From Thalassotalea sediminis (GTDB taxonomy: Bacteria > Pseudomonadota > Gammaproteobacteria > Enterobacterales > Alteromonadaceae): a stretch of DNA of 64,000 bases. The notes under the pieces were generated by a model that did not search any database, was not told the origin of the DNA, and was given only the letters and a program-made list of their open reading frames with translations. The stretch is taken from contig NZ_AP027361.1 in the NCBI RefSeq assembly GCF_030295915.1, positions 3,162,001-3,226,000 of the forward strand, written 5' to 3'. Positions 1-64,000 of this stretch are shown piece after piece. Positions within the stretch are counted from its first letter, which is position 1. The number at the start of each line of letters is the position of its first letter. Position numbers and translations under genes: made by a program.

Positions 1-323
1 CTTGAGATTGTAGCGCCGAGTCCAGCGCCTGCGACAATACCAAAAAGGTAAGGATCAGCTAAGGGATTTCGAGTAACATTCTGCATTAATGCCCCGGCAG
101 CTGCTAAGGCAAATCCAGCTAATAAGCCCATTAAAACTCTAGGTAGTCTAATTTCAAGTAAAATAGTTTGATAGATTGGCTGTTGGCATTGCGCACTTAC
201 ACATTGCCAAACCTGAGAAAAACCAATTTCTGTTGTACCAAACCCCATAGAAAATAACAGTGATAGCAGTACAATAATAGATAGCACCAAGATACCAGGC
301 ATAAAAGGTATACGCGTATTCAT
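1..323 (-). CDS. btuC: FecCD-family ABC permease, BtuC-like (partial, cut by window edge)
   Basis: The reverse strand reads an open frame from ATG at 323 to the window edge, about 107 residues. It begins [16 protein letters not shown] and has an N-terminal membrane segment. It then carries the FecCD hallmark stretch around residues 60-95 ([18 protein letters not shown], then [11 protein letters not shown]). This family forms the membrane channel of vitamin B12, haem and siderophore importers. Its ATG overlaps the stop of the upstream ATPase gene (TAATG), so the two are translationally coupled. The cobalamin riboswitch upstream of the pair points to vitamin B12 or a cobinoid as substrate. No periplasmic binding protein is visible in the window. 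Substrate is inferred from the riboswitch; the family is clear. Confidence 0.88.
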
Positions 324-1093
324 TAGCAATGCCCACCAAAGGTTACCCGTAATTTCCCGGTAATGGGGTTGTTATCAACCAAACATTCCATTTGAAAAAC
401 CTGTGTTAACAGTTCAGCCTGCAACACCTTTTCAGGCACATCAAATGCTATCACTTCGCCATGAGACATAAGCATAATACGCTCGCAGTACAAGGCAGCC
501 AGATTTAGATCGTGTATGGTCATCACTAGGGTTAACCCCAAATCTTTAACGATAGATAAAATTTGATGCTGATAAAAAATATCGAGATGGTTTGTTGGCT
601 CATCCATAATCAGAATTTCGGGCCGTTGAACAATCGCACGTGCAATTAAACATCGTTGTTGCTCACCGCCAGATAACGTATTGAAAGCCTGATGTTGCTT
701 ATCAATTAAATCCACACGCTCTATTGCTTGACGTAAGGTTGTTAGATCAGCCTGAGTACTCAAATCAAAATAATTCTTGTGTGGAATAAGACCCATTTTA
801 ACCACGTCAAATACGGTCAAATTGAATACAGACTCTCGGTGTTGACTTACCACCGATATCTTTTGTGCAATTTCGCGTCGACTGAAGTCTTCAAGCGGTG
901 TGTCTATAAGAGAAATAGAACCTGATTGAGGAAAATACTCTCGATAAAGGCATTTTAAAAAAGATGTTTTACCTGCACCATTAGGTCCGAGGATGCCAAC
1001 AGTTTCGCCAGCATTCACTGCGAAATTAATACCTTTAAGTATCAATTTTTCATCAACAGACCAAACGAGATTTTCCGCACTTAAATGTAACAA
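323..1093 (-). CDS. btuD: Cobalamin ABC transporter ATP-binding protein (BtuD/FecE type)
   Basis: 256-residue ABC ATPase that would power inner-membrane uptake together with the adjacent FecCD permease. Walker A GPNGAGKT lies at residues 36-43, the signature LSGGEQQR at about 140-147, and Walker B LIMDEP at about 161-166, followed by the switch histidine region (TIHDLN). The start is a TTG at 1093 placed just before the conserved first beta strand. The frame stays open further upstream but holds no in-frame ATG, and the ribosome site is weak, so the start is uncertain. The gene lies about 100 nt downstream of a cobalamin riboswitch on the same strand. That assigns it to B12 uptake rather than haem or ferric siderophore uptake, which the protein sequence alone cannot decide. 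Confidence 0.88.
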
Positions 1094-1198
1094 AACACCA
1101 TTACCTATGAGTATGCGTGCGGAGGTCAGGTTATTAATAGCGATGCTTGATAATAACTTAACTATGTTACCCGCACAGTTAGTAAATATCTTTTCATG

Positions 1199-1370
1199 GC
1201 AGGTCTCCTGACTTTTAGGGATGTCCCAAGATTTACCTTCCCAGTGTTAACACCAGTGGTTTTAAAACTCAGCCCTAATTACAGTTGCGGGAACAGTTGT
1301 GGAATTACACCACATTCCCTTTTAAGCCTTGGTGTTTTTACACATTTTGTCGGTAAAAATTTAAGGCACC
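1199..1370 (-). promoter_or_regulatory. Cobalamin (adenosylcobalamin-type) riboswitch
   Basis: Read on the minus strand, the region contains the ordered landmarks of the class I cobalamin riboswitch: GGTGCC, an AAAGGGAAT segment, a CCCGCAACTGTAA segment, a CCACTGG segment, GGGAAGG, and the B12 box AGTCAGGAGACCTGCC at its 3' end (1199-1214). It sits upstream of the btuD/btuC pair, so B12 binding is expected to repress these uptake genes. The span 1371-1581 beyond it holds the presumed promoter and a hairpin, with no further gene seen. Confidence 0.95.
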
Positions 1371-1540
1371 ATAAAAATTGCGGCTACTCTACCACAGTCA
1401 GTATGACAACACCAGAACTCAGCATTCTAGGTGGCTATGAGTAAATTTGAATAAAGGAGAGAGAGAACGAGATATAGACTTTCTAATAGAATAAACATCC
1501 AAACATAGGTTGCTTCATGCATTATCAAAAGGCTATAAAT

Positions 1541-1576
1541 AGCCTTGGTTAGCGATAATATTACCTAACCAAGGCT
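1541..1576 (-). terminator. Hairpin at the end of the sugar-oxidation operon
   Basis: A perfect 12-bp inverted repeat (AGCCTTGGTTAG and CTAACCAAGGCT) with a 12-nt loop lies 5 nt past the stop codon of the last gene of the operon. The downstream minus-strand sequence is AT-rich but lacks a long uninterrupted T run, so efficiency is uncertain. Confidence 0.6.
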
Positions 1577-1581
1577 TGCAT

Positions 1582-2292
1582 TTACAACGTTAAACCTAAT
1601 TTTTTAACGACTTGTTCAAGGTGAACCATCGCTTCTTTTGTTGGCCCAGGGTAGTCTCCCATAATAGGCACATTGCCTATATAACCAATATCTTTCATTC
1701 CGGCAGGACTAGAAAAGAATGCAGCCAATACTAATGATCTAAAACGAGAAAAAGCAGGAATAATTTGTGCAAATTCTTCGTTTTTAACATTTTTGTCATA
1801 GGCGATATCATCAATAATCATTAACTGCTCTGCAGAAGATAACTCATTAAAGGTTTTACCAAACCTCAACTTGGCTTCATCACCAATCCACAGCAATGTA
1901 GATAGGATAGTTGTTCTATCTCGCTGTTGTCTGCTGTATGGAGCACTTACCCATTCATCTACAACATCAGGCACGCCCACTTCACTTCCAGATGGTACTT
2001 CTCCTTCGCGTGGAACGAGAATATCGGACAATGTCGCCACTAAATTTAACTGTGACTGAGTCAGTGTTTTTGGCCAAGGTGATTTAGGTGGAATAATTAA
2101 GTTTGGATCTTTGCCGTATCCTTTGGCAGTAATTGGTGACAATTTTAACGTTGGCCAATGTCCAATACCCTTGGTGAGTTCTGTCTCAACAGCAAACGCA
2201 ACGCCGGCAGGTATCAGACTGCTCGCTGAAAGCGCGCCTAGCCATTTTAACGATTCGCGGCGCGATAACTTAACTTCATATTTCTCCGTCAT
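1582..2292 (-). CDS. Gluconate 2-dehydrogenase subunit 3 family protein, Tat-exported small subunit (copy 1)
   Basis: 236 residues. An N-terminal twin-arginine signal (SRRESLKWLG, residues 10-19) precedes a hydrophobic stretch ending near AFA. The remainder matches the gluconate-2-dehydrogenase subunit 3 family (LVATLSDILVPREGEVPSGSEVGVPDVVDEW). In FAD-dependent glucose/gluconate dehydrogenases this small hitchhiker subunit carries the cofactor-loaded catalytic subunit through the Tat system, which the catalytic subunit cannot enter alone. The catalytic partner is the GMC gene immediately upstream, separated by a single base (TAA-T-ATG). This is the last gene of the operon. No cytochrome c subunit gene follows, so the electron acceptor is not evident. 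Confidence 0.87.
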   Translation of the reverse strand: MTEKYEVKLSRRESLKWLGALSASSLIPAGVAFAVETELTKGIGHWPTLKLSPITAKGYGKDPNLIIPPKSPWPKTLTQSQLNLVATLSDILVPREGEVPSGSEVGVPDVVDEWVSAPYSRQQRDRTTILSTLLWIGDEAKLRFGKTFNELSSAEQLMIIDDIAYDKNVKNEEFAQIIPAFSRFRSLVLAAFFSSPAGMKDIGYIGNVPIMGDYPGPTKEAMVHLEQVVKKLGLTL

Positions 2293-2293
2293 A

Positions 2294-3976
2294 TTATAGC
2301 GCTCCCTTTTTCATTTGTTCAGATAACCATGAGGCATTTCTCATCGCTAATGTCATAATTGTTAACGTACAATTTTTATGTGGATTTGAAGCAAATACAC
2401 CAGCGTCCATAACAAATAGATTGTCACAATCCCAAGTTTGTCCCCACTGATTTGTTACCGAATCTTTTGGTGATGCCCCCATGCGAGTAGAACCAACTTC
2501 ATGAATAATTTGCCCACCTTTTAGAATCGCTTTTTCAGCAGACGGGAGAGGGTGGTTTATAGTCGCCCCCATCGTTTCTAATATTTCTTTTGCCGTTTTT
2601 AAGCCATGTTCTACTTGGTTTAATTCATGTTTAGACCATTTCCAATGAAACTTCGCAACGGGGATCCCCCATTTGTCTTTAACGTCTTCATCAATTTCCA
2701 TATAACAATGCTCATTAGGTAGCATTTCACCACGCAGACTTAAATAAACAAAAGCACCATATTTATCTTTAACTTGCTGTTTTAATGAAGAACCATAACC
2801 TTGCAGTCCAGAACTTACGCCTGAGCCTGGCTGTTTAAAACCACTACTGATCTCAAAATGATAGCCTCGTGGAAAATCTAGTTCGTTATTAGCATGTGCT
2901 TTATGTCCCCACCATGGAATAAACAGATGATTTGCTGTATGCCCATCTTCGTTATACTTAGGTCGCCCTGCTAACGATGGAATAAATGCACCAAGCCCAG
3001 TGCCCGTTGAATCCATTATATTACGTCCGAGCTGACCACTTGAGTTTGCAAGCCCCTTCGGATGATGTTTACTTTTAGAGTTCATCATTATACGCGCTGA
3101 TTCACAGGCACTCGCTGCTAAAATAACAACCTTAGCTTGCAAGCTTACTTCTTCGTGAGAGTTTTTATCAATATAAGTAACACCTGTCACTTTACCTTGA
3201 TCATCTACCGTTACATTTTTAACCATGGCATCGGTTACGACTTTAAGGTTTCCAGTGGCTTTTGCCATGGGAATTAGTGAAGTTGTCGTTTGAAAGGCCG
3301 CACCAATAGAGCAGCCATGTCCACAAGGGGTTGCATAAAAACATGCTTGGCGATCATCTTTAGCCCGCGTTAATACAGCTCTATGCATTGGTGCTGTTGG
3401 AATGCCTAGTTTTTTCGCTGCAGCCGCCACTAACAATTCAGGAACACGTGGTTTCGGTGGTGGCTGTAATACCCCTTCTGATGAATCTGGCATATCATCA
3501 AGGCCTGTATTGGTTCCACATACACCAACGAGCGATTCCGTTTTATCATACCAAGGAGCAAGTTCATGATATTCAAACGGCCAATCTGCACCTAAACCAT
3601 CGCGCGATTTCCCCTTAAAGTCATGCTCACTAAAACGCAACGAATATCGCCCCCAGTGATTGGTTCGTCCACCAAGCATACGTGCACGCCACCACAAAAA
3701 CTCTGAATCTTCGCCTGTTGTATAGGGTTCACCAGGCACACTCCAGCCACCATCAACAGTCGCGTCATAAAAACCAAAATCTTTGTCGACATTACCAGAC
3801 CCCATAAGCGGTGCTTCACCATTAGTTTTAAACATGGGTGTTTCAGTCTTGGGATCGTAGTCTCGACCTGCTTCTAACATCAATACTTTATGGCCAGCCT
3901 TGGTTAATACATAAGCAGCCATCGCGCCGCCAGCACCAGAACCAACAACTATTACCGGATATTTATTTTCGTTCAT
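2294..3976 (-). CDS. GMC-family FAD-dependent sugar/glycoside dehydrogenase, catalytic subunit (copy 1)
   Basis: 560 residues. The dinucleotide-binding motif GSGAGG is at residues 12-17. The GMC C-terminal domain carries HEVGSTRMG (His492) and the catalytic-type pair in PHKN (His533, Asn535). Cysteines 212, 218 and 222 form a C-X5-C-X3-C set as in direct-electron-transfer FAD glucose dehydrogenases, where it holds a 3Fe-4S cluster. There is no signal peptide of its own; export is probably by the Tat small subunit encoded next. With the hydrolase and isomerase neighbours, oxidation of a sugar or glycoside hydroxyl (often C3 in such operons) is the likely reaction. The exact substrate cannot be read from the sequence. 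Confidence 0.88.
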   Translation of the reverse strand: MNENKYPVIVVGSGAGGAMAAYVLTKAGHKVLMLEAGRDYDPKTETPMFKTNGEAPLMGSGNVDKDFGFYDATVDGGWSVPGEPYTTGEDSEFLWWRARMLGGRTNHWGRYSLRFSEHDFKGKSRDGLGADWPFEYHELAPWYDKTESLVGVCGTNTGLDDMPDSSEGVLQPPPKPRVPELLVAAAAKKLGIPTAPMHRAVLTRAKDDRQACFYATPCGHGCSIGAAFQTTTSLIPMAKATGNLKVVTDAMVKNVTVDDQGKVTGVTYIDKNSHEEVSLQAKVVILAASACESARIMMNSKSKHHPKGLANSSGQLGRNIMDSTGTGLGAFIPSLAGRPKYNEDGHTANHLFIPWWGHKAHANNELDFPRGYHFEISSGFKQPGSGVSSGLQGYGSSLKQQVKDKYGAFVYLSLRGEMLPNEHCYMEIDEDVKDKWGIPVAKFHWKWSKHELNQVEHGLKTAKEILETMGATINHPLPSAEKAILKGGQIIHEVGSTRMGASPKDSVTNQWGQTWDCDNLFVMDAGVFASNPHKNCTLTIMTLAMRNASWLSEQMKKGAL

Positions 3977-3978
3977 CG

Positions 3979-4707
3979 CTACAGCTCTTTAATTTTTATA
4001 TTTTTAAAAGCAACAACATCACCGTGGTCCTGCAAACCTATGAAGCCTTTTGTTTGTTGACCAAACCCTTGCCATGTTGCAAATTTACTTTTGGCAACTA
4101 ACGACTGCCAACGTTTACTGCCAATAGTAATATCTGCAGTTTTTACGTTGTTTTGCCAAACTTGAAGATGTCCGTTTTCCAAACGAATACGAATTTTATT
4201 CCATTTACCTGCCACTTTATGCGAATTTGCAGGCGATGAAATCATATCGTAAAGCGAGCCTGAAAGGTGCGTTGGGTTTTTATTGTCACTATGACGTTCA
4301 TTATCTAGAATTTGAATTTCGGGTGCGCGTGAATATACGTATTTTTCTTGTTCATCGACACGAATAAAAATGCCACTGTTACCAGCTTCTGAAATTAACC
4401 AATCGAGTTTCAATTCAAAATTTTCGTAACTAGACTTGGTAATGATGTCGCCACCACCTTTACCCGTTAACGTTAGCGCACCATCAATTACTTGCCACTT
4501 TTCACTTAAAGCAGACTGTTGGTAATTACGCCATTGCGTTGCCGTTTTACCATCAAATAACAGTTGCCAGCCTTGTTCTTTTTCTTGCTCAGTTAACATA
4601 TTACTACCCTGAGCACTAGCCACCGTTGATACGATAAGGCAAGCACTTGATAGTAATAAGGGTTTTATAACACTCGTTGCTTTTTGTAAGGTCTTTTTTA
4701 TTATCAT
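3979..4707 (-). CDS. Periplasmic DUF1080 protein, 3-keto-disaccharide hydrolase family
   Basis: 242 residues with a signal peptide (cleavage expected after VASA, near residue 32). A single concanavalin-like domain of the DUF1080 / 3-keto-disaccharide hydrolase family follows, recognised from GWQLLFDGKTATQW near the start, ENFELKLDWLISEAGNSGIF in the middle, and GFIGLQDHGDVVAFKNIKIKEL at the end. Members cleave glycosides whose sugar has been oxidised to the 3-keto form. That fits the flanking GMC dehydrogenases and makes this the presumed second step in the periplasm. It ends 2 nt before the GMC gene downstream, so it is in the same transcript. Family assignment is firm; substrate is inferred. 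Confidence 0.87.
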   Translation of the reverse strand: MIIKKTLQKATSVIKPLLLSSACLIVSTVASAQGSNMLTEQEKEQGWQLLFDGKTATQWRNYQQSALSEKWQVIDGALTLTGKGGGDIITKSSYENFELKLDWLISEAGNSGIFIRVDEQEKYVYSRAPEIQILDNERHSDNKNPTHLSGSLYDMISSPANSHKVAGKWNKIRIRLENGHLQVWQNNVKTADITIGSKRWQSLVAKSKFATWQGFGQQTKGFIGLQDHGDVVAFKNIKIKEL

Positions 4708-4729
4708 TTTTTTGCTCTTATATAATCAT

Positions 4730-5584
4730 TTATAGTTTTTCTAATATTTTATCTAGACCATGCTTTGAGGCTAACACCGCTTCCATTGGTGTAAGGCCAT
4801 TAGGATATTCTTCTTGTTCTACAACAATCCATAACGTTCCCCCAACAGCAATATTTGCTTTAGTGAGCGCCAACCAATCAATGGTATCTTTACCAATAAT
4901 AGGCAATTTACCCGTGGTACCTTCTGGTAAGCGCACTTTATAATGCGTCGTTAACGTTCTACCTGGATAACGTTTTACGTACTCGACAGGATCTTTACCA
5001 GCGTATGTTGTCCAACCAACATCTTGCTGTAATACAACATCTGATGAGGTATTAGTGGCGATATAATCCCAATATGTTGTACCTTCAAAGTTATTAAACT
5101 CTTGATCATGATTATGAAAGCCAATACGCATTCCGTGTGGTTTTAATTTTATAGCTAGGTCATTTAGTAAACTAACAACTTCTTTAACACCGTCTGGATG
5201 CCAAGCTCGCTCGTCCCAAGGCACGATTAACATTGTTGCGCCAATAGCCTTGTAAAACTCAACCGTTTTGGCAAAATTTTCTTCATTAAGTTGGTCGAAA
5301 CCTAAATGAGCACCGCTTGCTTCAAGTGCCTTTGACGATAAAAAGTTTTTTAATGCTTTTGGATCATCCTTAAACGGGCCAAAAGCACCTGCAAATTCAA
5401 CGCCTTGAAATCCCATTTCTGCGAGCGAAGACAATGTTTGTTTGAATGAGGCGTTAACATCATCCTTTACCGACCAAAGCTGTACACTTAATTTAGGTAG
5501 CACGCTTTGTTTTTCATTCGCGTATGCAGCATTAGAAACAAACGGCAAACATGCACAAAGCAACGTTAAAAGCTTATTTTTCAT
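4730..5584 (-). CDS. Secreted sugar phosphate isomerase/epimerase-like TIM-barrel protein
   Basis: About 284 residues with an N-terminal signal peptide (MKNKLLTLLCACLPFVSNAAYA) followed by a xylose-isomerase-like TIM barrel. Visible features are LSVQLWSVKDD, MGFQGVEFAGAFG, GFHNHDQEF and a C-terminal VVEQEE. The His and Glu residues resemble the divalent-metal site of the family. I chose the ATG at 5584 because an AAGGA ribosome site precedes it; an ATG at 5602 directly abutting the upstream stop is less likely. Secretion is unusual for a family normally acting on phosphorylated sugars. In 3-keto-sugar operons such exported proteins are thought to isomerise, epimerise or eliminate keto-sugars. 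Reaction not determined. Confidence 0.85.
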   Translation of the reverse strand: MKNKLLTLLCACLPFVSNAAYANEKQSVLPKLSVQLWSVKDDVNASFKQTLSSLAEMGFQGVEFAGAFGPFKDDPKALKNFLSSKALEASGAHLGFDQLNEENFAKTVEFYKAIGATMLIVPWDERAWHPDGVKEVVSLLNDLAIKLKPHGMRIGFHNHDQEFNNFEGTTYWDYIATNTSSDVVLQQDVGWTTYAGKDPVEYVKRYPGRTLTTHYKVRLPEGTTGKLPIIGKDTIDWLALTKANIAVGGTLWIVVEQEEYPNGLTPMEAVLASKHGLDKILEKL

Positions 5585-5602
5585 TTTATTATTCCTTATC
5601 AT

Positions 5603-7336
5603 TTAAATTCGTTTAGCGTTCATTTCTTTTACTGCGAAATCAACCGCCCTTACGGTTAACGCCATAAAAGTTAATGAAGGATTTACGACAGCAGAAGAAC
5701 AAAAACTCGCACCATCTGTAACAAACAAGTTAGCAATATCATGCGTTTGATTAAAACCATTCAATACTGATGTTTTTGGATCACGTCCCATGCGCGCAGT
5801 ACCAACTTCATGAATTGCAAGTCCTGGTGGTGCACCATCAATAGAGTTGTAGCTTCGAATGTCTTTAAGACCTGCTTTTTCAAGCATATCTTTAGCGGTA
5901 TTTTCAGCATCAGCCATCATCAATATTTCATTTTCTGACCATGTACAATCAATATGTAATTGAGGAATTCCCCATTTATCTTTTTTGGTTTTGTGCAATG
6001 CCACGTGATTTTCAAAACGTGGCAACATTTCACCTTGTGCCATCAAGTTAAAATACCAGTCTCCAGCTTGAGTCAGGTTTTCTTTAAAACTGACACCGAT
6101 ACCTTTGGTATTTGCTTTACCTTTCCAGCCTCCTCTACCTGCACCACCAGCGAGCGCATACCCTCTAACATACCCTTCTCGGTAACGCTTAGGCTCAAAT
6201 TGGAAGTTTGGAATATAAATGCCCGTTGGCCTTCTACCCGACACAGTTTCATCTTCAAAACCTTCAACACGCCCTACAGCACCAGCATTGTAATTATGGT
6301 CCATTAAATAATGACCAAGTACACCTGAGCTATTGGCAATACCATTAGGAAATTTCTTTGAGGTTGAGTTAAGCATGATTTGCGTTGACCCCAGTGTAGA
6401 CGCACATAAGAAGACAACTTTTGCGTAATATTCACGTGTAGATAAATCGTCATTGTCAATTACTCTGACGCCTTTTACACGATTCGTTTTCTCATCATAG
6501 ATAAGGCTATGAACGACACTATTTGGCGCAATATGCAGATTCCCTGTTTTTGCTGCCGCAGGTAACGTTGAACTTTGTGTCGAAAAATAAGCACCAAATG
6601 AACAACCTTTTTGACATTCATTTCTCGCCTGACATTGTACACGCCCTTGTGATAAATGTAGCTCAGTTGATTTGCTTAAATGCGCTGTTCGCCCCATAAT
6701 CATCGGGCGATCTGGAAATAACTTCGCAAACTTTTTTTGCAACAAAAGTTCTGGCGAACTAAATTCAAAAGGCGGTAGAAATTCACTGTCAGGCAATTGC
6801 GGCAAGCCATCATAATTTCCCGAAATACCTGCATGTTTCTCAACATGTGAATACCACGAAGCGAGATCATCATACCTTATCGGCCAATCATTACCGTGGC
6901 CATCTAGCTTGTTAGCATTAAAATCATGATCACTAAATCGATATGACTGGCGATGCCATAGTAATGATTTTCCACCGAGTTGATTTGCACGGATCCAAGA
7001 AAAGTTAGTTCCTTTTTCTGTCTGATAAGGTAAATCTCTATCGTTGCCAAAAAAATGCTTGGTACCATCGTGAAATGCATAGCATTGCTGTTGAATTTTA
7101 TATTGTTGTTCAACCAACAAATTATCCACCTTCATGCGATTTGGATACTCCCAAACGCCCTTTCCTTCGGTTGGATAATCTTTTTGATGTTCAACAATAC
7201 GACCGCGCTCAATCATGAGTGTTTTTAAGCCTCGTTCACAAAACTCTTTAGCCGCCCAGCCGCCGCTAATACCTGAACCGACTACAAGGGCATCATATTC
7301 TTGTTCGCTTTGTTGAATGTATAAATCTTGCTGCAT
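5603..7336 (-). CDS. GMC-family FAD-dependent sugar/glycoside dehydrogenase, catalytic subunit (copy 2)
   Basis: 577 residues. FAD motif GSGISGG lies at residues 20-26, HEVGTARMG at His509, and the C-terminal active-site stretch reads AVVNPSLTF, with Asn552 kept but no His two residues before it, unlike the other GMC protein in this operon. Cys235, Cys241 and Cys245 again form C-X5-C-X3-C, the 3Fe-4S ligand spacing of FAD glucose dehydrogenases. No signal peptide is present. The small subunit encoded just upstream (7376-7987) is the likely export partner. The two GMC proteins are clearly divergent, suggesting different substrates or positions oxidised rather than a recent duplication. Confidence 0.88.
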   Translation of the reverse strand: MQQDLYIQQSEQEYDALVVGSGISGGWAAKEFCERGLKTLMIERGRIVEHQKDYPTEGKGVWEYPNRMKVDNLLVEQQYKIQQQCYAFHDGTKHFFGNDRDLPYQTEKGTNFSWIRANQLGGKSLLWHRQSYRFSDHDFNANKLDGHGNDWPIRYDDLASWYSHVEKHAGISGNYDGLPQLPDSEFLPPFEFSSPELLLQKKFAKLFPDRPMIMGRTAHLSKSTELHLSQGRVQCQARNECQKGCSFGAYFSTQSSTLPAAAKTGNLHIAPNSVVHSLIYDEKTNRVKGVRVIDNDDLSTREYYAKVVFLCASTLGSTQIMLNSTSKKFPNGIANSSGVLGHYLMDHNYNAGAVGRVEGFEDETVSGRRPTGIYIPNFQFEPKRYREGYVRGYALAGGAGRGGWKGKANTKGIGVSFKENLTQAGDWYFNLMAQGEMLPRFENHVALHKTKKDKWGIPQLHIDCTWSENEILMMADAENTAKDMLEKAGLKDIRSYNSIDGAPPGLAIHEVGTARMGRDPKTSVLNGFNQTHDIANLFVTDGASFCSSAVVNPSLTFMALTVRAVDFAVKEMNAKRI

Positions 7337-7375
7337 AGTTTACCTCTTCTTTAAAACCGCTAAAGCGACAATGGC

Positions 7376-7987
7376 TTAATAGTAAGCTAATGAACCATAA
7401 GCCTTTCCTATGGATTCATAAGGTACAGAACCTTTAAAACCACCGGGGATGGCTTGGTAAGCCAGCACTTGAGTAGCGCCAATCTCAGTCGTTAGATAAC
7501 CAAAAACGATCAGTGACTTTAACGTTTTAAATTGCTGTTGATCTGTTATTGAAAAACCAAACTCTCCAGCTTCTAGTTTTTCAAGTACCAGTGTTTGTTG
7601 CTTTTTAGGAAGAGATACAAACAGCTTTTTATACTGTAACTGAGCAATATCATTAATCTTAGTAACAATAGCTAACGAAGCTGTTTGTTCCGCTTTGCTA
7701 TGACAAACAACTAATTGGTGATCAACAAAACCATGCACATCAAGTTGCGCAGCACTCGGGGTATCTGTTTCAGGTATAATAGTTTCACAGATAGCGTAAA
7801 GCGTAGCGAACTGCTCCTGACTAAACAGGCGTCGTTCAGCGGCCTTATCTTTTTGTTGATATTCAAACGCAGCGGCTAACGCGTTACCTGCGGTAAGTTG
7901 CGTAACGGCACTTGCCCCCATTAGCGCTGTTAACCCTTTTAAAAACTGTCGTTTATTCGCTGTTTTAGCTAATACATTTTTGCTCAT
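7376..7987 (-). CDS. Gluconate 2-dehydrogenase subunit 3 family protein, small subunit (copy 2)
   Basis: 203 residues. The N-terminus NKRQFLKGLTALMGAS is a Tat-like signal in which the twin arginine is replaced by Lys-Arg, followed by a hydrophobic segment ending in ALAAA. The body (LFSQEQFATLYAICETIIPETDTPSAAQLDVHGFVDHQL) matches the subunit 3 family, including the conserved IIPxTDTPxA stretch. The GMC gene that follows 39 nt downstream is its expected catalytic partner. KR-type Tat signals occur naturally and often export less efficiently, so export of this pair is inferred rather than certain. Confidence 0.85.
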   Translation of the reverse strand: MSKNVLAKTANKRQFLKGLTALMGASAVTQLTAGNALAAAFEYQQKDKAAERRLFSQEQFATLYAICETIIPETDTPSAAQLDVHGFVDHQLVVCHSKAEQTASLAIVTKINDIAQLQYKKLFVSLPKKQQTLVLEKLEAGEFGFSITDQQQFKTLKSLIVFGYLTTEIGATQVLAYQAIPGGFKGSVPYESIGKAYGSLAYY

Positions 7988-8010
7988 ATATCCCCCCAGT
8001 TAATCGCTTA

Positions 8011-9216
8011 TTAAGCGATAGTTTTTCTCTTACGCATATAAAGCGTTAAACCAGCAAATGCAGCGATAAGAATAATTGGAAAAATTGAAAGATTAGAAAG
8101 TGCGGCTTGACCAGCAACTAACTCAGCTAACTGAGGATCAGGGTTAGTTGCAAGCGCAGTTTGTCTCGCTTCATCAATCCATTGACCAATAATGGGGTTC
8201 CACATACTTACGGCAAACATACCTGCTCCGCCCATTATAGACATGCCTAACGCGCCTGATTGCGGTATATTTTCGGCAACAAAGCCAATCATTGTTGGCC
8301 AAAAGTAAGTAACACCTATTGCAAATATCAAGGCACACACATATACCGCGCCACCTGTTGCAAAGCTCATCGCATATATCCCAATTGTTGTAATAATAGC
8401 AGATGCCAATAACACCCCAGATGGATTTAAACGATGTACCAAAGGACCAGCAAAATAACGACCTACCGCCATCACCCCTGTGATCATCGCCATAATAAGC
8501 ATTGGAGAAGCACCAGACGCGCCTAATATTCTTTCTATCCATTGCTGTGTACCCAACTCACTTGTCGCAGTAAGCGTCATACAGAAGGCCATAAAAAGAA
8601 ACAACGGAGAGAATAACCCTTTAATGTTCGTTGCTGTGGATGTTTCAATATTGTCGCTTTCTGGAAATTGATGTCTAAACATAAGAAAGCCATAAATTAA
8701 GGTTGGAATAAGCATGACGGCAATTTGCATTTGCCACCCAATACCAACATCAGTGAACAACTTAGAAATTAACGCACCAATAACAATTCCACCGGGGAAC
8801 CAAACATGGAAACGATTAAGCATTGTCGTTTGATTTTTATGGTACATATCCGCAATTAATGGATTACAGCCCGCTTCTACTGCGCCATTAGCAAAGCCAA
8901 TACAAAAGGTCGAAATTAGTAATGTCCAGAACCCGTCAGCAGAGATAGTCAATAACAGGCCGACAATATGGCCGACAAAGGCGATCATCACCAATTTCTT
9001 GGCACCTAGTAAATTGTAAAGTAAGCCGCCGAACATCGTTGCAACAGGGAAGCCTAAAAATGCCATGGCGTTTATCCAACCGAGCTCAGTATCTGTCAAA
9101 ATAAAATCTTGACTCAACTGCGTTAAAATCCCCGCTCTAATCGCAAAAGTCATCGCTGTTACTGTTAATGCTAAGCAACAGGCGATAAAAAGCGTATTTT
9201 TATTTATTGTTTTCAT
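8011..9216 (-). CDS. MFS transporter, sugar/nucleoside-permease type
   Basis: 401 residues with about 12 hydrophobic segments, starting with LFIACCLALTVTAMTFAIRAGIL and ending with a short basic tail (MRKRKTIA). The first half has the MFS loop context between helices 2 and 3 (GGLLYNLLGAKKLV). Its position between the periplasmic oxidation genes and the two cytoplasmic-type enzymes suggests it imports the periplasmic product, for example a keto-sugar or epimerised monosaccharide. It lies 9 nt from the upstream epimerase gene. Family-level assignment is secure; the substrate is a guess from context. Confidence 0.83.
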   Translation of the reverse strand: MKTINKNTLFIACCLALTVTAMTFAIRAGILTQLSQDFILTDTELGWINAMAFLGFPVATMFGGLLYNLLGAKKLVMIAFVGHIVGLLLTISADGFWTLLISTFCIGFANGAVEAGCNPLIADMYHKNQTTMLNRFHVWFPGGIVIGALISKLFTDVGIGWQMQIAVMLIPTLIYGFLMFRHQFPESDNIETSTATNIKGLFSPLFLFMAFCMTLTATSELGTQQWIERILGASGASPMLIMAMITGVMAVGRYFAGPLVHRLNPSGVLLASAIITTIGIYAMSFATGGAVYVCALIFAIGVTYFWPTMIGFVAENIPQSGALGMSIMGGAGMFAVSMWNPIIGQWIDEARQTALATNPDPQLAELVAGQAALSNLSIFPIILIAAFAGLTLYMRKRKTIA

Positions 9217-9225
9217 GCTTTTTCC

Positions 9226-10278
9226 TTACAAGCCTAATATTTTTTTATTTAAAGTTTCATCCTGACCACTAGAAGCGAAATCATCAAATGCGTGTTCAGG
9301 TGTTCGAATGAGGTGTTTTTCGATAAATGGCGCACCTTCACGAGCACCGTCTTCTGGATGTTTTAAGCAACATTCCCATTCAAGAACAGCCCAACCCTGA
9401 TAACCGTATTGAGTCAATTTACTAAAAATTTGAGCGAAATCTATTTGTCCATCACCTAACGAACGAAAACGGCCTGGGCGTTCCTGCCAATCTTGATATC
9501 CGCCATATACACCACTACGGCCATTGGGTCTAAACTCAGCATCTTTGACATGGAATGCTTTGATACGATCATGATAAATGTCAATAAATGCTAAGTAATC
9601 CAATTGCTGTAAAACAAAATGACTTGGATCGTAAAGAATATTTGCGCGCGGATGATTGTTTACTTCAGCAAGAAAGCGCTCAAATGTTACCCCGTCGTGC
9701 AAGTCTTCGCCTGGATGTAACTCATAACACACATCAACACCAGCTTCATCGAAGGCATCTAATATGGGTAACCATCGCTTAGCAAGCTCTTTAAAACCAT
9801 CATCAACTAACCCCGCAGGCCTTTGTGGCCAAGGGTAAACCGTTTGCCATAACAGTGCCCCTGAAAAAGTAGCGTGTTCAGTTAATCCAAGTCTCTGGCT
9901 AACCTTAGCGGCCATCGTCACCTGCTTAATGGCCCATTCAGTGCGCGCTTTCGGATCATCACGAACTTCTGGTATTGCAAACGCATCAAACTGCGCATCA
10001 TAAGCAGGATGAACCGCAACAAGTTGCCCTTGAAGGTGAGTAGACAGCTCGCTTATCGATAACCCTGCATTGGCAACTGTAGCCTTAATGTCGTCACAGT
10101 AAGCTTGACTTTGAAATGCTTTTTCTAGGTCGAAAAGACGTTTATCCCATGTTGGAATCTGTACTGCTTTATAACCTAAACTCGCAGCCCATTGGCAAAT
10201 GCTTGATAAACTGTTGAATGGCGCGTCATCATTGCAAAATTGTGCGAGAAAAATCGCTGGCCCTTTAATTTGTGTCAT
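9226..10278 (-). CDS. Cytoplasmic sugar phosphate isomerase/epimerase family protein
   Basis: About 350 residues without a signal peptide; a xylose-isomerase-like TIM barrel. Metal-site type motifs are visible: CYELHPGEDLHDG, ILYDPSHFVLQQLD, KAFHVKDAE, and near the C-terminus GWAVLEWECC. The open frame extends upstream to 10320, overlapping the previous gene by 34 nt. I chose the ATG at 10278 instead because it sits 8 nt after that gene's stop and is preceded by AGGAG. Together with the Gfo/Idh/MocA enzyme encoded upstream it probably processes the imported keto-sugar. Exact reaction unknown. Confidence 0.85.
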   Translation of the reverse strand: MTQIKGPAIFLAQFCNDDAPFNSLSSICQWAASLGYKAVQIPTWDKRLFDLEKAFQSQAYCDDIKATVANAGLSISELSTHLQGQLVAVHPAYDAQFDAFAIPEVRDDPKARTEWAIKQVTMAAKVSQRLGLTEHATFSGALLWQTVYPWPQRPAGLVDDGFKELAKRWLPILDAFDEAGVDVCYELHPGEDLHDGVTFERFLAEVNNHPRANILYDPSHFVLQQLDYLAFIDIYHDRIKAFHVKDAEFRPNGRSGVYGGYQDWQERPGRFRSLGDGQIDFAQIFSKLTQYGYQGWAVLEWECCLKHPEDGAREGAPFIEKHLIRTPEHAFDDFASSGQDETLNKKILGL

Positions 10279-10286
10279 AGTAACTC

Positions 10287-11456
10287 CTATTCCGCCGATG
10301 TAAGGCTTAATTTGTGCCATTTTGTCTCTGACTGACTGGCTCTAACAGTATTCTCAATAAAGGCCATACCTCGTACTGCCTCTTTAATTCCTGGAACATC
10401 ATGCGTTTCATTCGTTGCATCTTCACCCAGTTGAAACGCGTGAATTTGTCGAGCAAAATTTTGATAAACGTTTGCAAAAGCCTCCAAATACCCTTCAGGG
10501 TGTCCTGCTGGGACGCGCAATGCATTTTGCGCCTGTTCACACATATCACCAATACCAGCACGTAGCATTTGCGTAGGCTTGTTAGCGGATTTTAACCACA
10601 AGGTATTTGGTTCCATCTGCCACCACTCGAGACTTTTCTTGTCGCCATAAATGCGTAAACGAAGGTTATTTTCCTCACCAACCGCAATCTGACTAGAAAG
10701 TAATACGCCTTTGGCACCATTTGAAAAACGTAATAAAACGGTGCCATCATCATCAAGCAGTCTGTCTGAAACCGTTGAAGTAAGGTCAGCACATAATTCA
10801 TCAATTGTTAATGCTGATACATATTCAGCTAAATTTGCTGCATGGACACCAATATCTCCCATACAGCAACTAATTCCAGATTTTTTCGGGTCTAACCGCC
10901 AACTTGCTTGTTTACTTTCTTCATCATCTTTTGACGCTAACCAGCCTTGACTATACTCAACAACCACTTTAACAATATTGCCAAGTTCTCCCTCTGCAAC
11001 TAAGTGTTTAGCTTGCTTGATCATGGGGTAGCCATTGTAAGTATGTGTTAAGCCATAAAGAGTATTATGCTGCTCAATTAACGCTTGGAGAGCTAAGGCT
11101 TCATTTAAATCGAAAGTGGCGGGTTTATCTGAAAGCACGTGAAACCCCTGCTCAATGGCCATTTTAGCAACAGGAAAATGTAAATAGTTAGGCGTAACGA
11201 TTGCCACAAACTCCATTCGCTGATCTGCAGGAAGAGACGCTTCTTTTTTAAACATGTCTTCATAACTGGCATAACATCGATGTTCATCAACGTTTAAAGC
11301 GGCTCCTGATTGACGACTTCGCTCAGCATCACTACTAAAAGCCCCACAAACGAGTTCTATATTACCATCCAAAAATGCAGCCATTCGGTGAACAGCACCA
11401 ATAAAGGCACCTTGACCGCCGCCAACCATGCCCATGCGGAGTTTCTTCATCATCAA
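10287..11456 (-). CDS. Gfo/Idh/MocA-family NAD(P)-dependent sugar oxidoreductase
   Basis: 389 residues. The Rossmann motif GMVGGGQGAFIG lies near residue 9, followed by FVAIVTPNYLHFPVA and SDKPATFDLNEA, which corresponds to the EKP region of the family. The C-terminal alpha/beta domain contains GDIGVHAANLAEYV, a likely site for the catalytic His. This family oxidises or reduces sugars and cyclitols, including 3-keto sugars. It is the first gene of the nine-gene minus-strand operon and is divergent from the PAS-AraC regulator at 11600. The N-terminus has three consecutive Met codons, so the exact start is uncertain by one or two residues. Confidence 0.88.
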   Translation of the reverse strand: MMMKKLRMGMVGGGQGAFIGAVHRMAAFLDGNIELVCGAFSSDAERSRQSGAALNVDEHRCYASYEDMFKKEASLPADQRMEFVAIVTPNYLHFPVAKMAIEQGFHVLSDKPATFDLNEALALQALIEQHNTLYGLTHTYNGYPMIKQAKHLVAEGELGNIVKVVVEYSQGWLASKDDEESKQASWRLDPKKSGISCCMGDIGVHAANLAEYVSALTIDELCADLTSTVSDRLLDDDGTVLLRFSNGAKGVLLSSQIAVGEENNLRLRIYGDKKSLEWWQMEPNTLWLKSANKPTQMLRAGIGDMCEQAQNALRVPAGHPEGYLEAFANVYQNFARQIHAFQLGEDATNETHDVPGIKEAVRGMAFIENTVRASQSETKWHKLSLTSAE

Positions 11457-11599
11457 TCCAAATACAAAATAGGTAATGCTATTTAATATAGGCTTAACAT
11501 CATCAAAGTGTTATTAATAAATCGGTTTTTAATGCAACATATTCGGCGTACTGATGTTAATATCTACGTCACCTTTAATAACTTAACTTACTTGACAGT
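11457..11599. promoter_or_regulatory. Divergent promoter region with 9-bp inverted repeat
   Basis: This 143-nt AT-rich region separates the sugar operon from its presumed regulator. TTAACATCA at 11494-11502 and TGATGTTAA at 11552-11560 form a perfect 9-bp inverted repeat with 49 nt between, a plausible pair of half-sites for the AraC-family protein. No convincing -35/-10 pair was assigned. Confidence 0.35.
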
Positions 11600-12325
11600 A
11601 TGAGTGTTGATAGATCCTTGCTTGCGCAAATAGATACCTTACAGCTAATAAAGATGTTCGATCTTTTACCCGATATTTTGTTTTGGATTAAAAACGATAA
11701 GCATCAATTTATATATGCAAATAAAGCTTTTATTGCACATCAACGAGTAAAATCGATTGAGCAAGTTGTTGGGAAAACAGACTATCATTTTGCCCCCGCT
11801 CATATAGCAAAACAGTTCATTCGTGATGATGCAAAAATTCTATCCGGTGAAAGTGTTACCGAAAGGCTCGAAATGAACATTAATCTTTCTGGAAATATGG
11901 CTTGGTATAGTACAACAAAAAGACCTTTGTATGATAAATCAGGAGCGATTGTCGGCTCTTATGGCATTACAAGGCACTTGGCAAAACAAGCGATGGTACT
12001 AACAGGACTAGAGGCAATAAAAGTGCCTGTAGATTTCATAAAAGAAAACTATCATCGAGAATTATCTATAGAAACACTCGCTAGTGTTGCGCATCTATCT
12101 GTAAGTGCACTAGAGCGGCGGTTTAAAAAATATTTAAAGAAAACACCAAAGCAATTTATCAATGATTTGCGATTAGAAAAAGCGAGACAATTACTCGTTG
12201 AAACAACAACACCTATCGCCGAGGTTGCAGAAAAAGCAGGTTTTAGTGATCACAGTTATTTCAGTAAAAAGTTTAAACAGCTATTCGGTGAGCTCCCCTC
12301 TCAATTTCGCGATAATTACCAATAA
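11600..12325 (+). CDS. AraC-family transcriptional regulator with N-terminal PAS domain
   Basis: 241 residues. Residues about 18-120 form a PAS-type sensor domain (FDLLPDILFWIKNDKHQFIYANKAF, then PLYDKSGAIVGSYGITRHL). Residues about 140-240 form the double helix-turn-helix of the AraC family (LSIETLASVAHLSVSALERRFKKYL and IAEVAEKAGFSDHSYFSKKFKQLFG, ending PSQFR). AraC proteins with a PAS input rather than a cupin are a minority type. It is divergently transcribed from the sugar-oxidation operon, 143 nt away, which makes that operon its most likely target and a sugar or derived metabolite its likely signal. Family is certain; target is inferred. Confidence 0.9.
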   Translation: MSVDRSLLAQIDTLQLIKMFDLLPDILFWIKNDKHQFIYANKAFIAHQRVKSIEQVVGKTDYHFAPAHIAKQFIRDDAKILSGESVTERLEMNINLSGNMAWYSTTKRPLYDKSGAIVGSYGITRHLAKQAMVLTGLEAIKVPVDFIKENYHRELSIETLASVAHLSVSALERRFKKYLKKTPKQFINDLRLEKARQLLVETTTPIAEVAEKAGFSDHSYFSKKFKQLFGELPSQFRDNYQ

Positions 12326-12335
12326 TTACAACGCC

Positions 12336-12373
12336 AAATAGCTTGTTTAAAAACCATATACAGCGAGCTATTT
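12336..12373. terminator. Possible bidirectional terminator hairpin
   Basis: AAATAGCT (12336-12343) and AGCTATTT (12366-12373) form an 8-bp stem with a 22-nt loop between the convergent ends of the AraC gene and the 110-aa gene. A T run follows on the plus side. The loop is long, so this is a weak call. Confidence 0.3.
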
Positions 12374-12700
12374 TACTAGCTTTAATACATTACTTACTGG
12401 TGGTTGATATGTTGGGATATCGACTTGCGCATTGACCATAGACGACTGCTTAAATCGATCGAAGTTGGCGTTAGTTACGCCTAATTGTGAACAAAACTCT
12501 TTAAATGTTCTAAAATCATCACGGGTAAACGCTTCATTTTCTCGGGTAAGTAATCCATCAAAATAAGCATTATCGCCATTTAGTGTAAGTGACGCGATAG
12601 CACTATAGGGATCGCCATAATTGTCAACGCGTAGTGCCCTTACGGCTTTTATTTCGAATATCCAGTTGTTGTGATGTACATATCTCGGCATTGTTTTCAT
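12368..12700 (-). CDS. Conserved-looking hypothetical protein, 110 aa
   Basis: I do not recognise this protein. It is soluble-looking, with no signal peptide or membrane segment. It begins MKTMPRYVHHNNWIFEIKAVRALRV, contains a region alternating charged and aromatic residues (DDFRTFKEFCSQLG), and ends with a Pro-rich tail (PTYQPPVSNVLKLVK). The start is supported by AGGT shortly before the ATG. It is convergent with the PAS-AraC gene; its last codons overlap a hairpin that may serve both transcripts. Codon use resembles the neighbours. It appears to be a real monocistronic gene of unknown function. Confidence 0.65.
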   Translation of the reverse strand: MKTMPRYVHHNNWIFEIKAVRALRVDNYGDPYSAIASLTLNGDNAYFDGLLTRENEAFTRDDFRTFKEFCSQLGVTNANFDRFKQSSMVNAQVDIPTYQPPVSNVLKLVK

Positions 12701-12890
12701 GTAAGTACCTATTTCAAAATGAAAAAAGCCGACTGAGGGTTGGGAAGACAGCCGACATAAACAACGGAAGCATAAGGGCTGCTGATTGTTGATTCACTGT
12801 ACAGTTTGGCGCGACCAGAAAATATGCCAAAACTTTGATAAATCACGTTAACTTAGCAACAGCAAGCCTAAAATCAACAGCCCCTAATTC

Positions 12891-13211
12891 CTAGTTTTTA
12901 GCAGTTGCACCAACATAAGTTGCGAATTCATCTGCACTAATTGCTTGATCAGCGTTGCTATCAATATCATTGAAAGCTTTCAATAAACCAGTATCTAGAA
13001 CATTTTCGAGTTCTTTCTGACTTAATAATCCATTTTTATCGCTGTCATTCGTTTTCAATAGTTGGTCGAACGTTACTTTTTTAGCAGACTTAGCTTCTTT
13101 AACTTTTTCAAGCTCAGGTTGCTTAGGTGCTTCGTTTGCATTGACTAAAAATGCTCCTGTAGTACAAAAAGCTACAACGGCACATACTTTTTTTAAACTA
13201 ACTGGTTCCAT
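12891..13211 (-). CDS. Secreted EF-hand calcium-binding protein
   Basis: 106 residues. A signal peptide covers about the first 25 residues (VCAVVAFCTTGAFLVNA), then a Lys/Glu-rich linker, then two canonical EF-hand loops of 12 residues: D56-E67 (DSDKNGLLSQKE) and D84-E95 (DSNADQAISADE), each with the terminal bidentate Glu. A calcium-binding role outside the cytoplasm is expected. The gene is divergent from the glrK-qseG-glrR operon. Upstream of it I find a -24/-12 type promoter (GG-N10-GC at 13273-13286, minus strand) and two GlrR-type elements, so it is a probable sigma-54/GlrR target. AAGGA precedes the ATG by about 7 nt. Confidence 0.85.
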   Translation of the reverse strand: MEPVSLKKVCAVVAFCTTGAFLVNANEAPKQPELEKVKEAKSAKKVTFDQLLKTNDSDKNGLLSQKELENVLDTGLLKAFNDIDSNADQAISADEFATYVGATAKN

Positions 13212-13272
13212 AAATTTTTCCTTTCTAAATATTATAATAAAAACGTGTTAGGGAATGTTCGTAACATCTAAT

Positions 13273-13288
13273 GCAATCAATGCACCAA
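13273..13288 (-). promoter_or_regulatory. Candidate sigma-54 (-24/-12) promoter for the EF-hand gene
   Basis: On the minus strand the sequence TTGGTGCATTGATTGCA has the invariant GG and GC dinucleotides exactly 10 nt apart. It matches the sigma-54 consensus TTGG at -24 and TTGCA at -12, but departs from it in the CACG part. It would start transcription near 13261, giving a leader of about 50 nt to the ATG at 13211. RpoN itself is encoded at 32115-33623. Confidence 0.6.
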
Positions 13289-13350
13289 GTTTATAACTAA
13301 TTGTATTTTATGGTTTATTTTAAAAAAAACATCTTAAACCCCATAAAAAC

Positions 13351-13368
13351 TGTTGCTAATTGGCGACA
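13351..13368. promoter_or_regulatory. Candidate GlrR (QseF) binding site, distal to glrK
   Basis: TGTT-N10-GACA differs by one base from the TGTC-N10-GACA element that GlrR binds upstream of its sigma-54 targets in enterobacteria. Its centre is roughly 100 bp upstream of the predicted transcription start of the EF-hand gene, a typical enhancer distance. Together with the second site it creates a 13-bp inverted repeat, AATTGGCGACAGT (13358-13370) and ACTGTCGCCAATT (13471-13483). Confidence 0.6.
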
Positions 13369-13472
13369 GTATAAAAAGACTAAATTATTTCTTACCGTAA
13401 CCATGACCTAGCAACCTCTTTTTTAAATAATAAAATCAAAAACTTAACAATTATCGTATAAGATTAAAAGAC

Positions 13473-13490
13473 TGTCGCCAATTGAAGACA
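13473..13490. promoter_or_regulatory. Candidate GlrR (QseF) binding site, proximal to glrK
   Basis: A perfect TGTC-N10-GACA element, the dyad recognised by GlrR. It lies about 80 bp before the glrK start codon and about 220 bp upstream of the EF-hand promoter, so it could serve autoregulation, activation of the EF-hand gene, or both. The rest of 13212-13571 is AT-rich and shows no additional gene. Confidence 0.65.
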
Positions 13491-13571
13491 GTATTGAATT
13501 CCTGAGGAAATACCGTAAAAATACGTACTGATTCGATAGTCATTATTTATATAAAAGTTAGGCGAGCTCCT

Positions 13572-15005
13572 TTGCGTTTTGCACTTCGAAATTTTTCAAT
13601 AAAACATTTAACCATCTTTGGCTTTACACTGGTTATTCTGCCACTCGTATTAACCTTATTGTACGGTAGCCAAAAGTTACGCCAACTTGCGGAGCAAAGT
13701 ACTTCGAGTATTGCTCGTGTTGCAACGACGGTTGCAAGCGATCGTCAACTCAGTACGTCCTTAAACCTATTACAGCGTTCAGCAAGCCAATATATTGTGT
13801 TAGAAGAAAAAGAGTTACTCGATCGTGTTTATAATCAGCAGCAACAAATAGATGTTTTATTAGAGCAGCATAAACAGCAAGCTTCTTCTGCGGCTATCAA
13901 TTTAATCAGTCAAAAACTACGACAAGAAGTTCAACAAACATTATCTATGATCACCGCAGTTGAAAAGCCAACCTTAGACGATTTACAAACTAGCTTTAAA
14001 TCGATGAACACCTTAAGTAGTGAGCTAGGTGCGCAGAATGAAGCACACATTCAACGCCAAGTTATTCAAGTGCAATCAAGTGCCAAAAACACGCAAAAGG
14101 TATTGCTAAATAGCGTATTTATCATTCCCATTAGCATTGTAATCGCCATTCTATTTTCATTAATGATTTTAAAGCCATTACAATCGCTGCAACGAAAAAT
14201 TCAACGATTAGAACAAGGCAAGTTTGATGATGAAATTCGCTTTTCAGGCGCAACTGAAGTACAAGATATCGCGAAAGCCCTCGAAAAAATGCGACTTAGG
14301 CTGCATACATTAGAACAACAAAAGTCGAGTTTTATACGACATATTTCACATGAATTAAAAACGCCACTGGCAGCCATTCGAGAAGGAACAGAATTACTGT
14401 ACGACAATAGCTTAGGCGAGTTAAATGACGGCCAACAAGAAGTAACGCAAATAATGCGCTCGAATGTGAATCGGCTACAAACATTAATCGAGGGGTTACT
14501 AGACTTCAATATCGTATTAGATTCAACAAGTTTGTTGACAGCTGAACCTGTGCGACTTGCCAACATCATTGAAGAATGCCTCACTGCTCGAAAATTAGAA
14601 CTTCAAGCGAACGCCATTTCGATTGACCTAAATTTACAAGAAATATCACTCACGACCAATAAACAACAACTTTCTGTTGTTATTGATAACTTACTTTCAA
14701 ATGCAATTAAGTATTCACCGAACAATGGTAAAATAGCCATCGAGGCATATGTGGAGTCTCAGCAATTAATTTGCACCATTACAGATCAAGGGCCGGGTAT
14801 AAACAAAGCCTTATCAAATAAAGTCTTTGATGCTTTTTATCAAGGACCTCCGCCAGAAAATGCACAAATTAGAAGCAGCGGTCTAGGGCTGACTATTGTC
14901 AAAGAGTTATTAAAACGACTAGATGGTAGTATTTTATTGAAAAATCAGTCAAAACAAAGCGGTTTAGTTGCGATTATTACCCTTAATAAATTGGACAATG
15001 AATAA
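13572..15005 (+). CDS. glrK: Sensor histidine kinase GlrK/QseE
   Basis: 477 residues, matching the family length. Two membrane segments (about residues 13-31 and 179-200) flank a coiled-coil-rich periplasmic helical region. A HAMP segment (KPLQSLQRKIQRLEQGKFDDEI), the phosphoacceptor H-box FIRHISHELKTPLAA (His near residue 260), and ATPase N and G boxes (DNLLSNAIKYSP, DQGPGIN, SSGLGLTIVKELL) follow. The start is a TTG preceded by AGGCGAG. It is the first gene of a three-gene operon with a qseG-like lipoprotein and the sigma-54-dependent regulator glrR, the standard order, which is the main support for naming it glrK. Confidence 0.9.
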   Translation: MRFALRNFSIKHLTIFGFTLVILPLVLTLLYGSQKLRQLAEQSTSSIARVATTVASDRQLSTSLNLLQRSASQYIVLEEKELLDRVYNQQQQIDVLLEQHKQQASSAAINLISQKLRQEVQQTLSMITAVEKPTLDDLQTSFKSMNTLSSELGAQNEAHIQRQVIQVQSSAKNTQKVLLNSVFIIPISIVIAILFSLMILKPLQSLQRKIQRLEQGKFDDEIRFSGATEVQDIAKALEKMRLRLHTLEQQKSSFIRHISHELKTPLAAIREGTELLYDNSLGELNDGQQEVTQIMRSNVNRLQTLIEGLLDFNIVLDSTSLLTAEPVRLANIIEECLTARKLELQANAISIDLNLQEISLTTNKQQLSVVIDNLLSNAIKYSPNNGKIAIEAYVESQQLICTITDQGPGINKALSNKVFDAFYQGPPPENAQIRSSGLGLTIVKELLKRLDGSILLKNQSKQSGLVAIITLNKLDNE

Positions 15006-15561
15006 CATGAACAAGGTACAACACAACAAAAGCCTTAACACGTATAAGCGAACGTCAATGAGTAAATGCATACTTATGGTGATTGTTATCAGTCTTTTTA
15101 GTGGTTGCAAAATTACGCCTTTTAGTGCGCAACCACAAACTTTTGCAAGCTATTATTTATGGATAAAATCTCTATCAACTGAAGCGTTAAAAGCAGAGTT
15201 ATCCATTATTAATCAGCAAACAGAAAACAGTGCATTTACAGATACCAAACGTGTAAAACTAGCGCTTTTATTTGCTTTACCTCGCATGCCGCAGCACAAC
15301 CCATATACGGCAAAGACACATTTAAATCAAATTGATAAGAGCTACTTTTCAGCTGATGATCTCGCCTTTGTCGAACTCTTATCAGAACAATTAAATCAGC
15401 AGATCATTGCGTTGAACCGAAACGTTTTAACCAATCAAAAGCTAGAGCGTATAACCGATAAAAATGTGCAGATTAACGAACAGGTTAAAAAGTTAACAAC
15501 ACAAATAAATCAGTTAAAAAGTATCGAACGAGACATTCAACCACAAGAGTTAAATCAATGA
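14998..15561 (+). CDS. qseG: QseG-like outer-membrane lipoprotein
   Basis: About 187 residues from an ATG that overlaps the glrK stop (ATGAATAA). A long basic N-region is followed by a hydrophobic signal and the lipobox LFSGC, after which the protein is mostly helical with a C-terminal coiled coil (NVQINEQVKKLTTQINQLKS). Sequence conservation with enterobacterial QseG is low. The assignment rests on being the lipoprotein between glrK and glrR, plus its size and topology. A later ATG (15058) would give a more standard lipoprotein signal. It may modulate the kinase from the envelope. The end overlaps glrR by 4 nt (ATGA). Confidence 0.75.
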   Translation: MNNMNKVQHNKSLNTYKRTSMSKCILMVIVISLFSGCKITPFSAQPQTFASYYLWIKSLSTEALKAELSIINQQTENSAFTDTKRVKLALLFALPRMPQHNPYTAKTHLNQIDKSYFSADDLAFVELLSEQLNQQIIALNRNVLTNQKLERITDKNVQINEQVKKLTTQINQLKSIERDIQPQELNQ

Positions 15562-16946
15562 GCAACACTTCTGATAACAAAGAAAAATTAAATGTTTTAG
15601 TGGTTGATGATGACCCAAGTTTATTACGATTAATAAGCATACGATTAAGTGCTGCGGGTTATAATGTGCATGCTGCGGACAATGGTAAAAAAGCCCTGAG
15701 TATTGTCGATAGTAACTCGATTCAACTTGTCATTAGCGATCTACGAATGGAAGGAATGGATGGCATGGCGTTGTTTGAAAAAATACGCACTATACAACCA
15801 AATTTGCCCGTAATTATTATGACAGCACATGGCACCATTCCCGATGCTATTCACGCAACGAAACAAGGCGTATTTAGCTTTCTGACAAAGCCTTTTGAAA
15901 GTCAAGAATTACTCGACACAGCAAAACAAGCTATTCATTTACAGCCTCACTCAGACAGCTACTTACAAGACGACGAGTCTAACCAATGGCGACAAAATAT
16001 CATTAGCCGAAGTGCAGTAATGTCATCGCTGTTACAACAAGCAAAGCAAGTTGCACAAAGTGATTTTAGTGTCTTAATCCATAGTGAGAGCGGCACAGGT
16101 AAAGAGCTTTTAGCACAAGCTATTCATCTAGCAAGTGAACGCAAAGACAATACCTTTACAGCAATAAATTGTGCGGCAATCCCAGAACAACTATTAGAAT
16201 CTGAGCTTTTTGGTCACAGAAAAGGCGCCTTTACTGGGGCAGAGCAAAACCATGTTGGTTTATTTGAGGCGTCTAATGGCGGTACGTTATTTTTAGACGA
16301 AGTTGGCGATATGCCAATGAACTTTCAAGTTAAGTTATTACGTGCTTTACAAGAACGAGAAATCCGTCCTGTAGGCAGCACAAGTTCAGTTAAGGTCGAT
16401 GTTAGGATTATCGCAGCAACACACCAAAATTTGCAGCAAGCAATCGTTAACAATGAATTTCGCGAAGATTTATATTATCGGTTAAATGTAGTAGAACTTG
16501 CACTTCCACCACTTGCAGAGCGCAGAGAAGATATTCCGTTACTGGCGACACATTTTCTAAATAAAAGTAAGGCAAGTACAAAACGTGAAATAAATGGTTT
16601 TACTAAAGAAGCAATGGAAGTACTGATCAGCGCACCTTGGCCGGGTAATATTAGACAGTTACAAAACGTGATTGAACATAGTGTTGCCCTAGCAACGGAG
16701 TCACTTATCAGTGATGCGCTAATTCGCAATGCCTTGAGAGACAGAACCTCTCAGTTGCCTTCTTTTCAAGAAGCACGAGAGCATTTTGAACGCGATTACT
16801 TATCTAAGTTACTAAAAATTACCGCAGGCAACGTATCTCAAGCAGCGCGTATTGCGCAACGAAATAGAACAGAATTCTACAAACTGTTGAATAAACATCA
16901 CTTAGATGCTGAGCAATACCGCAATGATTACGGAACACCAGAGTAA
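15558..16946 (+). CDS. glrR: Sigma-54-dependent response regulator GlrR/QseF
   Basis: 462 residues. An N-terminal receiver domain has the acidic cluster VVDDDP and phospho-acceptor Asp61 (VISDLRMEG). The central AAA+ domain has Walker A (SESGTGKE), the sigma-54 contact loop GAFTGA (about 225-230) and a Walker B region ([13 protein letters not shown]). The Fis-type helix-turn-helix is at the C-terminus ([21 protein letters not shown]). It is translationally coupled to the lipoprotein gene. Candidate binding sites with the GlrR dyad lie upstream of glrK. In E. coli this regulator activates the sRNA gene glmY with RpoN; here a divergent EF-hand gene is the nearest candidate target. Confidence 0.92.
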
Positions 16947-16960
16947 TAATCGTGTTCCGT
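16930..16960 (+). terminator. Hairpin overlapping the glrR stop codon
   Basis: ACGGAACAC (16930-16938) and GTGTTCCGT (16952-16960) form a 9-bp perfect stem with a 13-nt loop spanning the glrR stop codon. The tail CATTATTTC is only moderately T-rich. It lies between the convergent ends of glrR and the M20 gene. Confidence 0.5.
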
Positions 16961-16971
16961 CATTATTTCAA

Positions 16972-18294
16972 CTAAGACTTTTTCAGTACATCCAATAAAA
17001 TATTTACCGTTGCTTCAACCCCTTTTGTTACAGCAGGTTTTGGTGCAATCTTAAATAGCGGACTGTGATGACTAGGTACTTGAGGCCCACCTTGCTTAGC
17101 ACGTTCAAAATCTGCCTTAGGCGTTCCGCCGACAGTAAAGTAAACACTAGGTATAAAAGGTGTGGTCGTAAAAAAACCGAAATCTTCGGCTCCCATTCCT
17201 AGATTTACCGGCGGTACAAGAGCATCACTTCCCATTGTGGTTGTGATCACTGATTTGACACGTTGAGCAAGTTTCTTATCATTAAAGGTCGGCGGGAATG
17301 CAAACTCACTAACAGTGACTTCAGGTAACTTATCTTCAGGTAAACCTGCCGTTCTTGCGGTACCGATAGCTACACGCTCTATAGCAGTAAGTAACTGCTC
17401 ACGTACTCGAGGATTTAAACTTCTTACAGTCAATTGCAAATGGGCACGATCTGAAATAATGTTGTGCTTGGTACCTGCATGAAAAGCACCAACAGTGATA
17501 ACGCCTGCATCTCTTGGAGCAAGTTCACGGCTAACAATAGTTTGAAGGTTAGTAACTATTTGCGCACCAATAACTATTGGATCTTTACCTTTATGAGGAT
17601 AAGCACCATGTGCCCCTACGCCTTTAACAATAATATCAACAGTATCAGCTCCTGCGTAAGGTGAACCTTCATCGACAGTGATCTTCCCCGCTTCTACGCC
17701 AGAAGAAACGTGAAACGCAAAAGCGTAATCTGGCTGTCCAAAACGCTGCCAAATATTATCAGCCATCATAGCACTGGCGCCTGGCCCTTTTTCTTCTGCG
17801 GGTTGAGCAATCAACATCAATGTGCCTGACCATTCATCTCTGTTGTTTGACATATAACGGGCTGTACCAACCAAACTTGTTATGTGTACATCATGGCCAC
17901 ATGCATGCATAACACCAACTTCATTACCGTCCCAATCAGTAGTCTTCACAGTAGATGCCATTGGCAATCCAGATTGTTCTACAACCGGCAAACCATCCAT
18001 ATCTGCCCGCATCATAACTAATGGGCCGTCGCCATTTTCCATCAAGGCGACAATACCGGTACCACCAATTTTTTCATGAACCGTAAAGCCAGCGCTAGCG
18101 AGCTCCTTCGCAAGACGCTTAGCGGTTTTGAATTCCATTAACGAAAGTTCAGGGTTTCGATGAAAATGCTCCCACAATGCACCTAGATGTTGATTATAAT
18201 CTTGTTTAACATCATGACTTATTTGTTCAGTTTGACTTAGTGCTGCGCTTGAGACGAATAACATCCCTAGTACAACTGTAATTAGTGGTTTCAT
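16972..18294 (-). CDS. Secreted M20-family metallo-amidohydrolase
   Basis: About 440 residues with a signal peptide (MKPLITVVLGMLFVSSAALS). M20/amidohydrolase motifs are MRADMDGLPV, the His-containing GVMHACGHDVH, the catalytic-type Glu pair in AQPAEEKGPGA, and a distal metal-binding segment (NLGMGAEDFGFF). The inserted dimerisation domain carries GVGAHGAYPHKGKDPI. This group includes N-acyl amino-acid and peptide amidohydrolases. I chose the ATG at 18294, preceded by AAGGGG; an ATG at 18309 would add five residues. It is convergent with glrR and follows zapE on the same strand. Substrate unknown. Confidence 0.87.
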   Translation of the reverse strand: MKPLITVVLGMLFVSSAALSQTEQISHDVKQDYNQHLGALWEHFHRNPELSLMEFKTAKRLAKELASAGFTVHEKIGGTGIVALMENGDGPLVMMRADMDGLPVVEQSGLPMASTVKTTDWDGNEVGVMHACGHDVHITSLVGTARYMSNNRDEWSGTLMLIAQPAEEKGPGASAMMADNIWQRFGQPDYAFAFHVSSGVEAGKITVDEGSPYAGADTVDIIVKGVGAHGAYPHKGKDPIVIGAQIVTNLQTIVSRELAPRDAGVITVGAFHAGTKHNIISDRAHLQLTVRSLNPRVREQLLTAIERVAIGTARTAGLPEDKLPEVTVSEFAFPPTFNDKKLAQRVKSVITTTMGSDALVPPVNLGMGAEDFGFFTTTPFIPSVYFTVGGTPKADFERAKQGGPQVPSHHSPLFKIAPKPAVTKGVEATVNILLDVLKKS

Positions 18295-18337
18295 CGTAAC
18301 CCCTTTCATTGTTATTTTTAATTGCGTTTACTTACCA

Positions 18338-19453
18338 TTAAGGTAAATGTTCAGATGCCAAGTAATCATGCGACTGCATTTCCTGAAGTCGACTTAAACA
18401 TCGTTTAAATTCAAAGCTCAGCCCGCCGTGACTATACAAATCTTCCATGGCTACTTCTGCAGAGATAATGAGCTTTACCTTCCGTTCATAAAATTCATCA
18501 ACCAATGCGATAAAACGTCTAGCCGCGTCATCGCAATCAGCATGCATTTGTTTAACATTCGCTAATAATACCGAGTGATATTCTTTACTTAATTCCATGT
18601 AATCGCTTTGACTTCTCGCTGATTCACAAAGTACAGAAAAATCAAAATGTACCACACCGTCTGACGCTTCAATTGATGTTAACTGACGGTTGTTTACCTC
18701 AATAATTGCCGCTGATTTTCCAGCCTCTACTGATAACTGAGAAAAATAACGGTGTAAGTTTTGTGAAGCTTTTTCATCTAACGGATAATGGTAGATCTCC
18801 GCTTGCTCTAAAGTTCGTAATCGGTAGTCAATACCACTATCTACATTGACAATATCGCAATGTTCATTGATTAATGCAATGGCGGGTAAAAACCGCGCGC
18901 GCTGTAAGCCGTTGCGATAAAGTTCATCAGGCACGATGTTAGAAGTTGCTACTAGGGTAACATTGTGGGCAAATAATTCTTCAAACAATGTGCCTAAAAT
19001 CATTGCGTCGGTAATATCAGAAACAAAAAACTCATCAAAGCAGATAATACAGGTTTCTTCTGCAAAGCGTTTTGCAACCACTTTTAATGGATCAGATTGT
19101 CCTGCAAGTGTTGCTAGCTCTTCATGAACTCGATGCATAAAACGATGAAAATGAATCCGCATCTTATTTTCAAACGGCAAACAGTCATAAAAAGTATCAA
19201 CGAGATATGTTTTCCCTCGGCCAACGCCTCCCCAAAAATAAAGTCCTTGCGCACGTGCTTTTGACGATTTAGCAACGACCCGCTTCCAACGATTGAGTAC
19301 TTTCTTAAACCCAGTAACAGGTAAAGGCTTGTTTTGTAAATCCTCATACAACCGTTGTAAATGTTTTACCGCGTTTTCTTGGGCTTTATCATATTGAAAA
19401 TCGTCTCTTTCGAGATCTTGTTTATACTTGTCTATAGGAGATAAATGTATCAT
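18338..19453 (-). CDS. zapE: Cell-division ATPase ZapE (AFG1-like)
   Basis: 371 residues, typical of the family. Walker A is GGVGRGKT at residues 75-82 and Walker B is IICFDEFFVSDITDA. Also present are the family's KMRIHFHRFMHRVHEEL and, near the C-terminus, RRFIALVDEFYERKVKL. ZapE is a nucleotide-hydrolysing cell-division protein acting near the Z ring, related to mitochondrial Afg1. The neighbouring zapG, degQ and degS genes, divergent from it, reproduce the E. coli gene order yhcM-yhcB-degQ-degS, which supports the name. Confidence 0.93.
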   Translation of the reverse strand: MIHLSPIDKYKQDLERDDFQYDKAQENAVKHLQRLYEDLQNKPLPVTGFKKVLNRWKRVVAKSSKARAQGLYFWGGVGRGKTYLVDTFYDCLPFENKMRIHFHRFMHRVHEELATLAGQSDPLKVVAKRFAEETCIICFDEFFVSDITDAMILGTLFEELFAHNVTLVATSNIVPDELYRNGLQRARFLPAIALINEHCDIVNVDSGIDYRLRTLEQAEIYHYPLDEKASQNLHRYFSQLSVEAGKSAAIIEVNNRQLTSIEASDGVVHFDFSVLCESARSQSDYMELSKEYHSVLLANVKQMHADCDDAARRFIALVDEFYERKVKLIISAEVAMEDLYSHGGLSFEFKRCLSRLQEMQSHDYLASEHLP

Positions 19454-19613
19454 TCGGGCTTTATTTATTTATCGTTAATAACGTACGCTTGAAAAATTTA
19501 ATTTAGCATACATATTAATTTTCAGATAATTTGGCTTTGTGTGTTAATCTCTATTTTCACCAATTTTTTCCGTTAATACAATTTGTACGGCTTGATAAAT
19601 AAGGTTTTATGTT

Positions 19614-20078
19614 ATGAATATTGTTATTGGTATTGTTATCTTTATTGTCGGCGCCATTGTTGGCGTTGTCGCGAGTAAGCTTATGTCGGCCTCAAGCAAA
19701 AATAGTGCAAGCCTTGCGGAAAAAGCAAGCCAAGCTGAAGCCTCGCTTGCCCAATATAAAATGGATGTGGCAGAGCATTTGGATAATTCAACGAAATTAC
19801 TTGAACAAATGAATTTGACCTGTCAAACCGCTATGCAGCAAATGGAACAAAGTACAAAATTATTGCAACAAGCCACTCCGGCCGAAGAAGTTGTAATGCC
19901 GTTTTTCTCAAAAGAAACCCAAGATCAGCTCGCTCAGACAGTCGCATTGCGCCATGAAAAAAAATCACGAGAGCAAAAGGAAGCGATGACTGAAGCACCA
20001 TTAGATTACTCAGGAACAGCAAGCGGTCTTTTTGCCGATCAGACACAAGCTGTTACAAATAGCGATGTTGAAAAATAG
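19614..20078 (+). CDS. zapG: Envelope division/elongation protein ZapG (YhcB, DUF1043)
   Basis: 154 residues. One N-terminal membrane helix (IVIGIVIFIVGAIVGVVASKL) is followed by a cytoplasmic coiled coil (about residues 30-90) and an acidic, low-complexity tail, the standard DUF1043 architecture. In E. coli YhcB/ZapG links cell division, elongation and envelope synthesis. It lies divergent from zapE and upstream of degQ, as in E. coli. Its stop codon overlaps the -35 element of a sigma-E-like promoter for degQ. A good ribosome site (AAGG) precedes the ATG. Confidence 0.9.
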   Translation: MNIVIGIVIFIVGAIVGVVASKLMSASSKNSASLAEKASQAEASLAQYKMDVAEHLDNSTKLLEQMNLTCQTAMQQMEQSTKLLQQATPAEEVVMPFFSKETQDQLAQTVALRHEKKSREQKEAMTEAPLDYSGTASGLFADQTQAVTNSDVEK

Positions 20079-20105
20079 GAACTTAGCGCTAAATCACTAG
20101 TCAGT
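20078..20105 (+). promoter_or_regulatory. Candidate sigma-E (RpoE) promoter for degQ
   Basis: GGAACTT at 20078-20084 is a perfect sigma-E -35 element. After a 15-nt spacer comes GTCAGT (20100-20105), close to the -10 consensus GTCNAA. The expected transcription start is near 20112, about 40 nt before the degQ ATG at 20150. This promoter would place the periplasmic protease under envelope-stress control. Confidence 0.65.
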
Positions 20106-20149
20106 ATTTAGGTATTTATATCCGTTTGAAAGTAGGAGAAACCTCTATT

Positions 20150-21505
20150 ATGAAAAAAATGTCTATGTTGATGAGTAGCATTTTACTTTCTGGTAGCATT
20201 GCCATGGCAAGCATGCCTGTCCACGCGAATCTTCCATTATCAATTGATGGACAGAAGTTACCTAGCTTAGCCCCAATGCTCGAAAATGTGACGCCTGCGG
20301 TGGTGTTAATTTCGGTCAGAGGTACGCAAGAAGTACAACAACGTGTACCTGACGCCTTTAAATTTTTCTTTGGCAACCCACGCCAAGCGCCTTCACGAGA
20401 GCGTCCATTTCAAGGTTTGGGCTCTGGTGTCATTATTGATGCTGAAAAAGGCTATATCGTCACAAATTATCATGTCGTTAAAGAAGCCGATGAGATCCAA
20501 ATAACTTTGAAAGATGGCCGCCAAATCGAAGCGACAAAAATGGGTTCAGATGAAAACAGTGATATTGCTCTGTTGCAAGTAGACGCAGAGGACCTAGTGG
20601 AAGTAAACATTGCCGATTCCGATAAGTTACGCGTTGGTGACTTTGCTGTCGCAATAGGCAGCCCTTTTGGTTTAGGACAAACAGTTACTTCTGGTATTGT
20701 CAGTGCCCTTGGAAGAAGTGGTTTGAATGCCGATAATTTTGAAGACTTTATTCAAACAGATGCAGCGATAAATAGTGGTAATTCTGGTGGCGCATTAATT
20801 AATTTACGCGGCGAATTAATCGGTATTAATACCGCAATCATTGGACCGGGTGGTGGCAATGTAGGTATTGGTTTTGCCATTCCAAGTAATATGGTTAAAA
20901 GCCTTGTAAATCAAATTATTGAATTTGGAGAAGTGCGTAGAGGCGTACTAGGTGTAGCAGGTCGAAGTGTTACCGGTGAATTTGCGAAAGCAATGGAGCT
21001 TGAAGAAGCACAAGGCGCTTTCATTGAACAGGTCACCATCGACTCTGCAGCAGACGAAGCAGGTATTGAAGCCGGAGATGTTATTACCAAAGTCAATGGT
21101 AAGAAGATACGTTCATTCTCTGAACTTCGTGGGAAAATTGGTGCTATTGGCGCTGGAAACGAAGTTAAACTGACGGTAATTAAAAGCAACGGCAAAGAAA
21201 AAACCTATAAGGTAGTGTTAAAGAAAGCCGACGGTCCTAATGTAGAACCTGCTTCTATTCATCGTATGCTTGAAGGCGCTGAACTTGAAAATCACGCCAA
21301 AGGCTTAGGTGTGCTTGTTTCATCCATAGAAGATGGTTCACCTGCAAACATGATAGGCTTGCGCAAAGGCGATATTATTCGTGGTATAAATCGTAACCGC
21401 GTAAGTAATATTGGTGAATTAAGGGAGTTATTAAAAGAAGATAATGGCATCTCTTTGCTGCACATTATTCGAGGAAATTCTAACTTGTATATTCGTATAC
21501 GTTAG
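20150..21505 (+). CDS. degQ: Periplasmic Do-family serine protease DegQ/DegP
   Basis: About 451 residues. The signal peptide ends near VHA. The trypsin-like domain has the triad His108 (TNYHVV), Asp138 (NSDIAL) and Ser212 (GNSGGA), followed by two PDZ domains (from about residues 265 and 365). The ATG at 20150 is chosen because it starts the signal peptide and follows AGGAGAAA; the frame is open upstream from a TTG. It degrades or refolds misfolded envelope proteins. It is adjacent to degS as in many gammaproteobacteria and lacks a long Q-linker, hence DegQ, but DegP function is possible given the sigma-E-like promoter. Confidence 0.93.
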   Translation: MKKMSMLMSSILLSGSIAMASMPVHANLPLSIDGQKLPSLAPMLENVTPAVVLISVRGTQEVQQRVPDAFKFFFGNPRQAPSRERPFQGLGSGVIIDAEKGYIVTNYHVVKEADEIQITLKDGRQIEATKMGSDENSDIALLQVDAEDLVEVNIADSDKLRVGDFAVAIGSPFGLGQTVTSGIVSALGRSGLNADNFEDFIQTDAAINSGNSGGALINLRGELIGINTAIIGPGGGNVGIGFAIPSNMVKSLVNQIIEFGEVRRGVLGVAGRSVTGEFAKAMELEEAQGAFIEQVTIDSAADEAGIEAGDVITKVNGKKIRSFSELRGKIGAIGAGNEVKLTVIKSNGKEKTYKVVLKKADGPNVEPASIHRMLEGAELENHAKGLGVLVSSIEDGSPANMIGLRKGDIIRGINRNRVSNIGELRELLKEDNGISLLHIIRGNSNLYIRIR

Positions 21506-21530
21506 TGACTAACGTAATAGGTATTAAATA

Positions 21531-21561
21531 AAAAAACGGCTCATGTAGTGAGCCGTTTTTT
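21531..21561 (+). terminator. Rho-independent terminator after degQ
   Basis: ACGGCTCA and TGAGCCGT form an 8-bp stem with a 5-nt loop, flanked by A6 before and TTTTTTA after. This is a strong intrinsic terminator separating degQ from degS and may work in both directions. Confidence 0.9.
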
Positions 21562-21612
21562 ATTGTCTACACATGTGTTAATCTTTAAAAAAAATAATCT
21601 TTAGATACGCCT

Positions 21613-22674
21613 TTGAAACTCATAGACTCTGTAAAATATGTTCTTAACGCCGTTAGTTACGGCGTAATATTCGCCGTCGTTATCCTTGTAGTTTATCCTG
21701 AACTCAGTGGTAAAGGAGACAACTGGTGGAATATATTTCGACCGCAAAAAACCAATCCTGCCCCACTTTCTTATGCCAATGCAGTGCAACGCGCGGGACC
21801 TGCCGTCGTAAATTTATACTCAGAGGAAATTCAGAATAGCGTAAACTATTTACAAGCACCCCGCAGCGTTTCGCGACTAGGTTCCGGTGTAATAATGGAT
21901 CCTAACGGTTACATGCTAACTAACTATCATGTCGTACAGAATGCCGCACAAATCACTGTTGATTTACAAAACGGTCAGCGATTTCCTGCAACGATCATCG
22001 GTTATGATATTTATACAGACTTAGCTGTGTTAAAAATTGAAGCCAGTAATTTACCCGTTATTCCACAAAATTTAGACCTTACCGTCTCTGCTGGTGACGT
22101 AGTTCTTGCGATTGGTAACCCATTAAATTTAGGCCAAACTATTACTCAAGGCATTATCAGCGCCACAGGGCGTACCGGGTTAAGTAGCACCAATCATACC
22201 CAGTTTTTGCAAATGGATGCCGCCATCAATGAGGGCAACTCTGGTGGCGCGTTAGTAAATACTAACGGTACGTTAGTCGGTATTAACTCACGACTGTTTC
22301 GAGAAATAAACCCACAACTTGATATTCAAGGGATTTTCTTTGCTATCCCCTACCAACTTGCCTATAAAGTGATGCAACAAATAATTGAGAACGGTAGAGT
22401 AATTCGAGGTTGGCTAGGCATTGACACCCAAGTGTTTAGTCAAAATCCACGTGGTTTTGTTATCAGTGGAATTATCAAAAATAGTCCTGCACATGTTGCT
22501 CAGCTAAAGCCAGGTGATATTGTCTCTCAAATCGGTGATACACCGATTACTTCAACGATTCAAGCACTCGATTTAGTGGCTGAAACGCGCCCTGGTACTG
22601 AGGTTATGTTTAGCGTATATCGTGGCAACAAACTGCTTAATATTCCTGTTACCATATTAGAAAGTAAGCAGTAA
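21613..22674 (+). CDS. degS: Sigma-E pathway site-1 protease DegS
   Basis: 353 residues (E. coli protein about 355). A single N-terminal membrane anchor (about residues 14-29) is followed by a trypsin-like domain with His106 (TNYHVV), Asp136 (YTDLAV) and Ser210 (GNSGGA), and one C-terminal PDZ domain (about 255-350). DegS senses misfolded porins and makes the first cut in anti-sigma factor RseA, releasing sigma-E. The start is a TTG with no clear ribosome site; no in-frame ATG precedes the membrane anchor. A terminator lies between degQ and this gene, so it likely has its own promoter. Confidence 0.93.
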   Translation: MKLIDSVKYVLNAVSYGVIFAVVILVVYPELSGKGDNWWNIFRPQKTNPAPLSYANAVQRAGPAVVNLYSEEIQNSVNYLQAPRSVSRLGSGVIMDPNGYMLTNYHVVQNAAQITVDLQNGQRFPATIIGYDIYTDLAVLKIEASNLPVIPQNLDLTVSAGDVVLAIGNPLNLGQTITQGIISATGRTGLSSTNHTQFLQMDAAINEGNSGGALVNTNGTLVGINSRLFREINPQLDIQGIFFAIPYQLAYKVMQQIIENGRVIRGWLGIDTQVFSQNPRGFVISGIIKNSPAHVAQLKPGDIVSQIGDTPITSTIQALDLVAETRPGTEVMFSVYRGNKLLNIPVTILESKQ

Positions 22675-22679
22675 ATAAG

Positions 22680-22698
22680 CCACCTGCTATGCAGGTGG
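22680..22698. terminator. Terminator hairpin between degS and murA
   Basis: CCACCTGC-TAT-GCAGGTGG forms a perfect 8-bp stem followed by ATTCTTTAT on the plus strand. It sits 5 nt after the degS stop and 27 nt before the convergent murA stop, so it may serve both. Confidence 0.7.
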
Positions 22699-22725
22699 AT
22701 TCTTTATATGAAACTATCTAAACGG

Positions 22726-24266
<1,541 letters not shown>

Positions 24267-24305
24267 AAGGGTCTCCCAATAACAAAGTTACTGGGATTAT
24301 AGGGC

Positions 24306-24602
24306 TTATTGAACTGGCAAGAAAGCCGATACGGCACTTAATTTTGCTAAATTAACTAAGTCGTCAGGTAAATCAACGAGATTAATCGATAGACTCGCCT
24401 TATTCGCAACCTCTATTAACAACAGCAATAGCGCGAGGCCCGCAGTATCAACCATGTTCACTTGCGATAAGTTAATATGACTAATACTTTTTGACAATAG
24501 ACGACACGACTGCTTTTCGATACTAGGCGTAATAAACTCACGTGTTAGGTTACCTTTTAGCATCAATTGATTGTCAACTGACAATACTTCTAATGTTGTC
24601 AC
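24306..24602 (-). CDS. mlaB: STAS-domain protein MlaB
   Basis: 98 residues forming one STAS domain, with the typical NMVDTAGLALLLLLIEVANK helix. MlaB binds the ATPase MlaF and activates the MlaFEDB phospholipid transporter in the inner membrane. It begins with a GTG 10 nt after the mlaC stop. Order and size match the mla operon. Confidence 0.9.
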   Translation of the reverse strand: MTTLEVLSVDNQLMLKGNLTREFITPSIEKQSCRLLSKSISHINLSQVNMVDTAGLALLLLLIEVANKASLSINLVDLPDDLVNLAKLSAVSAFLPVQ

Positions 24603-24611
24603 GCTATGTTC

Positions 24612-25334
24612 CTATTTAAAAACAATGTCTTTCGCTGCTTTTTCTTTCAATAACTCTGTCACATGGGGCAAGCCTTTTTGACGAATTAAGCTGCCTAGTT
24701 CGGCCTCTTTACTGTCTAACATACTAATGCCTTCAGCAACCATATCATAAGCCTTCCACTCGTCTGCATTTTTTCCTTTTCGTGTAGAAAAGGAAATATC
24801 AATGGGCTCACGACCCGGCTCAATCACTAACGTTTTAACAAAAGCAATACGTCCTGAATTTGAGATCCGTGCTTTTTCAAACTTTACTTCTTGACTGTTA
24901 TACAAGGTAAAGACTTGTGCATAAGATGTAACGAGGTAATCCAAAAATACTGGTACAAAAGCGTCACGTTCTTCAGAGGTAGTATTTTTAAAGTTTTTCG
25001 CACCGATGACTTTAAAAGCAGCATAGCGATAATCAATGTACGGAACGAGTTCTTCACGGACAATTTTTTTCAGCAAATTAGGGTTTTTACGAATTTCAGT
25101 TTGTTCATTGGCAAAACGTTTAAACGTAATATCCGCCACTGACTTTATCATCTCGAAGGGGTCAGTAGTATTTATCGCTGAAGAACCACTATTTTCAGCA
25201 ACATAGAAGTGCACATTATTATTCGTTTCATCTGAGGTAAGCGCATCTGAAGCAGACGCGTGTTGTACTAACATCAACGACGATAATAGCACCGCGATAT
25301 TTCTCGATAACATTTTCATTTTTCTCCCAGTCAT
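24612..25334 (-). CDS. mlaC: Periplasmic phospholipid-binding protein MlaC
   Basis: About 240 residues (235 if started at the ATG at 25319, which follows GGGAGAAAA). The signal peptide ends near HASA, and the MlaC/Ttg2D domain follows (NLLKKIVREELVPYIDYRYAAFKVIG, RDAFVPVFLDYLVTSYAQV, YDMVAEGISMLD). MlaC shuttles phospholipids between the outer-membrane MlaA complex and inner-membrane MlaFEDB. The segment between the signal peptide and the domain (about residues 30-55) is longer than in E. coli MlaC and polar. The 25334 ATG overlaps the mlaD stop (TAATG). Confidence 0.92.
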   Translation of the reverse strand: MTGRKMKMLSRNIAVLLSSLMLVQHASASDALTSDETNNNVHFYVAENSGSSAINTTDPFEMIKSVADITFKRFANEQTEIRKNPNLLKKIVREELVPYIDYRYAAFKVIGAKNFKNTTSEERDAFVPVFLDYLVTSYAQVFTLYNSQEVKFEKARISNSGRIAFVKTLVIEPGREPIDISFSTRKGKNADEWKAYDMVAEGISMLDSKEAELGSLIRQKGLPHVTELLKEKAAKDIVFK

Positions 25335-25813
25335 TAATCACCACTTCCTTGGCCAAATAAAAATTGCCCTATCAATTCTTCTAATACTAACGCAGGTTTA
25401 GTATCTTCAATATAGTCACCTTCTTGTAACGTATCGATAGATTCATCCATAAACCCAGGTAATAAACCAATATATTGTTCGCCCAGCAGCCCTGCTGTTA
25501 AAATAGATACTGATGTAGCCTCAGAAAAGTTTTGAAAACGAGCATCTATCTCTAAGGTCACTAAAGGCGTGTAGTCATCTTCATCTAAACTAATGTCACT
25601 AACGCGGCCTACAACAACGCCTCCGACTTTTATGGGCGAACGTATTTTTAAGCCACCGATATTATCGAACTTAGCATACAATTTATATGTTTCACCATTA
25701 CCTGAAATACCGCTATCTGCAACTTTTAACGCTAACATTAATAATGCCGCAATACCTATTGCTGCAAATAGACCAACCAAAATTTCTACTTTTTTTGACA
25801 CCATGTCATCCAC
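25334..25813 (-). CDS. mlaD: MCE-domain lipid transport protein MlaD
   Basis: 159 residues. One N-terminal membrane helix (VEILVGLFAAIGIAALLMLAL) is followed by a single MCE domain (KFDNIGGLKIRSPIKVGGVVVGRV, GLLGEQYIGLLPG). It is shorter than E. coli MlaD mainly at the C-terminus. MlaD hexamers form a lipid tunnel above the MlaE permease. The start is a GTG at 25813 or the ATG at 25804; the latter gives MVSKKVEI, the usual N-terminus. Confidence 0.93.
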   Translation of the reverse strand: MDDMVSKKVEILVGLFAAIGIAALLMLALKVADSGISGNGETYKLYAKFDNIGGLKIRSPIKVGGVVVGRVSDISLDEDDYTPLVTLEIDARFQNFSEATSVSILTAGLLGEQYIGLLPGFMDESIDTLQEGDYIEDTKPALVLEELIGQFLFGQGSGD

Positions 25814-25853
25814 CCATTGAACATAATCATCGCTTAACCAAACCTGAACAAGA

Positions 25854-26630
25854 TTATTTGGTAAACATTAATGCAGTTAAAATAAAATCTAAACCCAATA
25901 CTAGCAATGAAGACTGCACAACCGTCGCTGTTGTTGCCCTGCTAATCCCTTCCGATGTTGGTTCACAATCATAGCCTTTATATACAGCTATCCATGTAAC
26001 AACAAAAGCAAAAACGATACTTTTGATAACACCATTTAATATATCTTTTTCCAAAGAAACTTGCGCTTGCATTACTGACCAAAACGTACCACTATCAACG
26101 CCTAACCAGTCAACACCAACTAAATGCGCGCCTAATATACCGACCGCTGAAAATATTGCAGCAAGTAATGGTAAAGAAATAAAACCAGCCCAGAACCTTG
26201 GTGCTATAACACGACGTAAAGGGTCTACAGCCATCATTTCTAAACTTGATAATTGCTCAGTTGCTTTCATTAAGCCTATTTCCGCCGTTAAAGCAGATCC
26301 TGCTCGGCCAGCAAACAACAGTGCAGCAACCACTGGGCCTAATTCACGTAATAAAGACAAGGCAACCATTGGCCCTAGGCTTGCTTCCGCACCATAACCA
26401 ACAAGAATAGTGTAACCTTGCAATGCTAACACCATGCCGATAAAGGTACCCGATACAACAATAATAATGAGAGATAGCACACCAACAGCATATAACTGCT
26501 GAACTAATAACGGAAAGCCACGCTTAATATTAGGTACATGAGCAAGCGCAGAAGTTAACATGATGATAGCCCTACCTAGTGCGCTAATGCGACCAATAAC
26601 TTTTCGCCCTAACGATTGGAGCCAATTCAT
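25854..26630 (-). CDS. mlaE: Lipid ABC transporter permease MlaE
   Basis: 258 residues, five to six hydrophobic segments, with the MlaE family signatures [55 protein letters not shown] (internal) and a C-terminal [25 protein letters not shown]. It is the membrane core of the Mla phospholipid transporter. It overlaps mlaF by 4 nt (ATGA), so the two are translationally coupled. Confidence 0.95.
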
Positions 26631-27436
26631 TTATTACTTCCTTTTCCAATAAGTTCTTCTTGATAAGACGCAGCTTTATAATGAAATGGAACCGGGCCAT
26701 CAGACTCACCTTTTACAAACTGTTGAACTAGCGGCGATGTTTGTTGACGAATATCATCAGGCGTACCTTGCCCAATAACCTTTTGTTCCGCAATGATATA
26801 AATATAGTCGGCGATACTCATGACTTCTGGTACATCGTGAGAAACAACAACGGATGTTAAACCTAATGCGTCATTCAACGACTTAATTAATCGTACAATA
26901 ACCCCCATTGAAATGGGATCTTGACCCGCAAAGGGCTCATCGTAAAGAATAAGTTCAGGATCAAGCGCTATAGCACGTGCAAGTGCGGCTCTACGAGCCA
27001 TACCACCAGAGAGCTCACTCGGCTTTAAATGACGCGCGCCTCGTAAACCAACCGCCTCTAACTTCATCAACACCATTTTTTCAATAATGCGCTCAGACAA
27101 TTTACTGTGTTCACGCATTGGAAAGGCAACATTGTCATAAACACTCATATCGGTGAAAAGCGCGCCGCTTTGAAATAACATACTCATGCGTTTACGCACG
27201 TCATAAAGTTCATTACGAGATAATGTGGGAATATCATTGCCATCAAAGAGTATTTGCCCAGATTCTGGGCGCAGCTGTCCACCAATTAATCGTAACAAGG
27301 TGGTTTTTCCAATACCACTAGGCCCCATAATTGCCGTTACTTTCCCTTTTGGAATCTGTAGACTTATTTCATCATATATGACTCTTTCTTCACGCTTAAA
27401 AGTCATATTCTTGATGTCGACCAACGTATCTGACAT
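26627..27436 (-). CDS. mlaF: Lipid ABC transporter ATP-binding protein MlaF
   Basis: 269 residues. Walker A GPSGIGKT lies at residues 38-45, the signature [15 protein letters not shown] in the middle, and Walker [14 protein letters not shown] after it. The LSGGMARR variant and GQDP are characteristic of MlaF/Ttg2A. It energises phospholipid transport that maintains outer-membrane asymmetry. It is first in the minus-strand operon and divergent from the calcium/sodium exchanger gene. Confidence 0.96.
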
Positions 27437-27772
27437 GGTTTATTTTTCTATTAAACTATCCATACTTTAAGTGCCTGTAATTCTACCTGACTGCAACAAA
27501 TACTTCATCCGATATTCATAAATTAATCTGTCTAAATTACGTGAGTAAATGTTGGTAATCGTAAGAAAGTGTAAGAATTGAACAAAAATCAACCAAACCT
27601 ACAAGCATTAATCCATTAAATACATTAACATTGCCATCATTAAGACGCTTAATTTGGTCAATATTTGTAAAAATTCATCATCAATGACACTTTTTTATCA
27701 ATCTTCGAGCAATAACTCTTTTTTTTTCTCTTACAACGGGCGACAATTTACCCCTTAATTTTGGAGTGATGA
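27437..27772. other. Divergent intergenic region between mlaF and yrbG
   Basis: 336 nt of very AT-rich sequence with many A/T runs (for example a TTTTTTTTCT stretch just before yrbG). It must carry the divergent promoters of the mla and yrbG-kds-lpt-rpoN blocks. I could not pick a specific promoter, operator or RNA with confidence and found no open frame resembling a gene. Confidence 0.4.
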
Positions 27773-28756
27773 ATGTTATTACAGATTTTTATTTTGCTGG
27801 TGTCTTTAATTGTCTTAGTGTGGAGTGCTGATAAGTTTGTTTTAGGCGCCTCTTCTCTCGCTAGAAATATTGGTATATCGCCAATGATTATTGGTCTAAC
27901 AATCGTGGCTATGGGATCTTCGGCCCCAGAAATGATGATTGCGGGTACGGCCTCACTGCAAGGCAACCCAGACACAGCGATCGGCAATGCTATTGGTTCT
28001 AATATTACGAATATTGCCTTAGTACTAGGTATAACAGCATTACTACATCCACTATCTGTTTCATCAAGCACGATCAAACGCGAGCTTCCTATTGTTTTAG
28101 GTATTACAGCTATTGCTTATTGGTTTGTCGCCGATAGCCATTTAAGCTTCTGGGAAGGGCTAATTCTTATTATTGGCTTTTTTGCTTATATACTCGCTTT
28201 ACTTTTCATTACCCTTCGTCGTTCTAAAACGCACCCTCTTGATGATGCTATGCTTATAGAGGCCGAACAGGAAGTCCCAGAAGCGATACCTACGTCTAAT
28301 TCCATTTTTTGGTTAGTCATCGGTATTATATTGTTACCACTAAGCGCCTCTTATTTAGTCGAATCATCGGTCTTCATTGCTAAGGCGTTCGGCATTAGTG
28401 ATCTTGTCATAGGCTTAACCGTCATTGCAATTGGTACCAGCCTACCTGAGTTAGCTGCAAGTATTATGAGTATTGTCAAAAAAGAAGATGACTTAGCGCT
28501 GGGTAATATTATAGGTTCTAATATCTTTAATATTTTAGCTGTTTTATCACTCGCAGGTTTGATTGCCCCTGGAGAAATAGATCCAGAGGCTTCATATCGT
28601 GATGCTCCATATATGCTAGGTGTAACGTTGCTACTATTTTTACTTTGTTTTACCCGAAAACTTGGCAATTTTCGAATTACACGTATGAAAGGTGTCATGT
28701 TACTTATTTCCTTTGTCGCTTATCAATTGTTATTGTTTAGCCAAATAAAGCATTAG
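27773..28756 (+). CDS. yrbG: Sodium/calcium exchanger family inner-membrane protein YrbG
   Basis: 327 residues with about ten membrane helices and the two alpha-repeat signatures of the CaCA superfamily: GLTIVAMGSSAPEM with GNAIGSNITNI in the first half, and GLTVIAIGTSLPELAASI with GNIIGSNIFNI in the second. These hold the ion-binding acidic residues. Cation selectivity is not deducible. As in E. coli it heads the plus-strand block leading to kdsD. Confidence 0.93.
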   Translation: MLLQIFILLVSLIVLVWSADKFVLGASSLARNIGISPMIIGLTIVAMGSSAPEMMIAGTASLQGNPDTAIGNAIGSNITNIALVLGITALLHPLSVSSSTIKRELPIVLGITAIAYWFVADSHLSFWEGLILIIGFFAYILALLFITLRRSKTHPLDDAMLIEAEQEVPEAIPTSNSIFWLVIGIILLPLSASYLVESSVFIAKAFGISDLVIGLTVIAIGTSLPELAASIMSIVKKEDDLALGNIIGSNIFNILAVLSLAGLIAPGEIDPEASYRDAPYMLGVTLLLFLLCFTRKLGNFRITRMKGVMLLISFVAYQLLLFSQIKH

Positions 28757-28765
28757 ATTGTTACT

Positions 28766-29731
28766 ATGAGTTCATTCAGTAAAATAGCCAAAGACGTTAT
28801 CAATATTGAATCTCAAGCCATAAATGAGCTTGCGCAATATATCGATAGTAATTTTGAAAAAGCATGCCAATTAATGATGCAAACGACGGGTCGCGTCATT
28901 GTGATAGGCATGGGTAAGTCAGGCCATGTTGGCGGAAAAATTGCTGCAACATTTGCTAGCACAGGTACACCTGCATTTTTTGTTCACCCTGGTGAAGCCA
29001 GTCATGGCGACTTAGGCATGATCACAGCACAAGATGTAGTACTGGCGATTTCAAATTCAGGTGAAACAGGTGAAGTGCTCGCGATATTGCCTGTAATTAA
29101 ACGTATTGGCGCAAAACTTGTTGCAATGAGCAGCAACCCAACATCGACGCTAGCGAAACTAAGTGATACGCACGTATGTATCAAGGTAACGCAGGAAGCT
29201 TGTCCACTTGGTTTAGCGCCAACGTCAAGTACGACAGCAACCTTGGTCATGGGTGATGCTATTGCAGTAGCACTGTTGAATGCACGAGGCTTTACCGCTG
29301 ACGATTTTGCATTATCTCACCCTGGTGGCAGCTTAGGAAAACGATTACTATTGAGATTGCAAGATATCATGCATACTGGTGAACGTTTGCCTGTTGTAGA
29401 CCAATCGGTAAAAATCAAAGATGCGTTAGTAGAGATGTCACTCAAAGGCTTAGGGATGACAGCTGTTATAAATTCTGATGGTTCACTTATTGGCTTATTT
29501 ACCGATGGTGATTTACGTCGCATATTAGACGCAAGAGTAGATATTCACAGCGATGAAATCGCGACAGTGATGACGAAAGCTCCTACAACGGCGTCAAAAG
29601 ATATGTTAGCTGCTGAAGCTCTTAAAGTTATGGAAGATAAGAAAATTAATGGCTTAATTATTGTTGACCAACACAACGCCCCCATTGGCGCGATGAATAT
29701 GCACGACTTATTGAAATCGGGAGTACTTTAA
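28766..29731 (+). CDS. kdsD: Arabinose-5-phosphate isomerase KdsD
   Basis: 321 residues. The N-terminal SIS domain (VIGMGKSGHVGGKIAATFASTGTPAFF at about 47-73; VLAISNSGETGEV) is followed by two CBS domains (about 205-320). It converts ribulose-5-phosphate to arabinose-5-phosphate, the first step of Kdo synthesis for LPS. It lies 9 nt after yrbG and overlaps kdsC by one base (TAATG). Confidence 0.96.
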   Translation: MSSFSKIAKDVINIESQAINELAQYIDSNFEKACQLMMQTTGRVIVIGMGKSGHVGGKIAATFASTGTPAFFVHPGEASHGDLGMITAQDVVLAISNSGETGEVLAILPVIKRIGAKLVAMSSNPTSTLAKLSDTHVCIKVTQEACPLGLAPTSSTTATLVMGDAIAVALLNARGFTADDFALSHPGGSLGKRLLLRLQDIMHTGERLPVVDQSVKIKDALVEMSLKGLGMTAVINSDGSLIGLFTDGDLRRILDARVDIHSDEIATVMTKAPTTASKDMLAAEALKVMEDKKINGLIIVDQHNAPIGAMNMHDLLKSGVL

Positions 29732-30279
29732 TGGTGAATACCTTATATGGCGATGTACCTGCTTCAGTCTTTGAAAAAGCGAAAAAAATAAAATTGTTTG
29801 TGTGTGATATCGACGGCGTATTCTCTGATGGACGTATTTATCTTGGCAATGACGGCGAAGAACTCAAGGCTTTTCACACTAAAGACGGTTATGGTATTAA
29901 AGCGCTTGGCGCAAGTGGCGTTGATGTTGCCGTTATCACTGGAAGACAATCTAATATAGTGCAAACAAGAATGTCTGCACTTAACGTCAAACATATCGTA
30001 CAAGGGCAAGAAAACAAACTGCCAACATTAAAAGACATGATAGCCAGCCTATCGCTTGTTCCTGAACAGGTTGCTTATATTGGTGATGACATGCCAGATT
30101 TTGAGTGTATGAGTTATGTTGGCTTAAGTATCGCAGTAAAAGATGCTCACCCAAGTATTTTAGCTATTGCCGACTATACTACATATACCCATGGAGGCTT
30201 TGGAGCAGTTCGTGAAGTTTGTGATTTATTCATGCAAAGTCAAAATACGTTAAAGTTTGCCAAAGGCGCAAGTATATGA
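29731..30279 (+). CDS. kdsC: KDO-8-phosphate phosphatase KdsC
   Basis: 182 residues, HAD superfamily C0-type. Catalytic motif I is VCDIDGVFSDG (about residues 25-35); AVITGRQS and IGDDMPDFECM follow. It removes phosphate from Kdo-8-P in the cytoplasm. It overlaps both neighbours (kdsD by 1 nt, lptC by 4 nt, ATGA), indicating a tight operon for Kdo and LPS export. Confidence 0.96.
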   Translation: MVNTLYGDVPASVFEKAKKIKLFVCDIDGVFSDGRIYLGNDGEELKAFHTKDGYGIKALGASGVDVAVITGRQSNIVQTRMSALNVKHIVQGQENKLPTLKDMIASLSLVPEQVAYIGDDMPDFECMSYVGLSIAVKDAHPSILAIADYTTYTHGGFGAVREVCDLFMQSQNTLKFAKGASI

Positions 30280-30842
30280 GTCGCACCCAGATATTTTCCT
30301 TATTATTCTTTGTCTTGACGGTCACAGCCTATAGCATTCTTGAATGGCATCACACAAAACAGGAAGATATCCAAGTGGTAGAAAACAACATTACGCCGGA
30401 CTTCATTGCGGAATCCTTAAAAAGTGAAGCTTTTTCGCAAAAAGGACTATTAACGTATCGCATCGATGCGTCGCGTATGGAACATTACAGTGAATTAGCG
30501 GTCACACATTTTGAGTTTCCTAAATATACGTTATACCCAAAAGATAGCGACGCTCCCTGGAAAATAAGCGCCAATGAAGGCACACTTTATAACAGCAATC
30601 GAGTAAAACTGGAAAACAAAGTATTATTAATTTCAACGGATGAAAACAGTTTAATTAGAGAAATTCATGGAAAGTATTTAGAGCTTGACCTAAATACTAA
30701 TATTATTAGCTCCGAGAACAGCATAAGAATCAAAGGTGTAGATTTTGCTATGCAAGGCACTGGCTTAATAATAGACTTAAACACGAAACAGGTAACTCTC
30801 ACACAACATGAACAAACTATTTATCAACCGTCTACACACTAG
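30276..30842 (+). CDS. lptC: LPS export protein LptC
   Basis: 188 residues. One N-terminal membrane helix (IFSLLFFVLTVTAYSIL) is followed by a periplasmic beta-jellyroll OstA-like domain (YRIDASRMEHYSELAVTHFEFP, ISANEGTLYNSNRVKLENKV). LptC passes LPS from the LptBFG complex to LptA. Sequence conservation is modest, but order and topology make the assignment safe. The 3' end overlaps lptA by 35 nt. Confidence 0.93.
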   Translation: MSRTQIFSLLFFVLTVTAYSILEWHHTKQEDIQVVENNITPDFIAESLKSEAFSQKGLLTYRIDASRMEHYSELAVTHFEFPKYTLYPKDSDAPWKISANEGTLYNSNRVKLENKVLLISTDENSLIREIHGKYLELDLNTNIISSENSIRIKGVDFAMQGTGLIIDLNTKQVTLTQHEQTIYQPSTH

Positions 30843-31332
30843 TGTTTTATTTGTAAGCTTATATGTTAGTAGTATGGCTAGCATTTATGCCGCTGAAATT
30901 GATTTAAAACAAGAAATTAGTATTGATGCAACGAGACAAGCAGCGGATCTAAAAAACAAAATATTTAGCTATATCGACAATGTTGTAATTAAACAAGGTT
31001 CACTGATAATAAAAGCTGATCTTGTGCAAGTTATCACAGCATCAGATACAGATACAAAAACCTATATAGCAAAAGGAAAACCCGCTACGTTTAAGCAAAC
31101 ACTTGAAGATGGTACCCCCATTTATTTACAGGCGAATGAAATTAAGTATGAGCCTGCTAAGAATACCGTTACTATCTCAGGTGATGCGGAGCTCCGTCAA
31201 GAAGGCAGTAAAGTAAACGGTAGTGTTATTACTTACAACTTTATTACCGAGCAAGTATTAGCTAATGGTGAAGATGATCAGCGCGTTAAAACGGTATTAC
31301 AGCCTAAGCACCTGGAAAAAAAGAATAAATGA
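30808..31332 (+). CDS. lptA: LPS transport periplasmic bridge protein LptA
   Basis: 174 residues. The signal peptide ends at IYAA near residue 28, followed by an OstA domain ([57 protein letters not shown]). LptA forms the periplasmic bridge of the Lpt system. Its start lies inside the end of lptC (35-nt overlap) and its end overlaps lptB by 4 nt. Confidence 0.94.
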
Positions 31333-32060
31333 GCAATGCAAAATTAAGTGCCGCTAACTTGGCTAAGTCCTATAAAGGGCGTATGGTAGTTAAAAATGTT
31401 GGTTTGGAAGTTAACGCAGGGCAAATTGTAGGTTTACTTGGTCCAAATGGTGCAGGAAAAACCACGTCATTTTACATGATTGTTGGGTTAGTAAATAACG
31501 ATAAAGGTACAATAACGTTAAATGACGAAGACCTTACACTGTTACCTATGCATGAACGTGCGCGCCGAGGTATAGGATACTTACCACAAGAGGCCTCGAT
31601 CTTTCGTAAGTTAACCGTTTACGAAAATATCATGGCAATATTGCAAACAAGAAAAGAATTAACAGACATAGAACGAGAAGAGAAGTTAGAACATTTAGTA
31701 GAAGAATTTAACATAGGGCACATTACCGAAAATTTAGGCATGAGCCTATCTGGTGGTGAACGTCGTCGTGTTGAAATTGCCAGAGCACTTGCAGCTGACC
31801 CAAAATTTATATTGTTAGATGAACCATTTGCTGGCGTTGACCCAATTTCTGTAGGTGATATAAAAAAAATTATTCTACACTTAAAAAATAAAGGCATTGG
31901 CATATTAATAACCGACCATAACGTTAGAGAGACACTCGATGTTTGTGAGCATGCTTACATTGTTAGTCATGGTGAATTAATCGCCCAAGGTGATGCAGAT
32001 CAAATCCTTGCAAATCAGCAGGTAAGAGATGTATACCTCGGTGAACAATTCACGTTATAG
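31329..32060 (+). CDS. lptB: LPS export ABC ATPase LptB
   Basis: 243 residues. Walker A GPNGAGKT is at residues 38-45, the signature [15 protein letters not shown] in the middle, and Walker [20 protein letters not shown] after it. The [17 protein letters not shown]-loop region is typical. It powers LPS extraction from the inner membrane with LptFG, which are encoded elsewhere. It precedes rpoN by 54 nt. Confidence 0.97.
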
Positions 32061-32114
32061 TTATGATATGCTTTAGAAAAAATAAGATTTACTTGAAAGG
32101 ATAAGAAGTAATTA

Positions 32115-33623
32115 ATGCGCCCAAGTCTGCAACTCCGAATTGGACAACAACTTACAATGACGCCGCAACTCCAGCAGGCGATAAAGTTATTGCAGTTGTC
32201 CACCTTGGATCTACAACAAGAAATTCAAGAGGCATTAGAAAGTAATCCTTTATTAGAGGTGGACGAATCTGCTTCGTCTTCAGACGATAACCAACCCGAT
32301 AACTTAGAAGAAGCCTTTTCCGCAAAAACTAATGACGAGACAATAAATAATACTAGTGATGGCTCGGAAGATTCAACACCAACCGTTGATGAAATCAGCA
32401 CCACTGAAGCGATGGATAAATCAGACATTCCTGAAGAGCTTAATATTGATACGACTTGGGACGAAAGTTACAGTGCTGGTGTATCTAATACTGGTGCCGC
32501 CCCTGCCTCAGATGATTTTGTTTATCAAGGTGAAACCACAGACTCCATTCAAGATCATTTGCGTTGGCAAATGAAATTAACCCCATTTTCTGAAACCGAT
32601 GAAGCCATTGCAATGGCAATTATTGATGCCATTGACGACGCTGGATATTTAACGGTTACAACTGAAGAAATCCTAGAGTCTGTTGGCGTCGATGACGTTG
32701 AATTAGATGAAGTAGAAGCGGTCTTAAAACGTATAAATATGTTTGACCCTATAGGTGTTGGTGCGCGTTCAATTGCAGAATGTTTAACGATACAGTTAAA
32801 CCAGTTTGATAAAGATACCCCTTGGGTTAACGAAAGTAAGATCGTGATTAATGAATATATTGATTTACTTGGTAACCGTGATTATCGACAAATCATGCGT
32901 AAAACACGTTTAAAAGAAGATCAATTACGTGAAGTTATTCGGTTAATTCAATCATTAGATCCTCGCCCTGGTGATTCTGTTATTCAAAGTGATGATCAGT
33001 ATGTAATACCTGATGTTTCTGTTGAAAAGAAAAATGGTCGTTGGGTTGTAGAGCTAAACCCTGATACTGCGCCTAAACTAGCGGTTAACCAGCAATATGC
33101 TTCTATGGCTCGGTCAATGAAAAATTCGAATGATAGTCAATTTATTCGTTCAAATTTACAAGAAGCAAAATGGTTTATTAAGAGTTTAGAAAGCCGAAAC
33201 GATACCCTATTAAAAGTATCAAACTGCATTGTGCAAAGACAACAAGGTTTTTTTGAACATGGGCCCGAAGCTATGCGTCCTATGGTTCTGAATGATATTG
33301 CCGAAGCAGTAGATATGCATGAATCAACGATTTCACGTGTTACTACACAAAAATATATGCATACACCACGTGGAATTTTTGAACTTAAGTATTTTTTCTC
33401 CAGCCATGTCAGTACAGAAAATGGTGGAGAATGTTCTTCAACAGCTATACGCGCTTTAATTAAAAAGCTTGTAGCTGCCGAAGTACCTGCAAAGCCTCTT
33501 AGTGACAGTAAAATGGCTGAACTATTGGCTGAACAGGGAATCAATGTTGCCAGACGGACTATAGCTAAGTATCGAGAATCGCTAAGTATTCCTCCGTCTA
33601 ACCAACGTAAAAGTTTACTTTAA
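32115..33623 (+). CDS. rpoN: RNA polymerase sigma-54 factor RpoN
   Basis: 502 residues. The glutamine-rich region I ([31 protein letters not shown]) contacts activators. Then come an acidic region II (about 50-130), the core-binding domain, the -24/-12 HTH, and the C-terminal RpoN box [15 protein letters not shown]. It directs transcription from GG-N10-GC promoters and requires activators such as GlrR, encoded in this same window. A candidate sigma-54 promoter occurs at 13273-13288. Confidence 0.97.
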
Positions 33624-33647
33624 CTCTCTAGTAGAAGGATACAGCTT

Positions 33648-33935
33648 ATGCAAATTAATCTTGCCGGACATCATGTTGAAATTACTACCCCAATGCGTGA
33701 CATCGTGAACAAAAAATTTGCTAAGTTAGAGCGACATTTCGATCATATTAATAACGTATATGTCGTATTAACCGTTGAAAAACTTAGCCAAATTGCAGAA
33801 GCAACTGTGCATTTAAATGGCACTGAAGTGCATGCTAAAGCGGAAAACGACGACATGTACGCATCCATAGACTCCCTGGTAAATAAGCTCGATAAACAAA
33901 TACTTAAATACAAGGGAAAAATTAATCAACACTAA
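33648..33935 (+). CDS. hpf: Ribosome hibernation promoting factor HPF
   Basis: 95 residues of the short HPF/YfiA type (MQINLAGHHVEITTPMRDIVNKKFAKLERHF, then VEKLSQIAEATVHLNGTEVHAKAENDDMYASIDSLVNKLDKQI, as separate recognisable blocks). It binds the 30S subunit in stationary phase and promotes 100S dimers. It lies directly downstream of rpoN, as in most gammaproteobacteria. Confidence 0.96.
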   Translation: MQINLAGHHVEITTPMRDIVNKKFAKLERHFDHINNVYVVLTVEKLSQIAEATVHLNGTEVHAKAENDDMYASIDSLVNKLDKQILKYKGKINQH

Positions 33936-33960
33936 GATTTATTGATTACTAATATCCACT

Positions 33961-34416
33961 ATGAATTTTACCGACATCATTAAAGAAGACTGCACGTTAT
34001 GTGCAGTCGAGGCTACAAGCAAAAAACGTATTCTTGAACTTCTTTGTAGCAAAGCCGCAGAGACAAACGATCAAGTAAGTACCTACAACTTATTAGAGAG
34101 TTTGATGCTAAGAGAAAAAATGGGGTCGACCGGTATTGGCAATGGTATTGCTATTCCACATGGACGTTTAACCTCTACCGATAAAGTTATGATTGTTATT
34201 GCCACAGCTCAAGCGCCAATAGAGTTTGATGCCATTGATAATCGTCCCGTTGACATATTTATCGCCCTATTCGTGCCAGAAGATCAATGCCAACAACATT
34301 TATCGACATTACAAAGTATTGCACAAGTATTTAGCGACAAGAAAATGTGTAAGCAAGTACGCAAGTGCGATAACAGTCATGAGTTATATCAACTTCTCAA
34401 ATCTGCTGCTCACTAA
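33961..34416 (+). CDS. ptsN: Nitrogen-PTS regulatory protein EIIA-Ntr (PtsN)
   Basis: 151 residues of the PTS EIIA type 2 family. Phospho-acceptor His67 lies in GNGIAIPHGRL. The family's LLESLMLREKMGSTGIG precedes it. PtsN is phosphorylated via PtsP and NPr and regulates potassium transport, nitrogen and envelope processes rather than transporting sugar. It sits between hpf and rapZ in the conserved rpoN cluster. Confidence 0.96.
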   Translation: MNFTDIIKEDCTLCAVEATSKKRILELLCSKAAETNDQVSTYNLLESLMLREKMGSTGIGNGIAIPHGRLTSTDKVMIVIATAQAPIEFDAIDNRPVDIFIALFVPEDQCQQHLSTLQSIAQVFSDKKMCKQVRKCDNSHELYQLLKSAAH

Positions 34417-34431
34417 CCTAGGATTTCATCA

Positions 34432-35286
34432 ATGAAACTTACCATTGTAAGTGGCCGCTCCGGCTCTGGAAAAACGGTCGCATTGCGCGTTTTGGAAGAC
34501 TTAGGCTACTACTGTGTAGATAATATTCCCGTTAATTTGCTACCCGCATTGACGCATACCGTGATCAATGATTATGAAACCGTAGCGGTAAGTTTAGACG
34601 TCAGGAATTTACCTGCAGAACCGACAGATGTGCCAGAAATATTAGATTACTTACCCAGTGCTGTTGAGTTATCTATTGTATACCTAGACGCTGATGATGG
34701 TGATCTTATTAAGCGTTTTAGCGAAACTCGTCGCTTACACCCACTTATACGCCAAAATATCGCGCTAGACCAAGCAATGACACTTGAGAAAAAGTTATTA
34801 GAACCCATTGCTGCTCGCGCCAACTTGTATATTAATACCAGTCAGTTAACACCACACCAGCTCGCTGATTTGATCAGAGAAAGAGTGCTAGGGAAAAAAA
34901 GTGGTTCTATGGTCGTGGTGTTTGAATCCTTTGGTTTTAAACATGGATTACCAAAAGACGCTGACTTTGTGTTCGATGCTCGTTTCTTACCAAACCCTTT
35001 TTGGGAGAAAGAACTTAAGCCATTTACAGGGTTAGATCAACCAGTTAGAGATTTTCTTGCCAGCCAACCCATTGTTACTAAGTTTATATGGCAAATAAAC
35101 AGCTTCATGATGACATGGTTGCCTCACCTTGAACGAAATAATCGCAGCTATATTACCATTGCGGTAGGCTGTACTGGCGGAAAACATCGTTCCGTTTATA
35201 TTGCTGAATTACTTGCTGCAAATTTAAAAAAAGAAAGAAAAGACGTACAGGCACGCCACCGTGACTTAAAAGTACCAACAACATAA
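34432..35286 (+). CDS. rapZ: RNase adapter protein RapZ
   Basis: 284 residues. Walker A GRSGSGKT is at residues 8-15. The family segments VDNIPVNLLP, TRRLHPL, FESFGFKHGLPKDADFVFDARFLPNP and the C-terminal GCTGGKHRSVYIAE are intact. RapZ guides RNase E to the GlmZ sRNA and senses glucosamine-6-phosphate in enterobacteria. In E. coli the GlrKR system, also present here, controls glmY in the same circuit. No glmY or glmZ is visible in this window. Confidence 0.96.
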   Translation: MKLTIVSGRSGSGKTVALRVLEDLGYYCVDNIPVNLLPALTHTVINDYETVAVSLDVRNLPAEPTDVPEILDYLPSAVELSIVYLDADDGDLIKRFSETRRLHPLIRQNIALDQAMTLEKKLLEPIAARANLYINTSQLTPHQLADLIRERVLGKKSGSMVVVFESFGFKHGLPKDADFVFDARFLPNPFWEKELKPFTGLDQPVRDFLASQPIVTKFIWQINSFMMTWLPHLERNNRSYITIAVGCTGGKHRSVYIAELLAANLKKERKDVQARHRDLKVPTT

Positions 35287-35414
35287 TTCATTATTAGGCA
35301 TGTTGTTCATTGTGTAATAAAGTTTCTTTAAGTCCATTAAATACGAGAGCTTTTAGTAAATTTCGCTTACTATAATGAACAATACACGACCAAACTTGAG
35401 ACGGTTAACTAAAG

Positions 35415-35690
35415 ATGTCTGATTTTTCACGCCCCATTGTTATTACCAATAAACTCGGCTTACATGCCCGTGCAGCAACTAAACTAGCGCAACTTACACA
35501 ACAATTTGAGGCCAAAGTTACAATAGAGCTTCACGATAAACAAGTTGATGCTAGTAGCATTATGGGGTTAATGCTACTAGCCGGCAGCCAAGGAAAAACA
35601 GTTACCGTGCATACCGATGGACCCGACGCAAAACAAGCGATGGATGAAGTTTGTCAGTTGTTTACCAATAAATTTGATGAAGAAGAGTAG
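35415..35690 (+). CDS. ptsO: Phosphocarrier protein NPr (nitrogen PTS HPr)
   Basis: 91 residues of the HPr family, with phospho-acceptor His17 in KLGLHARAATKLA and the Ser-region motif ASSIMGLMLLAGSQG. It relays phosphate from PtsP to PtsN. A 128-nt gap separates it from rapZ; a TATAAT hexamer at 35371-35376 may mark its own promoter, although the matching -35 is weak. Confidence 0.94.
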   Translation: MSDFSRPIVITNKLGLHARAATKLAQLTQQFEAKVTIELHDKQVDASSIMGLMLLAGSQGKTVTVHTDGPDAKQAMDEVCQLFTNKFDEEE

Positions 35691-35899
35691 CTTATCTAAA
35701 AGTTACGCCTTATGATCCTTTCTGTTCAATGTTTTGATAACCTTAAATTTTGCGAACGCATTGTTTAAAAAACAAACACAAAAACTAAATTGACTGATTA
35801 CATTAATAAAAAAGCTGCTAAAACCAATCAGTTGAGATAAACTATTATTCAGATGTCTAGGTGATAATAATCAAACATCGCCTCATGTTTTTCTATGTT

Positions 35900-35916
35900 A
35901 CATGCTTATAGCATGT
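35900..35916 (+). repeat. Short hairpin just upstream of mgtE
   Basis: ACATGCT-TAT-AGCATGT forms a 7-bp perfect stem with a 3-nt loop ending about 20 nt before the mgtE ATG and just before its AAAGGG ribosome site. It is too small for a known magnesium riboswitch. No other structured element was recognised in 35691-35936. Confidence 0.4.
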
Positions 35917-35936
35917 AAACGGCAAAGGGTCGCATA

Positions 35937-37295
35937 ATGCCGGAAGTGTCAGAACAAGAACAAAGTCAACAACGCCTACAGCAAGTTAATGAAGCACTTG
36001 GCAGTGGTATGTTTGTCTATGTCCGAAAGCTGCTGCAAAACATGCCCGCTTACGATTTGGCCTTACTACTAGAGTCCTCTCCTACTAAAAGCCGTGCTGT
36101 GCTATGGCAACTTATCGATCCAGATCATCACGGTGAGGTACTCGAAGAATTAAGCGAAGAAGTACGTAAAGGAATATTAAAGAATATTCGACCTGAAAAA
36201 CTTGCTGAAGTTGCCGAAGGCATGGATGTTGACGATCTTGCTGAAGTATTAAGAACTTTGCCAGACACCGTTTACAACGAAGTACTAAATTCTATGGATT
36301 CACAAGATAGAAGCCGCGTTGAGCAGGCACTATCTTACGAAGAAGACACTGCTGGTGGTATCATGAATACAGATACCATCACAATACGTCCAGATGTAAC
36401 CGTTGACGTTGTATTGAGGTATTTACGTTTAAAAGGCGAGCTCCCCGTTGCCACAGATTCCTTCTATGTTGTTGATAGAAATGACAAGTTTATTGGCGCT
36501 GTATCACTTGCAGCAATTGTAACTGCCAAGCCAGAAGTATCAATATCAACACTGATTCATGCTGATGTTGAAGCGGTCAATGTAGAAATGCCAGAAACGG
36601 AAGTAGCGCAACTCTTTGAGCGCTATGACTGGTTTTCAGCCCCCGTAATTGATGACGAAGGAAGGCTATTAGGTCGTATTACAGTTGATGATATCGTCGA
36701 TATTATCCGTGAAGAAGCAGAACACTCGATGATGAGTATGGCAGGTCTAGACGACGAGGCAGATACCTTTGCCCCTGTGTTAAAAAGTACTCAACGCCGG
36801 TCTATTTGGTTAGGCGTTAATTTAGTTACAGCGATACTCGCCGTAGTTGTTTCCAATATGTTTGAAGACATTCTAAGCCAACTCACAATCTTAGCAATTC
36901 TAAATACCTTAGTACCAAGCATGGGTGGTGTCGCAGGAAATCAAACACTTACTCTCGTAATTCGTGGTATCGCTTTAGGCCATGTTGGCGATAGTAACTC
37001 TCGCGTATTGTTATATAAAGAACTCGCCATTGGCTTTTTAAACGGTATTATTTGGGCACTGCTCATTGCCGCCGTTGTCGGTATATGGAAACAAGACGTT
37101 GTCTTGGCGGGTATTATCGCTTTTGCAATGTTAATGAATATGACCGCCGCGGGAATTGCAGGTGTTACAATTCCACTTATGCTTAAAAGGATGAACATAG
37201 ATCCAGCACTAGCAGGTAGTGTGATCCTTACCACAATTACAGATGTTGTTGGTATCTTTGCATTTTTAGGTACAGCAACATTATTACTTCGATAA
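35937..37295 (+). CDS. mgtE: Magnesium channel/transporter MgtE
   Basis: 452 residues. The N-terminal MgtE superhelical domain (about 25-130; includes ALSYEEDTAGGIMNTD at the boundary) is followed by a CBS pair (about 140-260) and five C-terminal membrane helices (about 290-452; PSMGGVAGNQTLTLVIRG pore-region motif). It imports Mg2+ and is gated by cytosolic magnesium through the N and CBS domains. Convergent with pmbA. Confidence 0.95.
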   Translation: MPEVSEQEQSQQRLQQVNEALGSGMFVYVRKLLQNMPAYDLALLLESSPTKSRAVLWQLIDPDHHGEVLEELSEEVRKGILKNIRPEKLAEVAEGMDVDDLAEVLRTLPDTVYNEVLNSMDSQDRSRVEQALSYEEDTAGGIMNTDTITIRPDVTVDVVLRYLRLKGELPVATDSFYVVDRNDKFIGAVSLAAIVTAKPEVSISTLIHADVEAVNVEMPETEVAQLFERYDWFSAPVIDDEGRLLGRITVDDIVDIIREEAEHSMMSMAGLDDEADTFAPVLKSTQRRSIWLGVNLVTAILAVVVSNMFEDILSQLTILAILNTLVPSMGGVAGNQTLTLVIRGIALGHVGDSNSRVLLYKELAIGFLNGIIWALLIAAVVGIWKQDVVLAGIIAFAMLMNMTAAGIAGVTIPLMLKRMNIDPALAGSVILTTITDVVGIFAFLGTATLLLR

Positions 37296-37322
37296 ACAGA
37301 TAATATATGATATAAAAAATCA

Positions 37323-38666
37323 TTAATTTCCCGCGACTTGCATCTGTTCAATAATAATTGATCCCGTTCTAATAGCCCCTTTTAGGTCATAATCATCACC
37401 TACAGCGACTAAATTTTTAAACATCTCCTGTAAATTACCAGCAATAGTTACCTCTGAAACAGGATAGGCAATTTCGCCATTTTCTACCCAAAAACCAGCA
37501 GCACCTCGCGAATAATCACCATTAACAACATTAACACCTTGCCCCATTAGTTCTGTTACTAAGAACCCTGTACCTAAGGTTTTCAACATCGCTTTAAAAT
37601 CTCCGCCATTGGCACTTACATGCCAATTGTGTATACCGCCTGCATGCCCAGTTGTTGTCATACCGAGTTTTCTAGCCGAGTAACTAGTTAGTAAATACGT
37701 TGCCAAATTACCATCTTTAATAATGTTAGTATCCTGAGTTTTTACACCTTCACTATCGAAAGCACTGCTCGCTAACCCTTTTAAAAGGTGAGGTTTTTCT
37801 TCTATGGTTAGAAACGAAGGGAAAACTTGCTGGCCTAATGCATCCAAGAGAAACGACGATTTACGATATAAATTTCCACCACTAATAGCAGCAATAAAAT
37901 GCCCCCAGAAAGTATTCGCAATATCAGCACGAAACATAATAGGTACTTTGCCCGTAGGTAACTTTTTCGCATTCATTCGCGCTAGTACTTCTTGAGCAGC
38001 TTCTCGGCCAATCGCTTCTGGTGAATTTAACTGAGCGAAATCACGGCTTACACTATATGCATAGTCACGTTGCATTTCATCATCATCAGTTGCAATAACG
38101 ACACAACTTAAACTGTGTCGAGTACTTGGGTAGCCAACTAATTGCCCATGACTATTACCATAGACTTTAAACCCTTCAAAGCTTGCTAAAGTCGCACCAT
38201 CTGAATTGGTGATCTTTTCGTCTGATGTTAAAGCCGCATTTTCACAGGTTTTTGCTAACGCTATTGCTTCTTCGGTACTGAGTTCTTTTGGGTGATATAA
38301 ATCTAAATCTTGTGGCTTCATCGCCAATAAATTTTTATCTGCTAACCCTGAACATTCATCAACAGAGGTATATTTCGCAATATTAACAGCTGCTTGTACT
38401 GTTTGGTTTAATGCCTCTTGAGATAAATCAGCGGTCGAAGCACTACCTTTTCTGCCTTCCTGATAAACAGTAATACCGAGTGCACCATCATTGGTAAATT
38501 CTACCGTTTCAACATCACCTAATCGTGTAGTTACACTCAACCCTTGTTGCCTACTCATTGAAACTTCTGCACCATCAGCACCAAGAGACTTTGCCAACGT
38601 TAAGGCATCTGCGACAGTTTTTTCAACTTGTTTCATTTGTTCAGGGATAGTTTTTATTTCGGTCAT
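37323..38666 (-). CDS. pmbA: Metalloprotease-related protein PmbA/TldE
   Basis: About 447 residues, close to E. coli PmbA (450). Conserved blocks include ADGAEVSMSRQQGLSVTTR, DGALGITVYQEGRKGSAS, SFLLDALGQQVFPSFLTIEEKPHLLKGLASSAFDSEG (internal) and the end DYSRGAAGFWVENGEIAYPVSEVTIAGN. PmbA/TldE works with TldD in processing microcin/CcdA-type peptides. The ATG at 38666 is preferred; the frame extends to a TTG at 38696. It is divergent from yjgA, a pairing also seen in E. coli. Confidence 0.95.
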   Translation of the reverse strand: MTEIKTIPEQMKQVEKTVADALTLAKSLGADGAEVSMSRQQGLSVTTRLGDVETVEFTNDGALGITVYQEGRKGSASTADLSQEALNQTVQAAVNIAKYTSVDECSGLADKNLLAMKPQDLDLYHPKELSTEEAIALAKTCENAALTSDEKITNSDGATLASFEGFKVYGNSHGQLVGYPSTRHSLSCVVIATDDDEMQRDYAYSVSRDFAQLNSPEAIGREAAQEVLARMNAKKLPTGKVPIMFRADIANTFWGHFIAAISGGNLYRKSSFLLDALGQQVFPSFLTIEEKPHLLKGLASSAFDSEGVKTQDTNIIKDGNLATYLLTSYSARKLGMTTTGHAGGIHNWHVSANGGDFKAMLKTLGTGFLVTELMGQGVNVVNGDYSRGAAGFWVENGEIAYPVSEVTIAGNLQEMFKNLVAVGDDYDLKGAIRTGSIIIEQMQVAGN

Positions 38667-38766
38667 ACGTTGATATAGCTCTTTTGTTGCAACCAAACGG
38701 TCTCACTGCTAGAGGCAAGTACTCGCTTGCTGTATAATACTTAAAATTTTAAATGATTCCGTTATT

Positions 38767-39285
38767 ATGCCTCAGTACGAACACGATATCGATGAATTCG
38801 ATGAAGATTATAAAAGTAAAACAGAAATAAAGCGTGAAATGCACGCAATGCAAGACTTTGCCATGAAGTTGGTTAAGCTATCTAAAGCTCAACGCGCAAA
38901 GGTCCCCTTCACGGAAGAGCTTTTAGAGTCCTTAACATTAGCGGATAAAATAAAAAACAAGCCAGAAGCATTACGTCGACATGTAAGGTTTATGAGTAAA
39001 GTTTTACTTGAAACCGATCTAACAGATATCAACCAAGCGCTTGATATTATGGCAAATAAGCATCAACAAGATACGTCGCGTCATTTACGTTTAGAGCAAT
39101 TACGTGACGAACTTATCGCACAAGGCAATGATAAAATAGAAGAAATGCTGCAAAATTGCCCACAAATGGAGCGTCAAAAATTAAGGCAGCTTGTAAGGCA
39201 AGCAAGTAAAGAAATAAATGCCGAAAAACCAGGTAAATCTCATCGTGATTTATTTAACTACATTAAAGAGTATGTAAGCGATTAA
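38767..39285 (+). CDS. darP: Ribosome-associated protein DarP (YjgA, DUF615)
   Basis: 172 residues, highly charged and helical. DUF615 signatures are SKTEIKREMHAMQDFAMKLVKLS at the start and RQLVRQASKEINAEKPGKSHRDLFNYIKE at the end. The family associates with late 50S assembly intermediates. Located next to pmbA as in E. coli. Confidence 0.94.
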   Translation: MPQYEHDIDEFDEDYKSKTEIKREMHAMQDFAMKLVKLSKAQRAKVPFTEELLESLTLADKIKNKPEALRRHVRFMSKVLLETDLTDINQALDIMANKHQQDTSRHLRLEQLRDELIAQGNDKIEEMLQNCPQMERQKLRQLVRQASKEINAEKPGKSHRDLFNYIKEYVSD

Positions 39286-39332
39286 AATAAATAATCCACT
39301 TTCATAGCAAATAGTTTTGAGTGAACAATTAT

Positions 39333-39364
39333 AAAACGCCTACAATTATTAAGTAGGCGTTTTT
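39333..39364. terminator. Bidirectional terminator between darP and the M16 operon
   Basis: AAAACGCCTAC (39333-39343) and GTAGGCGTTTT (39353-39363) form an 11-bp stem with a 9-nt loop. A T run follows on plus and the A run gives one on minus. It sits between convergent genes. Confidence 0.88.
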
Positions 39365-39379
39365 CATCATTAAAGTCTA

Positions 39380-40780
39380 TTACCAGTAACCTTCTAAGGC
39401 TTCTACCGCTTTAAGCTGTGGTGTTAATACCTCTTTATCACCAACGGTAACAAGTACCATATTTTCAGGTGTTAGATACTTTTTCACCATTTGACTGATC
39501 TCTTCAGGCGTCACCTCATATACGCTTTTTACATAATCCTGTAAATATTGTTCGGTTAGGTTATAGCGTTCAACATATGATAATTGACTAATCACAGCCG
39601 ACCTAGACGAATTCTGCAAGACAAAAATACCCGCTAAGTAATTTTGTATTCCTGCAAGTTCATCAGCCGAAGGTGGCTCTTTAGCGAGTAAGGCTATTTC
39701 ATTAAATATTTCGGTAAGCGCTGCCCCTGTGGACTCAATCGTTATATCAGCAGCTTGATACCAAAGGCCTGTGCCAATGCGATTAACTAACGCTGAATAC
39801 GGTGAATATGTATAGCCTTTAGATTCACGTATATTACTGGTAATTCTGCTTGAAAAAGCACCACCTAACAACGTGTTCATCATACTAAGCTTCATATAGT
39901 CAGGGTGATCTGGGCTAATTGTTGCTAACCCTAGACGTATCGTAGATTGAGGTGAATTCTCTCGTTCTAACATAATCAATTTAGGGCCCGATTGACTTAA
40001 TACCGCTTTTGACGGTTTACTTTCTCCCTTCTGCCAAGTCGATAATACAGACTTTATCGTTGCGGTTAATTTAGCCTGATTAAACACTCCCGATATATAC
40101 AAGTGACTATTATTGGGTCTAATATTCTCGTTTACAAAGCCACTAATATCCGCTCGTTCTATACTTTTTAAGCTTGCTTCAGTTGGGTATAAACTACCAT
40201 AAGGATGGTTAGCATATATCGCCTTATAAAAAGCTTGATTAGCTAAATTGCCCGGTTGAGATAGCTGCACATTTAAATTACGTGCTTGGTCCGTTTTAAT
40301 ACGCGCAAGATCAGTGTCAGATAACGCTGGGTTAAGCACCATATCAGCAATAACAGTTAACGCATCGCTTCCATATTCACTTAATACATCGACACCAAGC
40401 CAGCTAACATCCATACCAACAGAAGAGTTAATCTGTCCCCCCATACTCGCCACTCGTTCAGCAATTGCTTTTGCTGACTCTGTTTTCGTTCCTTGGCGTA
40501 GCATTTGATAACTAATATCGGCTAACCAAGGAAGTTCTCCATCGTCAATATTACCCGTGGTAGATATTAGTCTAATCGTTGTTTTGGGTGTTTTTCCGTA
40601 AGGAATAAACGTTACCTTTAAACCATTTTCTAACGAAAAAGATTCTGTAGCAGGCACTTGAAATGCTTTTGGGGTAGCTCCTGTCGGTGGCTGTTCTTTG
40701 GCAAAGCCACTCGTACTCACACTCGACACCAACACTACTGTGGCAATAAATAAACTTAAAGATTTTTTCATCGAGTGCAT
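39380..40780 (-). CDS. M16-family peptidase-like protein lacking the zinc motif
   Basis: About 466 residues. A signal peptide (MKKSLSLFIATVVLVSSVSTSGFA region) is followed by two M16 domains. At the position of the catalytic HxxEH the sequence reads ISYQMLRQGTKTESAKAIAERV, so the zinc site is absent. The second half has the R/Y-type loop SRITSNIRESKGYTYSPYS. In paired M16 systems the non-catalytic subunit completes the active chamber with the catalytic subunit, here encoded immediately upstream. The ATG at 40780, 1 nt after the upstream stop and preceded by AAGGAGAATAAC, is chosen over the 40819 ATG. Confidence 0.9.
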   Translation of the reverse strand: MHSMKKSLSLFIATVVLVSSVSTSGFAKEQPPTGATPKAFQVPATESFSLENGLKVTFIPYGKTPKTTIRLISTTGNIDDGELPWLADISYQMLRQGTKTESAKAIAERVASMGGQINSSVGMDVSWLGVDVLSEYGSDALTVIADMVLNPALSDTDLARIKTDQARNLNVQLSQPGNLANQAFYKAIYANHPYGSLYPTEASLKSIERADISGFVNENIRPNNSHLYISGVFNQAKLTATIKSVLSTWQKGESKPSKAVLSQSGPKLIMLERENSPQSTIRLGLATISPDHPDYMKLSMMNTLLGGAFSSRITSNIRESKGYTYSPYSALVNRIGTGLWYQAADITIESTGAALTEIFNEIALLAKEPPSADELAGIQNYLAGIFVLQNSSRSAVISQLSYVERYNLTEQYLQDYVKSVYEVTPEEISQMVKKYLTPENMVLVTVGDKEVLTPQLKAVEALEGYW

Positions 40781-40781
40781 G

Positions 40782-42254
40782 TTATTCTCCTTGAACAGCT
40801 TTTGTAGCAGGGGCTTCACCAGGGGTAACGGTCAATACCGTACGGTTGGTGGCTCGTAAGTATTCCTGTGCCGTTTTGCTAATAAGTGCGGGCGTTACTT
40901 GTTTAAACTTTTGTTCTAACTGGTTTATTTTGGCCGGGTTATCGTCAAACAAAGCGAAACTCGCAAGTAAATCTGCTTTACCAAAGCCATAAAAACCATC
41001 AAGTGAGTCGAATAAACTCGAACGAATTTTAACCGTTGCCCGTGTTAATTCTTCTTGTGTTAAAGGTTGTTCAATAAGTCGTGTAACAACACTATCAATC
41101 GCATCGGAAATTTCTTTATTAGTCACCGTTTCATCATGTGTAAACGAACTCATCCACAACATTGGGCCGTTATAATTAAACATATTACCAAGCAGATAAT
41201 TAATACCGCCACTCACACTACCGGTAATTTGTTTGTTTTTGACGAGTTCTTGATAGAGCAAGCTATCTTCACCTTGCACGAGTATTTGGTCGATAATCCC
41301 CATTGCGTAATACTCTGGTGTATCCCGTTCAGGCATTTTATAGGCAAATGCATAAGCAGGTTTAGGCGCAAGTTTATCAAACTTATTGAAGACTAATTCC
41401 TTTTCTTGTCTAAGCTCTGTTAAATCAGGTTGCGGCGCTAATTTACTTGCGGGAATATCTGCAAAATATTCCGTAACCCAAGCTTTAGTTTCATTTATAT
41501 CCAAGTCGCCCACAACAACAAGTACAGCGTTGTTCGGTGCGTAGTACATATCAAAAAAGTTAGCAACATCGTCTAAACTAGCAGCGTCTAGATCTTCTAA
41601 ATCACCATAAAAGTTATGAGAGTTATACCAATTACTAAAGGCATATTGCGGCATATCTAACCACGGAAAACCACCATATGGCTGATTTAACACATTTACT
41701 TTAACTTCATTCTTTACCACACCTTGTTGATTAGTGAGGTTTTCTTGGGTAATCGCTAGTCCTTTCATACGGTCAGCCTCTGCCCATAAAAAAGTTTCTA
41801 ATTTATGTGCAGGTACAATTTCAAAGTAATTAGTGAAGTCAAATCGCGTCGAGCCATTTAGCACGCCACCATTGGCATTTACAAGCTTGATGAACTCCAT
41901 TTTGCCTAGGTTTTCAGAGCCTTGAAACATCATATGCTCGAATAAATGTGCAAACCCCGTTCTATCTTTGGGTTCATTGCGAAAACCAATATTATAATAA
42001 ACCGCTACCGTTACTGTCGGCGCAGTTTTATCTGGCGACAATACTACTTTTAGGCCATTGTCTAGGCTGTAGTAATCAATTGGCACGTTGAAATTGGCAA
42101 TGGTTGCAACGTCTTTTGCCTGTTCAACAATTTGTTCCGTAAGCTTTTCTGTCGCTTCTTGTTGCGCTGTATCTTGGCTTTTTTGAGGTTGACCACATGC
42201 AGAAAGCAACATAGCCATCACCCCAGAAATGAGCGTGATTTTATTTTTATTCAT
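40782..42254 (-). CDS. M16-family zinc metallopeptidase, catalytic subunit (lipoprotein)
   Basis: 490 residues. The lipobox LLSAC (Cys20) predicts a membrane-anchored lipoprotein. The inverted zinc motif HLFEH (His103-His107) and the downstream glutamate region (ENLTNQQGVVKNEVK) are intact, so it should be catalytically active. Second-domain signatures include GSVSGGINYLLGN. It pairs with the zinc-less M16 protein encoded next. Such heterodimers degrade peptides in the periplasm. No specific substrate can be inferred. Confidence 0.92.
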   Translation of the reverse strand: MNKNKITLISGVMAMLLSACGQPQKSQDTAQQEATEKLTEQIVEQAKDVATIANFNVPIDYYSLDNGLKVVLSPDKTAPTVTVAVYYNIGFRNEPKDRTGFAHLFEHMMFQGSENLGKMEFIKLVNANGGVLNGSTRFDFTNYFEIVPAHKLETFLWAEADRMKGLAITQENLTNQQGVVKNEVKVNVLNQPYGGFPWLDMPQYAFSNWYNSHNFYGDLEDLDAASLDDVANFFDMYYAPNNAVLVVVGDLDINETKAWVTEYFADIPASKLAPQPDLTELRQEKELVFNKFDKLAPKPAYAFAYKMPERDTPEYYAMGIIDQILVQGEDSLLYQELVKNKQITGSVSGGINYLLGNMFNYNGPMLWMSSFTHDETVTNKEISDAIDSVVTRLIEQPLTQEELTRATVKIRSSLFDSLDGFYGFGKADLLASFALFDDNPAKINQLEQKFKQVTPALISKTAQEYLRATNRTVLTVTPGEAPATKAVQGE

Positions 42255-42348
42255 AACATTTCCCTTTTAAGTTGCACATTAAATGTGCACCTTATTTACC
42301 AAAGCGTCAACTTTCTTCGCAAGATTTAAAAGGGTATGTGTTATTTAG

Positions 42349-42377
42349 AGAGGTATCTCGGAAGCCGCGATACCTCT
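42349..42377 (-). terminator. Hairpin downstream of the lysine-riboswitch operon
   Basis: AGAGGTATC (42349-42357) and GATACCTCT (42369-42377) form a 9-bp stem with an 11-nt loop just past the stop of the last gene of the operon. The minus-strand tail (CTAAATAAC) is not T-rich, so this is a moderate call. Confidence 0.5.
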
Positions 42378-42381
42378 TTCA

Positions 42382-43509
42382 TTATAACGTAAAGTAGTTA
42401 GTAAAAACTTTATAAAGTTCAGTACCTTGATTTACACTTGCAGAAGCAAAATGCAAAATAGGGAGAACTGTTTGATCAAGTGATAAATAGTGTAAAGGAG
42501 CACCATCGCCATAATTATCCATTCGCAAGATCCTCGCTAAAGGTTCCCCAGCAGGTAATGGTTGACCAAATTCAGCTAAGTAATCCACCATACCTCCCAT
42601 AGGTGAATAATACGCTTTATAGTCTTTCAAATAACAAGCATATCGGGTCATCTCTTGTGCTTGATACTCTGGTGCCTCAATCACCCCTTTATATTGTAAA
42701 TAACTCAAAATACTTTGAGCATCTTCTAAAGCAACATCAAGATCAATTTGCTCTTGTGAGCCAAGCTCAACAGTAAAGCTTTCTTTATTGAGGGCTTTGG
42801 AACTGATAGAAAAGTTAATACCAAGATCTGCAAATGCTTCTTGTAAGTGCCACCATGGGCAAAATGTTGCTTCATCAAGGGCACCATCGAACTGATTAGG
42901 AATCAATAATGTATGCGGAATATCGAAATGTTTAGCACTTTCTTTTGCATATTCAGGGCAATACAAATGTTTGCTTGATATGGGTCCTGTATGCAAATCT
43001 AACACTAAGTCTGCTTGATGAGCTAACCGCTGCAACTGATATGCAATACGCTGGCCTGTGGTTAAACCAAAAATATTATGATTTAGTTTCTGCTCAATAC
43101 TTTGAATCATTAATGCTTTAAAGTTGGCCTCAATTGTTTTATCGTCTTTGCCAATACTTTCACGTACAAAGGGTTTAATAATTTCCGGTGCAAAGTGATA
43201 CATTCTATTCCAATTGACGCCCGTTATCGGGTCAAATCGACCGAGTGTATATTCACCATTTTTGTGATTGCACCCTACAGGGTTAGCATAAGGCACTAAG
43301 GTAATATCGCCCTTTACCTGTGTTTTTCTCAATAACTCCAGTAATTGAAATATTACCGCATTACCCTGTACCTCTGCTCCGTGCATATTTGCTTGAATAT
43401 ATACACTAGGTGCAGCAGAATCGCCTTTAAGTTTATAAACGGGTACAGTCAGTGCAGCGCCACTTGCCATTTCCCCAACGTACATTACGCCTTTTGTAAA
43501 ATTTGTCAT
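42382..43509 (-). CDS. M14-type succinylglutamate desuccinylase/aspartoacylase family enzyme
   Basis: About 375 residues. Zinc ligands His43 and Glu46 are in NMHGAEVQGN and the third His173 in DLHTGP; the general base is probably the Glu in SFTVELGSQEQ. The family removes acyl groups (succinyl, acetyl) from amino acids. A C-terminal beta domain follows. It is the third gene of a lysine-riboswitch operon after a DapD-like succinyltransferase and a PLP decarboxylase, so removal of succinyl from N-succinyl-diaminopimelate, the step normally done by DapE, is a reasonable hypothesis. The start at 43509 follows AGAGAAG; the frame extends to 43569, overlapping the upstream gene. Confidence 0.83.
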   Translation of the reverse strand: MTNFTKGVMYVGEMASGAALTVPVYKLKGDSAAPSVYIQANMHGAEVQGNAVIFQLLELLRKTQVKGDITLVPYANPVGCNHKNGEYTLGRFDPITGVNWNRMYHFAPEIIKPFVRESIGKDDKTIEANFKALMIQSIEQKLNHNIFGLTTGQRIAYQLQRLAHQADLVLDLHTGPISSKHLYCPEYAKESAKHFDIPHTLLIPNQFDGALDEATFCPWWHLQEAFADLGINFSISSKALNKESFTVELGSQEQIDLDVALEDAQSILSYLQYKGVIEAPEYQAQEMTRYACYLKDYKAYYSPMGGMVDYLAEFGQPLPAGEPLARILRMDNYGDGAPLHYLSLDQTVLPILHFASASVNQGTELYKVFTNYFTL

Positions 43510-43528
43510 TTTCTTCTCTTTCATATTG

Positions 43529-44785
43529 TTATGCCAAATACCATTGCGCTGGTTTTGCTTCACGAACAAGTATTAATTCATGCCCACTAAATACATACTC
43601 CGCTGCAGTTTGATGGCATAGGAAAAAAGGCATGCTTTCGGTAAACCCATAAGCACCGACGTAACCGAAAAGTAATCGATCATCAACATCTACATCTATT
43701 GGTAATGGCAGGCAGCCTAGCTTATCTAAACTAGTACAAAGGGGACCATGCAAATCAAAATTGGCATTGACTTCCATAGAGGGTCGAAGCAACCTTACAG
43801 GGAAAGGTTGCTCGGTAATACCTGGGCGCAATAAATGGTTAATGCCCGCCGATAAGACTAATTGCTGTTGATCAAAATTAACCTTTTTATCAACAACAGA
43901 GGTGACATAATAACCACAATTTGCTACCGCATATCGCCCTAACTCTAGCCATAACTCTTCGACATTGGCTTGTTTTTTTACTTTCGCCAAATCAGCAATA
44001 ATGTCTTGCCAATCTAGCTGTTCACCTTGTTCGTGGTAATCTATTCCTAGGCCACCACCTAGGTCTAAGACTTTAAGTGTCATGCCTATGGATTGCGATA
44101 ATGTCACGAGAGGCTCAACCATTTGTTGCCACAGATCGTACATTTTTTTGTTAGACAACATATTTCCCCACTGAAAAATATGTAAGCCACAAATATTTAA
44201 CTGCGGAAATTGAGAAACATGATATTTTTGCCATGCCTCAACAGACATACCAAAAGGCGTTACTTGATTACCACCTAGAGGATTCTTTTCGCCATCTGGC
44301 CATTGTAATTGTACACGTAACAATACTTCAGGCTTTACTGAAAACTCTGTTGCTAATTCATTTAACCATTTAAGTTGGTTAGGGCTTTCGGCAACAAAAG
44401 TGTTCACTCCTTTCGCCAAAAACTCTGCAAGTTGCGCGCGTGACTTAGCAGGCCCAGTGTTTAAAATTCTCTTTGCATCAACACCTTGGTTTAATACTTG
44501 TTGAAGCTCACCACTACTGGCAACATCAAATTGAATGCTGGCTTGGTCGACTGTTTGAATAATACGCGAAAGCGGATTTGCTTTAACGGCATACCACAGC
44601 TTTACAACATCTTGATTTTGTAAAAAATGTAAATGGCTTTTTAAGGCGTTTAAGTCATAAACAAAGTAAGCAAGTTCATCAATATTATCACTAACGTGGT
44701 TCAACAGCGCTTGTTCAAGTGCCTTGCTTTGCTGAAATTGTTGATGCCAAGATACTGGACGTTCAGAATCAGATGACTGCTGCAT
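43529..44785 (-). CDS. Fold-type III PLP-dependent decarboxylase, diaminopimelate decarboxylase-like
   Basis: 418 residues. PLP lysine is probably Lys68 in WYAVKAN. The phosphate-binding glycine loop is VLDLGGGLGIDY, and the active-site Cys region reads GPLCTSLDKLG, differing from the CESGD of standard LysA, followed by GAYGFTES. Proteins of this subgroup include DAP decarboxylase paralogues and siderophore or polyamine enzymes. The upstream lysine riboswitch favours decarboxylation of meso-DAP to lysine or a related step. Ribosome site GGGAGGGG precedes the ATG. It lies 11 nt after the DapD-like gene. Confidence 0.82.
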   Translation of the reverse strand: MQQSSDSERPVSWHQQFQQSKALEQALLNHVSDNIDELAYFVYDLNALKSHLHFLQNQDVVKLWYAVKANPLSRIIQTVDQASIQFDVASSGELQQVLNQGVDAKRILNTGPAKSRAQLAEFLAKGVNTFVAESPNQLKWLNELATEFSVKPEVLLRVQLQWPDGEKNPLGGNQVTPFGMSVEAWQKYHVSQFPQLNICGLHIFQWGNMLSNKKMYDLWQQMVEPLVTLSQSIGMTLKVLDLGGGLGIDYHEQGEQLDWQDIIADLAKVKKQANVEELWLELGRYAVANCGYYVTSVVDKKVNFDQQQLVLSAGINHLLRPGITEQPFPVRLLRPSMEVNANFDLHGPLCTSLDKLGCLPLPIDVDVDDRLLFGYVGAYGFTESMPFFLCHQTAAEYVFSGHELILVREAKPAQWYLA

Positions 44786-44796
44786 ATCCCCTCCCG

Positions 44797-45546
44797 CTAG
44801 CGAAGTATTGATTCGAGTGTTAGTGACGCGTCACTTTGTTCATCACGATATTTAACGATAAGCGCACACGCCATGTTTAAGCCATTTTCACTAGCCCACG
44901 AACCTGACATCGGTCGAGTGCCGGGTACGACAACAGCGCGTTCAGGTATATCTGCACCTTTCGCTAATTGTACTTGGTTAACGCAATCATAAACGGGCAC
45001 AGATGCAGAAAGGTTAACACCTGGTGCAAGTACAGCGCCTTTTCGGATAACGATTCCTTCAACCACTACAACACCTGCACCAAGAAAAGCATCATCTTCA
45101 ACAATAACGGGGCTAGCACCAATGGGCTCTAACACACCACCGATTTGAACGGCAGCAGATACATGAACATTTTTGCCAATCTGTGCGCACGAACCAATCA
45201 ACGCATGACTATCAACCATAGTTCCTGTGTCCACGAAAGCGCCAACATTGATATATGCGGGAGGCATAACAATAACACCTGAAGCAACATGAGCACCGCG
45301 ACGGATAGATGAACCTCCAGGGACTAAGCGCACACCATCAGCAACAGTCATTTCTCTGGCAGGTAAATTATGTTTGTCTACAAACCCTTGGTATGGACCG
45401 GTAAATGTTATATTTTCTCCGGCTTTAAACGCCGCTAAAATCGCCTCTTTCGCTGCAACATTAGCGTGCCAAGTGCCATGCTCATCTTTATTGGCTGCTC
45501 TTATGGTGCCTGCTTCTAATTCTGCTAAGGTTTGTTGCCAACTCAC
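44797..45546 (-). CDS. dapD: DapD-like tetrahydrodipicolinate N-succinyltransferase
   Basis: About 249 residues. A short N-terminal helical domain is followed by left-handed beta-helix hexapeptide repeats with the DapD core (VGAFVDTGTMVDSHALIGSC, QIGKNVHVSAAVQIGGVLEP). The conserved Asp of GTMVD and Glu of VVVEG match DapD catalytic positions. It is somewhat shorter and more divergent than E. coli DapD (274). I chose a GTG at 45546 preceded by GGAG; the frame is open to 45603, but that extension is hydrophobic and unlike DapD. A lysine riboswitch precedes it. DapH-type acetyltransferase activity cannot be excluded. Confidence 0.85.
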   Translation of the reverse strand: MSWQQTLAELEAGTIRAANKDEHGTWHANVAAKEAILAAFKAGENITFTGPYQGFVDKHNLPAREMTVADGVRLVPGGSSIRRGAHVASGVIVMPPAYINVGAFVDTGTMVDSHALIGSCAQIGKNVHVSAAVQIGGVLEPIGASPVIVEDDAFLGAGVVVVEGIVIRKGAVLAPGVNLSASVPVYDCVNQVQLAKGADIPERAVVVPGTRPMSGSWASENGLNMACALIVKYRDEQSDASLTLESILR

Positions 45547-45684
45547 TTCGAAAAATCTCCAAAAAACTAACTGTTCAAACGCGTAACCAAACAAAAAGGT
45601 CACGTGATAACGTGTAAATTAAATGGAAAGCTAAAGGCTTTGCAGACGAGTAGCTAACTAGGAGGAGTAGCTAAAGCTGACAAA

Positions 45685-45852
45685 GGCCAGAAGCTCTCCA
45701 CCTTGCGGTGACAGTTGTCAGGATTCAGCCTGAGCAACCGACAAATACATCATCAAAAATATATTTACCTCGGCGTTATACTCCCTCGTTAATGTTCATA
45801 AGAGTTTGATCTCTTCCCATTAACTACCTAGTAAACGCTCCTCTTCTGGCCC
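45685..45852 (-). promoter_or_regulatory. Lysine riboswitch (L box)
   Basis: On the minus strand the closing helix P1 is GGCCAGAAG (45843-45851) paired with CTTCTGGCC (45685-45693), a perfect 9 bp. Between them come the conserved landmarks in order: AGAGGAGCG, GAGGGAGTATAACGCCGAGGT, GTCGGTTGCTCAGGCTGAATCCTGACAACTGTCACC (in parts) and GGTGGAGAGCTTCTGG. The same blocks occur in the E. coli lysC leader. It precedes the dapD-like, decarboxylase and M14 genes by about 140 nt. The platform (45547-45684) contains a repeated GAGTAGCTAA and a short stem, but no strong terminator, so control may be translational. Confidence 0.95.
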
Positions 45853-46032
45853 TATTTGCGTAGGCCGATAATACCCACCTACGATAAAAAGGGACAACAT
45901 ATTAGAACATTTATTCTAAAATGCCGCAAGCTTGGATAAATAATTATGGGAAGAATATAGTGTGAATAAAGCACTCTCACTGCGCTTATCAACATTGCCA
46001 TTACTGAGATGTGCTTAGCAATACCGACTAGC

Positions 46033-47316
46033 TTACATAGATACGTTCAACAGGTTATCGTCAGGATAATTTGATGCCTGTTTGATGGCTTCTTCAATTA
46101 GAAACAATCTATCTTGGCCCCAACAGTACGTTTCGTTGAATCTAAAACAAGGAGCTCCCCATAAGCCTATTGATGCGAGTTCATTAAAGTTCTTCTCGGT
46201 CCATACCTGCCAATCAAACTCTTTTTGATAGCATAACGCTTGCTCGTAATTGATATCCAAGCGGTCACAGATAGACTTTATGGCCCTCTCATCGCTCACA
46301 TTAATATTTTCAACAAAAATTGCATGAAAAATGGCCTCAACATAATCAACTGATTTGCCTTGTTTTAATGCATAAGCAAATATTTGATAGCTATTTATCA
46401 CCCCTTGCTCAAAAGGTTCTGCATAACTTGAAAAGCGAATATTCGCTGTTTTTGCCTCACGGTAAGCATCTCTATACATATATTTCTGCTTACTTTCTGG
46501 CATTTTTAATCCCCGCATCATTAAAGGCATGATGGGCTTTATACATAATGTTAATTGATACTTTTTGGCTAGGCGGCACGCTTTAACAAATCCGAGATAA
46601 GAATATGGGCTGCGCAACGATAGAAATACTTCTAATTCACCACCAATGTTTTGGTTTTGGCTAGGCGCATCAGTACTTAACTCGGTTAAGTTGTCATGTT
46701 GAAAATATTGCTTATCATCTTTATTCAACCCTAAATTGCGTAAGCGACGCTCCAAATACACCAATCGATCAACACCAACAAACCATTCGCCAGCAAAATA
46801 GGTTGTTGCTGATAAATAATGACCTTTACTAACTAAACGTTGCTGATTTTTTACTTGAAAATTTATAGCGGGCGTTGATGTTTGACAAATATAATCAAAT
46901 TTTTCTTGCCACACCTTATCAAAAAGCTCAACGGCATCAGCAACACTTCTAACAGAAAACTGCCATAACTGCTGCCCTGTCAATAATTGAGACTCAAGTG
47001 GTACCGCCTTAATTGGCGTTAAACCATATCGTTTAGCAATTACATCGGCATCATTCAATACCCAACGCTGAGCCATTTGCGGGTAAATTTTGAGTCCAGG
47101 TAACGATTCATAAACGAGATATAGCTTAAAGTTAATATGATAACCTTGTTCTAACTTTAATAATGCTTGCACCAACATATAGCTTTGCGGATCTCGTAGT
47201 GCTACATAGACTTCTACACATAACTGTTTTCCCAGCAATTTAGGAAGCGTTATGTATTTAAATTTAAGCATGAGTTCTAGAAGTTCACTTCTAAACCACC
47301 AGGCCTTAATTTGCAT
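46033..47316 (-). CDS. Tandem DsbA-like thioredoxin-fold protein (2-hydroxychromene-2-carboxylate isomerase type)
   Basis: 427 residues. Two DsbA/GST-kappa-like domains are fused. The N-terminal one (about 30-190) begins CVEVYVALRDPQSYMLVQALL. The C-terminal one (about 228-420) begins LEVFLSLRSPYSYLGFVKACR, with the Ser-Pro of HCCA isomerases in place of a CxxC, and ends GLWGAPCFRFNETYCWGQDRLFLIEEA, the cis-Pro-like region. This suggests a glutathione-dependent isomerase/transferase rather than a disulfide oxidoreductase. The start is uncertain (47316 or 47271). It is divergent from rsmC. Substrate unknown. Confidence 0.8.
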   Translation of the reverse strand: MQIKAWWFRSELLELMLKFKYITLPKLLGKQLCVEVYVALRDPQSYMLVQALLKLEQGYHINFKLYLVYESLPGLKIYPQMAQRWVLNDADVIAKRYGLTPIKAVPLESQLLTGQQLWQFSVRSVADAVELFDKVWQEKFDYICQTSTPAINFQVKNQQRLVSKGHYLSATTYFAGEWFVGVDRLVYLERRLRNLGLNKDDKQYFQHDNLTELSTDAPSQNQNIGGELEVFLSLRSPYSYLGFVKACRLAKKYQLTLCIKPIMPLMMRGLKMPESKQKYMYRDAYREAKTANIRFSSYAEPFEQGVINSYQIFAYALKQGKSVDYVEAIFHAIFVENINVSDERAIKSICDRLDINYEQALCYQKEFDWQVWTEKNFNELASIGLWGAPCFRFNETYCWGQDRLFLIEEAIKQASNYPDDNLLNVSM

Positions 47317-47476
47317 CAGCCATTTATTAATAACGCACTCCTCGTGTTATTTAGCCTACTGCCGTATCGGGCCAAGCCTTGGTACTGCCAGAAGAATAAG
47401 GTAATATACACGCCAATTATGACACAAATTAGCGTAAATTTCTGTCAGCGTTTAATACCATTTGCAAGAGCACCCC

Positions 47477-48523
47477 ATGTTGTTAACAAACCTTAGCCAA
47501 GTATTAACCCGCAATGATGATTTGCTGCATGCTTCATCAACACTATTAGTCAATATGCCACAAGATAATTTTGCTGATCATTTAAAACAATTATCTCAAA
47601 ATAGTGATATCACATTTTTTGACACGCAGTACGACGCACACTTATTTCACCAGTCTTTTTCATACGCGAACGCTGTTTTTTCAAGTTGCTATAAAAGCGA
47701 ACATTTACATGACCTCGTGATAATGACATTTCCTAAAAGTAAAGCTGAATTAAACTTTATCTTAGCAATGCTAAGTGAAAGTTTAACGGAAGATGCGCGA
47801 ATTTTAGTGGTTGGAGAAAACAAAAGTGGGATTAAATCGCTACATAAACTGACACAATCTTACCACCAATTTGTGGAAAAAATTGATGCTGCTAGACATT
47901 GTCTTTTATTCGAAATGGCGATTACCACGTTGCCCAAATTCACCTTAGAAGACTGGTATAAAACGTACCACATTACCATTAATAATCAATCGTGTACTAT
48001 TGCAGCGTTACCCGGCGTATTTAGCCAAAATGGTCTCGATAAAGGTACTAAAGTGCTATTTAATTATTTACCCAGTAACCTCTCAGGCCAAGTATTAGAT
48101 TTTGGCACAGGCGCCGGTGTTATCGCCACCTATCTCGGCAAAAGCAACCCGAATATCGCATTAACCCTTGCAGATGTAAGTGCATTAGCACTCGCTTCAG
48201 CTGAAAAAACACTAAGTCTTAACGGATTAACGGGAAAACTGATTGCCACGGATAGTCTATCTGCTATTTCATCGCAATACGATCACGTCGTCACAAACCC
48301 GCCTTTCCATCAAGGTACTAAAACACATTACGCGGCGACCGAGACCTTTTTGGCGGGAATTAATCGCCATATAAAGCCAGAAGGCTCATTAACAGTAGTG
48401 GCCAACAGCTTTCTAAAATACCAACCAATTATGGAAAAATGTTTCATGAATGTATCAGTACTAGGTATTCAGCAGGGATTTACGGTATATTCTGCCCGCG
48501 GCAAAAGTAGGTTAAGTAGTTGA
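47477..48523 (+). CDS. rsmC: 16S rRNA m2G1207 methyltransferase RsmC
   Basis: About 348 residues. The N-terminal domain is an inactive methyltransferase-like fold; the C-terminal SAM-binding domain has VLDFGTGAGVIATYLG (motif I), LTLADVSALALASAE, and the N-methylase motif VVTNPPFHQG. The end EGSLTVVANSFLKYQPIME is characteristic of RsmC. The ATG at 47477 is used; the frame opens 15 nt earlier at a TTG. It methylates G1207 in the 30S subunit. Confidence 0.93.
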   Translation: MLLTNLSQVLTRNDDLLHASSTLLVNMPQDNFADHLKQLSQNSDITFFDTQYDAHLFHQSFSYANAVFSSCYKSEHLHDLVIMTFPKSKAELNFILAMLSESLTEDARILVVGENKSGIKSLHKLTQSYHQFVEKIDAARHCLLFEMAITTLPKFTLEDWYKTYHITINNQSCTIAALPGVFSQNGLDKGTKVLFNYLPSNLSGQVLDFGTGAGVIATYLGKSNPNIALTLADVSALALASAEKTLSLNGLTGKLIATDSLSAISSQYDHVVTNPPFHQGTKTHYAATETFLAGINRHIKPEGSLTVVANSFLKYQPIMEKCFMNVSVLGIQQGFTVYSARGKSRLSS

Positions 48524-48601
48524 AATTTACACAATTGAGTTGCAATTTAACCTAAATTCAACAATTATCATTCTATACGTGATACAAATTATAATATTTA
48601 G

Positions 48602-50233
48602 ATGCCATCTCAAAAAGAAATAAAATCGATACGTAGCGCAATTCTGATCAGTGTTGTCGGCTTTATCTCTCTTTTTGTCTTAATTGCATGTGCGTACATG
48701 ACAAAAACATTTCTTAATGAATCTGAACGGCAATTAGAAACAAACACCATGCAATGGGCCAATTATGTCGTTCAACTGGCATCAGATGATTTACGCAACG
48801 GCGATAAGTTTGCTTTAGAAGATAAGCTACAGGTTTTCGCAAGTAATGATGCGATTCAAAAAATTGATGTTTATGCAATAGAAGACACATCTAAAAACTT
48901 TAAATATTTCGCTGGCTACAATTACTTAAAAAGTGCGCGTTCGATGGGGGATAAAATTACCACGCAGGAAAAAAATTTATACCTGACCCCAAAAAAAGAG
49001 GGAGATATTGTAAAGTTTGTAACGCCTGTAGTCTCACAAGATCAAGACCTTGGGTATGTATATGTCGAATTAGATACGCAACAGGGTCTATCCTTTGAAA
49101 CGCATCTATTAATTATTTTTATTCTTCTATTCTTGTTATTAATCTGCTGCGTATTTTTCGTTAGTTTACGATTAGAGAACTTAATTGTTAACCCTTTACG
49201 AACACTAAGTTCGGAATTATTAAAGATCTCTCAAACCAAAGATTACAGCTTAAGAATTTCAAGATTACCCTACAAGGAAGCCGATGCGGTTGCTGCTAAC
49301 ATTAATAACTTCTTAAATCGAACCGAACGCCATGTCACGCAGTTAGGTCTTGCTGAAAAACAAAGCCTTGAACTTAATATCGAATTAGAAGATAAAGTTG
49401 CAAAACGCACTGACGCCTTAAAAGAGTCTAATCAAGAATTATTATCAACTTTAGAAAAACTGCATCAGTTTCAAGACCAACTTGTTGAAAGTGAAAAAAT
49501 GGCTTCACTTGGCGATATGGTTGCTGGTGTTGCGCACGAAGTAAATACACCAATAGGGCTAGGTGTTACAGCGTCGACACTACTATCTGATCGTTTACGA
49601 GATATTAAAACTGCGTTTGAAAATAGATCGCTTAAATCAAGTCAATTGAAAAAATTCCTCAGTGAGGGAGAAGAAAATGTCGGTATTATTTACCGCAATT
49701 TAAAGCGAGCAGCAGAATTAATTTCAAGTTTTAAAAAGGTAGCTGTAGATCAATCTAGTGAAGAATTTAGGCAATTTAATTTCAGCGAATTACTTAATGA
49801 AATTTTGTTTACACTAGCGCCCCAGATTAAAAACACGCCATATCAGATTTCATTCGACTGTCCTGAAGACCTCATTGTTGTTAGTAAACCAGGGCCTATT
49901 AATCAAGTATTGATAAACCTCATTTTAAATTCCATTACACATGGTTTCGATGGTCTGGATCATGGCAACATTAATGTTGTAATTTCAAAGCAAAGCGAAA
50001 CGCTACATATCGTCTACAGCGATGATGGATTAGGTATCGCTAGTGAAATTAAAGACAGGGTATTTGAACCATTTACGACAACAAAACGTGGTGAAGGCGG
50101 TAGTGGTTTAGGACTACATTTGGTGTATAACCTAGTAACACAAGCATTAGGAGGCAGTATCAAACTAGACAGTAAGCCTAAACAAGGCGCAACGTTTGAG
50201 ATTAAATTTCCTATTAGTGAACAGCTGTTATAA
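48602..50233 (+). CDS. Membrane sensor histidine kinase
   Basis: 543 residues. Two membrane helices (about 14-33 and 165-188) flank a periplasmic sensor domain of roughly 130 residues. A HAMP region (NPLRTLSSELLKISQTKDYSLRI), a coiled coil (about 245-300), the H-box MVAGVAHEVNTPIG (His near 312), and ATPase motifs (NLILNSITHGF, DDGLGI, GGSGLGLHLVYNLV) follow. It has no receiver or Hpt domain. It precedes arcA by 187 nt, but no paired regulator shares its transcript with certainty. It is not ArcB-like in architecture; its partner and signal are unknown. Confidence 0.88.
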   Translation: MPSQKEIKSIRSAILISVVGFISLFVLIACAYMTKTFLNESERQLETNTMQWANYVVQLASDDLRNGDKFALEDKLQVFASNDAIQKIDVYAIEDTSKNFKYFAGYNYLKSARSMGDKITTQEKNLYLTPKKEGDIVKFVTPVVSQDQDLGYVYVELDTQQGLSFETHLLIIFILLFLLLICCVFFVSLRLENLIVNPLRTLSSELLKISQTKDYSLRISRLPYKEADAVAANINNFLNRTERHVTQLGLAEKQSLELNIELEDKVAKRTDALKESNQELLSTLEKLHQFQDQLVESEKMASLGDMVAGVAHEVNTPIGLGVTASTLLSDRLRDIKTAFENRSLKSSQLKKFLSEGEENVGIIYRNLKRAAELISSFKKVAVDQSSEEFRQFNFSELLNEILFTLAPQIKNTPYQISFDCPEDLIVVSKPGPINQVLINLILNSITHGFDGLDHGNINVVISKQSETLHIVYSDDGLGIASEIKDRVFEPFTTTKRGEGGSGLGLHLVYNLVTQALGGSIKLDSKPKQGATFEIKFPISEQLL

Positions 50234-50420
50234 AACAGTTGGTAGATTAACAAAAGCTTTACACTGGCGAGATATTAGCCATTGGATTATTTGTTATTTT
50301 ATATTAGGGTATATAAAATTGTTATTAAGATGTAAAGCAAGTATTTAACCACTCTTGTTATACATCGAACAACAACAATAATTAGTATTAATAAATACTG
50401 TATTTATTTGGAAAAAACGC

Positions 50421-51122
50421 ATGCAAAAACCTCATATACTTATTGTAGAAGACGAAGAAGTCACTCGCTTTAATTTACGAAACTTATTCGAAGCAGAAGG
50501 TTACATTGTTTCAGAAGCCGTAAACGGTGAAGCAATGGAGCAGCAATTAAAAAATAATGTCGTTAATTTAGTAATCATGGACATAAATCTACCGGGTAAA
50601 AATGGTTTACTTTTAGCTCGAGAATTAACCACTAACAGTGATTTAGGTTTAATCTTTCTTACAGGGCGTGATAGCGACATTGATAAAATTTTAGGTTTAG
50701 AAATCGGCGCAGACGATTACTTAACCAAACCTTTTAACCCAAGAGAGTTGACGATTAGAGCGCGTAATATCTTAAACAGAATCACGCAAGGTAAAAGTGA
50801 TACTGACAACGCTATTATCAAATTTAACCAATGGAAGCTTGATGGCAACTCACGAAAAATGACGGCGCCAAATGGTGAAGAAATATCAATTCCTAGAGGT
50901 GAATATCGCGCGCTAAGATTACTAATAGCCAATGCTGGTCAAATTGTGACGCGTCAACAATTAATAAAAGAAATGACAGGGCGTGATCTACGTTCAAATG
51001 ATAGAACGGTAGATGTTACTATTCGCCGTTTACGAAAGCATTTTGAATTGTTTGATAAAAAGCTTGAATTGATCAACACCATTCATGGTGAAGGTTATCG
51101 CTTTGTCGGTAAAGTGGAATAA
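50421..51122 (+). CDS. arcA: Redox response regulator ArcA
   Basis: 233 residues. The receiver domain is very close to ArcA ([24 protein letters not shown], phospho-acceptor Asp54 in [20 protein letters not shown], and [21 protein letters not shown]). The winged-helix OmpR DNA-binding domain has [15 protein letters not shown] and IHGEGYRF. ArcA represses aerobic respiration genes under low oxygen. The classical hybrid kinase ArcB is not adjacent; a stand-alone Hpt protein lies just downstream on the other strand, as expected for Shewanella-type Arc systems. Confidence 0.94.
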
Positions 51123-51165
51123 ATAAAAAACCTTTACTGCGACTATATAAGCCGTAACGGATGAA

Positions 51166-51215
51166 ATTACATCAATAAAAAGGTTAGCATTTGCTAGCCT
51201 TTTTATTGATGTAAT
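51166..51215. terminator. Long bidirectional terminator between arcA and the Hpt gene
   Basis: Arms of 23 nt (ATTACATCAATAAAAAGG then TTAGC, and the reverse complement at 51193-51215) pair fully with a single G-U, around a 4-nt ATTT loop. The core AAAAAGG-TTAGC / GCTAG-CCTTTTT provides T runs in both directions. It separates convergent arcA and hptA. Confidence 0.92.
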
Positions 51216-51218
51216 GGA

Positions 51219-51557
51219 TTATTGCTGGCTAATCCATAAGCTAAATGCTTCTATTGCAGATGAATTTTCGACGTTTAAAGCATGTAAATATTGCTCTTTT
51301 TGCTGCCAACTTTCAGAAGACTTTTCTATTGCAACTAATTGCTGATGAACAGTGAGTAAACCAACACTACCCGCTGCGCCTTTCATTTTATGACAGCGCT
51401 CTTGCCAATCATTCTGGGATTTCGACATTACAGCTTGTGCTATTTCAGTTAAATACACTTTAGATTGCTCAACATAAAGATCTAACATTTGTGTAACGAC
51501 TGCTACACCTAGGTTTTCAAGATAACCTGCAAGAAGTTCAGTATCTAACTGTTTCAT
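51219..51557 (-). CDS. hptA: Stand-alone histidine phosphotransfer (Hpt) protein, HptA-like
   Basis: 112 residues forming one four-helix Hpt domain. The phospho-acceptor His56 lies in WQERCHKMKGAAGSVGL, matching the ArcB Hpt consensus (HKIKGAAGSVGL type). In Shewanella a separate HptA relays phosphate from ArcS to ArcA, and this gene lies tail to tail with arcA, supporting that role. It has no other domains. Confidence 0.88.
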   Translation of the reverse strand: MKQLDTELLAGYLENLGVAVVTQMLDLYVEQSKVYLTEIAQAVMSKSQNDWQERCHKMKGAAGSVGLLTVHQQLVAIEKSSESWQQKEQYLHALNVENSSAIEAFSLWISQQ

Positions 51558-51872
51558 ATTATTAAAGATTCATTGATGTGTTGAATAGAGTATCATTGTA
51601 ACAGGCAATTTTATTTTGTCATCCGTATAAGTCATTCCTTATTGCTTAAACACTTTTTCACTCCCAGTACCATGTAAACTGGACAAATTATCTGACAGTT
51701 CAGTAATGTTCGTAAGTACCTTAATATTGCTTTTAACCGTGTTTTCATTCAAAATAGCCGCCCTTTTATACTGAGCGTCGCAACTAAAATACGCTTAAAA
51801 GCATTAACCTTGTTATGACTGAAGTTAGGGAAAGCCTAGCCCTTTACGTAACTTCCTAAAATCGGAGTCTCC
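51558..51872 (+). promoter_or_regulatory. Divergent leader region upstream of folE2 with hairpin near its start
   Basis: 315 nt between hptA and folE2. GAAGTTA (51821-51827) pairs with TAACTTC (51849-51855), and an outer GACT/AGTC pair (51817-51820, 51866-51869) would cover the GGAG ribosome site at 51864-51867. This could affect translation of folE2. It does not match a riboswitch class I recognise, and no Zur site stood out. No small gene is evident. Confidence 0.35.
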
Positions 51873-52796
51873 ATGTCTACCTTAATGCCTGATATTGCCA
51901 ACCATACTACTGCCCAAACCGAAGGAACACTCGATTGGGTTGGAATGAGCAATATTGAAATGCCAATAATGTTATCTTCCAAGGATGAGTCTCCTAGAAT
52001 GGTTTCCGCATTTGTTGATGCCTTTGTGAACTTAAAAGAACCACAAGCTAAAGGCATTCATATGTCTCGTTTATATTTATTACTAGATGAACTATCAACG
52101 AGTAATGAACTTAACTACCAAAGCTTAGTTGCTCTGCTTGATGGTTTTATTAGTAGTCATCAAGATCTAAGTGACAACGCAAAAGTTGTTTTCCGCTTTG
52201 ATTATCACCTAAGAAGGAAATCACTTATCAGTGGAAAGCAAGGCTGGAAAGCTTATCCTGTCACAATTACAGGACGCTTGAACCAAGGTAAACTCAGCGT
52301 TGAGCTTGCCGTAGATGTTCGTTATTCCTCTACATGTCCATGCTCAGCAGCACTTGCAAGGCAACTGATTCAACAAGCCTTTAAAGAGTCATTTAGTGAA
52401 AAATCACTCAATTTAAATGATGTATACGAATGGTTAGGAACAACTGATGGTATTGTTGCCACACCACACAGCCAACGTTCAGTTGCTGAAATTAAAGTGA
52501 ACCTTGGTAACGAAGCAATCGACTTCCCACTTAAGGATATTGTAGATTTAACGGAAGATGCATTAAAAACGCCTGTACAAGCAGCAGTAAAACGCGAAGA
52601 TGAACAAGAGTTTGCGCGTTTAAATGGTCAAAATTTAATGTTTTGTGAAGATGCTGCGCGTAAATTGCAACATGCAATGAACCAAGTTCCGCTATTCCAA
52701 GATTTTTGGCTAAAGATAAATCATTTAGAATCGTTACACGCGCATGATGCAGTTAGTGTTACTACAAAAGGTGTTGCTGGCGGCTATCAACCATAA
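51873..52796 (+). CDS. folE2: GTP cyclohydrolase FolE2 (type IB)
   Basis: 307 residues with the FolE2 signatures: [12 protein letters not shown] near the N-terminus, [14 protein letters not shown], and the metal/catalytic cysteine stretch [15 protein letters not shown] (Cys155, Cys157). It converts GTP to dihydroneopterin triphosphate for folate and, in some bacteria, queuosine synthesis. The type IB enzyme uses metals other than zinc and often serves under zinc limitation. GGAG precedes the ATG. Confidence 0.96.
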
Positions 52797-52819
52797 GCCG
52801 CTCATTAAAGCCTCATAGA

Positions 52820-52847
52820 AAGCAAGTGTATAGCACTTGCTTTTTTT
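52820..52847 (+). terminator. Rho-independent terminator after folE2
   Basis: AGCAAGTG-TATAG-CACTTGCT forms an 8-bp stem with a 5-nt loop followed by T7, 24 nt after the folE2 stop. Confidence 0.92.
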
Positions 52848-53111
52848 ATACCTGCGAAGCATGTAACAACGTTCTCCACTTATAGGAAACATTTTCCAAG
52901 CTAAATATCACCAATTGCTAGTCTTTTTACATGTTAGCCAATGTATTATTACCCGTTTTTAAGAGTAATTTTATATACGTTAGTTTTTTATTGTTTAAGG
53001 TGAATAAATTACTGCATAAACAGCCGACAACCTAAACCTCGCGAAAAGCCTTAATATTCATGTAATAAATTTACATAACTCGTCCGTATCACGATCAAAA
53101 ACACACTTGAT

Positions 53112-53130
53112 GAAAATAATTATCATTATC
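53112..53130. promoter_or_regulatory. Candidate Fur box upstream of gltB
   Basis: The 19-mer GAAAATAATTATCATTATC matches the palindromic Fur consensus GATAATGATTATCATTATC at 17 of 19 positions by my alignment. It lies about 100 bp upstream of the predicted gltB promoter in an AT-rich, 570-nt gene-free region, so a chance match is possible. Confidence 0.5.
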
Positions 53131-53226
53131 AAAACAGCAATAAAAACGCCAATAAACAAATAAAACAATTATTTAACAGCAACTTATGTAAATGTAAAAA
53201 AATTACGAGCAAAAACTCTATTTTTA

Positions 53227-53255
53227 TTGACCTTTATGCAGATTGCGTTTAATGT
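53227..53255 (+). promoter_or_regulatory. Candidate sigma-70 promoter of gltBD
   Basis: TTGACC (53227-53232), a 17-nt spacer and TAATGT (53250-53255) form a reasonable -35/-10 pair. It predicts a leader of about 105 nt containing a small palindrome AGGGGTTCCCCT (53257-53268). The remainder of 52848-53366 shows no gene. Confidence 0.5.
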
Positions 53256-53366
53256 TAGGGGTTCCCCTTGGATAAAAAACCAGAGTAATTATGCATTTTT
53301 TACATAATTTTATTCTAATTTTAACTACTTTGGTGCCAAGCAGGTATTTTTTTTAGGAGAGAAAAC

Positions 53367-56300
53367 ATGCAGCTTTATGATCCCAACTTTCAAAAAGATA
53401 ATTGTGGGTTTGGCTTAATTGCACATCAACATGGTGAAAACAGCCACAAGCTTGTAAAAACCGCAATATCAGCGCTTGACCGAATGCAACATCGCGGCGG
53501 TATTAACGCTGACGGTAAAACCGGTGACGGTTGTGGATTATTAATGAAAAAGCCAGACAGCTTTTTCCGAGCAGTCGCAGAAGAAAACGGGTGGCAACTT
53601 GGCCGTAAATATGCGGTTGGCATGATCTTCTTAAACCCTGATCCCGTCATTGCGGCAAAAACCAAAGAAATACTTGAACAAGAGCTTTCGCAAGAAATGC
53701 TAACCTTAGTTGGCTGGCGAACAGTACCAACAGACAAATCAATCTTAGGTGATATTGCAGCGAGCAATGTACCAACAATAGAGCAAATTTTTGTAAATGC
53801 GCCTCCAGGATGGCGAAATAGAGATCTTGAGCGTCGCTTATATATGGCAAGACGTCGTGCAGAAAAACGTATTGAAGACGAACGTTTTTACGTCGCTAGC
53901 TTATCGTGTTTGGTGACCATCTATAAAGGCTTGATGATGCCTGTAGATTTGCCTAACTTTTACTTAGATCTCGCTGATATTCGTATGCAAACAGCGATCT
54001 GTGTTTTTCATCAACGATTTTCTACCAATACGTCACCACAATGGCATTTAGCACAGCCTTTTCGTTATTTAGCACACAATGGTGAAATTAATACCATTAA
54101 AGGTAATAGGCAGTGGGCAAGAGCACGTACATATCGTTTTCAATCCCCTCTTTTACCCGATTTACAACACGCAGCACCATTTGTAAATGAAGCAGGATCA
54201 GATTCTTCATCTTTAGATAACATGCTTGAATTGTTTTTAGCCGGTGGTATGGATCTGTTCCGTGCTATGCGTTTACTCGTGCCACCAGCATGGCAAAATA
54301 GCCCTTTAATGGATGATGATCTAAAAGCCTTTTATGAATTTAACTCAATGCATATGGAACCATGGGATGGACCAGCAGGTATCGTGATGACCAATGGTCG
54401 TCACGTCGCATGTAATCTAGACAGAAACGGTTTGCGTCCAGCACGTTATGTCATTACACGCGATGGGTTTATTACCCTAGCCTCAGAAGTTGGTATTTGG
54501 GATTATGGTGAAGATGAGGTTGTAGAAAAAGGCCGTGTTGGCCCCGGTGAAATGCTCGCAGTAGATACATATACGGGTAAAATATTTAACTCTAGCGACA
54601 TTGATAATGATTTAAAAGTACGCCATCCCTATCGCGAATGGCTTAACAATAACATTAGCCGATTAGTGCCTTTTGAAGAGCTTGACGCTGAATTAATAGG
54701 TCAGCGCGTCTTTAACGACAAAAGTATTGCTGAATATCACAAACTATTTAATTACAGTTATGAAGAAATTCAACAAGTAGTAAAAACACTTGCGGAAAAC
54801 GGACAAGAAGCAACAGGATCAATGGGCGATGATACCCCTATGGCGGTTTTATCGAGTCAACCACGTACATTATATGATTATTTCAGACAACAGTTTGCGC
54901 AAGTCACCAACCCACCAATAGATCCACTTCGTGAGCGTTATGTTATGTCACTTGGTACCTGTATAGGTAGAGAACATAACGTATTTAACGAAACAACAGG
55001 TCATGCTGATCGCATTTTATTTGATACACCTGTGTTGATGTATACCGGTCTAAAACAATTGCGAGAGTTGGATCCAGAGCATTACCGTAGCGACACATTG
55101 TCTTTGAATTACGACGTAAATGAAGGTTTAGCAACGGCGATAAAGCGTCTTTGCGATGAAGCTGTTGAACTTGTACGTAACAAAAATACTGTAATCCTTG
55201 TATTGTCTGACCGTCAAATTCAAAAAGGCTTTTTACCAATCCCTGCGGCCATGGCTGTCGGTGCAGTTCAGAAACGTCTAGTTGACGAGCAATTACGTTG
55301 TGACTCTAACATCATTGTTGAAACAGCCTCGGTAAGAGATTCGCATCAATTTGCGGTGCTACTTGGCCTAGGTGCTACCGCTATTTATCCTTACCTAGCC
55401 CTTGAAACAGTTGAACAATTAGTTGAACAAGGACAGATTAATTTACCAGTACGCGAAGCCGTAGAAAATTATCGCAACGGTATTAATAAAGGGTTATTGA
55501 AAATACTGTCTAAAATGGGGATTTCAACCATCGCAAGTTATCGATGTGCAGGGTTATTTGAAGTTATTGGTTTGCACCAAAACATCATGCAACTGTGCTT
55601 CCCTGATTTACCAAGTCGTATTCAAGGTGCTGACTTTGAAGATATTGAACAGGATACGATCAACCTTGCACGTAAAGCATTCATGCCTCATCAAAAACTG
55701 AGCCATGGTGGCTTGCTTAAATATGTGCATGGAGGAGAATATCACGCATATAATCCTGACGTTGTTAAAAACCTTCAAAATGCCGTGCAAACTGGTAATT
55801 ATCAAGACTATCGAACGTTTGCAGATACGGTAAATAATCGCCCTACAGCAGCATTACGAGATCTTTTAGCGTTAAAACAAGAGACTACCCCTATAAGTAT
55901 CGATAGCGTTGAAGCTGATACTGAAATGTTTAAACGCTTTGACAGTGCAGCGATGTCGATTGGTGCACTAAGTCCAGAGGCTCATGAAGCATTAGCAATA
56001 GCCATGAACAGATTAGGTGGTTTTTCCAATTCCGGTGAAGGTGGCGAAGACGAACGCCGTTTTGGCACCGTTAAAAATTCACGAATTAAGCAAATTGCAT
56101 CAGGGCGCTTTGGTGTAACACCACATTATTTGGTAAATGCCGATGTACTACAGATCAAAGTTGCACAAGGTGCAAAACCAGGAGAAGGTGGACAACTACC
56201 TGGTGATAAAGTAACGCCGCTCATCGCCAAGCTACGTTTTTCAGTACCTGGCGTCACGCTTATTTCACCGCCTCCACATCATGATATATATTCTATTGAA

Positions 56301-57827
56301 GATTTAGCACAGCTAATATTTGATTTAAAACAAGTCAATCCAAAGGCCGTTATTTCAGTTAAGCTCGTATCTGGCCCTGGTGTTGGCACGATTGCCTCAG
56401 GTGTCGCTAAAGCTTACGCTGACTTTATCACCATTTCAGGGTATGACGGCGGTACAGGCGCCAGCCCATTAACGTCAGTTAAATATGCCGGCTGCCCTTG
56501 GGAATTGGGTTTAGCTGAAGCGCATCAATCGTTAGTATCTAACGGACTACGTCACAAGGTTCGCCTACAAGTAGATGGCGGTTTAAAAACGGGCTTAGAT
56601 ATTGTAAAAGCTGCTATTTTAGGTGCGGAAAGTTTTGGCTTTGGTACCGCACCAATGGTAACACTTGGTTGTAAATTCCTACGTATTTGCCATTTAAACA
56701 ACTGTGCAACAGGTGTTGCTACGCAAGATAACGTGCTTCGTGAGCAATTTTTTAAAGGCTTGCCTGATCAAGTCATGAATTACTTTAAATTTGTGGCGCA
56801 AGACGTTAGAGAAATACTCGCGCAGCTTGGTGTTGAGAGCTTAACCGCTATTATTGGTCGAACTGATTTATTAGAGCCACTAGCGGGTATTAGTGCAAAA
56901 CAACAGAAGCTAGATTTATCGCCAATTATTGCTCCTGTAGTACCAACAAAAAATACTGCAGTGCATCAAACGGAACAAAATATTCCATTTGATGAAGGTA
57001 AGTTAAATCAGCAAATACTTGAAGCAGCTCGTGATGCTGTTGCACATAGTACTGGTGGTAACTTCCGTTTCAGTATTAAAAATGTTGATCGTTCAGTCGG
57101 TGCAGTTTTATCAGGTGAAATTGCAAGGCAGCATGGCGATCAAGGAATGGCGGCACAACCAATAAAAATTGCACTGTCAGGTACTGCTGGTCAAAGTTTT
57201 GGTGTCTGGAATGCTGGTGGACTTGAATTAACATTAACTGGCGATGCTAACGATTATGTCGGTAAAGGTATGGCTGGTGGTAAAATTACTATTAAGCCGC
57301 CAAAGGGTGTTGCTTATAAGAGTCACAAAACCATGATAATGGGTAATACCTGTTTATATGGTGCTACTGGTGGCAATTTGTATGCATGCGGCCGTGCAGG
57401 CGAACGCTTTGCTGTGCGTAATTCTGGTTGCCAAGCGGTTGTAGAAGGTACAGGTGATCATACTTGTGAATATATGACAGGTGGTATTGTCACTGTTTTA
57501 GGTCAAGTAGGTGTGAACTTTGGCGCAGGTATGACAGGTGGCTTCGCCTATGTGCTTGATGAAGCTGACGACCTTGCTATACGTATGAACAATGAATCAA
57601 TCGAGATGCTTTCAGTATCTGATTACAACATTCATACAGAGCACTTACGTGGCATTATTAATGAGCACTTTGAAGAAACCGGCAGCCTTCGCGCACAAGA
57701 GATTTTAGCCGATTTTGATAAGTTTGCCCCAATGTTTAAATTAATTAAGCCAAGCGCTACTGATGTGAAAACCTTATTAGGTCATCGTAGTCGTTCTTCT
57801 GCTGAACTTCGCGTTCAAGCACAGTAA
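53367..57827 (+). CDS. gltB: Glutamate synthase large subunit GltB (NADPH-GOGAT)
   Basis: 1486 residues, the family length. A short propeptide precedes the N-terminal nucleophile Cys13 ([11 protein letters not shown]), followed by the class II glutaminase domain ([27 protein letters not shown] in parts). The central and FMN-binding synthase domains ([32 protein letters not shown]) follow, then the 3Fe-4S ligands in [12 protein letters not shown] (about 1102-1113), and the glycine-rich beta-helix tail. It makes glutamate from glutamine and 2-oxoglutarate. AGGAGAG precedes the ATG. A Fur-like box and a sigma-70 promoter lie upstream. Confidence 0.97.
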   Translation: [1486 protein letters not shown]

Positions 57828-57833
57828 ATTTAG

Positions 57834-59273
<1,440 letters not shown>

Positions 59274-59300
59274 CGATTTAAGTCAACATTTCTGTACAAA

Positions 59301-59331
59301 AAAGAGACATAGATTATGTCTCTTTTTTTAT
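59301..59331 (+). terminator. Rho-independent terminator after gltD
   Basis: AGAGACATA-GAT-TATGTCTCT forms a 9-bp perfect stem with a 3-nt loop, preceded by an A run and followed by T7. Strong intrinsic terminator. Confidence 0.93.
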
Positions 59332-59438
59332 TTGCTTGTCAAAATAGATTACTAAATAGTCAATATTCATGTAAAATACGCGCCTTTAAAAATCAGCGCT
59401 AGACTTTCTGTCTCTTCCTTACAGGAATCACACACTAC

Positions 59439-60230
59439 ATGAGTAACCATAAATTGAGTAATCAAGTTGTATTCGTTTTATTCTTTTTATTACTTTTTCC
59501 TTTATATTCAATGGCTAAAAGTAACACATCTCAAATTAAAGTTGTGACGGAATACTTTGAACCCTATCAAATAAAACAACAAAATGGTCAATTAGGCGGT
59601 TTTGCGACTGAAGTTGTTCGCGCGATGTTTAAAGAAACAAACACTGTACCTAATATTACCGTAATGCCTTGGGCAAGAGCTTATGCAGAAGCAACACATT
59701 CGCCAAATACGTTAATCTATTCGATTGCACATACCGCAAAGCGCGATGACAATTTTCTTTGGGTTGGAAGTTTAACAAAAGAAAAGTTGTATTTTTGGAC
59801 GGTAAAAAATAACGAAGCACTACTAAGAAACAAACAAGAAAACTTTCACAATTTTCGTGTTGCAGCAACACGAAAATCAAATGCTGCACAATATCTACAG
59901 GATCGACAATACAATAAGATATATCTACTTAATAAAGATGATCAAAATATTCTGATGTTGTACAAAGGTAGAGTAGATTTAATTATTGCCACAGATCTTA
60001 CTGTGGCTAGTCGCGCTGAAAAGTTTGGATTGAATATCAATGAACTGGTAAAAGTGCGCGAAATAAAAGAGCTTAATAACGACCTATGTATTGCCTTTTC
60101 TAAAGGCACTGACCCTGCTTTGTTACAACAGTTTCGCCAAGCTTTCCGAAAAGTGAAACGTGCTGGCACTTTATCGCGTTTGCAAAATAAATGGCTAACA
60201 CAAGAGCAAACATTAGCTAATTTGAACTGA
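59439..60230 (+). CDS. Periplasmic solute-binding protein, family 3 (amino-acid type)
   Basis: 263 residues. A signal peptide (VVFVLFFLLLFPLYSMA) is followed by an SBP family 3 domain (KVVTEYFEPYQIKQQNGQLGGFATEVVRAMF, then MPWARAYAEATHSPNTLIYSIAHTAKRDDNFLWVG). Members bind polar amino acids. No ABC permease or ATPase is adjacent, which is common for orphan copies in Alteromonadales and suggests a sensory or unknown role. Its last 14 nt overlap the end of the convergent GGDEF/EAL gene. Confidence 0.85.
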   Translation: MSNHKLSNQVVFVLFFLLLFPLYSMAKSNTSQIKVVTEYFEPYQIKQQNGQLGGFATEVVRAMFKETNTVPNITVMPWARAYAEATHSPNTLIYSIAHTAKRDDNFLWVGSLTKEKLYFWTVKNNEALLRNKQENFHNFRVAATRKSNAAQYLQDRQYNKIYLLNKDDQNILMLYKGRVDLIIATDLTVASRAEKFGLNINELVKVREIKELNNDLCIAFSKGTDPALLQQFRQAFRKVKRAGTLSRLQNKWLTQEQTLANLN

Positions 60231-62790
60231 TAAGGTATTGTGCAATAGCATTGGCGGGCATCGGTTTATAAAAATAGTAACCTTGTCCATACATGCAATC
60301 CATATCAGAGAGTAACTTCGCATCGGCCAAGTACTCAATACCTTCACCAACGGTTCCCATTTGAAGGTTAGTTGCGAGGTCAATGATGGTTTTAATAATT
60401 GCACGATGGTTTTCATGTTCATGTACATTATTCACAAAAGAACGATCAATTTTTAACACGTCAATCGGAAACCTATGCAAGTAACTTAAACTTGAATAAC
60501 CGGTGCCGAAATCGTCGAGTAAAATTTTTACCCCCATTTTCTTAAGTGCCATCATGTTTTTAAGCACCATTTCACTATTTTCTAATAATGCTCGTTCGGT
60601 TAACTCTACTCGTAAGTGTTTTGGTTTAATATCAAGGTTAGACAATATCGCCTCAATGTTGTCAGGTAACTTAGGATCAAAGAAGTGGTTACCATACAAA
60701 TTACAACTAACGTATAAATCATCACGATTATAGGCAACTTGCCACCGTTTAAGCTGCTGACATGCTTGTTGTAGAATTTGTAAATCAATGGCTAAAATAA
60801 GGTTTGTTTCCTCAGCAAGTGAAATAAAATCATTGGGCATTACAAAACCTCTAGTCTCGCTATGCCACCTTGCCAAGGCTTCAAAGCCAACAATTTTCTG
60901 ATTATCTAAACGCACAATGGGTTGAAAATAAGGGAAGAATTCGTTGTTATCTATAGCCTCTCGAATATCTGCTTCAAGGGTCATCGCATTTTGTACTTTT
61001 TTGTGCATGCTTGAATCGAATACTTCATAACGACCTTTACCCATATCTTTTGCGTGATACATGGCAATATCTGCGTCTCGCAACATGGTTTCAGCGTCTT
61101 GATAACGCTCATCGTTAAACAAAACCCCAATACTTGTGCCAATAAACACAGGCTGATTCTCAATTAAAAAAGGCGTAGAGAGAAACTCAGTTATTCGTTC
61201 AGCAACGTCATAAGCTTCATTTTTCTGCTCAAGATCTTCGATAAGTATTACAAATTCATCACCGCCAAGACGTGCCACCGTATCTTTAGTTCTGACAAGT
61301 TCTTTGAGCCCTACAGCGACTTTTTGTAATAACACATCACCTGCATGATGACCCAAACTATCGTTAACCACTTTAAAACGATCAAGATCTAAAAACAGAA
61401 TCGCGAACTGCAACGAGGGCTTTCTGGTCCAACAGGCAATAGCATGATTCAACATATCCAAAAATACGGTACGGTTAGGCAAGCCTGTTAATGCATCATG
61501 TGTAGCGGCATGCTTTAACTGCTCTTCAATTGATTTACGCTGTTTTATTTCATCTTCAAGTTCAACAGTACGAAGTTTAACTTGTTGCTCCAATAACTCG
61601 TGTGTCTGCTTTTCAAATAATGCAAGTTCACGCCTTTTAATCGCTGTAGCGACATGTTGCGAAACAAAATTAAGTAACTCGGCATCGTTATCATTAAAAA
61701 TAACATTCGCGTGGTAACTTTGAATTACCATAGCACCAATGGCTTCACCTTCTTGCATAAGTGGTACACCTAGCCAAGACTGTGTTTTAGTTTGCGGTTT
61801 AGCCGTATGCCCTAATTCATGAAGCTCGAACATTTGTTTACGATTTAGCAAAATGGTTTCTTTTCGAGTAATTGCTAATTCTGTAAAACCATTAGAGAAC
61901 TTACGAGGCGCAAATTTAGATTGCAAATTTTCTGAATCTTGCTCAGAGTAATACACAAACGAAATCAAATCTTCAGCGCTATTATAATTAGCAATGTAAA
62001 AGTTTTCTGCGTTAAGTAGTTGACCTACAATGTTATGAACCATCGCATAAAACTTATCAATATCAATTGTGGCGTCATTGGTTAATTCTGAAATCCGATA
62101 CAATGACTCTTGTAATAGTTCAGAGCGTTCTCTTTCACGTATCTGATCCATTAACTCTCTTGTACGTGCATCAACGGCTTTTTGCAGGCGCTCTCTATCT
62201 TGTAAACGTGTCATCGCCGTCACAATATGTTGAGCAGTAAAGGTAAGCATTTCTAAATCATGCTCTTGGTAACGCGTTTCTTCGTTATAGCTTTGCACTG
62301 CCATGACACCAATGACCATGCCATCTAAAATCAACGGTACACCTAACCAATCAGTTCCTATCGTGCCTAACGCCTTTATAGAACCTGCTTTTTCCATCAA
62401 TTGCATTTTTTCGGGAGTAACGAGTAAAGGCTCGCCAGTTTCAATGACGTAAGAAGTCATTGAGCCTTCAAACTTGTTATAGTCAACAGGCCCAGGAGGA
62501 AAGCTGTCCTTTTCGTCGACATCATAAACAAAATCTAGCGTATTGAAGGTTTGGTCGTACAAGGCAATATAAAAATTGGTAGCCTTCATGATCGACGCAA
62601 TAGCCTGATGAACCTGAGGATAAAAAGTATTGAGATCAGCACACTCGTGCGAAAGCTGATTAAGCGTAAAAAGTGCAGTATACCGCCCTTCAAGCTTGCG
62701 ATACTTATCAAGCATCGACAACGCTTCCTTCGCTAAAGCATAATCATTTGTAGACAGTGAACTAGTATCACTTGATGTTTTATTGGTCAT
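60217..62790 (-). CDS. GAF-GAF-GGDEF-EAL cyclic-di-GMP signalling protein
   Basis: 857 residues, no membrane segment. Two GAF domains (about 38-200 and 235-395), each followed by a coiled linker, precede a GGDEF domain with intact RLGGDEFVIL (about 430-590) and an EAL domain with FEALARWHSE and LDDFGTGYSSLSYLHRFPID (about 605-850). Both catalytic motifs look complete, so it could make and/or degrade cyclic di-GMP in response to a cytoplasmic ligand sensed by the GAF domains. It is convergent with the solute-binding protein gene, overlapping by 14 nt. Confidence 0.92.
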   Translation of the reverse strand: MTNKTSSDTSSLSTNDYALAKEALSMLDKYRKLEGRYTALFTLNQLSHECADLNTFYPQVHQAIASIMKATNFYIALYDQTFNTLDFVYDVDEKDSFPPGPVDYNKFEGSMTSYVIETGEPLLVTPEKMQLMEKAGSIKALGTIGTDWLGVPLILDGMVIGVMAVQSYNEETRYQEHDLEMLTFTAQHIVTAMTRLQDRERLQKAVDARTRELMDQIRERERSELLQESLYRISELTNDATIDIDKFYAMVHNIVGQLLNAENFYIANYNSAEDLISFVYYSEQDSENLQSKFAPRKFSNGFTELAITRKETILLNRKQMFELHELGHTAKPQTKTQSWLGVPLMQEGEAIGAMVIQSYHANVIFNDNDAELLNFVSQHVATAIKRRELALFEKQTHELLEQQVKLRTVELEDEIKQRKSIEEQLKHAATHDALTGLPNRTVFLDMLNHAIACWTRKPSLQFAILFLDLDRFKVVNDSLGHHAGDVLLQKVAVGLKELVRTKDTVARLGGDEFVILIEDLEQKNEAYDVAERITEFLSTPFLIENQPVFIGTSIGVLFNDERYQDAETMLRDADIAMYHAKDMGKGRYEVFDSSMHKKVQNAMTLEADIREAIDNNEFFPYFQPIVRLDNQKIVGFEALARWHSETRGFVMPNDFISLAEETNLILAIDLQILQQACQQLKRWQVAYNRDDLYVSCNLYGNHFFDPKLPDNIEAILSNLDIKPKHLRVELTERALLENSEMVLKNMMALKKMGVKILLDDFGTGYSSLSYLHRFPIDVLKIDRSFVNNVHEHENHRAIIKTIIDLATNLQMGTVGEGIEYLADAKLLSDMDCMYGQGYYFYKPMPANAIAQYLISSN

Positions 62791-62881
62791 ATACCTCTAA
62801 ATTATCACAACTTTAACAAAATCCCTAGCAGTGAATAAAGAATGCATTAGAAGCTTTAGTGCTTTATAAACGTTACATATT

Positions 62882-63175
62882 TTAGTTATCTACACCTTCT
62901 TTTTTTAGTGTTTGCATTTCTTTTTTATTACCACAAATTGCATCTTGGTGGCTTTCTCTGTAGTAACGAATTTCTACACAATCTTGTTGATAGCGTCGTT
63001 CAAGTTCTGTACGGATAATAGGTTTATCTTTAGCCGCCACAATTTGACGCTGCAATGATTGGCATTGCTGAATTTGTTCTGTAGCAACAGTAATATCTTC
63101 ACACGTTTGCTGATTACTTGAACACGCTGACAATAAAACGTTAACCCCTAAAGCCAATGACAAAGGTAATTTCAT
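62882..63175 (-). CDS. Small lipoprotein of unknown function
   Basis: About 97 residues. A signal with lipobox LLSAC (MKLPLSLALGVNVLLSACSS) predicts a lipoprotein. The mature part is polar and rich in Gln, Arg and Glu, with four more Cys residues (CEDI, QQCQSL, QQDCVEIRY, AICGNKK) that could form disulfides. I do not recognise the family. The ATG at 63175 is preferred over 63199 because it begins the signal. Monocistronic. Confidence 0.7.
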   Translation of the reverse strand: MKLPLSLALGVNVLLSACSSNQQTCEDITVATEQIQQCQSLQRQIVAAKDKPIIRTELERRYQQDCVEIRYYRESHQDAICGNKKEMQTLKKEGVDN

Positions 63176-63335
63176 TATATTTTTCTTTCCATAATTCAAT
63201 GTATTATATTTTCATTATAGCGGCGTTTTTTATTGTCGATACATTTTAAGCTGTTATTTATAAAAATCTTTACCTGACCAATTAGACAGGTTTTGATATA
63301 CTGATCAAAGTACAAAATATTGATGGGTTTTAGTT

Positions 63336-64000
63336 ATGCAAGTTCAAGTAGTAGACTACCGTGATAAAGACGCGCCAGCGCGCTTTGTGCAAAGTTTGAG
63401 AGACACAGGGTTTGGTGTTTTAACACACCATCCAATTAAACAAGCCTTGGTTGAATCAATATACCAGCGTTGGTATGATTTTTTTCAAAACGGGCAGCCT
63501 GAAAACTATGCTTTTGATCCTGAGACCCAAGATGGCTATTTTGCACCTGCAATTTCGGAAACCGCTAAAGGTCATCAAAAAAAAGATATAAAAGAGTATT
63601 ATCACGTTTATCCTTGGGGAAGAATTCCCCAAGCACTAAAAGAAGAAATCCTCGAATATTATAACTTAGCAAGTGCCCTTGCAGCTGAATTGCTAGATTG
63701 GATTGAAAAATATAGTCCTGAAGACGTAGCAAAGCATTACTCAGAGCCGCTTTCAGCAATGATAAAAGATACACCAAATACGCTATTACGTGTACTGCAT
63801 TATCCACCCTTGTCAGGTGATGAAGAACCAGGTGCAGAAAGAGCCGCAGCCCATGAAGATATTAATCTCATCACGATTTTACCAGCAGCTAATGAACCTG
63901 GCTTACAAGTGCAATTAAAAGACGGCCAATGGTTTGATGTCCCCGCTGATTTTGGTCAATTGATCATTAATATTGGTGATATGCTGCAAGAAGCTTCAGG
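63336..64000 (+). CDS. 2-oxoglutarate/Fe(II) oxygenase, isopenicillin-N-synthase family (partial)
   Basis: About 221 residues are visible before the window ends. The N-terminal domain typical of the family (FVQSLRDTGFGVLTHHPI, DGYFAP) is followed by the start of the jelly-roll core with the metal ligands His-x-Asp/Glu in RAAAHEDINLITIL, and by LIINIGDMLQ. The second iron His and the 2-oxoglutarate Arg lie beyond the edge. Members hydroxylate or oxidise diverse small molecules; bacterial free-standing ones are mostly uncharacterised. An earlier T run and an AT-rich gap precede the ATG. Confidence 0.87.
   Translation, partial: MQVQVVDYRDKDAPARFVQSLRDTGFGVLTHHPIKQALVESIYQRWYDFFQNGQPENYAFDPETQDGYFAPAISETAKGHQKKDIKEYYHVYPWGRIPQALKEEILEYYNLASALAAELLDWIEKYSPEDVAKHYSEPLSAMIKDTPNTLLRVLHYPPLSGDEEPGAERAAAHEDINLITILPAANEPGLQVQLKDGQWFDVPADFGQLIINIGDMLQEAS

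Follow-up and report, generated by a model that had tools for sequence, protein, structure and literature searches.

A predicted GlrR- and sigma-54-dependent promoter of a small EF-hand protein gene beside glrK in Thalassotalea sediminis and its relatives

Work on the GlrKR two-component system has mostly dealt with GlmY and rpoE of enterobacteria. In the accessible text of PMC6075780 the motif of the response regulator GlrR is given as TGTN12ACA, with three sites upstream of glmY, and in that of PMC4987338 as TGTC(N)10GACA. The GlrKR-glmY circuit of Enterobacteriaceae, as presented in the former source, shares with the locus described here the two-component system, the gene order, the upstream activating site motif and a sigma-54 promoter beside glrK. 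However, our locus encodes, instead of the sRNA GlmY, an EF-hand protein whose N-terminus is signal-like, the gene of this protein is divergent from glrK, and the two activating sites lie about 121-122 bp apart, whereas the corresponding spacings in glmY are 33 and 63 bp.

By design, the nearest circuit is ZraP-ZraSR. ZraP is a metal-binding periplasmic protein whose divergent gene is under sigma-54 control, and the ZraSR kinase operon also has a sigma-54 promoter (PMC4987338, available part). A sigma-54 response regulator adjoining a divergent gene for a metal-binding-type protein is likewise predicted from the sequence here. In contrast to ZraP-ZraSR, the protein is of the EF-hand type, the site motif is another one, and paired divergent promoters were not found, the kinase gene being approached by a sigma-54 module in 0/28 of the closest loci. 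In Caulobacter, the periplasmic EF-hand protein CaBP is placed under a neighbouring envelope-stress regulator, SigV, in the accessible portion of PMC13171946. That regulator is an ECF sigma factor, unlike the two-component sigma-54 activator considered here, and CaBP is a different protein (133 aa, three EF-hands).

A Bradyrhizobium RpoN study (PMC13207237) reports a downregulated EF-hand gene, with no mention of GlrR in its available part, and the available part of a catalogue of QseF-like activators (PMC3162934) does not contain the word EF-hand. Among the matches listed for the open-access literature, titles and abstract beginnings report no link from GlrR, QseF or sigma-54 to an EF-hand protein, and no open-access paper was found that names QseF together with EF-hand.

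Genes and sites of the Thalassotalea locus

The window is the whole stretch of T. sediminis DNA that was analysed, 64,000 nucleotides long (contig NZ_AP027361.1, positions 3,162,001 to 3,226,000). Its relevant features are as follows, in window coordinates.

12368..12700, minus strand: orf110, an open reading frame, the next gene behind the EF-hand gene; it adjoins the slot beside glrK in relatives
12891..13211, minus strand: gene of a small EF-hand protein (106 aa; Pfam matches, two canonical-looking loops, signal-like N-terminal segment)
13272..13288, minus strand: sigma-54 (-24/-12) element TTGGTGCATTGATTGCA, pointing at the EF-hand gene
13349..13370, no strand: predicted proximal GlrR-type upstream activating site, core TGTTGCTAATTGGCGACA at 13351-13368, by matrix scores
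13471..13492, no strand: predicted distal GlrR-type upstream activating site, core TGTCGCCAATTGAAGACA at 13473-13490, by matrix scores
13572..15005, plus strand: glrK (qseE), sensor kinase, by gene order as in E. coli and similarity to Colwellia GlrK
15007..15561, plus strand: qseG-like lipoprotein gene, with start and LFSGC lipobox assigned by eye
15558..16946, plus strand: glrR (qseF), sigma-54 response regulator, by Pfam, NCBIfam and identity to E. coli GlrR
32115..33623, plus strand: rpoN (sigma-54), by a Sigma54_DBD match

The order glrK-qseG-glrR, with the lipoprotein gene in the middle, is that of E. coli. The middle gene has no Pfam match and has counterparts at the same position in three Colwellia loci. 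Among named organisms, the closest GlrK loci detected are likewise from Colwellia species (44-46% identity), in a comparison from which entries for very close genomes are possibly missing. By its Pfam domains (receiver, sigma-54 AAA+ domain and GlrR-like DNA-binding end) the regulator belongs to GlrR. An alignment of 445 columns with E. coli GlrR gives 56% identity and includes a shared C-terminal segment of 10 residues; GlrR is also its best NCBIfam model, at 631 bits, below the cut-off of 763. The genome search found Sigma54_DBD at rpoN and nowhere else. Within the rpoN cluster, positions 34432-35286 hold a gene which, by the start of its sequence, is probably RapZ-like; RapZ is known for GlmY and GlmZ.

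The EF-hand gene, divergent from glrK, starts with an ATG at 13211. Its product matches PF00036 (29.6 bits) and PF13405 (28.2 bits), both over cut-off, and the loop residues, judged by eye, would fit Ca2+ binding; the signal-like segment is called by a crude rule only. The structure model is poor (pLDDT 49), and a sequence search of the PDB returned generic EF-hand matches only. Identification as XopAW or lanmodulin was rejected, as these NCBIfam matches were far under cut-off and were taken as generic EF-hand similarity. The gene is followed, after about 190 nt, by orf110, which has no Pfam or PHROGs match and a moderate, beta-rich AlphaFold model (pLDDT 64.8). No terminator was found between 12300 and 13700, and sigma-70 promoter hits in the same interval were at chance level.

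A sequence-only reading of this region had reported two dyads, TGTT-N10-GACA (13351-13368) and TGTC-N10-GACA (13473-13490), and a minus-strand GG-N10-GC element directed to the EF-hand gene with a leader of about 50 nt, all of which are present as described. The GG lies at 13286-13285 and the GC at 13274-13273; transcription would start at about 13261, with a predicted leader of about 51 nt. Both sites extend outward into near-palindromes (CTGT...ACAG). The proximal one is 81 bp from the TGG, counted from its core start, and about 80 bp lie between the end of the distal one and the glrK start. The sigma-54 element is among the weaker ones, with three mismatches in the -24 block and a score of 9.7 on a matrix that was built from the general sigma-54 consensus. 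A separate segment before glrK, ATACCGTAAAAATACGTACT (13510-13529), is identical in both same-genus relatives and conserved above its surroundings; perhaps it is the glrK promoter or another site.

The bare motif TGTC-N10-GACA was rejected as evidence, its frequency being no better than chance (18 window hits with at most one mismatch, 18.2 expected). Twenty-three exact sites occur in the genome. A full-motif matrix, trained partly on the two window sites, gives these 31.9 (proximal) and 30.2 bits (distal), the next window site 15.5 and the other 22 exact genome sites at most 11.2. An independent matrix was derived from 28 regular-expression sites (a few of which may not be real) in 10 loci of E. 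coli and others, all with GlmY by Rfam; the loci to which it was applied contributed no site to it. On this GlmY-locus matrix the window sites score 23.6 (proximal) and 22.6 bits (distal), followed by an intragenic site at 19.4. When the window was cut into 254 tiles of 500 bp, both strands being considered, a site and a sigma-54 element in the right order occurred in two: the EF-hand promoter region and one intragenic place at 57.3 kb. With GlrR-type sites upstream of a -24/-12 element, the region would by its sequence be classed as a GlrR/sigma-54 target promoter. A GlmY-like RNA in the slot behind this promoter was rejected, since Rfam gave no GlmY match in window positions 11500-17500 or in locus L001, while 10/10 reference loci matched.

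Conservation, spacing and reach of the promoter module

At a threshold of 1e-130, 69 of the 98 family genomes have GlrR. The family loci were grouped by GlrR identity (at least 70%, 60-68%, 50-57%), and family f9 of the same order was added. Sites scoring above 99% of shuffles on the GlmY-locus matrix were present in 28/28, 7/7, 24/33 and 5/5 loci of these groups, respectively. A site followed by a sigma-54 element, hereafter the module, was directed toward the EF-hand gene in all 28 genomes with GlrR at or above 70%, the window genome included, compared with 1/1120 shuffles, and toward glrK in none of the 28 loci. In the 50-57% group the co-oriented module occurred in 20/33 loci against 3/660 shuffles, and 11/33 loci had the module in neither direction. 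It was also present in three named Colwellia loci (63 of 80 named-relative loci were examined). The conservation check proposed for the dyads and the GG-N10-GC element thus came out in their favour: both are kept in all 28 closest genomes, helically phased.

The distance from the proximal site start to the TGG, measured in the 62 loci with a module from the four groups, takes only the values 68-71, 80-82, 90-93, 102-104 or 112-113 bp, i.e., classes spaced by about one DNA turn. For a period of 10.5 bp, the 62 loci give a concentration of R = 0.876. For one locus per genus (n = 37) it is R = 0.873, which was reached by 0/100000 uniform draws, p-values for the spacing being inexact because the genera are mutually related. 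With five classes about one helical turn apart, it is hard to account for the distances unless the bound activator touches the polymerase. The distances in GlmY loci (102, 106-107, 116, 134-136 bp) do not make such a tight rule visible there. As to paired sites, those of the at-least-70% group are 111, 119-122, 133 or 142 bp apart, roughly half a turn off.

An EF-hand gene adjoins glrK in 52 of the 68 examinable family genomes; G096, whose contig ends inside glrK, was kept out of this count, and no EF-hand gene lies near glrK in G055. An EF-hand open reading frame is situated no more than 1050 bp upstream of glrK in 28/28 (at least 70%), 0/7 (60-68%) and 24/32 (50-57%) loci, and in 0/63 control stretches inside glrK. 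It is divergent from glrK in all 28 loci of the first group and co-oriented in 22 of the 24 loci of the last one, like E. coli glmY. Tandem EF-hand genes, up to four, were observed in the slots of five loci (L007, L014, L028, L030, L031). Where the EF-hand gene is lacking, the slot often holds another small protein predicted to be exported or membrane-bound: 5/7 loci of the 60-68% group have a small, mostly Lys/Glu-rich protein with a signal-like start behind the promoter; in the 50-57% group, six loci encode there a protein of 58-66 aa that has a single hydrophobic segment. No clear slot candidate was seen in the non-EF-hand loci L034, L036, L040, L063 and L241. The slot of GlmY loci is taken by the sRNA.

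EF-hand genes away from glrK probably belong to the same regulon. A second EF-hand gene of the window genome, EF2 (894.2 kb, signal-like start), is preceded by paired sites at 893.86 and 893.93 kb, which score 22.5 and 14.9 bits and are separated by 66 bp. A comparison of five EF2 loci from three genera, the window genome among them, showed in every one a pair of sites with a separation of 65-66 bp, together with a TGGCA-type element. From 30 of 50 match rows loci were obtained, and 5 of these 30 lay beside glrK and were left out; the module was present in 19 of the remaining 25 dispersed EF-hand loci (12 of 14 genera) and absent in six. Controls gave 2/1000 shuffles and 0/146 control stretches. 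The distances (82, 92-93, 102-103, 112-113) all fall within the glrK-locus classes; in one locus a weaker element is present in addition, at 120. All five dispersed loci from genomes of the 60-68% group have the module; the slot of these genomes is without an EF-hand gene or, in G096, lies beyond the contig end. Another small EF-hand frame of the window genome, without a signal segment, has neither the site nor the sigma-54 element. In most dispersed loci with paired sites the two are separated by 65-66 bp. Many dispersed and co-oriented EF-hand promoters of several genera (L131-L158, L039-L066) read TGGCAY-N5-TTGAT or TTGTA, with GA or GT in place of the -12 GC.

The EF-hand family search of the window genome is not exhaustive, since the slot gene itself was absent from its output. 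Genome-wide pattern searches were discarded: a stricter dyad found 20 palindromic places, fewer than its reversed control (29), and dyad plus sigma-54 patterns gave 27 hits against 20 and 56 against 30. A further dyad (19.2 bits, L124) was rejected because it lies inside a gene. Ranking of genome sites by matrix score places the slot and EF2 sites at the top. The next two sites score 15.7 and 14.3 on the GlmY-locus matrix, close to the EF2 proximal site (16.4), so that more GlrR targets are possible.

In a survey of the class, 67 of 274 genomes gave a GlrR match at 1e-115, a threshold at which some matches may not be true GlrR. Outside the family 60 of the 67 match rows were covered, and glrK with some upstream DNA was available in 45. 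For loci outside the order, sites were found in 12/45 (5/450 shuffles) and the module in 8/45 (0/450 shuffles), at 82, 92, 93, 94, 102, 104 or 114 bp. Four of the 45 have an EF-hand gene at glrK (L262, L263, L268, L275). Three of these carry the module at 92-94 bp. L263 has a site only, at 161 bp, a position close to that of the distal sites in the former three (158-160). In a Chromatiales MAG, glrK is preceded by two EF-hand genes, and a site is accompanied by an element at 71 bp. Such loci being few, the EF-hand link exists beyond the order and is not general there. L304, likewise a locus from beyond the order, has a site beside glrK and, at 102 bp from it, a sigma-54 element; the gene to which this element leads encodes a protein of 227 aa that has a signal-like segment and lacks an EF-hand.

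Alternative readings, proposed regulation and its meaning

The palindromes could instead autoregulate glrK-qseG-glrR, the EF-hand gene merely sharing the intergenic space. They do sit between both genes, the distal one close to glrK, and in 22/32 loci of the group with 50-57% identity both genes share one strand, the EF-hand gene coming first, so that read-through could raise glrK. Nevertheless, autoregulation appears quite improbable, considering that no sigma-54 module faces glrK in the closest group, that the phasing is relative to the EF-hand promoter, and that the module recurs at dispersed EF-hand genes away from glrK; in addition, E. coli qseEGF is reported not to be autoregulated (PMC6075780, available part). 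Very improbable is the possibility that orf110 is the conserved target of the promoter and the EF-hand gene a passenger inserted between them. It derives from the presence of orf110 beside the slot in 22/28 loci of the at-least-70% group and from five f9 loci in which orf110 stands directly behind the phased sigma-54 promoter, with no EF-hand gene between. Against it, tblastn detected orf110 in 0/32 loci of the 50-57% group and in 0/25 dispersed EF-hand loci, many of which have the module, and about 190 nt lie between the two genes in the window.

Binding of the palindromes by a regulator other than GlrR can also be given very little probability. Dyads are used by other NtrC-type regulators too, but the sites are recognised by the matrix from GlmY loci, and the adjacent GlrR has the C-terminal segment of E. 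coli GlrR. Chance resemblance in AT-rich DNA, which would agree with the frequency of the bare motif, has practically no probability left, being contradicted by conservation and by the shuffle, control-stretch and spacing tests. The EF-hand gene is thus, with high probability, a direct GlrR/sigma-54 target within a family of EF-hand proteins predicted to be exported. Conservation, direction and spacing favour the earlier proposal that GlrKR controls the adjacent EF-hand gene and has an output other than GlmY. Its restriction to this organism proved too narrow: the arrangement holds here and also extends across genera, to dispersed EF-hand genes and to a few loci outside the order.

As for GlrR binding, activation, signal and protein export, we infer the following course. 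GlrK, with QseG, would phosphorylate GlrR, and GlrR~P would bind both palindromes between glrK and the EF-hand gene. From the proximal site, held on a fixed helix face, it could loop to sigma-54 RNA polymerase, and this contact would turn on the exported calcium-binding protein. The GlrR regulon of the family is probably small and made up of EF-hand proteins predicted to be exported, as a rule with one gene next to glrK and in some genomes with further ones at other places of the chromosome. As to the role of the protein, the likeliest, at the level of a guess, would be that of an envelope-stress output binding Ca2+ in the periplasm. By analogy with ZraP acting on ZraSR, it might, again as a guess, feed back on GlrK.

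It is possible, though somewhat doubtful, that exported small proteins, chiefly of the EF-hand type, were the original GlrKR output in gammaproteobacteria, that GlmY took the same slot in the enterobacterial line and that other lineages swapped in small Lys/Glu-rich or single-membrane-span proteins. In that case GlrKR would be an envelope system related to calcium or charge, and the slot protein would act back on GlrK.

With the EF-hand gene as a direct target, GlrKR, an envelope-sensing system best known for one sRNA, would acquire a new, testable job in marine relatives. A conserved protein regulon outside enterobacteria could serve as a direct read-out of GlrKR, and the defined promoter set with its strict spacing rule as a test bed for sigma-54 looping. 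The EF-hand regulon would tie GlrKR to calcium and the envelope, and the same promoter slot would serve an sRNA in one lineage and predicted exported proteins in others.
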